From positions 3,045 to 48,874 of the forward strand of contig NZ_BBPO01000052.1 in assembly GCF_000787815.1 (NCBI RefSeq): a stretch of 45,830 bases of DNA, written 5' to 3'. The DNA comes from Streptacidiphilus neutrinimicus (GTDB lineage Bacteria; Actinomycetota; Actinomycetes; Streptomycetales; Streptomycetaceae). Shown here piece after piece: positions 1 through 45,830 of the stretch (positions within the stretch are counted from its first letter, which is position 1; each line of letters opens with the position of its first letter). The position numbers and the translations under genes were made by a program. A model generated the notes under the pieces. That model saw only the letters and a program-made list of their open reading frames with translations. It did not search any database and was not told where the DNA came from.

Positions 1-1247
1 GTACGGGGCGGTGCCGGGCCGCGGCCGGTGCCGACGGTCAGCGGCGGGGGCGGAGGGCTCGCCGCGGGCGAGGCGGCGGAGGCGGGCGGGGCGGTCGCGC
101 CGCGGTGCCGCAGGGTGCTGCCGCGGTCGAGTTCCTCCATCAGGCGGCTGGTGCGGTGTTCGAGGTCGAGCTCGTCGAGGATGCGGTCGATCTCGGCCAG
201 GAGCGCGCCGTGGAGCTGCCAGGCGAGCGGGTGGTCCTGGATCTGGCGCAGCAGGAGCGCGGCCACGTGGTCGCGGCTCGCCCACGCGGCGTGAAGTTCG
301 GCGGCGAGGCGCTCCTCCGCGCCCTCGGCGTCGCGGCTGACCTGCGTGGTGACCAGGACGCCGAAGCTGACGAGCGCGCCTCCGAGGTGTCCCAGCACGT
401 CGCGCAGCCCCGCGGCGATCTCCGCGTCGAAGAGGGGTTCGTCGGAGCTGCGCCGTTTGGCGAGGTCCGTGAGCGAGCGGGCGAGGACCCGCACGACCAC
501 GACGCAGATCTCCAGGGTGTCCAGCCCGGTGCGCAGCACGACGCGGGACAGCAGCGGCTCGCTGGCGCGCGGGTTGAGGCGGAGGCTGTCCTCCGCCTGG
601 CGGAGGGCGCCGTCGACCTCGGCGATGTACTGGTCAAGGCGCCGCGCCTCGTGCAGCCGCTCCGCCGCCTGCGCCACGGGGATGGGACGGTCGAGCTCCT
701 CCCCCAGCCGCAGTAGCAGCTGACGGACCCGCCGGGCGAGGTCCTCGATCGACTCCCCCGCGCTCTCCACCCAGACGGGCGGCGCGAGGAACAGGTTGAA
801 GGCCAGCCCGACGCCGGCGCCGATCAGGGTCTCCAGCACGCGATCCCAGGCCTGGGAGGTGAGCTGGGTGACCCCGAGCACCAGCATCGCGCTGATCGCG
901 ACTTCCTGGACGAACTCACCCACCCGGATGAACTGTCCCAACGTCAGCGCGGCCAGGATGATCAGCCCGAGGCTCCACCAGGAGAGCCCCACCACGGAGC
1001 TGAACCCGATGGCCAGCACCACTCCGGCGACCACGGAGACGACGCGCCGGACACTCGTCGTCAGCGTCGAGTAGAGGGTCACCTGGACGACGAGGAGCGT
1101 GGTGAGCGGGGCGGTGAGCGGGGCCGGTTGGTTGCTCAGCCGCTCCGCGACCGCGTAGGAGAGCGTCGCCGCGACGGTGGCCCGCAGCGTCTGGACGACG
1201 ACGGGGTCACGACGGGCTCGACTCAGCGCTCTCGGGATGCCGGACAT
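1..1247 (-). CDS. FUSC/aromatic-acid-exporter-like membrane protein (C-terminus beyond window)
   Basis: The minus-strand frame opens with ATG at 1247 and stays open to base 1, so the C-terminal end is missing; at least 415 residues are visible. The N-terminal half reads as a run of short hydrophobic helices separated by small basic loops, beginning VVVQTLRATVAATLSYAVAE and followed by LTTLLVVQVTLYSTL and VVSVVAGVVLAIGFSSVVGL. The second half is a long Arg/Glu/Leu-rich cytoplasmic helical domain (for example RRVRQLLLRLGEELDRP) ending in an Ala/Pro-rich tail. This matches the FUSC/ArAE layout of transmembrane block plus helical soluble domain. Family members are thought to export aromatic acids or other small anions; the substrate cannot be told here. 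Its promoter must lie in 1248-1683. Confidence 0.75.
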   Translation of the reverse strand, partial: MSGIPRALSRARRDPVVVQTLRATVAATLSYAVAERLSNQPAPLTAPLTTLLVVQVTLYSTLTTSVRRVVSVVAGVVLAIGFSSVVGLSWWSLGLIILAALTLGQFIRVGEFVQEVAISAMLVLGVTQLTSQAWDRVLETLIGAGVGLAFNLFLAPPVWVESAGESIEDLARRVRQLLLRLGEELDRPIPVAQAAERLHEARRLDQYIAEVDGALRQAEDSLRLNPRASEPLLSRVVLRTGLDTLEICVVVVRVLARSLTDLAKRRSSDEPLFDAEIAAGLRDVLGHLGGALVSFGVLVTTQVSRDAEGAEERLAAELHAAWASRDHVAALLLRQIQDHPLAWQLHGALLAEIDRILDELDLEHRTSRLMEELDRGSTLRHRGATAPPASAASPAASPPPPPLTVGTGRGPAPPR

Positions 1248-1683
1248 CTCTTACGTATGCCCCCACCAGGCGATGCGATCCCGCTGGTGATCCCACTGAC
1301 GACCCGCCCGGAGGCGTGGTGGACGGTGCGACGGCAGCAGCGACGAAAGAAGAAGGGACGAAAGAAGAAGGGACGTGGGGAGTCGGGCCCCGCCGAGAAG
1401 AGGCGAGTCGAACTGGCGGGGCCCGGGCCGACCCGCGCGGTCTCCGGTGCGCGGGCCTCCGAGCACCATCGTGCCCACTCGAGCGACCGGATCCGACGCA
1501 GCGCGCCATGGTTCACGCGTCCGCCACACCACCCACACCCCACCCCGCAGGAACACGCCCCATGTGTGTCGGACACAGATGCGGGCAGGCGCGGCTTTGA
1601 TCGCCCGGCCCCCTGCGCACTGTGACGGGCGACGTTGCCAACGACTCACCTAAGAACGCGCAAGCTCGAGAAGGGAGCACGGC
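1248..1683. other. Gene-free gap upstream of the FUSC gene and the Pro-rich ORF
   Basis: I see no convincing coding frame; the open frames here are Arg/Pro/Ser-rich shadows. It contains a 15-bp unit repeated twice in tandem at 1342-1371 (gacgaaagaagaagg). The gap lies between a leftward and a rightward gene, so it should hold both promoters, but no clear -35/-10 pair stands out. Confidence 0.5.
1342..1371. repeat. 15-bp tandem repeat, two copies
   Basis: Two identical copies of gacgaaagaagaagg at 1342-1356 and 1357-1371, followed by a further gacg. The purine-rich unit is in a non-coding gap; its function is unknown. Confidence 0.85.
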
Positions 1684-1911
1684 ATGACCTCCGTCGCCAC
1701 TTCCGCAGGCCCCGACGAAGCGCCGCTGCCGCCGCGGCCGACCAAGCCCGGTCCACCGTCGGTCCCGAAGCAGCCCACGACGCCGGACCCGCCCAGGCCG
1801 CCCGGCGCGCCGGACGCCCCGTTGCCCGACCAACCCCCTGGCCAGTCCGATCCGTCGCCGCCCTCGACTCCCGAGCCCGGCACGCCGAACCCGGAGGAGA
1901 CGCCGGACTGA
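1684..1911 (+). CDS. Small proline-rich hypothetical protein
   Basis: A 75-residue frame starts at ATG 1684 behind a purine-rich Shine-Dalgarno-like stretch (agaagggagcac). After a short TSVATSAGPDE lead, about 40% of residues are proline, with Asp, Thr and Gly between them (for example PPRPTKPGPPSVPKQP). The protein is acidic and low in complexity, with no signal peptide and no hydrophobic segment, so it is probably disordered. No family is recognised. The ribosome-binding site and the acidic rather than Arg-rich composition argue for a real gene, but Pro-rich open frames are common by chance at this GC content. Confidence 0.5.
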   Translation: MTSVATSAGPDEAPLPPRPTKPGPPSVPKQPTTPDPPRPPGAPDAPLPDQPPGQSDPSPPSTPEPGTPNPEETPD

Positions 1912-2057
1912 GCCGTATCCCTAAGCCCCTACGACGCGACGGTTTGCGGTCGCGGTCCCCCGGTTAGACGCGCCAACGTCCGATTTCTGGCAGCGGTGCC
2001 GAAGGGGGCCGGACCGGTCGTACCCCGGACCCCCGGACGGCCGCCACGGAGGGAGGG

Positions 2058-2363
2058 ATGGCGTCGATGGGACACCCGAAACCGAAACTTCCGGGCTCCA
2101 CGAGCTGGGCGTGGTCGTGGCAGGAGCGGGCGGCGTGCGCCCGCTTCGATCCACGGCTGTTCTTCCATCCGAGTGGGGAACGCGGCGAGGGGTCCCGGGC
2201 GCGGGAGCGGGCGGCGAAGCAGGTGTGCGCCACCTGCCCGGTCCTCGAACCGTGCCGGGTGTACGCGCTGGCCGTCCGGGAGCCGTACGGGGTGTGGGGC
2301 GGCCTCACCGAGGAGGAACGCGCCCACCTGCTGCGCCGCCGCCGTGCGGCGCGGGCGGCCTGA
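2058..2363 (+). CDS. WhiB-like (Wbl) iron-sulfur transcriptional regulator
   Basis: A 101-residue protein carries the four Wbl cysteines, C27, C57, C60 and C66 (CATCPVLEPC), which bind an oxygen- and NO-sensitive [4Fe-4S] cluster. These are followed by the G(V/I)WGG turn as YGVWGGLTEEER (residues 77-88) and a basic C-terminal tail (LLRRRRAARAA) typical of DNA contact. The N-terminal part (WSWQERAACARFDPRLFFHP) resembles the WhiD/WhiB3 group more than the short WblE type. Wbl proteins usually act with the principal sigma factor. The start at 2058 has GGAGG five bases upstream (2048-2052); ATG at 2067 is a possible alternative. The paralogue cannot be named from sequence alone. Confidence 0.93.
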   Translation: MASMGHPKPKLPGSTSWAWSWQERAACARFDPRLFFHPSGERGEGSRARERAAKQVCATCPVLEPCRVYALAVREPYGVWGGLTEEERAHLLRRRRAARAA

Positions 2364-2370
2364 CGCAGGC

Positions 2371-2439
2371 CGCACACGCAACGCCCGCACACGCAACGCA
2401 GGCGGCACAAGGGGCACAAGGGGCACAAGGGGCACAGGC
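2371..2439. repeat. Two adjoining tandem repeats at a convergent junction
   Basis: A 15-bp unit (cgcacacgcaacgcc) occurs at 2371-2385 and 2386-2400 with one change. It is followed by a 9-bp unit (ggcacaagg) at 2404-2412, 2413-2421 and 2422-2430, with a degenerate fourth copy to 2439. The block fills the gap between the stops of the WhiB-like gene and the DUF6343-like gene. Confidence 0.85.
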
Positions 2440-2450
2440 AACGCAGGCTG

Positions 2451-2819
2451 TCACGGTTCGCGCCCCCAGCGGCGCTGTTCGCTCATCCTGCGCCGGATGA
2501 CGAACAGATCCACGACCGCCACGACGGCGAACACCGCGCAGACGACGGCCGTGGCGACGTCGAACCCGACGTCAGCGGCAGGGTTCACCACCGCCAGGAA
2601 GCTGAAGAGGGCCGCGCCGGCGACGAAGAGGACGGCGAAGACCCTGGCGAGGAGACGGCGCGCGGGAAGGTCGCTGCGCGCCCAACGGGGTTCCTCGCCG
2701 GTGTGCCGCCAACGGAGGGCCGCCGCGCGCGAGCGGCGGTCGGCCATGCGCAGCCGCCACGCCCGTACAGGGTGTGCGTGATGCGCGTGGTGCGCACGGG
2801 GGACGACGGTGGGCGACAC
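2451..2819 (-). CDS. Small two-helix membrane protein, DUF6343-like
   Basis: A 122-residue protein is predicted if translation starts at GTG 2819, which has GGAGG eight bases upstream on the minus strand. ATG at 2747 would give a 98-residue form lacking the His-rich lead. The core reads HTGEEPRWARSDLPARRLL, then two hydrophobic helices (VFAVLFVAGAALFSFLAVV and VATAVVCAVFAVVAVVDLFVI), then a basic tail. The charged lead followed by two helices and an Asp-Leu near the end of the second resembles DUF6343 proteins of actinomycetes, whose role is unknown. It lies downstream of the DUF6328-like gene on the same strand, 125 bp away. Confidence 0.7.
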   Translation of the reverse strand: MSPTVVPRAHHAHHAHPVRAWRLRMADRRSRAAALRWRHTGEEPRWARSDLPARRLLARVFAVLFVAGAALFSFLAVVNPAADVGFDVATAVVCAVFAVVAVVDLFVIRRRMSEQRRWGREP

Positions 2820-2944
2820 GGGCACGGCCTCCGATTCCCGCTGGCGGATTCCCTCTGGTTCCGGGCGAAGTCGAAGCGGCAACAAGTGGGCTTCCCGCGG
2901 GCCACCGCTTTACACCAGCGCAAACCCGTACACATACCGCCGGC

Positions 2945-3541
2945 TTAGCGGATGCGGCCGACCCTGCCCGCCCGGGCCTGGGCCTGGGACGGGCCGGGCT
3001 GCCCGTCCTCGGACGGCGCGGGCCCCGAGCCGGCGTCCGACCGCGCATCCGGCCGCGCGTCCGTGCGGGTGTAGCGGTGACGTCGCACGAGGAGCGGCAG
3101 GGCCACCCAGCACGAGGCGAACCACAGCAGCACCAGACCGGCGACGAGCCAGGCGCCCCAGCCCAGTCCCGCCACCCGCATGAGCAGGAGCAGTGCGCAG
3201 CCGATGGCCAGGGCGAGCAGGGTCACTCCCAGGCCCACCAGGCGGCTGACGGCGCGCACCATCCGGGGTTTGACGTGCTGCCCGGCGAGGATGCGGTGGT
3301 AGGTGACGGGGGCGATCAGGGTGCCGGTGGCCACCGCGCCGAGGATGACAATCGTGTCGTAGAGGGCGCGGTCGAAGCCGTGCATCCGGGCGAAGCGGTC
3401 CGTGAAGGCGACGGAGAGCAGGAACCCGAACATGATCTGGGCGCCGGTCTGGGCGATCCGGACCTCCTGGACGAGGTCGGTCCAGCGGCGGTCTGCCGAC
3501 TCCTCGACACTCTCGTTCCGGCCTCCTGGCCGAGTGGTCAT
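2945..3541 (-). CDS. DUF6328-like integral membrane protein
   Basis: A 198-residue protein starts at ATG 3541, preceded by GGGAGG at good spacing. The N-terminal segment (DRRWTDLVQEVRIAQTGAQI) matches the conserved lead of DUF6328 proteins, which bear a conserved RVAQTG-like motif before the first helix. Four hydrophobic segments follow: IMFGFLLSVAFTD, DTIVILGAVATGTLIAP, LVGLGVTLLALAIGCALLLL and WLVAGLVLLWFASCWVALPL. The C-terminus is a charged, low-complexity Asp/Arg/Pro tail of about 45 residues. Function is unknown; members are actinobacterial membrane proteins. It may share a transcript with the DUF6343-like gene downstream. Confidence 0.8.
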   Translation of the reverse strand: MTTRPGGRNESVEESADRRWTDLVQEVRIAQTGAQIMFGFLLSVAFTDRFARMHGFDRALYDTIVILGAVATGTLIAPVTYHRILAGQHVKPRMVRAVSRLVGLGVTLLALAIGCALLLLMRVAGLGWGAWLVAGLVLLWFASCWVALPLLVRRHRYTRTDARPDARSDAGSGPAPSEDGQPGPSQAQARAGRVGRIR

Positions 3542-3793
3542 GATCGCCTCCCACCGCTCTCCGGTCGGCTCCCCTGTCCGCACATAACCGCCCGGGGCTC
3601 GGTCAAACCGGCCAGGGCCCGGCCGAACCGGTCGCCAGGCATGGCGCAGCCCGGCTCGCAGAGCGGGTCTGCTAGCGGGTCGCAGGGTGTGTCGCACGCA
3701 CCCGGCTTGAACTTTCCGGCCAGCCCCGGAGGGCCGCCGGGTTCCCGTCGGCCACCACCGGTTTCAGGGAGTCGCCCTGGGTAGACGGCGCAT

Positions 3794-4141
3794 ATGGTCA
3801 CCATCGGTATCGGTGTCGAGGCGGAGTACCTGCTGCTCGACTCCCTGACCGGTCTGCCGACGGCGGAGCGTCCGTGCGTGCGGGCCGTCGCCGCCGCGCT
3901 GCGGGGGTGGCCGACGAGCGCGCTGCCGGGGCTGACCGACGAGGCGGAGGTCGGGCCGGAGCAGCTGAAGGCCCAGATCGAGATCTCCACACCCGTGTGC
4001 GACGCCGTCGACGAGGTCGGCTCGGAGCTGTGCCGCCTGCAAGGGGCCGTACACGCAGCGGCGCGGGTGGTGGGGTACGAGGTCGCGGCGACCGGTGCCG
4101 CGCCGGCGCGCGGCGTCGCGGTGACCCCGGTTGGCCGGTGA
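3794..4141 (+). pseudogene. Truncated carboxylate-amine ligase (GCS2/YbdK-type) remnant
   Basis: The 115-codon frame begins MVTIGIGVEAEYLLLDSLTG and continues with LKAQIEISTPVCDAVDEVG and a VGYEVAATGAAPA segment. These match, in order, the start of glutamate-cysteine ligase type 2 / YbdK carboxylate-amine ligases (GVEEEYLLLD, QxEisTPvc, atGtaP). Complete members have about 360-380 residues, so only the first third remains. The frame stops at TGA 4139-4141 just after VTPVGR, and I cannot find the catalytic remainder in 4142-4261. The expected GVEEEY motif has become GVEAEY with an extra IG, a sign of relaxed selection. It is most likely a decaying gene; a domain-only protein is less likely. 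Confidence 0.7.
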
Positions 4142-4231
4142 GCGGGCCGCCGCCCGCCTTCGCGGACGCTGCGGCGTGCCCGCGACCGGCCGCGGCGACC
4201 AGGAACCCAGAAGCGAAAAGGCGCGAAGCCA

Positions 4232-4258
4232 AGCGAGAAGAGCGAGAAGAGCGAGAAG
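4232..4258 (+). repeat. 9-bp tandem repeat in the transaldolase leader
   Basis: Three perfect copies of agcgagaag lie at 4232-4240, 4241-4249 and 4250-4258, preceded by looser gaagcgaaaag/gcgaag variants from about 4210. The block ends right at the start region of transaldolase and contributes purine-rich sequence near its ribosome-binding site. Confidence 0.88.
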
Positions 4259-4273
4259 AGGATGGAGCAGCGC

Positions 4274-5413
4274 ATGCACCACAACGGGCTCGACCAGCTC
4301 ACCCAGGCCGGAGTGTCGGTGTGGCTGGACGATCTGAGCCGCGCGCGTCTCAGCGACGGCAGCCTGGCCGCGCTCGTACGCGACCGGCACGTGGTCGGGG
4401 TGACCACCAACCCGACGATCTTCGCGAAGTCGATCCAGGGCAGCGACCTCTACGATGCGCAGATCGCCGATCTGGCGCTGCGCGGCGCGACCGTGGACGA
4501 GGCGCTGCGCGAGATCACCGCCTTCGACGTGCGCTGGGCCTGCGACGTGCTCCACAAGGTGCACTCGGAGACCGGCGGACGGGACGGCCGGGTGTCGATC
4601 GAGGTCGATCCGCGCCTGGCCCACGACACGGACCGCACGCTCGCGGAGGCGCGGGCGCTGTGGTGGCTGGTGGACCGGCCGAACCTGTTCGTGAAGATCC
4701 CGGCCGCCACGGCGGGTCTGGAGGCGATCAGCGCCTGCCTCGCGGAGGGCATCAGCGTGAACGTGACCCTGCTGTTCTCGCTCGACCGCTACGACCAGGT
4801 CGTCGAGGCGTTCCTGTCCGGGATGGAGGCGGCCCGCGAGGCCGGCCACGACCTGAGCAGGATCTCCTCGGTCGCCTCGTTCTTCGTCTCCCGCGTGGAC
4901 ACCGAGGTCGACCGCCGTCTCGACCGGATCGGCGGCGAGCGGGCGGAGGCGCTTCGTGGCCGGGCGGGGATAGCCAACGCCCGGATCGCGTACGAGCACT
5001 ACGCACGCGCGTTCGCGACCGACCGCTGGCAGTCGCTGAAGGACGACGGCGCCCGCCCGCAGCGACTCCTGTGGGCCTCGACCGGCGTCAAGGACCCGCG
5101 CTACGAAGACACCCGCTACGTCACCGGCCTGGTCGCCCCGGACGTGGTCAACACCATGCCGGAGGCGACCCTCGAAGCGGTCGACGACCACGGCAGCGTC
5201 CCGGTCTCGGACCTGCGCCAGGGCTACGAGGAGGCCCACAAGGTCCTGCGCGACCTCCCCGACGTCGGCGTCGCGTACGACGACGTGGTGCGGGTCCTCG
5301 AGGAGGAGGGGGTCGCGAAGTTCGAGGCGAGCTGGGAGGAGCTGAGCCGCGCGCTCGCCGTGCGCCTCGACACCCCGCGGCGGCAGGGCATCCGGCACGG
5401 CCGAGCCGCCTGA
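4274..5413 (+). CDS. tal: Transaldolase
   Basis: Transaldolase moves a dihydroxyacetone unit between sedoheptulose-7-phosphate and glyceraldehyde-3-phosphate in the cytosolic non-oxidative pentose phosphate pathway. The sequence has the lead [13 protein letters not shown], the motif [13 protein letters not shown], the active-site lysine in NLFVKIPAA (K141), the [13 protein letters not shown] strand, [17 protein letters not shown], and [13 protein letters not shown]. The length (379 residues) fits the longer actinobacterial type. I prefer ATG 4274, which has GGAG six bases upstream; ATG 4262 would add four residues and directly abuts the 9-bp repeats. It stands alone here, without transketolase, zwf or opcA, so it may be a second copy. 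A strong hairpin follows at 5511-5546. Confidence 0.95.
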
Positions 5414-5449
5414 GCCGGAAAGCCGGAAAGTCGGAAAGTCGGAAGGCCA
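5413..5449. repeat. 8-bp tandem repeat after transaldolase
   Basis: Four near-identical units of gccggaaa/gtcggaaa follow each other directly after the tal stop codon. The rest of the gap to 5725 holds a terminator-like hairpin and no recognisable gene. Confidence 0.8.
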
Positions 5450-5510
5450 CTGCCCCAGACTCGGATGACTGCGCTGCGGATGACCGCCTGAGTCGGCGAA
5501 AAGAAGCGAA

Positions 5511-5546
5511 GGGTGTCCCGGCCGTCCCCCCACGGTCGGGACACCC
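5511..5546 (+). terminator. Hairpin terminator downstream of tal
   Basis: Perfect 10-bp arms gggtgtcccg (5511-5520) and cgggacaccc (5537-5546) with a 16-base loop. There is no T tract, as is common for streptomycete terminators. Confidence 0.65.
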
Positions 5547-5725
5547 CATCGCTCCATCGCTCGCTGACGGCGAGTGATCGGAGCTCATCCTGCCCGCTGC
5601 GGCGCGCGGCCCAGTACCGCTGTCCGGAGGTAGTCGGCCCCGCCAACCAGGGGCTTCACCTGCGCGAACCGAGTACCCGCGAAATCGGGTACCCCCTCGC
5701 CCCCCGGACACGCACAATCACCGGC

Positions 5726-6391
5726 ATGAGCGAACACGAGCGCACCGGCAATCCGACAGAAACCCCCGACCGCCACCGCGCCGACTTCCGGCGCAAGCCC
5801 ACGCTCACCGGGGAGCTGGTGGTCCTCCGCCCGTTCCGGGTCGAGGAGGACGTCGAGGTGATCCGGGACTTCCTCACAGACCCCGAGGTGCTCCGCTACA
5901 CCGACGGCAGCGCTCACGCGGAGCGTCCGGCGTGGGACGAGGAGCAGGAACGGCGGATGCTCGACTGGTACACCACCCGCGCCGCGCAGCCGGACCGGCT
6001 GGATCTGGCCGTGGTCGACCGGGCCACCGGACGCTGCGTCGGCGAGGCGGTGCTCAACGAGTGGCAGCCGGAGAACCAGAGCTGCAACTTCCGCATCCTG
6101 CTGGGAACGGCCGGGCGGGACCGCGGGCTGGGCAGCGAGGCCACCCGCCTGATCGTCGGATACGGCTTCGAGCGGCTCGGGCTGCACCGCGTCTCGCTCA
6201 CCGTCTACGGCCACAACCCGCGCGGGCGGCGCGCCTACGAGAAGGTCGGCTTCGTCCACGAGGGCACCCGGCGGGAGGTGCTGCGGTTGGGCGGCGCCTG
6301 GATCGACGACCACGACATGGCGATCCTGGCGCACGAGTGGGAGCGGCACCGCGGTCGGCCCGGCGCGGTACCGGTGGTGCGGGCCGGGTGA
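5726..6391 (+). CDS. GNAT-family N-acetyltransferase (RimJ/RimL-like)
   Basis: The 221-residue protein has the RimJ/RimL-type lay-out: GELVVLRPFRVEEDVEVIRDFLTDPEVLRY near the start, GEAVLNEWQPENQSCNFRILLG in the middle, and the acetyl-CoA pyrophosphate loop as GRDRGLGSEATRLIVGYGF (R/QxxGxG/A pattern). It ends with LHRVSLTVYGHNPRGRRAYEKVGF and GTRREVLRLGGAWIDDHDMAIL. Such enzymes acetylate N-termini of proteins or small amines; the substrate is not predictable. The start at ATG 5726 is chosen because the family homology begins shortly after it. The stop lies 13 bp before the zinc-ribbon gene, so the two are probably co-transcribed. Confidence 0.92.
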   Translation: MSEHERTGNPTETPDRHRADFRRKPTLTGELVVLRPFRVEEDVEVIRDFLTDPEVLRYTDGSAHAERPAWDEEQERRMLDWYTTRAAQPDRLDLAVVDRATGRCVGEAVLNEWQPENQSCNFRILLGTAGRDRGLGSEATRLIVGYGFERLGLHRVSLTVYGHNPRGRRAYEKVGFVHEGTRREVLRLGGAWIDDHDMAILAHEWERHRGRPGAVPVVRAG

Positions 6392-6404
6392 GAGGATGTG
6401 CGGC

Positions 6405-6626
6405 ATGCCTCGTTATGACTACCGCTGCCGCACCTGCGGCGCCACGTTCGAGCTGAACCGGCCGATGTCGCAGGCCAATGCGCCGACGGTGTGCCCGACC
6501 GGGCACGAGGACGTCGTGAAGCTGATGTCGATGGTCGCGGTCACCGGCACCGCGGGGGCCGGCGGCGGCGCGCCGCAGGCCGGTGGCGGTGGCGGCGGTT
6601 GCTGCGGCGGCGGTTGCTGCGGCTGA
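6405..6626 (+). CDS. FmdB-family zinc-ribbon protein
   Basis: The 73-residue protein opens MPRYDYRCRTCGATFE, the hallmark of FmdB-type zinc ribbons. Its first metal knuckle is C8/C11. The second is C30 with H34 (CPTGH) instead of the usual CxxC. The C-terminus is a Gly-rich tail ending CCGGGCCG, which adds four cysteines. FmdB proteins are small putative regulators of unknown target; the name comes from a formamidase/amidase operon. ATG 6405 has GAGAGG nine bases upstream, favouring it over ATG 6396. It probably shares a transcript with the GNAT gene. Confidence 0.88.
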   Translation: MPRYDYRCRTCGATFELNRPMSQANAPTVCPTGHEDVVKLMSMVAVTGTAGAGGGAPQAGGGGGGCCGGGCCG

Positions 6627-6788
6627 ACGCGGGTGACCGCGGGGCGGAACGGGCTGACGGACGGGCTTTCGCACGCGTCTCCCCGGGTGCCCCGCGGCGC
6701 CTCCCCGGATGTTGCACGGGGTGGGGGCGGGTCGGACGATGGAAGCCGGAATGCCGTCACCGCCCACGCGCGCCCCAGGGAGGCGGCC

Positions 6789-7295
6789 ATGAAACTCCAG
6801 GATCACCTGCCGGTCGACCACCGGTTGGGCCAGGTCTACCGGTACAGCGCCGGGGCCATCGGCCTGTTCCTGATCGTCTTCGGCATCCTCGGTTTCACCA
6901 ACAACGTCGGGTTCTTCTCCACGACCGGCGACCACGTCGCGGGGATGACCAGCAACGGTGCCCTGAGTCTGGTGTCGGTGCTGTTCGGCGCCCTGCTGGT
7001 GGGTGGAGCGGCGGTCGGCGGGAACTTCGCCTCGACGCTCAACATCTGCGTCGGCATCCTCTTCCTGATCAGCGGCTGGGTGAACCTGGGGCTGATCGCG
7101 GGTCCGGACAACATCCTCAACTTCCGCATGCGGAACGTAATCTTCAGCTTCGCGGTCGGCCTGGCCCTGCTGCTCTTCGGCATGTACGGGCGGGTGACGC
7201 TGCACCTGCCACCGGACAACCCCTACTGGCGCAACAGGCATCCCGAGGCCGCCAAGGCCAATCCCCTGCCCCCACGCGCCCTGCCGCACGGCTGA
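6789..7295 (+). CDS. DUF4383 membrane protein
   Basis: The 168-residue protein has four hydrophobic helices: VYRYSAGAIGLFLIVFGILGF, ALSLVSVLFGALLVGGAAVG, ASTLNICVGILFLISGWVNL and RNVIFSFAVGLALLLFGMYG. The lead DHRLGQVYRYSAG, the FTNNVGFFSTTGD loop, and the last helix followed by GRVTLHLPPDNPYWRNRH match DUF4383 proteins of actinobacteria, whose function is unknown. The ATG at 6789 is preceded by AGGGAGG at normal spacing. Longer upstream starts would add a low-complexity lead unlike the family. Confidence 0.9.
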   Translation: MKLQDHLPVDHRLGQVYRYSAGAIGLFLIVFGILGFTNNVGFFSTTGDHVAGMTSNGALSLVSVLFGALLVGGAAVGGNFASTLNICVGILFLISGWVNLGLIAGPDNILNFRMRNVIFSFAVGLALLLFGMYGRVTLHLPPDNPYWRNRHPEAAKANPLPPRALPHG

Positions 7296-7337
7296 CGGCG
7301 CGACCCACCGGCTGACGGACCGCCCGAAGGCCGACGT

Positions 7338-7382
7338 CCGACTGCCGACCGACTGCCGTCCGACTGCCGACCCACTGCCGTC
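7338..7382. repeat. 11-12-bp tandem repeat before terD
   Basis: Four imperfect copies of ccgactgccga(c/t)c follow each other in the gap between the DUF4383 gene and the first terD-type gene. No gene is seen in the gap. Confidence 0.75.
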
Positions 7383-7444
7383 GGACCGCCCGGGAGGCCA
7401 CGTCCGGTTCCGCCGCCACGCGCGGGTACGGCAGGATGTCGGGC

Positions 7445-8185
7445 ATGACCGAGGTCATGCCCAAGGGCTCCAACGCGCAGCTTCCTGCCGACGTGGCGGC
7501 GGTCCGGGTGGTGCTGCGCTGGCAGTTGCTGCCCGGCACCCCGGACGTGGACGTGTCGGCCCTGCTGCTGACCGCTCAGGGCCGCGTTCGCGAGGACGCC
7601 GACTTCGTCTTCTACAACCAGCCCCGCCACCCCAGCGGGCTGGTCCGGCACCGGGCCAAGGCGCGGCGGCCGGGCGAGGCGAGCGACACCCTCGACGTGG
7701 ACCTGGACCGGCTGCCCGGCTGGGTGGACCGCGTCGTGCTGGGCGCGAGCGTCGGCGACGGCCAGGACTTCGCCGCCGTCGGCGGCCTGCAGCTGCTGCT
7801 CTTCGACATCGCCGGCGGCCCGGGCGCCGCCGCGCTGACCCGGTTCGACCTGTTCGACGTGCGCGGATGCGCCGCGCTGCTCTGCGGTGAGCTCTACCGG
7901 CGCTCGGGCGTCTGGAAGTTCCGCGCCATCGGCCACGGCTACCCGTCGGGGCTGGGCGGCCTGGCGCAGGACTTCGGCGTCACCGTCGAGGAGGACGAGG
8001 AGGAGGCCCCCGTGCAGCCGCTGCTCCCGCAGACCGGGCCGACCGGGCCGACTGCGCTGAGCGCGCCGACCGGGCCGGTCTCCGCGGGCGGCCCCGTCAG
8101 TCCGGCGCCGCAGGTGGAGCAGTTGCTGCCGGAGCCGGACGGGTTCCGGCTCCCGCCGCAGGGGCCCCAGTTCCTGCGCGCGTGA
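7445..8185 (+). CDS. TerD-domain protein with Pro-rich C-terminal extension
   Basis: The 246-residue protein opens MTEVMPKGSNAQLPADVAAV, the standard TerD lead (KG.N..L), followed by VRVVLRW, DVDVSALLL and DADFVFYNQPRHPSG. The C-terminal family signature is CGELYRRSGVWKFRAIGHGYPSGLGGLAQDFGV. TerD domains bind calcium and belong to a stress/tellurite-resistance network. The usual acidic Ca-binding loop (GDGxDDE) is replaced by RRPGEASDTLDVDL, so binding may be weaker. About 60 residues of Pro/Gly/Thr-rich sequence follow the domain, beginning with an acidic run. ATG 7445 is spaced correctly from GCAGGA; ATG 7436 is too close to it. The stop codon lies inside the first unit of the 29-bp array. 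Confidence 0.92.
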   Translation: MTEVMPKGSNAQLPADVAAVRVVLRWQLLPGTPDVDVSALLLTAQGRVREDADFVFYNQPRHPSGLVRHRAKARRPGEASDTLDVDLDRLPGWVDRVVLGASVGDGQDFAAVGGLQLLLFDIAGGPGAAALTRFDLFDVRGCAALLCGELYRRSGVWKFRAIGHGYPSGLGGLAQDFGVTVEEDEEEAPVQPLLPQTGPTGPTALSAPTGPVSAGGPVSPAPQVEQLLPEPDGFRLPPQGPQFLRA

Positions 8186-8326
8186 CGGTCAGGCGGCCGC
8201 TGGCTTGAGCGTGACGGTCAGGCGCCCGCCGACCTGAGCGTGACGGTCAGGTGCCCGCCGGCCTGAGCGTGACGGTCAGGTGCCCGCCGGCCTGAGCGTG
8301 ACGGTCAGGCGCCCGCCGGCTTGAAG
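8182..8326. repeat. 29-bp tandem array joining the ends of terD and the terA-like gene
   Basis: Five units with an exact 29-bp period begin at 8182, 8211, 8240, 8269 and 8298, each starting gtgacggtcagg. Units 3 and 4 are identical; the others differ at a few positions. Unit 1 holds the TGA stop of the rightward terD gene (8183-8185). Unit 5 holds the stop (8305-8307 on the minus strand) and last codons of the leftward terA-like gene. Each unit therefore carries TGAcggTCA, a stop codon on both strands. Confidence 0.95.
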
Positions 8327-9039
8327 CCGCGCTGCCACTGGAGGCCCCACCCGTAGAGCCGGTCCAGCTCCGCCTGGAAGCCGTAGACGTAGCGGACCTC
8401 ACGGGTGATCAGGAACTCCCCGCCGCCCTTGTTCTCCATCAGCATCACCGCGCACGAGCGCGCCTGCCTCTCCCGCTCGTCCAGACGCACCTCGATGCGC
8501 GGGCCGGAGGTCGGGAAGAGCGTCACCACCGCGTGGGCGCGGTCGAACGCCGGGGTGTCGTCGTAGATGTAGACGAAGATGAGCAGCCGCTTGAACTGCT
8601 CGCGCTTGTCCATGTCGATGTACATCATCTCGCCGGTCGGCGCGCCCGAGCGGTCGTCGCCGGTGAGCCGGATGTACGGCGCGTGCTGCAGGTCGCCCAT
8701 ATAGGGGCCGAGGGGCTGGATCACGCCCTTGCTGCCGTCCGTCATCTCGTACAGGCAGCCCAGGTCGAGGTCGACGGCCAGCGGTTCGGCCCCGGACTGA
8801 CCGAGCGTCACCGGTCGGAACGGGTTCGGGTTCAGCAGAGCCCGAATCTGCTCGCGGGCGCTCTTGCGGGGCGCCTCGAACTCGCGGGCCGTCCAGTGCA
8901 GATTGACCTGCATCGTCCCGGAAAGCGCGCCTTGTTCGGTCAGCGAGTAGGTGCGGCGCTTGCGGTCCAACGTGATTCGCTCGATGCCGACATCCAGACC
9001 ACGATCGGCCCTGCGCAGCAGGTCCAGCAGCCCGGCCAT
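8305..9039 (-). CDS. TerA-like tellurium-resistance/stress protein
   Basis: The 244-residue protein starts MAGLLDLLRRADRGLDVGIE. Its C-terminal two thirds carry the TerA/TerD-superfamily features: VDLDLGCLYEMTDGSKGVIQPLG, a PYIRLTGDDRSG loop rich in acidic residues that could bind calcium, and KRLLIFVYIYDDTPAFDRAHAVV. The N-terminal segment SLTEQGALSGTMQVNLHW resembles the equivalent part of TerA. ATG 9039 is favoured by GAGGGG nine bases upstream; a TTG at 9060 would be in frame but has no such site. TerA partners TerD in chemical-stress complexes. It converges on the terD gene, with both stops in the 29-bp array, and diverges from the DUF2637 gene. Confidence 0.87.
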   Translation of the reverse strand: MAGLLDLLRRADRGLDVGIERITLDRKRRTYSLTEQGALSGTMQVNLHWTAREFEAPRKSAREQIRALLNPNPFRPVTLGQSGAEPLAVDLDLGCLYEMTDGSKGVIQPLGPYMGDLQHAPYIRLTGDDRSGAPTGEMMYIDMDKREQFKRLLIFVYIYDDTPAFDRAHAVVTLFPTSGPRIEVRLDERERQARSCAVMLMENKGGGEFLITREVRYVYGFQAELDRLYGWGLQWQRGFKPAGA

Positions 9040-9226
9040 TCCAACCGCCCCCTCAATCAACCCGGTTCACCTGCGGGTATACCCACAGCGCCGGGCCGCA
9101 TGCGAGGCAGTGGTGGCAAGCCTGCGGGTAACTGACGGGCCTTGACAAGACCCGGTCGATAACACACCTTGCTCACGCGTACGATACGGAGTCTCCTGCC
9201 ACACACCCAAGCCGAGGCGTCCCCGT

Positions 9227-10231
9227 ATGAACCTCTCCTCCATACAACTGGTCTGGCTGGTCGTCGGGTGCGCGCTAGCGCTCGTCGTCCTCGTCGTCAT
9301 GAGCCTGCTGCGCACCAAGAAGCCCAAGCACGCCGCCACCGAGGACTCCTGGGAGCGCAGCGAGGAGCGACGGCGTCGTAAGGAGGCCATCTACGGGGCC
9401 GCCTCCTACGTGCTGCTGTTCGTCTGCGCCGCCGTGGCCGCAGCGCTCTCCTTCCACGGCCTGGTCGGCTTCGGCCGTCAGAACCTGGGCCTGAGCGGCG
9501 GTTGGGAGTACCTGGTGCCGTTCGGCCTCGACGGCGCGGCCATGTTCTGCTCCGTCCTCGCCGTGCGCGAGGCCAGCCACGGCGACGCCGCGACCGGCTC
9601 GCGCCTGCTGGTGTGGCTCTTCGCCGGCGCCTCGGCCTGGTTCAACTTCGTGCACGCCCCGCGCGGCGGCGACCACAACGGCGCCCCGCAGTTCTTCGCC
9701 GGCATGTCCCTCTCCGCCGCCGTCCTCTTCGACCGCGCACTGAAGCAGACCCGCCGCGCCGCGCTGCGCGAGCAGGGCCTGGTCCCGCGTCCGCTGCCGC
9801 AGATCCGCATGGTCCGCTGGCTGCGCGCGCCTGTCGAGACCTACAAGGCCTGGTCGCTGATGCTGCTGGAGAACGTGCGCAGCCTGGACGAGGCGGTCGA
9901 CGAGGTCCGCGAGGACAAGCGCCAGCGGGAGGCCGCAGCCGCCGCCCAGCGCAGCGCGGAGCGGCGCGAGCGCGCGGAGCTGAAGGCGATCGCGCGCTCC
10001 GCGCCGGTCAAGGAGCTGACCGCGCTGGACGCCTCGGCCACGGCCGAGGGCTCCGGCGCCTCCGCGCTGGAGCCGGCCGCGCCGCGCGGCGTGCTGCCGC
10101 GCCGCCGCAACGCCAGCGCGCTGACCGGCGCCGCGCAGGCGGCCGGCGGTACGGAGGACGAGGACTCGACCATGTCGCGGCTCGACTCCCTGGACCGCAA
10201 GCTGAAGGACCTGGAGCAGCAGTTCGGCTGA
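9227..10231 (+). CDS. DUF2637 membrane protein with coiled-coil tail
   Basis: The 334-residue protein has an N-terminal helix (LVWLVVGCALALVVLVVMSLL), a charged linker, then three helices: ASYVLLFVCAAVAAALSFHGLVGF, LVPFGLDGAAMFCSVLAVR and LLVWLFAGASAWFNFVHA. The pattern with PFGLDGAAM and SAWFNFVHAP is typical of DUF2637 proteins, found on actinomycete chromosomes and plasmids, some near spd transfer genes. The C-terminal third is Arg/Glu/Ala-rich (DEVREDKRQREAAAAAQRSA) and ends in a short coiled coil (SRLDSLDRKLKDLEQQFG). Its function is unknown. No transfer gene is nearby, so this looks like the chromosomal, housekeeping-type member. Confidence 0.88.
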   Translation: MNLSSIQLVWLVVGCALALVVLVVMSLLRTKKPKHAATEDSWERSEERRRRKEAIYGAASYVLLFVCAAVAAALSFHGLVGFGRQNLGLSGGWEYLVPFGLDGAAMFCSVLAVREASHGDAATGSRLLVWLFAGASAWFNFVHAPRGGDHNGAPQFFAGMSLSAAVLFDRALKQTRRAALREQGLVPRPLPQIRMVRWLRAPVETYKAWSLMLLENVRSLDEAVDEVREDKRQREAAAAAQRSAERRERAELKAIARSAPVKELTALDASATAEGSGASALEPAAPRGVLPRRRNASALTGAAQAAGGTEDEDSTMSRLDSLDRKLKDLEQQFG

Positions 10232-10292
10232 GCCGCTGCCCCCGGCATCGGACGTCGTCCCACGGCGTCCGAGGCCACCCCGACGGGACCCG

Positions 10293-10350
10293 AAGCCGGG
10301 TCCGCGGTCGGACTGGGACGATTGCGCCCGGTTCGCCCCGGACCCGGCTT
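10293..10350. other. Long-loop inverted repeat downstream of the DUF2637 gene
   Basis: Perfect 12-bp arms aagccgggtccg (10293-10304) and cggacccggctt (10339-10350) are separated by 34 bases. It may serve as a terminator for the DUF2637 gene or as a regulatory site ahead of the ROK gene. Confidence 0.5.
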
Positions 10351-10416
10351 TGGCGTATCTGTGCAGGTCCTGGGCTCCCCGGCCATCGTGCCTGGCCAGA
10401 CCGTACAGTGTTGACC

Positions 10417-11634
10417 ATGCTCGCCACCCCGTCCGGCCCCTCGGGGCCCGCCGTGCCGTCCGGACCGTCCAGGCCGGCGACCTCCGCCACGCTGCGGGAG
10501 ATCAATCTCCGCACGGTCTTCGACATGATCCGCGCGCAGGCGCCCATCTCGCGTGCCGAGGTGGCCCGGCAGACGGGCATCTCCAAGCCCACCGTGTCCG
10601 CGCTGCTCCAGGACCTGCTGGACCTGGGCCTGGTCACCGAGACGGACCGCGACGCGCAGAACCACGGCCCGACCTACGGCGCGCTCTTCTTCGCCCCGCG
10701 CCCGGAGGCGGCGCACGTGCTGGCGCTCGATGTCGGCGCGCGCCGCCTGCGCGGCGCGGTCGCCGACCTGGAGGGCCGCCAGATCGCCCGCGAGGACGTC
10801 GACGTCGCGGGCCTCGACGCGCCGCGCATCGTCGAGGCGGCGGCCGCGCTCGCCCAGGGGCTGTGCGAGGGCGCGAGCCTCCCGGCCGACCGGATCCAGC
10901 ACGCCGCGATCGGCGTGCCCGGCGTGGTGGACCTGCGCGACGGCCGCATCTGGCAGGCGCTCAACATCCCCGCCCTGGACGGCTTCCCCGCCTACGAGCA
11001 GTTCGGCGCGGCGCTCGGCTGCCCGGTCACGCTCGAGAACGACATCCACCTGGCCGCCCTCGGCGAGCAGCGGGCCGGACGGGGTCGGGACGCGGCGAGC
11101 TTCTGCTTCCTCTCGGTCGGCACGGGCGTGGGCGCCGGTCTGGTCCTGCGCGGCGAGCTGCACCGCGGTTTCGCGGGCGCCGCCGGTGAGTTGGACAACG
11201 TCTTCGGCGAGGACGAGATCGACCGGAAGGACCCCTGCGCGGAGGCTCTGCTGCGGTGCGCCGCCACGCTCTTCCCTTCCGGCTCGGCGCCCGCCTCCAC
11301 GGAGGAGCTGTTCGCGTTGGCACGCGAGGGGGACCCGGCCGCGCTCACCGCGGTCGACGAGGAGGCCCGCCGCATCGCCGGTTACCTCGCCCCGGTGGCG
11401 GCGGTGGTCGACGTCGAACTCGCCGTCCTGGGCGGCGGCATCGGCCTCAACGAGGACCTGCTGCTCGACCGCGTCGCGGACCGCCTCGCCTCCCAGGTCC
11501 CCTACCCGCCGCGGCTGGAGGTCTCCGCCCTGGGCGAGGCCGCGGTCCTGACGGGCGCGATCGCGGTCGCGACCCGGGAGGCCCTGGAGCAGATCCTCGC
11601 CGCGCGCTTCACCGCGGGCCACCGCCGCCCCTGA
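10417..11634 (+). CDS. ROK-family transcriptional regulator
   Basis: The 405-residue protein combines an N-terminal winged helix (TLREINLRTVFDMIRAQAPISRAEVARQTG then SKPTVSALLQDLLDLGLV) with a ROK kinase-like sugar-sensing domain. The ROK part shows LALDVGARRLRGAVADLEG (phosphate-binding region), IGVPGVVD, LENDIHLAALGE, SVGTGVGAGLVLRGELHRG and ELAVLGGGIGLN. The zinc-binding CxCGxxGC motif of classical ROK proteins is replaced by DEIDRKDPCAEA with a single Cys, as in many actinomycete regulators. The start lies 8 bp after a TACAGT -10-like box (10403-10408), which would give a leaderless mRNA. No sugar gene is adjacent, so its target is unknown. Confidence 0.9.
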   Translation: MLATPSGPSGPAVPSGPSRPATSATLREINLRTVFDMIRAQAPISRAEVARQTGISKPTVSALLQDLLDLGLVTETDRDAQNHGPTYGALFFAPRPEAAHVLALDVGARRLRGAVADLEGRQIAREDVDVAGLDAPRIVEAAAALAQGLCEGASLPADRIQHAAIGVPGVVDLRDGRIWQALNIPALDGFPAYEQFGAALGCPVTLENDIHLAALGEQRAGRGRDAASFCFLSVGTGVGAGLVLRGELHRGFAGAAGELDNVFGEDEIDRKDPCAEALLRCAATLFPSGSAPASTEELFALAREGDPAALTAVDEEARRIAGYLAPVAAVVDVELAVLGGGIGLNEDLLLDRVADRLASQVPYPPRLEVSALGEAAVLTGAIAVATREALEQILAARFTAGHRRP

Positions 11635-11691
11635 GGCGCCCCTCACCGCCGCCGACGCCGCAGACGGTCCCGACTGCGGCCCGGCACGCCC

Positions 11692-11725
11692 AGACGCGAT
11701 GAGGCTCGATGAGACGCGATGAGGC
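11692..11725. repeat. 20-bp direct repeat at the ROK/methyltransferase junction
   Basis: The string agacgcgatgaggc occurs at 11692-11705 and again at 11712-11725 (period 20), with cgatgag between. It sits between two convergent stop codons. Confidence 0.75.
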
Positions 11726-11741
11726 GCGCGATCAGGTGCGG

Positions 11742-12473
11742 TCAGGCGCGGGCGACGGTGACCAGGCTGCGGCTGCTGTCCGTCACCGGCCCGCCCTCCC
11801 AGTCCCCCTCGCGGCGCTCGACGGTGAAGCCCGCCTCCGTCAGGAAGGCGTCCAGCCGGGCCTGGTCCAGGAAGCGGAGCGTCGTGCTGTCGACGGAGAG
11901 GACCGTGCCGTCCGGGGTCGCGGTGGTCTCGCTGAAGGTGACCAGGTCCCCGGTCACGGAGCGCACCTCGTGCCACTGGCGCAGGTCCCAGCCGTTGCCC
12001 GCGATCGTGTGTACCACCGACGGGTTCCAGCTCTCCCACGCCCGCGCTGCGGGGTTGCGGGTCTCGAAGGCGAACCGCCCGCCGGGGCGGAGCGCGCCGT
12101 GGAGCGCGGCGAGGGAGGCGCGCAGTTCCTCGTCGGTGACCAGGCACTGGAAGGCGTTGCTCGCCATGGTGACGAGGTCGAACTCGCCGTGCCAGCGCGA
12201 GGCTTCCGACGCGCCGCCCTCGATCCACTCGATGTCCGTACGCCGACGGGCGCGCCGCAGGGAGGCGGCGTCGGGGTCGAGACCGACGAGTCGGCCGGTG
12301 TGGCCGTGCGCGCGGGCCTGATGGAGCATCATGCCCGTGCCGCAGCCGACGTCCAGGACGGAGTCGACCGCCATGACCAGCTGGTCGTAGAAGCGGTCCG
12401 TCGCGTTGGCCGCGCCGTCCCACCGGTACATCTCGTCGTAGAGCGCGACCGAGTCGTCAGCGGTGAAGTCCAC
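11742..12473 (-). CDS. Class I SAM-dependent methyltransferase
   Basis: The 243-residue protein has the Rossmann methyltransferase motifs in order: motif I VLDVGCGTGMMLHQAR (about residues 39-54), an acidic end of strand 2 in RLVGLDPDAASL, FDLVTMASNAFQCL (motif IV region), and LRPGGRFAFETRNPAA. The acceptor-binding half (WDLRQWHEVRSVTGDLVTFSE, then LRFLDQARLDAFLTEAGFTVE) is typical of small-molecule enzymes, but the substrate cannot be assigned. It begins 9 bp after the stop of the DUF475 gene and so probably belongs to a terD-DUF475-methyltransferase operon. Confidence 0.9.
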   Translation of the reverse strand: MDFTADDSVALYDEMYRWDGAANATDRFYDQLVMAVDSVLDVGCGTGMMLHQARAHGHTGRLVGLDPDAASLRRARRRTDIEWIEGGASEASRWHGEFDLVTMASNAFQCLVTDEELRASLAALHGALRPGGRFAFETRNPAARAWESWNPSVVHTIAGNGWDLRQWHEVRSVTGDLVTFSETTATPDGTVLSVDSTTLRFLDQARLDAFLTEAGFTVERREGDWEGGPVTDSSRSLVTVARA

Positions 12474-12482
12474 CCGGGAACG

Positions 12483-13673
12483 TTAGAGCCCGATCGATCG
12501 GGAGGCAACGGGGTTTCCGCCGATGCCGCCGTCCTCGCCGTCCTGCCCGTCGTCGCCCCGCCCGTCGTCGTCCTGCCCGGCGTCCTCGGCGTCGGCCGGG
12601 GCGTCCGCACGGCGGTTGCGCAGCACCGAGCCGTACAGCGCCAGCGCGATGAAGGCGACGCCGATCAGGCCGGTGACGACCTCCGGGATCGTGTACCTGA
12701 TCGAGGCCATGAGGATGAGGGCCAGTGCGCCGATCGCGTAGTGCGCGCCGTGCTCGAGGTAGACGTAGTCGTCCAGCGTCCCCCGGCGGACCAGGTGGAC
12801 GGTGAGCGAGCGGATGTAGAACGCGCCGATCCCGAGCCCGAGGGCGATCTGGAAGATGTTCTGGCTGACCGCGAACGCCCCGACGACGCCGTCGAAGGAG
12901 AACGAGGCGTCGAGGATCTCCAGGTAGACGAAGAGCACGAAGGCCGCCTTGCCGGCCACATGCAGCGTCGAGCGCCTCGGACGCGGGACGGGCACGGTCG
13001 GGTGGGCCGCGTCGTCGTCCTCGTCGGGGACGCCGACGGCCTCGAAGCGGTCCGCGAGGCCCGTCGCGAGCAGGTAGGTGAGCACCCCGGCGACGCCGGC
13101 GAGCAGGACGGTCTCGGCGCGGTCGCCGGCGAAGAGGCGGGAGGCGAGCAGCAGGGCCGCGAGCGTGAGGATCACCGGCAGACGTTCGAGTCGGCCGAAA
13201 CGTTCCATCATCCGTTCCAGCGGCCCGAACCAGCGCTGCTCCTTCTCACCGCAGAGGAACTCCAGGAAGATCATCAGCAGGAACGCCGCCCCGAAGGCGG
13301 CGATGGCCGGATGGGCGGCGTCGAGGTGCTCAGCGTAGCTGAGGCCGTGGTACGTCCGCGAGGAGTCCACCGCCAATTGCAGCACCGTGAGCGGCGCGAT
13401 GTGCGCGGTGAGGCCGACCACCAGCAGCGGGAAGACCAGCCGCATCCCGAAGACGGCGACGAGCACGCCCACGGTCAGGAAGATCCGCTGCCAGAACGGG
13501 CTCATCCGCCGCAGCACGGTGGCGTTGATGACGGCGTTGTCGAAGGAGAGCGAGATCTCGAGGATCGCCAGGATCAGGACGACACCGAAGCCGTCCGCCC
13601 CCCACAGGTATCCGGCCGCGGCCAGTCCCAGCAAGGTGACCCCGAAGGACCATCCGAAGGTGCGGAGAATCAC
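12483..13673 (-). CDS. DUF475 (TerC-like) integral membrane protein
   Basis: The 396-residue protein begins at GTG 13673. It has nine or ten hydrophobic helices and two similar acidic signatures inside helices: ILEISLSFDNAVINATVL near residue 40 and YLEILDASFSFDGVVGAFAVSQN near residue 260. The paired (E)x(S)xxFD motifs are shared with TerC-type membrane proteins, where the acidic residues are thought to handle metal ions. The C-terminus is a cytoplasmic Asp/Gly-rich tail (ADAEDAGQDDDGRGDDGQDG). Its upstream neighbour is terD, a pairing common in actinomycetes, and together they probably act in metal or envelope stress. The spacing to terD is 92 bp. Confidence 0.9.
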   Translation of the reverse strand: MILRTFGWSFGVTLLGLAAAGYLWGADGFGVVLILAILEISLSFDNAVINATVLRRMSPFWQRIFLTVGVLVAVFGMRLVFPLLVVGLTAHIAPLTVLQLAVDSSRTYHGLSYAEHLDAAHPAIAAFGAAFLLMIFLEFLCGEKEQRWFGPLERMMERFGRLERLPVILTLAALLLASRLFAGDRAETVLLAGVAGVLTYLLATGLADRFEAVGVPDEDDDAAHPTVPVPRPRRSTLHVAGKAAFVLFVYLEILDASFSFDGVVGAFAVSQNIFQIALGLGIGAFYIRSLTVHLVRRGTLDDYVYLEHGAHYAIGALALILMASIRYTIPEVVTGLIGVAFIALALYGSVLRNRRADAPADAEDAGQDDDGRGDDGQDGEDGGIGGNPVASRSIGL

Positions 13674-13765
13674 CGCGCGCCCACCCCTCTCGCTCCCGCC
13701 GTCGGTCGACGCTCACCCGGCCGCCGGTCGGCCGGGAGATGCCCCCAGCATCTCATGACGGATTC

Positions 13766-14344
13766 TTACGAAACGTTCACCCCAAAGTCTAGGGCGATGC
13801 CTCGCAATCCGGTCGCGTACCCCTGACCGACGGCGCGGAACTTCCACTCCCCGTCGTAGCGGTAGAGCTCGCCGAAGATCATCGCGGTCTGGTCGGACGC
13901 CTCTTCGGACAGGTCATAGCGGGCGAGCTCGGTTCCGTCCTGCTGGTTGACCACGCGGATGAAGGCTCCGCGAACCTGGCCGAAACTCTGCCTGCGGATC
14001 TCGGCGTCGTAGATGGACACCGGAAAGACGATCTTGTCGACCTGGGTGGGCACCAGGGCGAGCTGGACGGTGATCACCTCGTCGTCCTCCGCGCCGTCCC
14101 CGCCGCGGATGTCGTCGCCGTGGTGCTCGACCGAGCCCTCGGGGCTCTTGAGGTGGTTGTAGAAGATGAAGTACTCGTCACCCAGCACGCGGCCGCCGGA
14201 GCAGAGCAGAGCGCTGGCGTCGAGGTCGAAGGGCGCGCCCGTCGCCGACCGGGCCTGCCAGCCGAGCCCGATCCGCACCGTCGTCAGGTGCGGTGCCGCC
14301 TTGGAGAGTGAGACGTTTCCGCCCTTGGCCAGCGTGACGCCCAT
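13766..14344 (-). CDS. TerD-family calcium-binding stress protein
   Basis: The 192-residue protein is a compact TerD: MGVTLAKGGNVSLSKAAPHL, TTVRIGLGWQAR, FDLDASALLC, DEYFIFYNHLKSPEGSVEH, the acidic loop DDIRGGDGAEDDEVITVQL, and CGELYR-equivalent FGELYRYDGEWKFRAVGQGY followed by GLRGIALDFGVNV. The acidic loop has all the Asp/Glu positions expected for the two calcium sites of the family, unlike the paralogue at 7445. TerD proteins are cytosolic and associate with membrane TerC-type proteins in resistance to tellurite, phage or chemical stress. The DUF475 and methyltransferase genes follow on the same strand. Confidence 0.95.
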   Translation of the reverse strand: MGVTLAKGGNVSLSKAAPHLTTVRIGLGWQARSATGAPFDLDASALLCSGGRVLGDEYFIFYNHLKSPEGSVEHHGDDIRGGDGAEDDEVITVQLALVPTQVDKIVFPVSIYDAEIRRQSFGQVRGAFIRVVNQQDGTELARYDLSEEASDQTAMIFGELYRYDGEWKFRAVGQGYATGLRGIALDFGVNVS

Positions 14345-14416
14345 GGCTCGTGTTCCTGCCCCTCTGCCGCGCCGATCTCTCGTTGCTGGGCTCGATCGTA
14401 ACGGGGCATCAGCAGA

Positions 14417-14470
14417 TCGGCACAGGGCCCGGGGGCCCCGACGAACGGGTTCCCTCGGGCCCTGTGCCGA
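14417..14470 (-). terminator. Hairpin terminator after the peroxiredoxin gene
   Basis: Perfect 15-bp arms tcggcacagggcccg (14417-14431) and cgggccctgtgccga (14456-14470) lie 16 bp after the peroxiredoxin stop codon. Confidence 0.8.
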
Positions 14471-14485
14471 GTCGGCGGATCAGGC

Positions 14486-14944
14486 TCAGATGCCCTGCAG
14501 CGCCTTCAGGTACTCCTGCTGGTCGCGCGCGTCCGGCAGACCGTTGACGACGGTCCAGCGGACGACGCCCTGCTTGTCGATGACGAAGGTGCCGCGGACG
14601 GCGCAGCCCTTCTCCTCGTCGAAGACGCCGTAGGCGCGCGAGACCTCGCCGTGCGGCCAGAAGTCCGAGAGCAGCGGGTACTCCAGGCCCTCCTTCTCGG
14701 CGAAGACGCGCAGCGTGAACGGCGAGTCGTTGGAGACGGCCAGGATCTGCACGTCGTCGTTCTGGAACGACGGCAGCTCACGCTCGAGGCTGCAGAGCTC
14801 GCCGGTGCAGACACCGGTGAAGGCGAACGGGTAGAAGACCAGCACAACGTTCTTCTCGCCACGGAAGTCCGCGAGCGAGACGACCTCGCCGTGCTGGTTC
14901 TTGAGCGAGAACTCGGGAGCCGGAGAACCGACCTCGATAGCCAT
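14486..14944 (-). CDS. AhpE-type peroxiredoxin
   Basis: The 152-residue thiol peroxidase reduces hydroperoxides in the cytosol. It has the thioredoxin-fold lead GSPAPEFSLKNQHGEVVSLA, the peroxidatic site FYPFAFTGVCTGELC (C46, with C51 five residues on), the strand ILAVSNDSPFTLRVFAEKE, and the AhpE-like block LLSDFWPHGEVSRAYGVFD followed by GCAVRGTFVIDKQGVVRW. The LLSDFWPHG block closely matches mycobacterial AhpE. The start at ATG 14944 has GAGGGG upstream and agrees with the family N-terminus. It is followed by a strong hairpin, so it is probably transcribed alone. Confidence 0.94.
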   Translation of the reverse strand: MAIEVGSPAPEFSLKNQHGEVVSLADFRGEKNVVLVFYPFAFTGVCTGELCSLERELPSFQNDDVQILAVSNDSPFTLRVFAEKEGLEYPLLSDFWPHGEVSRAYGVFDEEKGCAVRGTFVIDKQGVVRWTVVNGLPDARDQQEYLKALQGI

Positions 14945-15031
14945 GCGAATACCCCTCATTGTCGTGGGCCGTGCCGGCTCCATCCTGCCACCTCGGGACG
15001 TTGCACTTTCCAGGGGCGCAGCAGGTGAACG

Positions 15032-15913
15032 TCAGCGGAGACCTGGAAGGCGGCTCAGCAGGGACACCGCGCCGACGGCCTTGCGGAGCAGGGGGCCGCC
15101 CGGGAGGTTGGGGACCTGGTCGACGAGCGGGGCCAGCGCGAGAAGGCCGCCGACGCGGCGCATGCGGATCTCGCCGCGGGCGAGCATCGTCGGGACGGAT
15201 CCCGTGGAGACCAGGAGGTGGCGGGCCGCGCCCTCGACGCCGGGGAGGTCGTCCCCCGCTTCGCGGCGCCGCACGCGCCAGCCGTCCGCGTCGGCGGCGA
15301 ACACCCAGCCGAGGCCCCCGTCGGGCTCCCAGAGGCCCGCCGAGGCCGGGATCCTGGCCCGCCATGCCAGCGCCCCGACCACGTCGACCATCGCGGCCAG
15401 GCCCGCGTCCGCGAGCGACGGCGGGACGGAGCCGGAGGTGTCCAGGACCGCCTGCGCGGCCTCGTGGCCCATGGCGTGGATCTGCGTCAGCACCGGCAGC
15501 GGGCCGAGTGGGGAGTCCACGATGCGGCGGCCGAGCTCCGGCGCGGCCAGGACCTCGTCCAGCGCCGCCACGACCCGCTCACGGGCCTCCGCCAGCGCGT
15601 CCCTGACGTCCTGGGGCGAAGGGTCGAAGGGCTTGGGGCGCCGCTCGGGGGCCGGCAGGCCGTGTGCCGCGGCCATGACGGAGCCCAGGACCGGCCGTCC
15701 GGGCCAGGAGCCCAGCGCGGCGAGCGGCCGCAGATTCCGGGCCTCTGGCTCGCCCCCGCCGGCCGTGCTCGACGCGGGCGACGCGCTCGGCCCACCGGCC
15801 GCGGCCTCGAGCACCGCGTCCCAGCCGCCGAGGACGCGCGCCCGCAGGCTCTCCGGCGGCTCGTCGGCGACGCCGCGCGGCCCGTGCAGGACCGGTCGGT
15901 GATCTTCTGCCAT
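15032..15913 (-). CDS. Uncharacterised protein, DinB/MDMPI-like helical bundle
   Basis: The 293-residue cytosolic protein is not firmly recognised. The central part (RDALAEARERVVAALDEVLAAPELGR, then LPVLTQIHAMGHEAAQAVLD) looks like the helical bundle of DinB or mycothiol-dependent maleylpyruvate isomerase-like proteins, in which conserved His residues bind metal; IHAMGHE is the likely motif. The C-terminal part (WVFAADADGWRVRR, VEGAARHLLVSTGSVPTMLARGEIR) is a smaller alpha/beta domain. The N-terminus is Ala/Pro/Glu-rich and probably flexible. The ATG at 15913 was chosen because further upstream starts would add an Arg-rich lead. It lies between the DUF3052 and peroxiredoxin genes. Confidence 0.6.
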   Translation of the reverse strand: MAEDHRPVLHGPRGVADEPPESLRARVLGGWDAVLEAAAGGPSASPASSTAGGGEPEARNLRPLAALGSWPGRPVLGSVMAAAHGLPAPERRPKPFDPSPQDVRDALAEARERVVAALDEVLAAPELGRRIVDSPLGPLPVLTQIHAMGHEAAQAVLDTSGSVPPSLADAGLAAMVDVVGALAWRARIPASAGLWEPDGGLGWVFAADADGWRVRRREAGDDLPGVEGAARHLLVSTGSVPTMLARGEIRMRRVGGLLALAPLVDQVPNLPGGPLLRKAVGAVSLLSRLPGLR

Positions 15914-16023
15914 GCCGCCATTCTGCCGCCGAGGCCGCAAGCCCGGCATTTCGGCGCTTTCGCGCCCTGCCCGCAACCCAACGCAACGCAACCCAGCGCA
16001 ACCCAGCGCCGCCGAACGTGCGA

Positions 16024-16061
16024 AGCGGGGCCCGGACGGAGGATTCCGTCCGGGCCCCGCT
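16024..16061 (-). terminator. Strong hairpin terminator after the DUF3052 gene
   Basis: A perfect 17-bp stem with a 4-base loop: agcggggcccggacgga (16024-16040), loop ggat, tccgtccgggccccgct (16045-16061). It starts 29 bp after the DUF3052 stop codon. Confidence 0.88.
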
Positions 16062-16089
16062 CGTCAGCTCGGGATGCTCGGCGAGCGCG

Positions 16090-16536
16090 TCAGCGCTTGC
16101 CGGCCTTGGCGGCCTTGGGCGTGGCCAGACGGACCGCCGACCACTCCTTGCTCACCGCCGCCGTGCTGGTCTGCGACAGGCCGGCCGTCTGTGCGGCGTC
16201 GGCGATGTCGCTGGCCTCGACGTGGCCCTCGCGCCCGGTCTTCGGCGTGAGCAGCCAGACCAGGCCGCCCTCCACCAGGTACTCCTGGGCATCGACGAGG
16301 GAGTCGGTGAGATCTCCGTCTTCGCTGTCCTCGCGGAACCACAGCAGCACGACGTCGGCGACGTCGTCGTAGTCCTCGTCGACGAGCTCGGTGCCGGTGA
16401 GTTCCTCGATGGACTCACGCAGGACCTGGTCGACGTCGTCGTCGTAACCGAGCTCCTGGACCACCTGTCCGGGCTCAAGGCCCAGCCGACGTGCCTGGCT
16501 GGTCTTGTCCTCCGCGGGGTCCGCGGTCGCGCTCAC
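16090..16536 (-). CDS. DUF3052 protein
   Basis: The 148-residue acidic protein starts at GTG 16536, with AGGAGG about nine bases upstream. The core matches DUF3052: ARRLGLEPGQVVQELGYDDD, IEELTGTELVDEDYDDVADVVLLWFREDSEDG, LTDSLVDAQEYLVEGGLVWLLTPKTGREG, and EASDIADAAQTAGLSQTS. The family is restricted largely to actinobacteria and its function is unknown. It is divergent from aceE across a 562-bp gap; the same divergent pairing is common in streptomycetes. The C-terminus is a basic Lys/Ala tail. Confidence 0.93.
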   Translation of the reverse strand: MSATADPAEDKTSQARRLGLEPGQVVQELGYDDDVDQVLRESIEELTGTELVDEDYDDVADVVLLWFREDSEDGDLTDSLVDAQEYLVEGGLVWLLTPKTGREGHVEASDIADAAQTAGLSQTSTAAVSKEWSAVRLATPKAAKAGKR

Positions 16537-17098
16537 GGGAATTGCCTCCTATATCCGACCCTGTCTTCTGGTACCAGGGCTGTGCCGGTAGTCCACACGG
16601 GCGGGGCGCGGAGCGCAAGTACCCGGCCTCCGATCAGCCCCTGGCTACGGTGAGTCGCGGTGCGACACGCCGTCGGGAGTGACCGGGATCACTCCCATTT
16701 GCCCCAGTATCACCAGCAAACGGCGTTCCGCGCAGCGGATCGAACTTCCCCTTACCCGCTGTAGGCGTCGCTCACTCCTCGTAGGGATCGCAGCACGGAG
16801 CGCCGCGGGGCACGTCTCAGCAGTCGACCGTGTGACCGAGTAGTCCTTGACCAGGCGTAGAGTCTCCTGTTGGCCCTCCCCAGCCTGCCCACTCCACAAC
16901 GTTGTGGGGACGGGTCGGGCCACCTCGTCGTGCGACACCGCGCACCTGGCGAGAACCGGCTTGATTGCCCCTAAGGGATTACTCCCATCAGGGCACGAAT
17001 CGGTTACTCATGGGTAGAGATGACGTTTCTCCCCCTGCGGTCCACGATGGAGGCGGCGCGACACACCCTCCGCAACGACCGACAAGTGAAGGAACAGC
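16537..17098. promoter_or_regulatory. Long divergent control region between DUF3052 and aceE
   Basis: This is the largest non-coding gap in the window and is lower in GC than its surroundings. No convincing gene is seen. It contains a 14-bp motif GGGAT(C/T)ACTCCCAT at 16685-16698 and again at 16975-16988 on the same strand, an overlapping dyad gggagtga/tcactccc near 16675-16696, and a perfect 14-bp palindrome CCACAACGTTGTGG at 16894-16907. A TAGAGT box at 16858-16863 is a possible -10. Such features suggest control of pyruvate dehydrogenase by one or more dimeric regulators; none can be named. Confidence 0.6.
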
Positions 17099-19849
17099 GT
17101 GGCTTCCGGATCCGATCGCAACCCGATCATCATTGGCGGCCTGCCCAGCCAGGTCCCCGACTTCGATCCCGAGGAGACCAGCGAATGGCTGGACTCCCTC
17201 GACGCCGCCGTCGACGAGCGCGGCCGTGAGCGCGCCCGCTACCTCATGCTGCGGCTGATCGAGCGCGCCCGCGAGCGGCGCGTCGCCGTGCCGGAGATGC
17301 GCAGCACGGACTACGTCAACACCATCGCCACCAAGGACGAGCCGTTCTTCCCCGGCAACGAGGAGATCGAGCGCAAGGTCCTGAACGCCACCCGCTGGAA
17401 CGCCGCGGTGATGGTCTCCCGTGCGCAGCGCCCGGGCATCGGCGTGGGCGGCCACATCGCGACCTTCGCCTCCTCGGCGTCGCTGTACGACGTGGGCTTC
17501 AACTACTTCTTCAAGGGCAAGGACGCCGAGGGCGCCTCCGGCGACCAGATCTACTTCCAGGGTCACGCCTCGCCGGGCATCTACGCCCGCGCCTACCTGC
17601 TGGACCGGCTCTCCGAGCAGCAGCTCGACAGCTTCCGCCAGGAGCACTCGCGCGCGCCGTACGGCCTGTCCAGCTACCCGCACCCGCGCAACATGCCGGA
17701 CTTCTGGGAGTTCCCGACCGTGTCCATGGGCCTCGGCCCGCTGGGCGCGATCTACCAGGCGCGGATGAACCGCTACCTGCTGAACCACGGCATCAAGGAC
17801 ACCTCCGACTCGCGCGTGTGGGCCTTCCTCGGCGACGGCGAGATGGACGAGGTCGAGTCGCTCGGCCAGCTGTCCATCGCCGCGCGTGAGGGCCTGGACA
17901 ACCTGACCTTCGTGGTCAACTGCAACCTGCAGCGCCTCGACGGCCCGGTCCGCGGCAACGGCAAGATCATCCAGGAGCTGGAGTCGATCTTCCGCGGCAA
18001 CGGCTGGAACGTGATCAAGCTCATCTGGGACCGCACCTGGGACCCGCTGCTGGCCCAGGACCGCGACGGCGTGCTGGTGAACAAGATGAACACCACCCCG
18101 GACGGCCAGTTCCAGACCTACGCCACCGAGTCCGGCTCGTACATCCGCGAGCACTTCTTCGGCGGCGACCTGCGCCTGCGCGCCATGGTCGAGGGCATGA
18201 CCGACGAGCAGATCCAGCACCTCGGCCGCGGTGGCCACGACCACAAGAAGGTCTACGCCGCGTTCAAGGCCGCGACCGAGCACAAGGGCCAGCCGACCGT
18301 CATCCTGGCCCAGACCGTCAAGGGCTGGACCCTGGGCCCGAACTTCGAGGGCCGCAACGCGACCCACCAGATGAAGAAGCTGACGGTCGAGGACCTCAAG
18401 CGCTTCCGTGACCGGCTGCACCTGCCGATCACCGACAAGCAGCTGGACGAGGGCTACCCGCCCTACTACCACCCGGGCAAGGACTCGGAGGAGATCCAGT
18501 ACATGCACGACCGCCGCGCGGAGCTCGGCGGTTACATGCCGACCCGCAAGGTCCGGCCGCGCAAGCTGGAGCTCCCCGGCGACGATGCCTACAAGGTCCT
18601 GAAGAAGGGCTCCGGCCAGCAGTCGATCGCCACCACGATGGCCTTCGTCCGCCTGCTCAAGGACCTGATGCGGGACAAGAACATCGGCAAGCGCTTCGTG
18701 ACGATCGCCCCGGACGAGTACCGCACCTTCGGCATGGACTCGCTCTTCCCGTCCGCGAAGATCTACGACCCGATGGGCCAGCAGTACGAGTCGGTCGACC
18801 GTGACCTGCTGCTCGCGTACAAGACGTCCCCGCAGGGTCAGATGATCCAGGACGGCATCACCGAGGCCGGCTCCACCGCCTCGCTGATCGCCGCGGGTTC
18901 GTCCTACGCCACCCACGGCGAGCCGCTGATCCCCGTCTACGTCTTCTACTCGATGTTCGGGTTCCAGCGCACGGGTGACCAGTTCTGGCAGATGGCCGAC
19001 CAGCTGGCGCGCGGCTTCGTGCTCGGCGCGACCGCCGGCCGCACCACGCTGACCGGTGAGGGCCTGCAGCACGCCGACGGCCACAGTCAGCTGCTGGCCT
19101 CGACCAACCCGGCGGCCGTCAGCTACGACCCGGCCTACGGCTACGAGATCGCCCACATCGTGCAGGACGGCCTGCGCCGCATGTACGGCAGCAGCGCCGA
19201 GCACCCGCACGGCGAGGACGTCTTCTACTACCTCACCGTCTACAACGAGCCGATCCAGATGCCGGCCGAGCCCGAGAACGTGGACGTCGAGGGCATCCTC
19301 AAGGGCGTCTACAAGCTGGCGGAGGGTCAGGGCGGCCAGGTCCCGGCGCAGATCCTCGCCTCCGGCGTGGCCGTGCCGTGGGCGCTGGAGGCCCAGCGCC
19401 TCCTGGCCGAGGAGTGGAACGTCAAGGCCGACGTCTGGTCGGTGACCTCCTGGAACGAGCTGCGCCGTGACGCGGTGGAGACCGAGGAGTTCAACCTGCT
19501 CAACCCGGACGAGGAGCAGCGCGTCCCGTTCGTGCAGCGCAAGCTGACCGGCGCGGAGGGCCCGTTCGTGGCCGTCTCCGACTGGATGCGCGCGGTGCCG
19601 GACCAGATCGCCCGCTGGGTCCCGGGCCAGTACCAGTCGCTGGGCGCCGACGGCTTCGGCTTCGCCGACACCCGTGGCGCGGCGCGCCGCTACTTCCACA
19701 TCGACGCGCAGTCGATCGTGCTGGGCGTGCTGACCGAGCTGGCCAAGCAGGGCAAGGTCGACCGCACGGCGCTGAAGGCGGCCATCGACCGCTACCAGCT
19801 GCTGGACGTCGCGGCCGCGCACCCGGGCAACGCGGGCGGCGACGCGTGA
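17099..19849 (+). CDS. aceE: Pyruvate dehydrogenase E1 component, homodimeric type
   Basis: The 916-residue enzyme decarboxylates pyruvate with thiamine diphosphate and passes the acetyl group to the E2 lipoyl domain, feeding acetyl-CoA to the TCA cycle and fatty-acid synthesis. The thiamine-binding motif begins [16 protein letters not shown] (G245 onward) and continues to [22 protein letters not shown]. Other family landmarks are [45 protein letters not shown]-equivalent segments near the middle, and the C-terminal [17 protein letters not shown]. Length and order match E. coli-type AceE. Translation starts at GTG 17099 behind AAGGA. The E2 and E3 genes are not in the window, as is usual in streptomycetes. 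Confidence 0.97.
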
Positions 19850-19872
19850 CCGCCTGATCCGTAAGCAGCAGG

Positions 19873-19899
19873 GGCTCGGTGACGATTCGTCACCGAGCC
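19873..19899 (+). terminator. Hairpin terminator after aceE
   Basis: Complementary arms ggctcggtgacga (19873-19885) and tcgtcaccgagcc (19887-19899) form a stem of about 12 bp with a tight loop, followed by tctccgtttgctg. Confidence 0.8.
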
Positions 19900-20019
19900 T
19901 CTCCGTTTGCTGTGGGTTTTTTCTGTGGATTCCGGCAAACCACTCCCCCGCGTGGTGTCACTCCTCTACTTTGGCCGAACGCCGACAACAGATTCGGCAT
20001 TTCGTGCGAGAGGAGCTCC

Positions 20020-20760
20020 ATGCGTACGACCCGTCGCACCACCGCTCTGTCCGCCGCCCTGCTGGCCGTCCTCGGGACCGCCGCACCCGCCTTCGCGACC
20101 GCCGCCCCCGCGATCGCCAACGGGACCGTGCACAACCTGCACATCCACCTGCGCAACAGCTCCAGCTCCAACTGGTCCGGCTTCGCCGCCACCGGCGGCA
20201 ACTTCACCAGCATCTCCGCGAGCTGGGTGCAGCCGACCGGCAAGTGCACCAGCGCCACGAGCTACTCCAGCTTCTGGGTCGGCATCGACGGCGACGGCAG
20301 CAACAGCGTCGAGCAGACCGGCTCGGAGGTCGACTGCTCGGGCGGCTCGCCGCAGTACTACTCCTGGTACGAGATGTACCCGGCCTACCCGGTCAACTTC
20401 TCGAACACCGTCAGGCCGGGCGACCACTTCACGGGTTCGGTCACCTACAACGGCTCGGGCAAGTTCACGATGAAGCTGAGCGACACCACCCAGGGGTGGA
20501 GCCGGTCGGTCAGCAAGACCTACTCGCCGGCCCAGCGCTACTCGGTCGAGGTGATCGCCGAGGCGCCGTCCAGCTCCACGGGCGTGCTGCCGCTGACCGA
20601 CTTCGGCACGGTGAACTTCACCAACTCCCTTGCCAACGGCCAGGCTCTGGGCAACTACAGCCCGGACCAGATCAACATGGTCTCCGGCTCCACGACGAAG
20701 GCCACCACCTCCTCGCTCTCGGGCGGCGAGAACTTCTCGGTGACCTTCAAGCACAGCTGA
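20020..20760 (+). CDS. Secreted G1-family (eqolisin-type) glutamic peptidase
   Basis: The 246-residue precursor starts at ATG 20020 with AGGAG five bases upstream. Residues 1-29 form a signal peptide (MRTTRRTTALSAALLAVLG then APAFATAAPA). The mature part matches G1 peptidases: SNWSGFAATGGNFTSISASW, SSFWVGIDGDGSNSVEQTGSE, YYSWYEMYPAYPVNFS, and YSVEVIAEAPSS. From the family, the Gln of the QTG motif (Q99) and the Glu of the EWIVE-type motif (here EVIAEAP, E181 or E177) are the likely catalytic pair. C76 and C106 could form a disulfide. G1 enzymes are best known from fungi and work at acidic pH, though bacterial members exist. It stands alone between two hairpins. Confidence 0.85.
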   Translation: MRTTRRTTALSAALLAVLGTAAPAFATAAPAIANGTVHNLHIHLRNSSSSNWSGFAATGGNFTSISASWVQPTGKCTSATSYSSFWVGIDGDGSNSVEQTGSEVDCSGGSPQYYSWYEMYPAYPVNFSNTVRPGDHFTGSVTYNGSGKFTMKLSDTTQGWSRSVSKTYSPAQRYSVEVIAEAPSSSTGVLPLTDFGTVNFTNSLANGQALGNYSPDQINMVSGSTTKATTSSLSGGENFSVTFKHS

Positions 20761-20783
20761 CAGCGGGTTGACGACCGGCTGAC

Positions 20784-20819
20784 GACGGTGGGTGACGCCT
20801 GACGGCGTGGCCCACCGTC
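20784..20819 (+). terminator. Hairpin terminator after the G1 peptidase gene
   Basis: Arms gacggtgggtgacgcc (20784-20799) and ggcgtggcccaccgtc (20804-20819) pair at 14 of 16 positions around a 4-base loop. The remaining gap to 21061 shows only short dyads and no gene. Confidence 0.72.
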
Positions 20820-21061
20820 CGTGTGTGAACGGCTCGTAAGAATCCCGGGCCAAGCCCGGTCGATTGACGGCCATTGTGATGGTTGTCGCAGTTTGCTCCT
20901 GGCTCGTACAGCGTACGCAGCCGGATGATGCCCTTACGCTTGCGCAAAGCGTCTCGCATGGCGGGCATGTCGCCCCACGCCGTGACGCCCCGCACCCGCG
21001 AGACCACTCGGGCTGATCGCGCCCGCACGACGGTCGCCGGCATCCCCGAGGAGACACCTGC

Positions 21062-22180
21062 ATGCGGTTCAAGCGCACCCTGGTGGCAGCGTTGGTCTCC
21101 TTCACCTGCCTCGCCGGCACGGGTGCCGCGGCCGCGGGAGCGGCCGTCTCCACCGAGCAGATCGCCGTCACCACCCCGCCCGCGGGCAGCACCGCCTGGC
21201 TGCACGACCGCAGCCTCGGCGTGACCATGCCGGACCCCGCGACGGCGAGCGCGACCGAGGTCGCCGCGTTCTTCGCCGGGCTCACCGACGCCCAGCAGCA
21301 GCAGCTCGTCGCGAACTACCCCCTGGTCGTCGGCAACCTCGACGGCGCGCCCCTGGCGCTGCGCTACCAGGCCAACCACCTGGCCATGCAGGCCGAGCTG
21401 GACCGGCTGACGAAGCAGGACCCGCAGGCGACCGCGCAGATCGCGATGCTGACCCAGCTGACCCAGCCCGGCCACCAGGTCATCGCCTTCGACCCGCGCA
21501 GCCGGGGCCTGGTCGCCGAGGTCTTCGGCGACCTCGCCACGGCGGAGAAGGTCTCGGTCGTCGTCCCTGGTTCGGACATCGACCTCGCCCACTTCGCCCG
21601 CGTCCAGAGCGAGGCGCAGGCGCTGCGCGCAGAGGAGCAGCAGGTCTCCCCCGGCACCACCACGGCCGCCATAGCCTGGGCCGACTACGTCACCCCCGTG
21701 GGCCTCGGCGCCGACGCCGCGACCTCGCGCCTCGCCGACGCGGCCGCCCCCCGCCTCACCCGCTTCCTGGCGGGCCTCGCGGTCACCGCCCACCCGAGCA
21801 CGCCGCCGTCGCTCTTCTGCCACTCCTACGGCTCGGTCGTCTGCGGCGTCGCCGCCCCCACCCTGCACGCGACCGGCACGGTCACCGACATGGTCGTCCT
21901 GGGCAGCCCCGGCATGGACATCGACGACGCCTCCGCCCTCGGCGACGGCGTCCGCCTCTGGGCCACGGTGCGCAACGCCACCGACTGGATCGGCAACGTC
22001 CCCTACCTCGAGTTCGCCGGCCTGGGCCACGGCCAGGACCCCACCAGCCCCGGCTTCGGCTCCCACCTGGTCGCCTCCACCGGCGCCGCCGGCCACAACG
22101 GCTACTACGCCCCGGGCACGGCCAGCCTCCGCAACTACGCGGACATCGCCCTGGGCCAGTACGGCGACGTGACCTCCTAG
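21062..22180 (+). CDS. Secreted alpha/beta hydrolase, DUF1023-like
   Basis: The 372-residue precursor has a signal peptide (MRFKRTLVAALVSFTCLAG then GAAAAGAAVS) and ATG 21062 is preceded by GAGGAGA. The mature part begins with a helical region (ATEVAAFFAGLTDAQQQQLVANYPLVVGNLDGAPLALRYQAN), as in DUF1023 hydrolases. The alpha/beta fold follows with VIAFDPRSRG, VSVVVPGSDID, the nucleophile elbow SLFCHSYGSVVCG (Ser in HSYGS, a GxSxG variant), the strand DMVVLGSPGMDID and the final LVASTGAAGHNGYY with the likely catalytic His. The substrate is unknown; most relatives are extracellular esterase-like enzymes. A repeat-rich gap separates it from the convergent aldo/keto reductase gene. Confidence 0.85.
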   Translation: MRFKRTLVAALVSFTCLAGTGAAAAGAAVSTEQIAVTTPPAGSTAWLHDRSLGVTMPDPATASATEVAAFFAGLTDAQQQQLVANYPLVVGNLDGAPLALRYQANHLAMQAELDRLTKQDPQATAQIAMLTQLTQPGHQVIAFDPRSRGLVAEVFGDLATAEKVSVVVPGSDIDLAHFARVQSEAQALRAEEQQVSPGTTTAAIAWADYVTPVGLGADAATSRLADAAAPRLTRFLAGLAVTAHPSTPPSLFCHSYGSVVCGVAAPTLHATGTVTDMVVLGSPGMDIDDASALGDGVRLWATVRNATDWIGNVPYLEFAGLGHGQDPTSPGFGSHLVASTGAAGHNGYYAPGTASLRNYADIALGQYGDVTS

Positions 22181-22194
22181 ACGTGACCTCCTAA

Positions 22195-22344
22195 AGGGCG
22201 GGGGGCTCTGCCGATACGCGGCTCCGCCGCGTGGGCGCGAGCAACCGCTGACGCGCGGAGGGCCGCGCTCGGCGCTCCACCGGCATGGGCGGCTTGTCGC
22301 GCCCACGCCGCGGAGCGGCACGTCGGCAGGGCCCCGCGCCCCTG
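22195..22344. repeat. GC-rich intergenic inverted repeat, copy A
   Basis: Imperfect arms of about 45 bp face each other at 22195-22240 and 22296-22343. Both contain (in one orientation) a ggggc-run, ctgccga, cg(g/c)ctccgc and gtgggcgcga. The element lies between two convergent stop codons and resembles copies at 30637-30850 and 42390-42494. Confidence 0.8.
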
Positions 22345-22379
22345 AAGGTGCGGTCACCCGCCGGAGCGAGGTGATCGCG

Positions 22380-23390
22380 TCAGCGCGAGATGCTGCTCAT
22401 GTCCGCGTAGCGCTCCCCGGCGACCTGGGCGGCGATGGGCTCCAGGGTGGCGAGCTCGACGTCGGTGAGGACCAGCGACGTGGCGGCGGTGTTCTCCTCC
22501 AGGCGGCTGCGCTTGCGGGTGCCCGGGATCGGGACGACGGCCAGGTTGTGGACCTGGGCGCGCTGGTGGACCCAGGCGAGGGCCACCTGGCCCACCGTCG
22601 CCCCCCGGTCGGCGGCGATCTTGTGGACCGGGGCGAGCAGCGCAGCGTTGTGCGCGGCGTTGTCGCCGGTGAAGCGCGGCTGGTAGTTGCGGAAGTCGTC
22701 CGCCGCCAGCTCGCCGGCGTTGCTGAAGGAGCCGGTCAGGAAGCCGCGGCCGAGCGGGGAGTACGCCACGAACGCGACGCCCAGCTCCGCGGCTGCGGGC
22801 ACCGCGCTGCGCTCGACGTCGCGGGAGAAGAGCGACCACTCGGACTGCAGCGCGGTGATGGGGTGGATCGCGTACGCCTCCCGCAGCTCCTCGCCGTTGA
22901 CCTCGGAGAGGCCGAGGTGGCGCACCTTGCCCGCGGTGACCAGCTCCGCCATCGCGCCGACGGACTCGGCCAGCGGGACCTCGGGGTTGCGGCGGTGCAT
23001 GTAGTACAGGTCGATGTGGTCGACGCCCAGGCGTCGCAGACTCGCGTCGACGGCCTGGCGGATGTACGCCGCGTCGTTGCGGACCGCGCGGTAGGTCGGG
23101 TCGTCCTCACGGCGCTCGATGGCGAACTTCGTCGCGAGGACCACCTCGTCGCGGTGGGCCTGCACGAACGGGCCGACGAGCTGCTCGTTGCGGCCGTAGC
23201 CGTACATGTCGGCCGTGTCGAAGAGGGTGACGCCCAGCTCCAGGGCCCGCTCCAGCGTGGCGCGGGACTCGGTCTCGCCGGTGTCGCCGAACTGGTCGCT
23301 GTAGAACTCGCTCATGCCCATGCAGCCGAGGCCCTGGACGCCGACGACGGGGCCGTTCGCGCCCAGCGTGGTGGTCGGGATGGTGCTCAT
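22380..23390 (-). CDS. Aldo/keto reductase
   Basis: The 336-residue NADPH-dependent oxidoreductase has the AKR tetrad region: LGCMGMSEFYSD, FDTADMYGYGRNEQLVGPF (catalytic Asp and Tyr), VVLATKF (Lys), and IDLYYMHRRNPEVPL (His). Cofactor-binding residues appear in VAYSPLGRGFLTG and VVPIPGTRKRSRLEEN. This arrangement is closest to the AKR13/YakC-like group, which reduces aldehydes of varied size. It starts 3 bp after the merR gene on the same strand, so the two form an operon under the MerR-type operator at 23848-23865. Induction by a reactive aldehyde or quinone is plausible but not shown. Confidence 0.95.
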   Translation of the reverse strand: MSTIPTTTLGANGPVVGVQGLGCMGMSEFYSDQFGDTGETESRATLERALELGVTLFDTADMYGYGRNEQLVGPFVQAHRDEVVLATKFAIERREDDPTYRAVRNDAAYIRQAVDASLRRLGVDHIDLYYMHRRNPEVPLAESVGAMAELVTAGKVRHLGLSEVNGEELREAYAIHPITALQSEWSLFSRDVERSAVPAAAELGVAFVAYSPLGRGFLTGSFSNAGELAADDFRNYQPRFTGDNAAHNAALLAPVHKIAADRGATVGQVALAWVHQRAQVHNLAVVPIPGTRKRSRLEENTAATSLVLTDVELATLEPIAAQVAGERYADMSSISR

Positions 23391-23393
23391 GAC

Positions 23394-23807
23394 TCAGTCC
23401 TGCCTCTCGCCGTACTGACATTCTTGGCCGTACAAGTCGATCTTGTAGTCCAGGACCAGAAGGTTCGCCTGGAGGTCGCGGATCCGCGCCAGCACCTCTT
23501 CGCGGTGCGCGATCAGCAGCTCGCGCCGCTCGGCGCGCGTCCCGTCGCCCGCGCGGACCAGCTCGGTGTAGCGCAGCATGGCGGCGACGGGCATGCCCGT
23601 CGCGCGCAGGTTGCCCAGAAAGCCCAGCCAGTTCAGGTCGGCCTCGCTGAAGCGGCGCTGCCCGTGGTGGGAGCGGGCCGGGTGCTCCAACAGGCCGATC
23701 CGCTCGTACCAGCGCAGCGTGTGCGCACTCAGACCGGTGCGTTCGGCCACCTCGCCGATGGTGTAGCGAGCCTCGAACTCGCTGCCCGCAACTGCGGCCT
23801 GCGACAT
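23394..23807 (-). CDS. MerR-family transcriptional regulator
   Basis: The 137-residue protein has an N-terminal winged helix (RYTIGEVAERTGLSAHTLRW then YERIGLLEHPARSHHGQRRFSE) and a long dimerisation helix (AERRELLIAHREEVLARIRDLQANLLVLDYKIDLY). The C-terminus is short with one cysteine (GQECQYG), so a metal site like that of MerR itself is not evident. Members next to aldo/keto reductases usually sense reactive small molecules. The gene is first in the merR-AKR operon, and the predicted promoter upstream has the 19-bp spacer that MerR proteins typically distort. Confidence 0.94.
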   Translation of the reverse strand: MSQAAVAGSEFEARYTIGEVAERTGLSAHTLRWYERIGLLEHPARSHHGQRRFSEADLNWLGFLGNLRATGMPVAAMLRYTELVRAGDGTRAERRELLIAHREEVLARIRDLQANLLVLDYKIDLYGQECQYGERQD

Positions 23808-23837
23808 CTCCGGCCCCTTCCGATCGTGTCGTGATCG

Positions 23838-23868
23838 ACGCTACTGACTTCGAGTGCACTCTAAGCAA
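23838..23868 (-). promoter_or_regulatory. MerR-type promoter with palindromic operator
   Basis: On the minus strand a -35 TTGCTT (23868-23863) and a -10 TAGCGT (23843-23838) are separated by exactly 19 bp, the suboptimal spacing typical of MerR-controlled promoters. Within the spacer is the palindrome CTTcGAGTGCACTCtAAG (23848-23865), centred on GAGTGCACTC. Confidence 0.85.
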
Positions 23869-23879
23869 GCCTCACTCTC

Positions 23880-23885
23880 TAGACT
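23880..23885 (+). promoter_or_regulatory. -10 box for a probably leaderless beta-lactamase-like gene
   Basis: TAGACT at 23880-23885 ends 8 bp before the ATG at 23894. There is no Shine-Dalgarno sequence, so transcription would begin at or next to the start codon. Confidence 0.5.
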
Positions 23886-23893
23886 CGGCCCTC

Positions 23894-24721
23894 ATGGAGA
23901 GCCTGCGCCTGATCGAACAGTGGCCCGTCCCCACCGCCGCGGCCGTCGTCGTCCGCAGCGACGGCAGCGTGGCCGGCAGCCACGGCCCGCAGCGGCACCC
24001 GTTCAAGCTCGCTTCGGTGACGAAGCCGCTGACCGCCTACGCCACCCTGGTCGCCGTCGAGGAGGGCGCGCTGGAGCTGGACGACCCCGCCGGCCCCGAG
24101 GGCTCGACGGTCCGGCACCTGCTCGCGCACACCTCCGGCCTCGCCTTCGACGAGCACCGCGCGATGGCCGCGCCCGGCACCCGCCGCCTGTACTCGAACG
24201 CGGGCTTCGACGTCCTGGCCGAGGCGGTCGCCAAGGCGACGGGCATGCCGTTCCCGCAGTACGCGGCGGAGGCGGTCTTCGCCCCGCTCGGCATGGGCGG
24301 TTCATGGCTCGACGCCGCGAGCAAGAGCCCGGCGGGCGCCGGCGGCGTCTCCACCGCCGAGGATCTGGCCCGCTTCACCGCGGAGCTGCAGGCTCCGCGG
24401 GTGCTCCACCCCGAGACCGTGGCCGAGGCGACCCGGGTCGCCTTCCCCGGCCTGAACGGCGTCCTGCCGGGCTACGGCCACCAGAAGCCGAACGACTGGG
24501 GTCTGGGCTTCGACATCCGCGACCACAAGGCCCCGCACTGGACGGGCCTCACCAGCTCCCCCGCGACCTTCGGCCACTTCGGCCAGTCCGGCACCTTCCT
24601 CTGGGTCGACCCGGCGGCGGGCGCGGCGTGCGTCGTGCTGACCGACCGCGACTTCGGCCCGTGGGCGGCGGAGCTGTGGACGCCGTTCACGGACGCCGTG
24701 CTGGCCGAGCTGAACCAGTAG
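23894..24721 (+). CDS. Serine beta-lactamase-like / class C-type hydrolase
   Basis: The 275-residue protein keeps the penicillin-binding fold motifs: SVTK (S41-K44), the YxN motif YSN (Y100-N102), and HFG near residue 230 in place of KTG. Other typical segments are VRHLLAHTSGLAFD, FAPLGMGGSW and GGVSTAEDLARFTAELQ. It lacks a signal peptide, is shorter than AmpC, and so is more likely an esterase or peptidase-like enzyme than a drug-resistance lactamase. It is transcribed away from merR across an 86-bp shared promoter region, so the regulator might influence it. The stop lies 12 bp from the convergent pirin gene. Confidence 0.9.
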   Translation: MESLRLIEQWPVPTAAAVVVRSDGSVAGSHGPQRHPFKLASVTKPLTAYATLVAVEEGALELDDPAGPEGSTVRHLLAHTSGLAFDEHRAMAAPGTRRLYSNAGFDVLAEAVAKATGMPFPQYAAEAVFAPLGMGGSWLDAASKSPAGAGGVSTAEDLARFTAELQAPRVLHPETVAEATRVAFPGLNGVLPGYGHQKPNDWGLGFDIRDHKAPHWTGLTSSPATFGHFGQSGTFLWVDPAAGAACVVLTDRDFGPWAAELWTPFTDAVLAELNQ

Positions 24722-24733
24722 GGCCGCGCCGCC

Positions 24734-25468
24734 TCACCCGTAGACGACCGGTGAGTCCATCGCCCACACCAGCAGCTCGACGCCGTCAGGGCCCGCCGTC
24801 GGATCGACCGGGGTGTCCCCCTCCGTGATCCGCACCGCGTCGCCCGCGGCCAACTCACGGCCCCGGCCCTTCGGGCCGCCCGACTCGCGGAAGCCGAGGC
24901 CGCCGCGGGCGACGTGCAGGTAGAGGTACGCCGCCCGCGGCAGCTCGGGAACGGGCAGGTAGGCGCTGGCCCGCAGCAGGTGCAGGGCGGCGTCGTCGCG
25001 CCGCAGCAGGCCCGCAGGCGTCAGCCGCACCGAGCCCGCCTCCCCGTCCACCTCCCGCAGCGCGTAGTCCGGTTCGGTGCCGAACTCGCCCGGCTGCAGC
25101 CAGAACTGCAAAAAGCGGACCGGTTCACCCGGCTCGTCCGTCGCCGCGTTGACCTCGCTGTGGCTGACGCCCGACCCCGCGCTGAGGTACTGGAGCTGCC
25201 CAGGGCGCACCACCGCCTCATGACCGCGGTCGTCGCGGTGCGCCAGCGCGCCCTCCAGGACCCAGGTGAGGATCTCGGTGTCGCGGTGGCGGTGCGCGGC
25301 GAAGCCCGCGCCCGGAGCGAGGAACTCCTCGTTGCAGGCCAGGAGCGCGCCGAAGGAGACGTTGGCGGGGTCGTAGTGCGCGGAGAAGGAGAACGCGTGC
25401 GCGGTGCGGACCCCGGGCTCCGGCTCGGAGCGGTAGCGGTGGCCGGCGCGGCGGATACTGAGCGGCAT
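24734..25468 (-). CDS. Pirin-family bicupin protein
   Basis: The 244-residue protein has the pirin N-terminal cupin with metal ligands in GFAAHRHRDTEILTWVLEG (H59, H61) and SGVSHSEVN (H103, E105). The lead is SIRRAGHRYRSEPEPGVRTAHAFSFSAHYDP, and a second cupin lies at the C-terminus (AYLYLHVARGGL, LAAGDAVRITEG, ELLVWAMDSP). Pirins are iron-binding cytosolic proteins; some oxidise quercetin, and in a few actinomycetes a pirin has been linked to control of acyl-CoA or pyruvate metabolism. It is divergent from fasR, 90 bp away, an interesting position next to the fatty-acid locus, but no link is proven. Confidence 0.92.
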   Translation of the reverse strand: MPLSIRRAGHRYRSEPEPGVRTAHAFSFSAHYDPANVSFGALLACNEEFLAPGAGFAAHRHRDTEILTWVLEGALAHRDDRGHEAVVRPGQLQYLSAGSGVSHSEVNAATDEPGEPVRFLQFWLQPGEFGTEPDYALREVDGEAGSVRLTPAGLLRRDDAALHLLRASAYLPVPELPRAAYLYLHVARGGLGFRESGGPKGRGRELAAGDAVRITEGDTPVDPTAGPDGVELLVWAMDSPVVYG

Positions 25469-25558
25469 ACCGCCACAGTAGGCACTTGTGACGGGCGTCT
25501 CCCGCGCCGGGTACCTCCCCGTGCACGGATCCGCGCGGCGATGGTGCACGCTTAGTCT

Positions 25559-26869
25559 GTGCCAGACCCAGTCGCCCAGAACCCCGCGAACCAGGCCGCC
25601 GAGGCAGCCCCCGGACAGACCGCCGACACCGGGGAGCGCCCCTCGGTGCGACGCGGCTCGCGACGCGGGACGGCCTTCGAGCGCAAAACCGTGATGGCCA
25701 CGGCCGAGCAGCACGCGCAGACGCTGAAGAACCTGGAACGCGCCGCCGGCAAGATGGCCACCGCCGCCATCGCCCGGATGGACGACAACCTCGCCTGGTA
25801 CCGCAACATGCCGCCGGAGCACCGCTCCTGGATCGGGCTGGTGGCCCAGGCCGGTATCGCGGCGTTCACCGAGTGGTTCCGCTTCCCGGACGCGCCGCAG
25901 GCGATCAGCACCGACGTGTTCGGCACCGCGCCGCGCGAGCTGACCCGCGCGGTCACCCTGCGCCAGACCGTGGAGATGATCCGTACCACCATCGAGGTCG
26001 TCGAGGAGGCGATCGAGGAGGTGGCCGCGCCGGGCGCGGAGGAGGCGCTGCGCGAGGCGGTGCTGGTCTACGCCCGCGAGATCGCCTTCGCCACCGCCCA
26101 GGTCTACGCCCAGGCCGCCGAGGCCCGCGGCGCGTGGGACGCCCGGCTCGAGGCGCTGGTCGTCAACTCCCTGCTGTCCGGCGACGCGGACGAGGGCGTG
26201 CTGTCGCGCGCCGCAGCGCTCGGCTGGGGGCAGCCGGACCGGGTCATGGTCGTCATGGGCAGCGCGCCCGCCGGGGACAGCGAGCTGGTGGTCGAGGCCA
26301 TCCGGCGGGCCGCCCGGCACGCCAAGCTGCACGTGCTCACCGGCGTGCTCGGCTCCCGCCTGGTCGTGGTCGTCGGCGAGAAGAAGCCGCGCAGCGGCGA
26401 GCGGCTGTGGGATCCGGTGGTCGCCGCCCGCGCGCTGATCGGGCAGTTCGCACCCGGCCCGGTGGTGATCGGCCCGACCGTCTCCGACCTGCTGTCCGCG
26501 ACGCGGTCCGCGCAGGCCGCCGCCGCGGGCCTGCGCGCCTGCTCGGCCTGGCCGGACGCGCCGCGCCCGGTGCTCGCGGACGACCTGCTGCCCGAGCGCG
26601 CGCTCGCCGGCGACGTGCAGGCGCGCGCCCAGCTCGTCGAGGAGATCTACACGCCGCTCGACGAAGCGGGTTCGGCCCTGCTGGACACGCTCTCGGTCTA
26701 TCTGGAGCAGGCTTCCTCGCTGGAGGGCGCCGCCCGGATGCTGTTCGTCCACCCCAACACCGTCCGCTATCGCCTGCGACGTGTGACCGACATCACCGGC
26801 TACGCTCCGTCCGACGTGCGTTCGGCGTTCACCCTCCGCATCGCCCTGGCCCTGGGACGACTTCAGTAG
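25559..26869 (+). CDS. fasR: FasR-like activator of the fab operon (PucR-type)
   Basis: The protein has up to 436 residues. It carries the sequence DDNLAWYRNMPPEHRSWIGL then VAQAGIAAFTEWFRFPDAPQ, characteristic of the actinomycete regulator directly upstream of fabD. The C-terminus has the PucR helix-turn-helix ending LEGAARMLFVHPNTVRYRLR then RVTDITGYAPSD. In Streptomyces, FasR activates fabDHPF; the position 109 bp before fabD on the same strand supports this. The start is uncertain: GTG 25559 gives a disordered Ala/Pro lead, but a -10-like TAGTCT (25552-25557) directly before it would put the transcript start inside the lead. In that case GTG 25646, GTG 25691 or ATG 25694 would be used. 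Confidence 0.92.
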   Translation: MPDPVAQNPANQAAEAAPGQTADTGERPSVRRGSRRGTAFERKTVMATAEQHAQTLKNLERAAGKMATAAIARMDDNLAWYRNMPPEHRSWIGLVAQAGIAAFTEWFRFPDAPQAISTDVFGTAPRELTRAVTLRQTVEMIRTTIEVVEEAIEEVAAPGAEEALREAVLVYAREIAFATAQVYAQAAEARGAWDARLEALVVNSLLSGDADEGVLSRAAALGWGQPDRVMVVMGSAPAGDSELVVEAIRRAARHAKLHVLTGVLGSRLVVVVGEKKPRSGERLWDPVVAARALIGQFAPGPVVIGPTVSDLLSATRSAQAAAAGLRACSAWPDAPRPVLADDLLPERALAGDVQARAQLVEEIYTPLDEAGSALLDTLSVYLEQASSLEGAARMLFVHPNTVRYRLRRVTDITGYAPSDVRSAFTLRIALALGRLQ

Positions 26870-26899
26870 GGATGAGCTGCGCTGATGCACCGCTGTAGG

Positions 26900-26924
26900 G
26901 AATCCACAACTCCGCTCGTGGTTC
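26900..26924. promoter_or_regulatory. Candidate operator upstream of fabD
   Basis: The imperfect inverted repeat gaatccac (26900-26907) / gtggttc (26918-26924) is the main dyad in the fasR-fabD gap. Position fits a FasR or repressor site controlling the fab operon; identity is unproven. Confidence 0.4.
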
Positions 26925-26978
26925 TTCGTCGCGGTCCTCACCCGCGCAGCACCGGCTCGACAAGAGAAGGTTGATGAC

Positions 26979-27923
26979 GTGCTCGTACTCGTTGCTCCCG
27001 GACAAGGCGCCCAGACGCCAGGATTCCTCGCCCCGTGGCTGGAGGTCCCCGGCGTCGCCGACCGGCTTCGCCGTTGGTCCGACGTGGCCGGGCTGGATCT
27101 GGTGCGCGCCGGGACCGAGGCGTCCGAGGACGAGATCAAGGACACCGCCGTCGCCCAGCCGCTGCTGGTCGCCGCGGGCCTGGTGACCGCGTCCGCGCTC
27201 TTCGGGGACCACGCGAACCTCGCCCGCCAGGTCGGCGCCGTCGCCGGTCACAGCGTCGGCGAGATCACCGTCGCCGTCGCCTCCGACGTGCTGAGCGCCG
27301 AGGACGGCCTGGCCTTCGTCCGCGAGCGCAGCCTGGGCATGGCCGAGGCCGCCGCCGCGACCGCCACCGGCATGGTCGCCGTGCTCGGCGGGGACCCGGA
27401 GGAGGTGGCCGCCAAGCTGGCCGCCCACGGCGTCACCCCGGCCAACAACAACGGCGGCGGCCAGATCGTCGCGGCCGGCACGCTGGAGCAGCTGGCCGCG
27501 CTCAAGGCCGATCCGCCGGCCGGCGCGCGGATGATCCCGCTCAAGGTGGCGGGCGCCTTCCACACCGAGCACATGGCCCCGGGCCAGGCCCGGCTGGAGA
27601 AGCTGGCGCCGACGCTCACCGCCGCCGACCCGACAGTCCCCTACGTCTCGAACGCGGACGGCCAGGTCGTCGCCTCGGGCGCCGAGGTGCTCGCCCGCCT
27701 GGTGTCGCAGGTGTCCAACCCCGTCCGCTGGGACCTGTGCATGGAGACCCTGGCCGGCCTGGGCATGACCGCGATGATCGAGCTCTCTCCCGCCGGAACC
27801 CTCACCAACCTGGTCAAGCGCAACGTCAAGGGTGTCGCGACGCTGGCCCTGAAGACCCCAGCCGACCTCGACAAGGCCCTCGCGCTCATGGCCGAGCACG
27901 GAGCCGGGGAGCAGAACGCATGA
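26979..27923 (+). CDS. fabD: Malonyl-CoA:ACP transacylase
   Basis: The 314-residue cytosolic enzyme transfers malonyl groups from CoA to acyl carrier protein for type II fatty-acid synthesis. It shows the lead VLVAPGQGAQTPGFLAPW (oxyanion Gln), the nucleophile motif GAVAGHSVGEITVA (S92), RERSLGMAEAAA with the malonate-binding Arg, the catalytic His in VAGAFHTEHMAPGQ, and the C-terminal IELSPAGTLTNLVKR. GTG 26979 is the start, with AGAAGG nine bases upstream. The stop overlaps the fabH start (ATGA), indicating translational coupling. It is the first gene of the fabD-fabH-acpP-fabF cluster. Confidence 0.97.
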   Translation: MLVLVAPGQGAQTPGFLAPWLEVPGVADRLRRWSDVAGLDLVRAGTEASEDEIKDTAVAQPLLVAAGLVTASALFGDHANLARQVGAVAGHSVGEITVAVASDVLSAEDGLAFVRERSLGMAEAAAATATGMVAVLGGDPEEVAAKLAAHGVTPANNNGGGQIVAAGTLEQLAALKADPPAGARMIPLKVAGAFHTEHMAPGQARLEKLAPTLTAADPTVPYVSNADGQVVASGAEVLARLVSQVSNPVRWDLCMETLAGLGMTAMIELSPAGTLTNLVKRNVKGVATLALKTPADLDKALALMAEHGAGEQNA

Positions 27924-28966
27924 CAGCCCAGGCTCATCAGACCGCGCAGATCAAGCCCAGCACGGGGGCCCAGTTCTCGCGCATCCACGGCGTCGGCGGC
28001 TACCGCCCGGTTCGGGTCATCCCCAACTCCGAGGTGCTGAACTGGATCGAGTCCTCGGACGAGTGGATCCGCACCCGCAGCGGGATCACCGAGCGCCGCT
28101 GGGCCGGCCCCGAGGAGACCGTCGCCGAAATGTCGGTCCAGGCCGCCAGCAAGGCGATCGCCATGGCCGGGATCGCGCCCGAGCAGGTCGGCGGCGTCAT
28201 CGTGGCGACCGTCTCGCATCTGAAGCAGACCCCCGCCATCGCCACCGAGATCGCCCAGCGACTGGGTTGCGGCACCGCGCCCGCCTTCGACATCTCCGCC
28301 GCCTGCGCCGGCTTCGGCTACGGCCTGTCGCTGGCCGACGGCATGGTCCGCGGCGGCAGTGCCGAGTACGTCGTCGTGATCGGCGTGGAGCGCCTGTCCG
28401 ACCTCACCGACATCCACGACCGCTCGACCGCCTTCATCTTCGGCGACGGCGCGGGCGCGGCCGTGGTGGGCCCGTCCGACACCCCCGGCATCGGCAAGGT
28501 CGTCTGGGGTTCCGACGGCTCGCAGGCCGACGTCATCAGCCAGACCGCCGCATGGGACACCGCGTTCGCCAAGCCCGACGCCGTCAACGGCGCGGGCGAG
28601 GAGACCAAGTGGCCGGCCCTGCGCATGGAGGGCCAGACGGTCTTCCGCTGGGCCGTCTGGGACATGGCGAAGGCCGCCCAGCAGGCGCTCGACGCCGCCG
28701 GGATCACCGCCGACCAGCTCGGCGCGTTCATCCCGCACCAGGCCAACATGCGGATCATCGACGCGATGATCAAGGCGCTGAAGCTGCCCGAGTCGGTCCC
28801 GGTGGCCCGCGACATCGCGGAGACCGGGAACACCTCGGCGGCCTCCATCCCGCTGGCCATGGAGCGCATGCTCCAGTCCGGCGAGGCGAAGAGCGGCGAC
28901 CTCGCGCTCATCATCGGCTTCGGGGCGGGTCTCGTCTACGCAGCCGCAGTCGTTACCCTCCCGTAG
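27920..28966 (+). CDS. fabH: Beta-ketoacyl-ACP synthase III
   Basis: The 348-residue enzyme starts each fatty-acid chain by condensing an acyl-CoA primer with malonyl-ACP. In streptomycetes the primer is often branched. The catalytic Cys lies in FDISAACAGFGYGLSLA (C129), the His in AFIPHQANMRIIDAM and the Asn in ETGNTSAASIPLAM. The lead IESSDEWIRTRSGITERRW is typical of FabH. A 17-residue extension (MTAQAHQTAQIKPSTGA) precedes the usual start point. The ATG overlaps the fabD stop by the ATGA arrangement, and acpP follows 32 bp downstream. Confidence 0.97.
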   Translation: MTAQAHQTAQIKPSTGAQFSRIHGVGGYRPVRVIPNSEVLNWIESSDEWIRTRSGITERRWAGPEETVAEMSVQAASKAIAMAGIAPEQVGGVIVATVSHLKQTPAIATEIAQRLGCGTAPAFDISAACAGFGYGLSLADGMVRGGSAEYVVVIGVERLSDLTDIHDRSTAFIFGDGAGAAVVGPSDTPGIGKVVWGSDGSQADVISQTAAWDTAFAKPDAVNGAGEETKWPALRMEGQTVFRWAVWDMAKAAQQALDAAGITADQLGAFIPHQANMRIIDAMIKALKLPESVPVARDIAETGNTSAASIPLAMERMLQSGEAKSGDLALIIGFGAGLVYAAAVVTLP

Positions 28967-28998
28967 GAAACACCGTTCACCACAAGAAGGAGCCTTCA

Positions 28999-29241
28999 AT
29001 GGCCACGCAGGAAGAGATCCTCGAAGGTCTCGCCGAGATCGTCAACGAGATCGCCGGGATCCCTGCCGAGGACGTTCAGCTCGACAAGTCCTTCACCGAC
29101 GACCTGGACGTCGACTCGCTCTCCATGGTCGAGGTCGTCGTCGCCGCCGAGGAGCGCTTCGACGTCAAGATCCCGGACGACGAGGTCAAGAACCTGAAGA
29201 CCGTCGGCGACGCCGTGAACTACATCGTCGCCAACTCCTGA
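28999..29241 (+). CDS. acpP: Acyl carrier protein of fatty-acid synthesis
   Basis: The 80-residue acidic protein has the phosphopantetheine attachment Ser in DLDVDSLSMVEVV (S40). The four-helix ACP pattern is visible: EEILEGLAEIVNEIAG, LSMVEVVVAAEERFDV, DDEVKNLKTV and VGDAVNYIV. It carries growing acyl chains between FabD, FabH, FabF and the reductases. Position between fabH and fabF identifies it as the primary-metabolism ACP rather than a polyketide one. GAAGGAG precedes the ATG at 28999. The hairpin downstream at 29261-29288 could protect the 3' end and favour high ACP output. Confidence 0.97.
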   Translation: MATQEEILEGLAEIVNEIAGIPAEDVQLDKSFTDDLDVDSLSMVEVVVAAEERFDVKIPDDEVKNLKTVGDAVNYIVANS

Positions 29242-29260
29242 GCGTTCACACGCTTCCCCG

Positions 29261-29288
29261 GGGGGCGCCGCCGGCCGGTGGCGCCCCC
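29261..29288 (+). terminator. Intercistronic hairpin between acpP and fabF
   Basis: Perfect 9-bp arms gggggcgcc (29261-29269) and ggcgccccc (29280-29288) with a 10-base loop lie 19 bp after the acpP stop. Being inside the operon, it is more likely a partial terminator or mRNA-stabilising structure than a full stop. Confidence 0.6.
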
Positions 29289-29353
29289 TCCCCAAAGAAC
29301 CACCCCGGACTTCCTCTCGGACGCCCCGGACTTCCCTGCCAGGAGACTCAGCA

Positions 29354-30622
29354 GTGACCAGCGACAACCGCACCGTGGTCGTCACCGGGATCGGCGCCTT
29401 CACGCCGCTCGGCGCCGACGCCGCGTCCACCTGGGAGGGCCTGGTGGCGGGCCGCTCCGGCGTCTCGACCCTCGACGAGGAGTGGGCCGCGGACCTCCCG
29501 GTCCGCATCGCCGCCCGTACCGCGGTCGACCCCGGCGAGGTGCTGCCCCGTCCGCTCGCCCGCAAGCTCGACCGCTCGGCCCAGTTCGCGCTGATCGCCG
29601 CGCGCGAGGCGTGGGCCGACGCCGGTTTCACCGCCCCCGCGACCGAGGACGGCTCCCCGATCGCCCCCGAGCGCCTGGGCGCGGTCGTCGCCTCCGGCAT
29701 CGGCGGCGTGACCACCCTGCTCGACCAGTACGACGTGCTGAAGGAGAAGGGCGTCCGCCGCGTCTCCCCGCACACCGTGCCGATGCTGATGCCCAACTCC
29801 CCCGCCGCCAACGTCGGCCTGGAGGTCGGCGCCCGCGCCGGCGTGCACACCCCCGTCTCCGCGTGCGCCTCCGGCGCCGAGGCGATCGGCTACGCGATCG
29901 AGATGATCCGCACCGGCCGCGCCGACGTGGTCGTCGCGGGCGGCACGGAGGCGGCGGTGCACCCGCTGCCGATCGTGGCCTTCGCCAACATGATGGCGAT
30001 GTCCAAGAACAACGACCACCCGCAGCAGGCCTCGCGCCCCTACGACAAGGCCCGTGACGGCTTCGTCCTCGGGGAGGGCGCGGGCGTCGTGGTCCTGGAG
30101 TCCGCGGAGCACGCGGCGGCCCGCGGGGCCCGCGTCTACTGCGAGGCGGTCGGCCAGGGTCTCTCCTCCGACGCCCACCACATCGCCCAGCCGGAGCCCA
30201 CGGGCGCGGGCGTGGCCCGCGCGATCGAGCAGCTGCTGGAGTCCACGGACGTGAACCCGGCGGAGGTCGTGCACGTCAACGCGCACGCCACGTCCACCCC
30301 GCAGGGTGACACCGCGGAGATCAAGGCGCTGCGCCGGGTCCTCGGCGACCACCTGGACCACATCGCGATCTCCGCGACCAAGTCCATGACGGGCCACCTG
30401 CTCGGCGGCGCCGGCGGCATCGAGACCGTGGCCACGGTCCTCGCCCTGCACCACCGCGTCGCGCCCCCGACGATCAACGTCGACGACCTCGACCCCGAGG
30501 TCGACGCCGACATCGTCATCGCCGAACCCCGCGCACTCCCGGCCGAGGGCAGCATCACCGCCCTCAACAACTCCTTCGGCTTCGGCGGCCACAACGTCGT
30601 CCTGGCCTTCCGCACGATCTGA
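29354..30622 (+). CDS. fabF: Beta-ketoacyl-ACP synthase II
   Basis: The 422-residue enzyme elongates acyl-ACP by condensation with malonyl-ACP. Motifs: RTVVVTGIGAFTPLGADA lead, catalytic Cys in HTPVSACASGAEAIGYAI (C171), the first His in VVHVNAHATSTPQGDT, ATKSMTGHLLGGAGGIE with the active-site Lys and second His, and NNSFGFGGHNVVLAFR at the end. Translation starts at GTG 29354 with AGGAG at normal spacing. It closes the fab operon; a repeat-rich gap follows. Confidence 0.97.
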   Translation: MTSDNRTVVVTGIGAFTPLGADAASTWEGLVAGRSGVSTLDEEWAADLPVRIAARTAVDPGEVLPRPLARKLDRSAQFALIAAREAWADAGFTAPATEDGSPIAPERLGAVVASGIGGVTTLLDQYDVLKEKGVRRVSPHTVPMLMPNSPAANVGLEVGARAGVHTPVSACASGAEAIGYAIEMIRTGRADVVVAGGTEAAVHPLPIVAFANMMAMSKNNDHPQQASRPYDKARDGFVLGEGAGVVVLESAEHAAARGARVYCEAVGQGLSSDAHHIAQPEPTGAGVARAIEQLLESTDVNPAEVVHVNAHATSTPQGDTAEIKALRRVLGDHLDHIAISATKSMTGHLLGGAGGIETVATVLALHHRVAPPTINVDDLDPEVDADIVIAEPRALPAEGSITALNNSFGFGGHNVVLAFRTI

Positions 30623-30636
30623 GCCCTCCGCTCCCG

Positions 30637-30850
30637 CAGGGGCGCGAGGCTGTGCCGATGTGCGGCTCCGCCGCGCGGGCGCGACAAGCCACCCAGTGTG
30701 GTGAGTCGCCCAGTGGGCAGGGCCATCCGCACAGGGTGGTCGCTCGCGCGGTTCCTCGCACCCCTGACGCTTGAACTGTCTCCGGGAAAGGACCCGACTC
30801 GCTCCTGCCCGCGCTGCGGAGCCGCGTGTCGGCACAGCCTCGCGCCCCTT
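30637..30850. repeat. GC-rich intergenic inverted repeat, copy B
   Basis: The left arm (30637-30685) and right arm (30808-30850) are nearly perfect inverted copies over about 41 bp, sharing aggggcgcgaggctgtgccg and gcggctccgc. The gap between fabF and the tetR gene (30623-30948) is mostly this element; no gene is seen. The arms could fold into a long hairpin acting as the fab operon terminator. Confidence 0.88.
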
Positions 30851-30912
30851 CGCGTGCTGCCTGACTGTTGCAACTTCCTGCAGGAGCGGTGGGTTCGGGT
30901 CTACCCTCGGAT

Positions 30913-30928
30913 TTGAGCGAGTGCTCAA
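30913..30928. promoter_or_regulatory. Palindromic operator before the tetR gene
   Basis: TTGAGCgagtGCTCAA is a perfect 6-bp-arm dyad 21 bp before the tetR start codon. A -10-like TACCCT at 30902-30907 would place the transcript start inside it, consistent with autorepression. Confidence 0.75.
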
Positions 30929-30948
30929 GAACGGGGGTGGTGCGGCGG

Positions 30949-31533
30949 ATGGCGACGGCGGAGACGAGGGACGCGCTGGTCGCAGGGGCGATGGCGACCC
31001 TGCGGGAGAAGGGGCATGCGCACGCCAGCGCGCGGGAGATCGCGGGGCGGGCGGGGTGCAACCAGGCGCTGATCTTCTACCACTTCGGCTCCGTGGAGCG
31101 GCTGCTGCTCGCCGCGCTGGACCGCGTGGCGGAGCTGCGGCGGGAGCGGTACCAGGCGCTGGTCGACGAGAGCCGGAACCTCAAGGAGCTGGTCGCCGCC
31201 GCGCGGACCGTGTTCGAGGAGGATCTGGAGCTCGGCCACACGGCCGTCCTCGTGGAGATGATCGCCGCGGCCCAGGCGAACGCCGCCCTGCGGCCCGAGG
31301 TGGCCGAACGGCTGCGTCCCTGGCGCGGCTTCGCCGCGGACGCGTTGCGCGGGACGCCCGCCGCGCGGCTCGGGCCGCCCGAGGAGCTCGCCCACGGGGT
31401 GGTCGCGATGTATCTGGGCCTGGAGCTGCTGGCCGTGCTCGACGACGATCCCGCCCCCGCCGCTGCCCTGTTCGAACGGGCGGACTCCCTCGCCACCCTG
31501 CTCGACCTTTTCTCACTGCGGAGGCGGTCATGA
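30949..31533 (+). CDS. TetR-family transcriptional regulator
   Basis: The 194-residue protein has the TetR helix-turn-helix in residues 4-50: TRDALVAGAMATLREKGHAH then ASAREIAGRAGCNQALIFYHFGSVERLLLAAL. A helical ligand-binding domain follows (LVAAARTVFEEDLELGHTAVLVEMIAAAQ). The FYHFGS motif is the usual recognition-helix end. The start at ATG 30949 was chosen because the helix-turn-helix begins right after it. The stop overlaps the ATG of a small membrane protein gene (ATGA), so the pair is translationally coupled. It probably represses itself through the 30913-30928 palindrome; the ligand is unknown. Confidence 0.93.
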   Translation: MATAETRDALVAGAMATLREKGHAHASAREIAGRAGCNQALIFYHFGSVERLLLAALDRVAELRRERYQALVDESRNLKELVAAARTVFEEDLELGHTAVLVEMIAAAQANAALRPEVAERLRPWRGFAADALRGTPAARLGPPEELAHGVVAMYLGLELLAVLDDDPAPAAALFERADSLATLLDLFSLRRRS

Positions 31534-31907
31534 GAGACACGAGGCGTGCGTGGATCTGGTTCCTGTCCTGGGCGGCGGTCGGCGCCGGGGGTGTGACGGC
31601 GCTGCTGACGGTGCTGACCGTCGGGCCCTACGTCGCGGTGCTCACCCTCGTCGCCGCGGTCCTGCTCGGCAGGGTGCCGCGCTCGCACGGCGGGCTGCCG
31701 GGCCTGGTCGCGGGAGCGGGGGTGCTGCCGCTCGTGGTCGCGTGGCTCAACCGCTCGGGGCCGGGGAACGTCTGCTCGGGCAACGCCTGCACCGAGGAGT
31801 GGAGCCCGTGGCCGTGGCTCGCCGCGGGCGTCGTGCTGCTCGCCGTCGGAACAGCGATCTGGGCCCGGCGGGGAGCGAACTCCCGCACCGGGCCCAGGCC
31901 GTGGTGA
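31530..31907 (+). CDS. Four-helix small membrane protein coupled to tetR
   Basis: The 125-residue protein has four hydrophobic segments: WIWFLSWAAVGAGGVTALLTVL, YVAVLTLVAAVLLGRV, LVAGAGVLPLVVAWLN and WLAAGVVLLAVGTAIW. The loop between the third and fourth helix contains GPGNVCSGNACTEEWSPW; its two cysteines, five residues apart, could form an extracytoplasmic disulfide or bind a ligand. No family is recognised with confidence. The ATG overlaps the tetR stop, with GGAGG upstream inside tetR, which suggests the regulator controls this protein. Confidence 0.75.
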   Translation: MRDTRRAWIWFLSWAAVGAGGVTALLTVLTVGPYVAVLTLVAAVLLGRVPRSHGGLPGLVAGAGVLPLVVAWLNRSGPGNVCSGNACTEEWSPWPWLAAGVVLLAVGTAIWARRGANSRTGPRPW

Positions 31908-31929
31908 TGACGAGACGAAGCGTCAGCCC

Positions 31930-33999
31930 TTAGTGGCTGAGACCCGACGCCCAGTCCCCCCAGAGGAAGGACCGCAGGTAGGACGCGGTGGGCGAGCCGA
32001 CGCCGGTGGCGTCGTCGTAGCCGCGGGTCGCCTGGAGGCTGGTGTCCTCGCCGAAGGCGACGAGGCGCACGCGCAGCGAGCCGCCGATGACGCCGAAGTC
32101 GGCGACGTTGCTCAGCGGGGCCTGGTGGTGCGCGGCGGCCTGGTTGATCACGTCACGGAAGGCGCCGAGGCGCGACCGGTTGTAGATCTCCGGGTTGGCG
32201 AAGCCGATGGGCCGGCCGTGCTGGGCCTGGATCGCGTCGGCCTGGACCGCGGCGAACTCCGGGGAGGAGACGCTGGTGCCGCCGTAGCCACCCTCGCTGT
32301 ACACGCCGCCGGTGGTCATGCCGACCAGGACGGAGGTGTACAGGTCGCCGTTCATGGCGACGTCGGGGGTGACGCGCTGCGCGGTGGCGCTGTGCTGACC
32401 GGTCATCAGCGTGTGCGACAGCCTGCTCGGGACGATGCCCTTCTGGTAGAAGGGCTGGGCGAAGTCCTCCGAGGTACCGCCGCCGCCACCGAAGTAGAAG
32501 GTGCCGGGGAGCGGGTTCCAGGACTTGCCGTCGGCCGACAGGGCCGAGCGGAGGGTGCCCATGGAGGTCTCGAAGCCGTACTTGCCGCTCTTGTCGGCCA
32601 GGCCGAGCGCGGTGCCGCCGACGTCGGTGACCCACGGGTCCGAGGACGGGTAGCCGACCTGGGCGCGGGGGGTGTCCGTCTGGCAGTTGGCGCCGGTCGC
32701 CGCGGCGGTGGGCGACTGGTCGCCACAGTCGCCGGCGGAGAACCCGAAGCCGATGCCCTCGATCGCACCCTGCTCGAAGATCTGCTCGTACGCCTGGATC
32801 TGAGCCTTCGTCATGTCACCCTGGTCGGTGGTGTGCATGATCTCGCTCCAGGAGTTGGAGACGACATCCGCCAGGTGGTGATCGACGATGTTCGCGAGAG
32901 CCGCCGACAGGTCGGCGTCCTCGCAGGAGTTGGCGCCGACGTAGACGACCTTGGCGTCGGGCGCGAGCCCGTGCACCATCTCGACGTCGAGGGCCTCCTC
33001 GCCGGCCCAGCCGGCGGGGCCGCCACAGGCGTCCTGGTTCGTCCACTGCGCCGGGGTGACGTCCTCGGTGTACTGGCCCGTGCGGAAGGCCTTGTCACCG
33101 TGGGCGGTGGCGAACTTGTTGGCGTCCGCCTGCATCGTCGGGGAGCCGTAGGCGTCGACGATGGCGACGGTCGCACCCTTGCCGGTGAGGCCGGTGGCGG
33201 TGATGCCGTAGGCCTTGCGCAGCTGCGACGGGACGAAGGAGCACTGGTCGAAGGGCACGGCGCCCTTGACGTAGCCGGCCGGAGCGCCGGTGGCCTTCTT
33301 CTGGCCCCAGTAGTCCGAGCAGGTCGCCGTGGTGGGCAGGCCACCGCCGGTCTTGCTGCCCGCACCGGCCGCGGTGGTGTTCACCTTGACCGAGTCCGGC
33401 GTGGCGTGCGAGCCGATGTTGGAGCTCATGCCGACGACGCCGAGCACGTACGAGGCGACCTGGGCCGGCACGACCACGTTGGCGGCGGGGGCGTGCGCCT
33501 CCTGGCCCTGGACGCGGTACTCGTGGATCTGGGTGCCGAAGGCCTTCGCCATCTGGGCGCTGGTGCCCGAGACGGTGATGGCGTGCCAGCTGCTGCTGAC
33601 GACGGACAGGCCGGAGCCGGTGAGCCAGCTCTTGACCTGCGCGACGGCGGCGTCGGTCGGGCCGTAGGTGGTGCGGACCCAGTCGGCGCTCTGGTACTTG
33701 CCGTACTGCGGGTTGGCCGGGTCCGAGACCGCCTGCGCGTAGGCGGCGAGGCCGGCCTGGTCGCGGGCGGCGAGGTAGACCGTGCCCGTGAAGCGGGCGC
33801 TGGTCGGTGCGGTGCCCTGGTCCGCGGCGTGGGTGGCCCACTCCGGGTGGGTGCCGGTGACCGTCTTGGCTGCGGGGGCAGGCGCACTGGCCTGCGAAGG
33901 AGCGGCGAGAGCCAGCGAGCCGGAAGCCAGCGCGAGTGAAGCGGCGGCGATCGTGGCTATCCGGGCGCGGCTGACGCGGGAGTTGCTGCTTGTGCTGAT
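31930..33999 (-). CDS. Secreted S53-family (sedolisin/kumamolisin-type) serine-carboxyl protease
   Basis: From 33999 the frame encodes 689 residues: signal peptide (MSTSSNSRVSRARIATIAAA then SLALASGSLALAAPSQA), a propeptide (SARFTGTVYLAARDQ, NPQYGKY, WHAITVSGTSAQMAKAFGT), then the catalytic domain. The S53 residues are visible: E334 and D338 in WAGEEALDVEM, D424 in FSAGDCGDQ and S576 in GGYGGTSVSSPEFA. A C-terminal calcium-site segment (GYDDATGVGSPTASYL) completes the fold. The frame has no ATG, GTG or TTG upstream of the methionine at 33552, which lies inside the propeptide. A stop occurs at 34024-34026. The best start is ATC at 33999, five bases after GGGAG. Family members work at low pH. 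Confidence 0.85.
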   Translation of the reverse strand: MSTSSNSRVSRARIATIAAASLALASGSLALAAPSQASAPAPAAKTVTGTHPEWATHAADQGTAPTSARFTGTVYLAARDQAGLAAYAQAVSDPANPQYGKYQSADWVRTTYGPTDAAVAQVKSWLTGSGLSVVSSSWHAITVSGTSAQMAKAFGTQIHEYRVQGQEAHAPAANVVVPAQVASYVLGVVGMSSNIGSHATPDSVKVNTTAAGAGSKTGGGLPTTATCSDYWGQKKATGAPAGYVKGAVPFDQCSFVPSQLRKAYGITATGLTGKGATVAIVDAYGSPTMQADANKFATAHGDKAFRTGQYTEDVTPAQWTNQDACGGPAGWAGEEALDVEMVHGLAPDAKVVYVGANSCEDADLSAALANIVDHHLADVVSNSWSEIMHTTDQGDMTKAQIQAYEQIFEQGAIEGIGFGFSAGDCGDQSPTAAATGANCQTDTPRAQVGYPSSDPWVTDVGGTALGLADKSGKYGFETSMGTLRSALSADGKSWNPLPGTFYFGGGGGTSEDFAQPFYQKGIVPSRLSHTLMTGQHSATAQRVTPDVAMNGDLYTSVLVGMTTGGVYSEGGYGGTSVSSPEFAAVQADAIQAQHGRPIGFANPEIYNRSRLGAFRDVINQAAAHHQAPLSNVADFGVIGGSLRVRLVAFGEDTSLQATRGYDDATGVGSPTASYLRSFLWGDWASGLSH

Positions 34000-34416
34000 G
34001 ACGACTCCCAGGATGAAGGTCCGTCAGAGGGAAGGGAGCGACAGAGTTTGTTCGAACGCCCCCGGGGGATGTCTACACGGGCTCGGAATTGCAACGCAAG
34101 GGTCCCTTGGGGGTTGTTTTCCACCTTGCCACCACCGGGAGTGAATACAGACTTCACTTCCTGGACGCGCCAAACTGACCGTCCGCCAAGTGAACGCGAC
34201 GGTACGCATATCGGTCGGACACAGGTCATCCGCCGTGCGACATCGAGGGCATACCCGGGCAAGTCAGCCGCCATGAGCGGGCCTGGATCATCGGCGCACG
34301 GCGGGGGCGCGCGTCAGCGCGCACTCCCCCCGACCGGGGGCCCCCAACCGGGTGGACTTTCTGGAAGGGCTGTGAACAGTTCGACGTACCGGCCGCGGGA
34401 TCGGTTCCGTCCGCGC
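34000..34416. promoter_or_regulatory. Upstream region of the S53 protease gene
   Basis: No gene is seen in this gap, which is lower in GC than the coding parts. It must contain the protease promoter on the minus strand. A dyad AGTGAA (34140-34145) / TTCACT (34153-34158) with a 7-base spacer is a candidate operator. At 34303-34330 a GC-rich hairpin (ggggg-gcgcgc / gcgcgc-ccccc with a 3-base bulge) probably ends the DUF3145 transcript. Confidence 0.5.
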
Positions 34417-34911
34417 TCAGACCACCTGGTGCAGCCAGCGCACCGGCGCGCCCTCGCCGGCGTAGCGGAAGGGCTCCAACTCGTCGTCCCAGGGCTTGCC
34501 CAGGAGCCGGGCGATCTCCTGCTCGAGCTCGCCCTCGCCGAGCCGCGCGCGCAGCAGCGCGGCCCGCAGCCGGTCCTCGGGAATCATGATGTCGCCGTGG
34601 ACGCCGATGACGGCATGGAAGATGCCGAGCTCGGGCGTGCTGGAGAAGCGCTCCCCCTCGGTGCCCGTGGTCGGCTCGGCGGTGACCTCGAAGCGCAGCA
34701 GCTGCCAGCCGCGCAGCGCGGAGGCCAGGCGGGAGGCGGTGTCGGGCGCGCCCTGCCAGGACAGCTCGGCGCGCCAGGTCCCGGGGGCGGCCGGCTGGCG
34801 GATCCAGTCCAGGCTCACCCGCTGGCCGAGCACGCCGGCCACGGCCCACTCCACATGCGGGCAGAGCGCGCGCGGCGCTGAGTGCACGTAGAGAACTCCA
34901 CGAGTCGTCAC
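34417..34911 (-). CDS. DUF3145 protein
   Basis: The 164-residue protein starts at GTG 34911 with GGAGGT just upstream. Its sequence TTRGVLYVHSAPRALCPHVEWAVAGVLG, then FEVTAEPTTGTEGERFSSTPELGIFHAVIG and DIMIPEDRLRAAL, matches DUF3145, an actinobacterial family of unknown function. The C-terminal stretch ends EIARLLGKPWDDELEPFRYAG. In streptomycetes this gene commonly lies just beyond fabF. Here two extra genes or gene pairs (tetR-membrane protein and the S53 protease) sit between them. It has no signal peptide or membrane helix. Confidence 0.92.
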   Translation of the reverse strand: MTTRGVLYVHSAPRALCPHVEWAVAGVLGQRVSLDWIRQPAAPGTWRAELSWQGAPDTASRLASALRGWQLLRFEVTAEPTTGTEGERFSSTPELGIFHAVIGVHGDIMIPEDRLRAALLRARLGEGELEQEIARLLGKPWDDELEPFRYAGEGAPVRWLHQVV

Positions 34912-35199
34912 CGGACCTCCAGTGTGGTGCGAGGGGCGCCTTCCCCAGCGGTCTCGCGCCAGCCTGGTGACGGTGTGTCCGTTTTTTCCGCTTGTTCCTG
35001 CTATGGGCTGACGAGTACCCCTCACGGGCTGCGTTAAACACGCACGAGACCTGACCCGTCGTCGAGACCGGGGTCGTGTGGAGAAACGGTACCGCTCAGC
35101 CGCCTCGCCGGAGCCCTCGTCCAGCACAACCACCCGGACGGCACGCTGATCCGCCCGAGTGGTCGCATGGGATGACCGATAGTCAGACTTTTGGTCCGC

Positions 35200-36222
35200 T
35201 CAGCCCAGCCGGACCAGCATCTTGCCGGTGTTGGCGCCGCGCAGCATGCCGAGGAAGGCGTCGACGGCGTTCTCGAAGCCGTCCACCACCGTCTCCTCGA
35301 AGCGCAGCTTGCCGTCGCGCAGCCAGCCGCCCATCTCGGCGACGAACTCCGGCTGCAGGTCGTAGTGATCGCCGACCAGCATGCCGGCCAGGGTCAGCCG
35401 CTTGCCGATCACCTGCACCAGGTTGCGCGGGGCGGCCGGCGGGTTGGTGTCGTTGTACTGGGCGATGGCCCCGCACAGCACCGCGCGGCCGTGCACGTTC
35501 AGGGCGCCGATCGCGGCCTCGAGGTGCTCGCCGCCGACGTTGTCGAAGTAGACGTCGACGCCCTCGGGCGCCGCCTTGGCCAGCTGGCCGGCGATGTCGC
35601 CGTTCTTGTAGTTGAAGGCGGCGTCGAAGCCGTACTCCTCGACCAGCTTGCGGACCTTCTCGTCCGAGCCGGCGCTGCCGACCACGAGCGAGGCGCCGCG
35701 CAGCTTGGCGATCTGGCCGACGATGCTGCCGACGGCCCCGGCCGCGCCGGAGACGAAGACCACGTCGCCCTCCTTCAGCCCGCCGACCCGCAACAGGCCG
35801 GCGTAGGCGGTCAGGCCCGGCATGCCCAGCACGCCGAGGTAGGCCTGCAGCGGCGCGGCGTCCGCGTCGACCTTGACCGCGTGCGCGGCCGGGACGTCGG
35901 CGTACTCGCGCCAGCCGAGGCCGTGCAGCACCGCGTCGCCGACCTGGAAGCCCTCGGCGTCGGAGGCGACCACGCGCCCGACCGCGCCGCCCAGCATGGC
36001 CGCGCCGAGCTGGTACGGCGGGGCGTAGGACTTGACGTCGTTCATCCGGCCGCGCATGTAGGGGTCGACCGAGAGGAACTCGTTACGGACCAGGATGTGC
36101 CCGGGGGCCGGGGCGGTGACGGGCTTCTCGACCAGGGCGAAGTCGGCGGGCGTCGGCCAGCCCTGCGGGCGGGCGGCCAGCTGCCACTCGCGGGCGGCGG
36201 CGGGGAGGGTCTGCTCGGCCAT
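35200..36222 (-). CDS. MDR-family NADP-dependent oxidoreductase (CurA-like)
   Basis: The 340-residue zinc-free medium-chain reductase has the lead REWQLAARPQGWPTPADFAL, the substrate-side LSVDPYMRGRMNDVKSY, the cofactor-binding Rossmann loop VVFVSGAAGAVGSIVGQIAK, and YGFDAAFNYKNGD and VDVYFDNVGGEHLEAAIGAL. These features place it with the leukotriene B4 dehydrogenase/CurA group, which reduces alpha,beta-unsaturated ketones and aldehydes. It is divergent from a marR gene with a shared 94-bp promoter region containing a dyad, so it is the likely target. The start ATG 36222 agrees with the family start. Confidence 0.93.
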   Translation of the reverse strand: MAEQTLPAAAREWQLAARPQGWPTPADFALVEKPVTAPAPGHILVRNEFLSVDPYMRGRMNDVKSYAPPYQLGAAMLGGAVGRVVASDAEGFQVGDAVLHGLGWREYADVPAAHAVKVDADAAPLQAYLGVLGMPGLTAYAGLLRVGGLKEGDVVFVSGAAGAVGSIVGQIAKLRGASLVVGSAGSDEKVRKLVEEYGFDAAFNYKNGDIAGQLAKAAPEGVDVYFDNVGGEHLEAAIGALNVHGRAVLCGAIAQYNDTNPPAAPRNLVQVIGKRLTLAGMLVGDHYDLQPEFVAEMGGWLRDGKLRFEETVVDGFENAVDAFLGMLRGANTGKMLVRLG

Positions 36223-36248
36223 GAGGTGATCGCTTTCAGGATGGAAGT

Positions 36249-36261
36249 TTGATGATCTCAA
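36249..36261. promoter_or_regulatory. Candidate MarR operator in the divergent promoter
   Basis: TTGAtgatcTCAA is a short dyad inside an AT-richer stretch between the reductase and marR starts. Such spacing is usual for MarR dimers. A TAGCCT box at 36304-36309 could be the -10 for marR. Confidence 0.5.
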
Positions 36262-36316
36262 GTAACGGTGAACGAGAAAGGTTCAGCTTGTCAAATATTC
36301 AGGTAGCCTAGGAGGC

Positions 36317-36757
36317 ATGCAAGAGGAGCAACCCGATCCGCTCACGCCCGAGGTCGTGGACCTGATGGCCTCGCTGGTGGGCGTCTTTCACAAGGAGTAC
36401 GAGGAGGCGGCCGCCGCCCGCTCGCTGACCGGCGCCCAGGCCAAGGTGCTGGGCCTGCTGCGCCGCGGCCCGCTGCCGATGCGCCAGATCGCCCAGACCC
36501 TGAGCTGCGAGCCCTCCAACATCACCGGCATCGTCGACCGCCTGGAGGCCCGCGGTCTCGTCGAGCGGCAGGCGGACCCCGAGGACCGCCGGATCAAGCG
36601 CGTGGCCGCCACCGAGACCGGCAGCGCCGCCACCGCGGAGCTGCGCGCCTCGCTCAACTTCGCCCGGGAGCCGCTGGCCGCACTCAGCCAGGACGAGCGG
36701 CTCCAGCTCCGCGATCTTCTGCGGCGGATGCTCGACCAGGCGCGGCGTCAGGACTGA
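36317..36757 (+). CDS. MarR-family transcriptional regulator
   Basis: The 146-residue winged-helix protein shows the MarR pattern: ARSLTGAQAKVLGLLRRGPL, MRQIAQTLSCEPSNITGIVDRLEARGLVERQADPEDRRIKRVAATETG (recognition helix and the DxR wing), and a C-terminal dimer helix (LSQDERLQLRDLLRRMLDQ). C64 in the recognition helix (TLSCEPSN) could be redox-reactive but is not a known sensor. It most likely represses the divergent CurA-like reductase gene and itself. GGAGG lies only one base before the ATG at 36317, unusually close. Confidence 0.94.
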   Translation: MQEEQPDPLTPEVVDLMASLVGVFHKEYEEAAAARSLTGAQAKVLGLLRRGPLPMRQIAQTLSCEPSNITGIVDRLEARGLVERQADPEDRRIKRVAATETGSAATAELRASLNFAREPLAALSQDERLQLRDLLRRMLDQARRQD

Positions 36758-36818
36758 TCTCGCTCCTGAAGGATGGAACCCCGCGCGCACGGACAACGTC
36801 TCACCAGCTATGCTGCGG

Positions 36819-36845
36819 CGAGCGGCCCCTTCGCAGGGCCGCTCG
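36819..36845 (+). terminator. Hairpin after marR
   Basis: Perfect 10-bp arms cgagcggccc (36819-36828) and gggccgctcg (36836-36845) with a 7-base loop, between marR and the tRNA gene. Confidence 0.65.
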
Positions 36846-36892
36846 TGCTGGTGCATGGAACACGGTGCAGGAAACCACCATGCACGGAACGA

Positions 36893-36966
<74 letters not shown>

Positions 36967-37022
36967 CTCCCACTCCGCACAGATGGAGGGGCAGGCGAAT
37001 GAGACCTGCCTGTACGTTAGCG

Positions 37023-37063
37023 AAAACGCTCCGTGGTGCCTGCACCACGGAGCGTTTTTCACT
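37023..37063. terminator. Bidirectional intrinsic terminator
   Basis: A perfect 16-bp stem aaaacgctccgtggtg (37023-37038) / caccacggagcgtttt (37043-37058) with a CCTG loop and T run to 37059 follows. A-tract and T-tract flanks let it serve both the tRNA-Met gene and the convergent GH30 gene. It is the most classical intrinsic terminator in the window. Confidence 0.92.
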
Positions 37064-37095
37064 CGAACGGGGCCCTGCCAGGGTGATTGAACGGG

Positions 37096-39027
37096 TCAGC
37101 CGGGCAAGGTCCACTGCTGGTTGGCCCCGCCGGTGCAGTCCCAGATCTGCAGCCGGGTGCCATTGGCCGAGCTCGGACCGGTGGCGTCCAGACAGCGGCC
37201 CGAGTGCGGATTGACCAGCGAGCCGTCCGACCTGGCCTGCCACTGCTGCGCTCCGGTCCCGTTGCAGTCGTAGAGCTGGACCTGCGTCCCGTTGGCCGTG
37301 CCGCCGCTGGCGACGTCCATGCACTTGCCGAGCGCCTGCAGCGACCCGTCGGTGGCCATCGTCCAGTTCTGGGCGGCCGTGCCGTTGCAGTCGTAGAGCT
37401 GGACGGCGGTGCCGTTCGCGCTGTTCGCGCCGGCGACGTCGACACACTTGCCGCCGTAGCCGGTGATCTGCCCGCTCGGCGCGACCCCGGCCGTGCCCGA
37501 CCAGGTGAACGTCGCACTGGTCTGCGCGGGCAGGGTGTAGGTGAAGTGCTGCCCGCCCCAGTTGACCGTGAACGGCTCGGAGCCCCCGGTGGCGTTGTAG
37601 GCGACGACGGCCTTGGAGCCGTCCGGGTTGAGCCAGGCCACGTTCGGCACGGCGGTGCTGGCGGTCGAGTCGATCCGGTAGGCCCCGGGCTTGACGAACT
37701 TGGTCAGCTGGCCGAGGTCGTAGTACTCGATGTTGTAGTCCACCTGCCCGCTGCGCGCGTCGCCGTTGTGCACGGTGATCAGCCCGGTGCAGGTGCCGCA
37801 GCCGCCGTTGTGCGGGCCCATGTTCTGGTCCACGGCGAGCGACCACTTCACCACCGACTTACCCCAGTTCCGGGTGTAGTCGACGATGTTCTGCATGTCC
37901 TCCTGCTGCTGGTCGGCGATCCAGGTGCCGCCGGAGTGCTCGGTGTCGAAGGCGTCGACGGCCGGGTACGCGTTGTGGACGGTGGTCTGCTCGCTCGGGT
38001 CGCCGCTGTAGCCGTGCCAGGCGATGCCGCCGAACAGCGGGTCGTTGCGGATCGCGGCGTCGTTCACCGTCTGCGCGGCGTAGCTGTCGTAGTCGTCCCA
38101 GTTCCAGTCCAGCGCCAGGACCTTCGTGGTCAGCCCGGCGGCGTGGAAGGCCGGCAGCAGGTCGGTGCCGGTGAAGTAGTCGAGCCCGCTGGCGTTCCAC
38201 TGCATGGAGGGGTAGCCGCTGCAGCAGGTGGGCTCGTTCTGCGGGGAGACGTAGTCGATGTGGACGCCCTGGGCCTGGTACGCCTGGATGTACTTGACGA
38301 AGTACTGCGCGTAGGCGGCGTAGTACTGCGACTGCAGCCACCCTTGGCCGTAGGCGCCGCTGTCCTTCATCCACGGCGGCGCGGTCCACGGCGTGCCCAT
38401 CACCTTGAGGTTCGGATTGAGCTGCTCGGCCTGCTTGGTGAGGGGCAGCACGTCCGCGAGGTCGTGGGCGATGGAGAAGTCCGCGAGCGAGGGGTCGGTC
38501 TGGCCGCTCGGCATGTCGTCGTAGGTGTAGTTGTACCGGGCCAGGTCCGAGGCGCCCATGGGGTTGCGCAGGAAGTCCAGGCCGATGCCGTTGACCGGGT
38601 CGAACAGGTTGGTCATCACGGAGTTGCGGGTGGCGGTGCTGAGCGCGCCGCTGCTGTTCATCAGCCAGGCGGCGGTGTCGGTGAAGGAGGCCCCGGCACC
38701 GGTGAACTGCTGGTAGCGGGTGTTCTCGTCGACGCTCACGGTGGCGGCGGAGCTGCCGGACCCGGCGGAGAAGGCGATCGGGGTCTGCTGCTGCAGCCCC
38801 CGGGTGACGGTCCGTCCTCCGGAGTCGGAGGTGGTGGTCAGCCAGATGTTCACGGTGGGGCCGGCCGCTTGGGCGCTGGGGGTGGCGGCGGGCGAGGCGA
38901 GCAGGAGTCCGGAGGCGGCGAGCGCTCCGGCGAGCAGGGCGGGCAGTCTCTTGGACCGCACGGACCGCATGGACCGCATGGGCGAAGCCCTTCGCGTGGG
39001 GGCGGATGGACTGGGACGCCGCCGCAT
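37096..39027 (-). CDS. Secreted GH30 glycosidase with C-terminal ricin-type (CBM13) lectin domain
   Basis: The 643-residue precursor starts at ATG 39027 behind GGGAG; an internal ATG at 38979 is possible. A signal peptide ends near residue 54 (ALLAGALAASGLLLASPAAT then PSAQA). The catalytic domain has FTGAGASFTDTAAWLM, the acid/base Glu in IDYVSPQNEPTCC (E265), WHGY near 338, and the nucleophile Glu in AFDTEHSGG (E363), as in GH30 glucosylceramidase/glucanase-like enzymes. From about residue 512 comes a ricin-B lectin domain with three repeats ending AQNW, AQQW and NQQW. It probably cleaves a beta-linked glucan or related polymer outside the cell. Two strong palindromes lie in its promoter. 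Confidence 0.93.
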   Translation of the reverse strand: MRRRPSPSAPTRRASPMRSMRSVRSKRLPALLAGALAASGLLLASPAATPSAQAAGPTVNIWLTTTSDSGGRTVTRGLQQQTPIAFSAGSGSSAATVSVDENTRYQQFTGAGASFTDTAAWLMNSSGALSTATRNSVMTNLFDPVNGIGLDFLRNPMGASDLARYNYTYDDMPSGQTDPSLADFSIAHDLADVLPLTKQAEQLNPNLKVMGTPWTAPPWMKDSGAYGQGWLQSQYYAAYAQYFVKYIQAYQAQGVHIDYVSPQNEPTCCSGYPSMQWNASGLDYFTGTDLLPAFHAAGLTTKVLALDWNWDDYDSYAAQTVNDAAIRNDPLFGGIAWHGYSGDPSEQTTVHNAYPAVDAFDTEHSGGTWIADQQQEDMQNIVDYTRNWGKSVVKWSLAVDQNMGPHNGGCGTCTGLITVHNGDARSGQVDYNIEYYDLGQLTKFVKPGAYRIDSTASTAVPNVAWLNPDGSKAVVAYNATGGSEPFTVNWGGQHFTYTLPAQTSATFTWSGTAGVAPSGQITGYGGKCVDVAGANSANGTAVQLYDCNGTAAQNWTMATDGSLQALGKCMDVASGGTANGTQVQLYDCNGTGAQQWQARSDGSLVNPHSGRCLDATGPSSANGTRLQIWDCTGGANQQWTLPG

Positions 39028-39039
39028 TCAACTCCCGTA

Positions 39040-39051
39040 TGGTCTAGACCG
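39040..39051. promoter_or_regulatory. DasR-responsive (dre-like) element in the GH30 promoter
   Basis: The core GGTCTAGACC (39041-39050) is a perfect palindrome identical to the centre of the DasR consensus (TGGTCTAGACCA); here the flanks are T and G. It sits 13 bp before the GH30 start codon and abuts a -35-like TTGACG (39055-39050, minus strand). DasR controls N-acetylglucosamine and chitin genes in streptomycetes, and binding would repress this gene. Confidence 0.7.
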
Positions 39052-39062
39052 TCAAGAGGTTC

Positions 39063-39074
39063 GAGAGCGCTCTC
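39063..39074. promoter_or_regulatory. LacI-type palindrome in the GH30 promoter
   Basis: GAGAGCGCTCTC is a perfect 12-bp palindrome with a central CG, the style of LacI-family operators (compare the CebR site with GGGAGCGCTCCC). It lies 36 bp upstream of the GH30 start codon, 12 bp beyond the dre-like core. Confidence 0.7.
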
Positions 39075-39225
39075 CTGTGTCCACTTGTTGGAACGCAGGT
39101 CGGACAGATGCACCTGTTCTCCCGTGCCCTGCCTGCACTTGATGAACTGTCATGATCGGACGTCGCCGTGGCCCCGTCAGGGCCGCACGTACCATGCCGG
39201 GTAGCCGAACGATCGGGGATCCGAC

Positions 39226-40110
39226 GTGGAACTGCGCCAACTCCGCGCCTTCGAGGCCGTCACCGCGCACCGCACCGTCGCGAACGCGGCGAACGCGCTC
39301 GGGCTCGCGCCCTCCTCGGTCGCCGAGCGGATACGGGAGCTGGAGCAGTCGCTGGACGTCCCCCTCTTCGCCCGCACCCCGCGCGGGATGACGCTGACCC
39401 CGGCCGGAAAGCGGCTCCTGCCGTGGGCGCGGCACCTCCTGGACGCCGCAGAGGAGGCGCGGCAGGAGACGGTGACGGAACGGCCGGAGCTGCGCCTCGG
39501 TGTGCTGGAAGCCGTCTCCGCCGCCGGCACGAGAGACGCGTCGGCCGGGCTCGCGGAGCGGCGGCCCGACGTACGGGTCGCGCCGCACACCCTCCCCGAG
39601 CGCGACGGGCTGCTCACCGCGGTCGCGGCCGGGGCGCTGCACGCGGCGGTGATCCTTGACGCCTCGGGGCCGCTGGGCGGGCTCGGCTTCGCCCTGCCGC
39701 CCGCGCCGCTGGACCACCTGGACCTGGAGGACGTGCCGCTGACGCTTGTCGCCGCCCCCGGTCATCCCCTCCAGGGACGCGCCGAGCTGTCAGCCGAGGA
39801 CCTGCGCGGCCAGCGGCTGCTGGTGGGCGCCCCCGCCTGCTCCTTCTTCCTGGCCGGGCAGCGGCTGCTGGGCGACGCGGTCGAGCGCGTCCCCACCGGC
39901 GGGATCGCCGTCACCCGCGCCTGCGCCGAGCGCGGACTCGGCGTCGCGCTGCTGCCGCACTCCGCGGTCCGGCAGGAGCTGGCCACGGGCACCCTGGTCC
40001 GCCTGCACGCGAGCTTCATGGAGCAGCCGCTCCGCCTGCGCGTCGTCTGGCGCGCGGACCGCGAGGCCCTGCCGGGCCTGTGGGAGATGCTCCACGCGCT
40101 CGCCCCGTGA
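39226..40110 (+). CDS. LysR-family transcriptional regulator
   Basis: The 294-residue protein starts at GTG 39226. Its N-terminal helix-turn-helix (ELRQLRAFEAVTAHRTVANA then ANALGLAPSSVAERIRELEQSLDVPLFARTPRGMTLTPAG) is typical LysR. The effector domain begins RPELRLGVLEAVSAA and contains LVAAPGHPLQGRAELSAEDLRGQRLLV and TRACAERGLGVALLPHSAV. It is divergent from the GH30 gene across about 200 bp and might control it or itself. The LysR-like T-N11-A signature was not obvious in that gap. Confidence 0.93.
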   Translation: MELRQLRAFEAVTAHRTVANAANALGLAPSSVAERIRELEQSLDVPLFARTPRGMTLTPAGKRLLPWARHLLDAAEEARQETVTERPELRLGVLEAVSAAGTRDASAGLAERRPDVRVAPHTLPERDGLLTAVAAGALHAAVILDASGPLGGLGFALPPAPLDHLDLEDVPLTLVAAPGHPLQGRAELSAEDLRGQRLLVGAPACSFFLAGQRLLGDAVERVPTGGIAVTRACAERGLGVALLPHSAVRQELATGTLVRLHASFMEQPLRLRVVWRADREALPGLWEMLHALAP

Positions 40111-40118
40111 CCTCCAGG

Positions 40119-40193
40119 GGTCACGGGCTTAGGGGGGTCACGGGCTCACGGGGCAGGGGTCACGGGGCAGGGGTCACGGGGCAGGGCTCATGG
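40119..40193. repeat. About 14-bp tandem repeat at the LysR/hydrolase junction
   Basis: Degenerate copies of ggggtcacggg(g/c)(c/t)(a/t) follow each other from the lysR stop to the hydrolase stop, with two identical copies of ggggcaggggtcac in the middle. The whole gap between two convergent stop codons is repeat. Confidence 0.8.
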
Positions 40194-40201
40194 CCCGCGG
40201 C

Positions 40202-40927
40202 TCACCGCCCGCGCAGCCAGGCGTCGACACGCGCGAACGCGTCCTCGACGGCCGGGGAGTCGGAACGCAGGAAGCTGTGGCCGACGCCCGGGTAGGCGAC
40301 GAACCTGTGCCGCTCCCCCGCCGCCTCCAGCGCGGCGGAGATCTCACGCTGCTCCTCGGCGCCGATGACGTGGTCGTCCGCGCCGACAAGGTAGAGCAGG
40401 CGGCCGGAGATCTTGGGCGTCAGGGCGAGGGTCGGCTCCGGCCCGGTGACCGGCAGGTCCGGGTTGCCCGTCAGCCAGCCGCCGTAGCAGACGACGGCGT
40501 TCGGCACGTCGAGGGCGGTCGCGGCCAGGTAGGTCAGGTGGCCGCCGGCGCTGAGGCCGAGCATCCCCGGCCCGGGGGCGCCGAGCGAGTCCAGCACGGC
40601 GAGGGCCGCGGCGGCGTCGGCGATCACGTCCGGGCGGGTCAGCCGCGGCAGCAGCTCGAATCCGCGGTCGCGGCCGGCCGCGTCGTGCGGGAGGTCGGCG
40701 CCGGGCTGGACGCGGTGGTAGAAGTCGGGGGCGAGGGCGACGAAGCCGCGCCGGGCCAGGTCCTCGCAGATGCCGCGCACGTGCGCGTCGACGCCGAACA
40801 GCTCCATGGCGACGACCACTCCGGGGTGCTCCCCCGTCCCGGCGGGCCGGGCCAGGTACCCGCCCATGGACGTGCCGTCGGCGACCGGGATCTCGATCCG
40901 GTCGGTGGTGATCTTCTCAGCGGTCAT
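40202..40927 (-). CDS. Dienelactone hydrolase-family protein with Ser nucleophile
   Basis: The 241-residue alpha/beta hydrolase matches dienelactone hydrolases: VVVAMELFGVDAHVRGICEDLARRG with the supporting Glu (E42), FVALAPDFYHR, the nucleophile elbow GMLGLSAGGHLTYLA (S126 where the classical enzyme has Cys), LLYLVGADDHVIGAEE (catalytic Asp, 184 or 185), and VAYPGVGHSFL (H217). The Cys-to-Ser change is common in the wider family and suggests ester or lactone substrates other than classical dienelactone. It follows the hdeD gene on the same strand but a hairpin separates them. Confidence 0.9.
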   Translation of the reverse strand: MTAEKITTDRIEIPVADGTSMGGYLARPAGTGEHPGVVVAMELFGVDAHVRGICEDLARRGFVALAPDFYHRVQPGADLPHDAAGRDRGFELLPRLTRPDVIADAAAALAVLDSLGAPGPGMLGLSAGGHLTYLAATALDVPNAVVCYGGWLTGNPDLPVTGPEPTLALTPKISGRLLYLVGADDHVIGAEEQREISAALEAAGERHRFVAYPGVGHSFLRSDSPAVEDAFARVDAWLRGR

Positions 40928-40974
40928 GCCTCGAGGCTAGGTCGCGCCCCACGGCCCAGCCAGAGGCTTTCCAT

Positions 40975-41003
40975 CCTGGTACCCGGGCCACCCGGGTACC
41001 AGG
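40975..41003. terminator. Hairpin between hdeD and the dienelactone hydrolase-like gene
   Basis: Perfect 13-bp arms cctggtacccggg (40975-40987) and cccgggtaccagg (40991-41003) with a 3-base loop. It is probably the terminator for hdeD, but it is 48 bp before the hydrolase start and might instead be an operator. Confidence 0.7.
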
Positions 41004-41021
41004 ACCCAGCGGCCGCCCGGC

Positions 41022-41606
41022 TTACATCCCCTCGGGGATCGACTTCGCGCCGTGGTGCACCTGGAACGCGGTGACGATCTCGATCAGGCCCATGACCAGC
41101 AGCCAGATGCCCGTGAACACGGTGAGCACGACGATCGAGTGGAAGGGCCAGACCAGCACGACGACGCCGCCGATCGCGGTGAGCAAGCCCGCGAAGATCT
41201 GCCAGCCGCGGGCGGGCATGCCCGGGTCGGAGGCGGCGGCCATCAGGTGCGTGATCCCGCGGAACAGCCAGCCGATGCCGATCCACAGCGCCAGCAGCAG
41301 GATCGACTCCAGCGCGCCGCGGAAGCAGAACAGACCCAGCAGGATCGAGAGCGCACCGCTGATGAAGGCCATCACACGCAGGCCCGTCGAGACGTGCGTG
41401 CCGAAGGCCGCGACGAGCTGCAGCACACCCGCGATGACGAGGTAGAGGCCGAACAGCACGCCGACGACGGTCAGCGTCGCCTTGGGCCAGGCCAGCACCG
41501 CGACGCCGAGCAGCATGGTGAGAACGCCGAGCACCAGCAGCACCTGCCACGCGCTGCGCGCGAGCTGCTGCAGGGGGCCGGGCAGGGTTTCCGTCATCTG
41601 GTCCAT
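41022..41606 (-). CDS. HdeD-family membrane protein
   Basis: The 194-residue protein has six hydrophobic helices in the HdeD pattern: WQVLLVLGVLTMLLGVAVLAWP, TVVGVLFGLYLVIAGVLQLV, VMAFISGALSILLGLFCF, SILLLALWIGIGWLFRGITHL, IFAGLLTAIGGVVVLVWP and VVLTVFTGIWLLVMGLIEIVTAF. HdeD in enterobacteria is linked to acid resistance at high cell density; in actinomycetes the role is untested. The start could be ATG 41606 or 41597; neither has a clear Shine-Dalgarno sequence. It is 48 bp downstream of a tRNA-Asn gene on the same strand. Confidence 0.88.
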   Translation of the reverse strand: MDQMTETLPGPLQQLARSAWQVLLVLGVLTMLLGVAVLAWPKATLTVVGVLFGLYLVIAGVLQLVAAFGTHVSTGLRVMAFISGALSILLGLFCFRGALESILLLALWIGIGWLFRGITHLMAAASDPGMPARGWQIFAGLLTAIGGVVVLVWPFHSIVVLTVFTGIWLLVMGLIEIVTAFQVHHGAKSIPEGM

Positions 41607-41654
41607 GAGGACCAGGATCGGAGGCAATCGCGCGCCACGCGCGCTGAGGAGAGG

Positions 41655-41727
41655 CTCCCCCAATTGGACTCGAACCAATAACCTGCCGATTAACAGTCGG
41701 CTGCTCTGCCAATTGAGCTATGGGGGA
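41655..41727 (-). tRNA. tRNA-Asn (anticodon GTT), copy 1
   Basis: On the minus strand the 73-base gene reads tccccca-tagctcaattggcaga and continues with the anticodon arm gccgactgttaatcggc and T arm ggttcgagtcc. The anticodon is GTT. It matches the copy at 41757-41829 base for base. CCA is not encoded. Confidence 0.95.
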
Positions 41728-41756
41728 CTGCACTTGGGCACCGCATTGGTGCCGCG

Positions 41757-41829
41757 CTCCCCCAATTGGACTCGAACCAATAACCTGCCGATTAACAGTC
41801 GGCTGCTCTGCCAATTGAGCTATGGGGGA
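41757..41829 (-). tRNA. tRNA-Asn (anticodon GTT), copy 2
   Basis: Identical in sequence to the gene 102 bp away at 41655-41727, in the same orientation. It is the upstream member, so the shared promoter probably lies in 41830-41960 on the minus strand. Confidence 0.95.
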
Positions 41830-42082
41830 TCGTCTGTCGCCGCCGCGTCGCTCCCGGGGACCGGCGCGGCGCTTGCTGCGGGTCATACATTAGCGCACGT
41901 GGGGGGGTGCTCCGCCAATCCGTTGCGGTTCGGGGACCGGAGCGAGGGGTAGGCGCTTGTGACGGGACTCTCGCCGTCACCCGGCGGCGCGCCGAACGAG
42001 CAGGTCCGCGCCGCCGCGCCTAGGCTCCATCCCGGCAGAGCGGCAGGCGGCCGCAGAGCAGCAAGCAGAAGGGCGGAGGGGT

Positions 42083-42376
42083 ATGCGCAAGCTCACTTTC
42101 CTGGCGGGCCTGGCCATCGGCTACGTGCTGGGGACGCGCGCCGGACGGGAGCGCTACGAGCAGCTGCGCCAGACGGCGCGGGACCTCTCGCAGACGCAGG
42201 CCGTCCAGTCGGCGACCCGCAACGCCAAGGCCGCGGCCGGCACGGCGGCCTCCAAGGCCGGCCACGCCGTCGCCGACAAGGTCGGCGACCGCCTCCCGAA
42301 CACCATCACCGCTCGCATCCCCTACCTGAACGGCAAGGGCGCCACCCTCGACGACTGGGACAGCACCCGCAGCTGA
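42083..42376 (+). CDS. YtxH-like small protein
   Basis: The 97-residue protein begins MRKLTFLAGLAIGYVLGTRAGRERYEQLRQ, a short hydrophobic helix followed by the GTRAGRERYE motif common to small actinomycete proteins of YtxH type. The middle is an Ala/Lys/Thr-rich helix (AVQSATRNAKAAAGTAASKA then GHAVADKVGDRLPNT). The N-terminal helix probably anchors it to the membrane with the helical tail in the cytosol. The function is unknown. GGAGGGG precedes the ATG at good spacing. Confidence 0.85.
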   Translation: MRKLTFLAGLAIGYVLGTRAGRERYEQLRQTARDLSQTQAVQSATRNAKAAAGTAASKAGHAVADKVGDRLPNTITARIPYLNGKGATLDDWDSTRS

Positions 42377-42389
42377 GCGCTGCACTACC

Positions 42390-42494
42390 CAGGGGCGCGA
42401 GGCTCCGCTGATCGGCGGCTCCGCCGCGGGGCGCGACAATCCCCCAGCCTTCGGCCGGGAGGAGCCGCAATTCAGCCGAGCCCCCGCCCCTGAC
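42390..42494. repeat. GC-rich intergenic inverted repeat, copy C
   Basis: The left arm (42390-42438) shares caggggcgcgaggct, gcggctccgccgcg and gcgcgaca with copies A and B; the right arm (42459-42494) is shorter and more diverged. It follows the stop codon of the YtxH-like gene and may act as its terminator. Confidence 0.78.
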
Positions 42495-42609
42495 GTTTGC
42501 GCTGCCTGCGAGAGCGTCGCAGACCCTTCGGGCGGACGTACCCCCGCCGGGGAGGGGGGTTGGTGGTGATCCCCCGCCGGGAGGTGGCGGGATGAGGCAT
42601 GATCTCGGC

Positions 42610-44034
42610 ATGGCCATCGCCGCGGGCATCGACTGCTCAGCACAGTTCACGAAGATCGCCGTTTGTGACACCGAGACGGGCGCCGTGCTGCGCGAGAACC
42701 GTGCGCCGCATCCCGGTGTCGCCGCCGGGACCGCGCCGGCGGAGATCGATCCGCAGGCGTGGCTGCACTCACTCGGCGCCGCGGCCGAGGGCGGGCTGCT
42801 GGAGGGGATCGCCGCCATCGGGGTGTCCGCGCAGCAGCAGGGGCTGATCGCGTTGGACGCCGGAGGCGTCCTGGTCCGGCCGGCCATGCTGCGCAACGAT
42901 CCGCGGGCGGCGTCAGCCGCCGTCGCGCTGGTGGAGGAGCTGGGCGGCCCGGCCGCCTGGGCCCATGCGATCGGCGCGGTGCCGCTCGCCTCCGCGACGA
43001 TCGCGAAGCTGCGCTGGCTCGCCGACCGCGAGCCGCAGTCCGCCAAGCGCGTGGCGGAGGTGCTGCTGCCGCACGACTGGCTGGTGTGGCAGTTGCTCGG
43101 GCAGTCCGCCCGCCGGACGACCGACCGCGGCGACGCCTCCGGCACGGGGTACTGGTCCGCCGTCGAGGAGCGCTGGCGTCCGGACCTGGCCGCGCTCGCG
43201 CTCGGGCACGAGCTGCAGCAGCTGCCGACCGTCCTTGGTCCGTCCGAGGCCGCCGGGCAGAGCCCGGAGGGGCTGCTGATCTCCGCCGGGACCGGGACGA
43301 CGATGGCCACCGCGCTCGGGCTGGGGCTCGGCCTCGGTGACGTGATGGTCTCGGTCGGCAGCTCCGGGACCGTCCACGCCGTGCACGACCAGGCGCTCAG
43401 CGAGCCCGCCGTGTCGACGTACGCGGACGGGACGGGCCGCTACCTGACGCAGGTCGTCACCCTGAACGCGGCGCGGGTGCTGCGCGCGACGGCGGCGATG
43501 CTGGGCACGGACCTCCAGGGGCTGAGCGAGCTGGCGCTCCGGTCCACGCCGGGCGCCTACGGGCTGGTGCTGCTGCCGTTCCTGGAGGGCGAGCGCACGC
43601 CGCCGCTGCCGCACGCCGCGGGGACGTTGTCGGGGCTGCGGGTGGAGTCGATGAAGCCCGAGCACCTGGCGCGCGCGGCGGTCGAGGGCATGCTGTGCGG
43701 GCTCGCGGAGGCGCTGGACGTCCTGCGTGCGAACGGGGTCGCGGTGGAGCGGGTCTTCCTGACCGGCCCCGCCGGGCGGCTGCCGGCCGTCCAGGCGTCC
43801 GCCCCGGCCATCTTCGGCGTCCCGGTCGTGGTGCCGGCGCAGGCGGAGTACGCCGCGATCGGCTCCGCCCGCCAGGCGGCCTGGGCGCTGGCGGGCACCG
43901 CGGAGCCGCCCGTCTGGCAGCCGCCGTCCCCGCACACGGTGCTGGAGCCCGGCGAGGAGGCCGCCGTCGGCGGAGCCGTGCGGGCGCAGTTCGCGGCGGT
44001 GCTCAAGCGCACGCACCCGGAGCTGGGCCGGTAG
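42610..44034 (+). CDS. FGGY-family carbohydrate kinase, xylulokinase-like with altered active site
   Basis: The 474-residue protein follows the FGGY/xylulokinase order: AAGIDCSAQFTKIAVCDTETG (D8 in the first ATP loop), IAAIGVSAQQQGLIALD, LPHDWLVWQLLG, RTTDRGDASGTGYW, ISAGTGTTMATALGLGLG, SVGSSGTVHAV, and VFLTGPAGRLPAVQA. The TDRGDASGTGYW block is specific for xylulokinase-like members. Two key positions are changed: the catalytic-base Asp of the GxGDN loop is Thr (T230, loop GTGTTM), and the sugar-binding His in the QxHG-type motif is Gln (Q77). The protein may be inactive or have another role. ATG 42610 is preferred to 42592. It converges on glnK. Confidence 0.85.
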   Translation: MAIAAGIDCSAQFTKIAVCDTETGAVLRENRAPHPGVAAGTAPAEIDPQAWLHSLGAAAEGGLLEGIAAIGVSAQQQGLIALDAGGVLVRPAMLRNDPRAASAAVALVEELGGPAAWAHAIGAVPLASATIAKLRWLADREPQSAKRVAEVLLPHDWLVWQLLGQSARRTTDRGDASGTGYWSAVEERWRPDLAALALGHELQQLPTVLGPSEAAGQSPEGLLISAGTGTTMATALGLGLGLGDVMVSVGSSGTVHAVHDQALSEPAVSTYADGTGRYLTQVVTLNAARVLRATAAMLGTDLQGLSELALRSTPGAYGLVLLPFLEGERTPPLPHAAGTLSGLRVESMKPEHLARAAVEGMLCGLAEALDVLRANGVAVERVFLTGPAGRLPAVQASAPAIFGVPVVVPAQAEYAAIGSARQAAWALAGTAEPPVWQPPSPHTVLEPGEEAAVGGAVRAQFAAVLKRTHPELGR

Positions 44035-44059
44035 ACCGCTGGGGCTCAGGCCGCCAGGC

Positions 44060-45714
<1,655 letters not shown>

Positions 45715-45757
45715 GCGGCAGTTTTTCCCGCCTCCGTTACCGTCGTCGGACAGCGAT

Positions 45758-45802
45758 GTTTCGCAGACGTTTCGTGTTGCGCTGATGTTTCGCACATCTC
45801 AC
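45758..45802 (-). promoter_or_regulatory. GlnR-type half-site array upstream of amtB
   Basis: On the minus strand GAAAC occurs at 45762-45758, 45773-45769 and 45791-45787, with GCAAC at 45780-45776 and GTGAG at 45802-45798. Neighbouring sites are 11 bp apart (5 bp plus 6-bp spacer), except for the 7-bp step between the two groups. This agrees with the GlnR consensus of two GNNAC-like half-sites per box, and with amtB being a known GlnR target in Streptomyces. Confidence 0.82.
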
Positions 45803-45830
45803 GTCATGAGCCGCCGCTAGGCGCAACTAA

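Follow-up and report, generated by a model that had tools for sequence, protein, structure and literature searches.

Replacement of the catalytic aspartate in a xylulokinase-like FGGY protein of Streptacidiphilus, a putative pseudokinase of the Streptomycetaceae

The window, a stretch of 45,830 nucleotides from Streptacidiphilus neutrinimicus (contig NZ_BBPO01000052.1, positions 3,045 to 48,874, of the 8.42 Mb, 184-contig assembly GCF_000787815.1), carries towards its end a gene for a xylulokinase-like protein of the FGGY family (Table 1). Protein similarity agrees with a Streptacidiphilus source, with 98% identity to S. melanogenes. The product is 474 aa long when read from the ATG at 42610; a second in-frame ATG lies upstream at 42592. 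FGGY_N (104.2 bits, gathering cut-off 28.8) and FGGY_C (62.4 bits, cut-off 27) were the only Pfam domains found in the protein, and no DNA-binding domain was matched. Against the xylulokinase equivalog model TIGR01312 it scored 323.7 bits, below the curated cut-off of 380.25. Its nearest solved relative in a HMMER search was the xylulose kinase 3i8b (E 1.7e-90), which we take to be a Bifidobacterium enzyme; 2itm, also aligned here, is presumably E. coli XylB. An AlphaFold model built from a six-row alignment was poor (mean pLDDT 47.3) and too weak for use. The small protein encoded just upstream is called YtxH-like here; Pfam gave no match for the window's own 97-aa copy, and a homologue at another locus (L102) gave a sub-threshold YtxH match (18.1 bits, cut-off 37.5).

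Table 1. Genes and replaced active-site residues around the xylulokinase-like gene (positions in the window)
Feature	Position	Strand	Basis or remark
FGGY xylulokinase-like pseudokinase gene (putative)	42610..44034	+	Pfam FGGY_N and FGGY_C, TIGR01312 score
A11 replacing N-terminal Thr of DxxT motif	42640..42642	+	motif spacing, genus rows
Q77 replacing sugar-contact His (GQxHG motif)	42838..42840	+	alignment with solved XylB
R95 replacing Trp of LLWND motif	42892..42894	+	alignment with solved XylB
T230-T231 replacing catalytic Asp-Asn	43297..43302	+	alignment with solved XylB
YtxH-like small protein gene, 97 aa	42083..42376	+	just upstream of kinase-like gene, same strand
PII nitrogen regulator gene	44060..44398	-	Pfam P-II; convergent neighbour of kinase-like gene
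Ammonium transporter gene (amtB)	44395..45795	-	Pfam Ammonium_transp

A preliminary description of this DNA had placed threonines 230 and 231, in a GTGTTM loop, where FGGY kinases carry the catalytic Asp, and glutamine 77 in place of the sugar-contact His, within an otherwise intact reading frame. The residue numbering was right: nucleotides 43288-43311 translate as GTGTTMAT in frame with the ATG at 42610, and the frame is open. Both replacements were borne out by the alignment to 3i8b, in which T230 and T231 stand opposite Asp and Asn and Q77 stands opposite His; R95 stands opposite Trp, and the alignment to 2itm concurred on the replaced residues. R95 and A11, at positions that are Trp and Thr in the canonical enzymes, had gone unmentioned in that description; position 11 was judged from motif spacing to be equivalent to T11 of SePSK. 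The N-terminal Asp and the DWL, TDRGDASGT and GERTP motifs are retained. Another Asp at the catalytic position, which the preliminary description had named as evidence against its claim, does not appear in the alignment, and a compensating Asp next to the loop was ruled out, residues 226-243 of the translation containing no other acidic residue.

FGGY kinases bind sugar and ATP in an interdomain cleft, and the two domains close around the substrate (PMC3245297). Mutation of D8, T11 or D221 of SePSK to Ala lowers its D-ribulose-stimulated ATP hydrolysis, and PMC4880283 cites the corresponding E. coli xylulose and glycerol kinase mutants as greatly reduced in activity. The window protein retains the equivalent of D8 and lacks those of D221 and, by spacing, of T11. 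As judged from these residues, the gene product probably has no pentulose kinase activity in Streptacidiphilus.

The gene was found in 14 of the 14 Streptacidiphilus genomes examined, and at the Asp column each had either Thr (G000, G050, G058, G066, G042 and G074) or Ser (G037, G062, G054, G030, G046, G019, G002 and G070). Because all 14 genomes agree on Thr or Ser and both flanks align, a sequencing error or frameshift is unlikely and was rejected, and the clade-wide conservation of the altered loop that had been proposed as a check was found in the form of TT or ST. Two of these genomes carry out-of-frame or partial copies: in G070 (assembly 76% complete) the N-terminus of the gene is out of frame, and in G074 (10% contamination) two partial copies lie at contig ends. 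Column statistics were accordingly taken over 12 distinct rows, leaving out L042 (G070) and the partial pieces L018 and L043 (G074). Residue 230 is Ser in seven and Thr in five of these rows, residue 11 is Ala in seven and Thr in five, and T231, Q77 and R95 are each present in 12 of 12. TDRGDASGT and D8 are invariant, as are D172 and D175, and GERTP is kept. Among columns at least 95% conserved in 39 canonical rows from outside the family's genome codes, 102 of 126 are invariant in the genus, versus 277 of 474 columns overall; the Asp and Asn are conserved in the canonical set by choice, because its rows were picked for carrying DN.

The same genome has one other full XylB match (L006), 55% identical to the window protein, so that the second, normal xylB which the preliminary description had suggested looking for is present. 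Its GAGDN, GQQHG and LLWND motifs are all intact, and it lies directly downstream of a gene that scores as a xylose isomerase under TIGR02631 (712 bits, cut-off 447). A third match was weak (C161, E 7.9e-5) and only a fragment. Among the neighbourhoods compared, the xylA cluster c22 occurred only in L211, L215 and L012, whose kinase genes sit with xylose isomerase genes that likewise pass TIGR02631, and was absent from all 37 family loci compared. A genomic link to xylA is usual for an active xylulokinase but is not strictly required. In L215 a ROK protein gene adjoins xylAB.

Across the Streptomycetaceae, 296 of 297 genomes had an XylB-like match at 1e-40 with five candidates scored per genome, a tally that counts any such match and does not itself separate this gene from xylB; the sole genome without one, G137, is 71% complete. 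We read 192 loci, 171 of them distinct, and a first tree was built from 164 rows, seven short or broken rows being left out. This tree contained a Streptomycetaceae clade of 95 rows, a sample biased towards best matches, in which 62 rows lacked the Asp and 33 carried it. Outside the clade the Asp was present in 69 of 69 rows, none of them selected for it. Counted by genus code within the clade, the Asp was absent from every row of g1 (13), g9 (33; 31 Glu, 2 Gln), g13 (2; Glu), g2 (3; Ala) and g4 (3; Ala or Gly), from 5 of 21 rows of g14 (Glu) and from one row each of g15, g10 and g3 (Glu, Glu and Ser), and it was kept in all rows read of g11 (2), g6 (7), g5, g7, g8 (2), g12, g16 (2) and g17. 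We infer that g9 is Streptomyces and g14 Kitasatospora.

For a second tree, 71 rows were chosen and the columns for residues 77, 95, 230 and 231 were masked. On this tree the Asp label needs six changes, five of them forced by starred branches. Constraining all 40 Asp-less rows to one group comes at a cost of 428 log units (p-AU 7.8e-28, an optimistic value because the group was defined with the first tree already in view), and the AU test rejected a single Asp loss for the whole family. Replacement of the Asp happened several times within the orthologue clade; we speak of changes because a change from Asp to Glu could revert. On the trees L120, L111 and L110 have long branches; G010 lacks GERTP and also has a long branch; and in G081 (C2:2556496-2557913) the gene is split across two reading frames, by a frameshift or a sequencing error. 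In rows L114-L116, L118, L119 and L125 of g2 and g4 the N-terminal Asp of GxD is also lost (GVHCS), which makes them more extreme than the window protein. Beyond the clade, the XylB homologues L164, L168 and L173 (families f37 and f17) read GAGDC with GQQQG or GQMQG, having Cys for Asn and Gln for His and possibly representing another substrate class. These three keep the Asp, so that changes of the His and Asn alone are no mark of a dead enzyme.

Coarse pairwise dN/dS values were calculated by the Nei-Gojobori method. In 11 chosen Streptacidiphilus pairs the ratio was 0.055-0.185, and for L009 and L010 it was 0.117 in the kinase-like gene versus 0.187-0.283 in four neighbouring genes. In disjoint pairs with dS of 0.1-0.8, the median was 0.194 (range 0.055-0.692) for 30 Asp-less pairs, six Thr/Ser pairs among them spanning 0.055-0.374, and 0.245 (range 0.075-0.491) for 16 Asp-bearing pairs; no difference between the 30 and the 16 was detected (Mann-Whitney p 0.39). 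For other xylB genes, the median over nine pairs was 0.312. Some of the pairs span two genera, and saturation of dS may inflate their ratios. The data show no detectable weakening of purifying selection in genes that lack the Asp. The earlier view that the changes do not reflect recent decay held up, given the presence of the gene in all 14 genus genomes, the low dN/dS and the fixation of the replaced pocket residues, and decay confined to one strain was ruled out on the same grounds.

With five candidates scored per genome, 13 g9 genomes had a single XylB-like match. When all candidates at 1e-20 were scored, 12 of them still did, and G218, which has three (it carries xylA and two further XylB pieces), was taken out of the set. 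Xylose isomerase was not found in the same twelve genomes in a search at 1e-50 with a Streptacidiphilus protein query and in a search with TIGR02630 at 0.001; G218, G066, G000, G058, G033 and G009 were positive by both. G066 was considered as a genome with xylA and no second XylB and was rejected, a partial second match adjoining its xylA at 1e-20. The gene is thus retained where xylose isomerase appears absent, but pentuloses could be reached by other routes. All 13 g9 genes read GTGETM in an open frame, with the His kept in 11 and Gln in two, so that the argument from isomerase-less genomes rests on Glu forms and not on the Thr of the window protein. Over 33 g9 rows D175 is mostly lost (17 Gly, 10 Ala, 6 Asp), the Thr of GTSG is Ala in 32, and the second Gly of the GGGAR adenosine loop (position 387) is Ala in 26.

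Neighbourhoods of 7-12 kb were compared for 37 family loci and six loci outside the family clade; at L206 and L207 the kinase-like gene had been missed in ORF picking and was found by tblastn. Genes of the dnaG or sigma-70 clusters, whose Pfam names were verified on two members each (L096 and L213), occurred in 33 of the 37 family stretches. The four without them were L087, L095, L098 and L196, L087 being the locus on the window's own contig, whose end lies shortly beyond the gene. In 23 of the 37 the YtxH-like gene is found 3-283 bp upstream in the same orientation, and in the other 14 it is placed differently or was not found in the stretch. Outside the family clade one locus of six, L213 (G323, loop GTGDNM), adjoins sigma and dnaG, and in the 164-row tree its protein (L137) branches as one of the clade's nearest outgroups; this one case suggests that an intact kinase occupied the dnaG/sigma place first. 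In five g9 loci (L197, L198, L200, L201 and L203) the kinase-like gene is separated from sigma by ABC exporter genes. The amtB cluster c14 stands between the kinase-like and sigma genes only in close relatives of the window (L088, L009 and L010), which suggests that the genus has undergone an insertion or rearrangement here, and with this restricted occurrence a link to nitrogen control was rejected. Links to the window's GH30 or LysR genes were rejected likewise, clusters c12 and c13 occurring only in the window and its close relatives (L087, L088, L009 and L010).

The preliminary description had suggested a regulatory or binding role, and we infer the same from the residues and their conservation. 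On balance we favour the view that this XylB paralogue encodes a pseudokinase and has been retained for some function other than catalysis; the grouping "FGGY pseudokinase or sensor" is our proposal, no such family being established. That the product instead remains a sugar kinase, acting on a different substrate and with a rearranged active site in which another acid such as D8, D172 or D175 (or Glu in other genera) takes over, seems unlikely. Those three aspartates and GERTP persist throughout the 12 genus rows, 33 of the 95 clade rows retain the Asp and many others have Glu, purifying selection continues, and most of the 13 g9 genes keep the His, all of which would suit an active enzyme. 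Loss of the base leaves low activity in some enzymes, and the Glu of g9, g13, g15, g10 and part of g14 (Gln in two g9 rows) might still act as a base. However, the genus shows joint replacement of Asp, Asn, His and Trp, g9 is mostly without D175 and mostly has Ala for the GTSG Thr and the second GGGAR Gly, and the state of the key column varies by genus (T/S, E/Q, A/G), which is unlike one new catalytic design. A slowly decaying relic, accruing losses at different speeds because another xylB makes catalysis dispensable, would agree with the several separate Asp changes, the long branches of L120, L111 and L110 and the split gene of G081, and the G010, G081, G070 and G074 lineages do look as if they are decaying. 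For the gene as a whole we consider this very unlikely: 296 of 297 family genomes show a strong match (in the count that includes any XylB-like gene and does not single this one out), dN/dS is low, with no detectable rise in pairs that lack the Asp over those that have it, the replacement residues have become fixed in the genus, and twelve genomes retain the gene with no other XylB-like match.

Among the forms that a non-catalytic role could take, a structural partner without ligand sensing, for example of XylB or of the YtxH-like protein, is doubtful. The YtxH-like gene within 300 bp upstream in 23 of 37 loci points towards such a partnership, but in the remaining 14 it is elsewhere or was not found in the stretch, and conservation of the cleft residues in the genus remains strong. 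An obligate partnership with XylB is unlikely, since in twelve genomes the gene is the only XylB-like match at 1e-20. A ligand sensor, proposed by analogy, is a tentative form of the non-catalytic reading. In such a model, a XylB paralogue, residing mostly at the sigma-70/dnaG locus in Streptomycetaceae, would have stopped phosphorylating pentulose while keeping the two-domain FGGY clamp fold; a small ligand (sugar, sugar phosphate or nucleotide) may still bind in the remodelled cleft, and opening and closing of the clamp may act through a partner protein in the manner of Gal3. A clamp that binds without phosphate transfer would be a natural sensor. The ancestral gene would have gained its second, non-catalytic function before the Asp replacements, leaving the catalytic Asp free to be replaced repeatedly by Thr/Ser, Glu/Gln or Ala/Gly, with selection still acting on the protein as such. 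The extension of this model to a XylB-derived sensor at dnaG/sigma-70 throughout the Streptomycetaceae, with the second function preceding the replacements, is speculative.

Compared with XylB (3i8b and 2itm), the window protein has the same two full-length FGGY domains, N-terminal Asp, DWL, TDRGDASGT and GERTP, whereas it lacks the catalytic Asp, the Asn, the His and the Trp, falls below the TIGR01312 cut-off and is not beside xylA. Gal3 of yeast is a sensor derived from galactokinase, and the logic would be the same if the window protein is a sensor: a sugar-kinase fold kept, catalysis lost and a regulatory role. Gal3, however, belongs to another kinase superfamily than FGGY. ROK-family repressors also use a sugar-kinase-related fold in regulation but differ in that no DNA-binding domain was matched in the window protein. 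SePSK is described in PMC4880283 as a putative FGGY sugar kinase of unclear physiological role, which resembles the present case; it has Asp at D221, where the window protein has Thr.

Among the matches listed, the open-licence literature held no earlier report of this clade. Matches for FGGY pseudokinases in that literature were unrelated, and it returned nothing for a Streptomyces xylulokinase with hrdA or for a Streptomyces sugar-kinase pseudoenzyme. Our guess is that SCO2462 is the S. coelicolor counterpart; it had no mention in the same literature, in which SCO2463-2464 is called an ABC transporter in work on SCO2464, and SCO1170 appears in work on the xyl operon. PMC9206652 counts two TIGR01312 xylulokinase genes in S. 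rapamycinicus and, in the passage concerned, says nothing of their active sites. The clade offers a replicated natural experiment in how a metabolic kinase may become a non-enzyme, as one set of orthologues has a full active site in some genera and in others one altered by different routes. If the proposed reading is true, these genes would be a naturally occurring series that traces the conversion of FGGY kinases into pseudokinases. The data also suggest that many Streptomycetaceae genes annotatable as xylulose kinase may not encode one, and such misannotation would affect metabolic models of antibiotic-producing bacteria.

Two further features lie upstream in the window, both on the minus strand. 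A GH30 glycosidase with a C-terminal ricin-type lectin domain is encoded at 37096-39027, and two tandem tRNA-Asn genes occupy 41653-41829. The repeated peptide SPIAQLAEQPTVNRQVIGSSPIGGA, found in overlapping ORFs at the latter position, is probably translation across the tRNAs and no protein.
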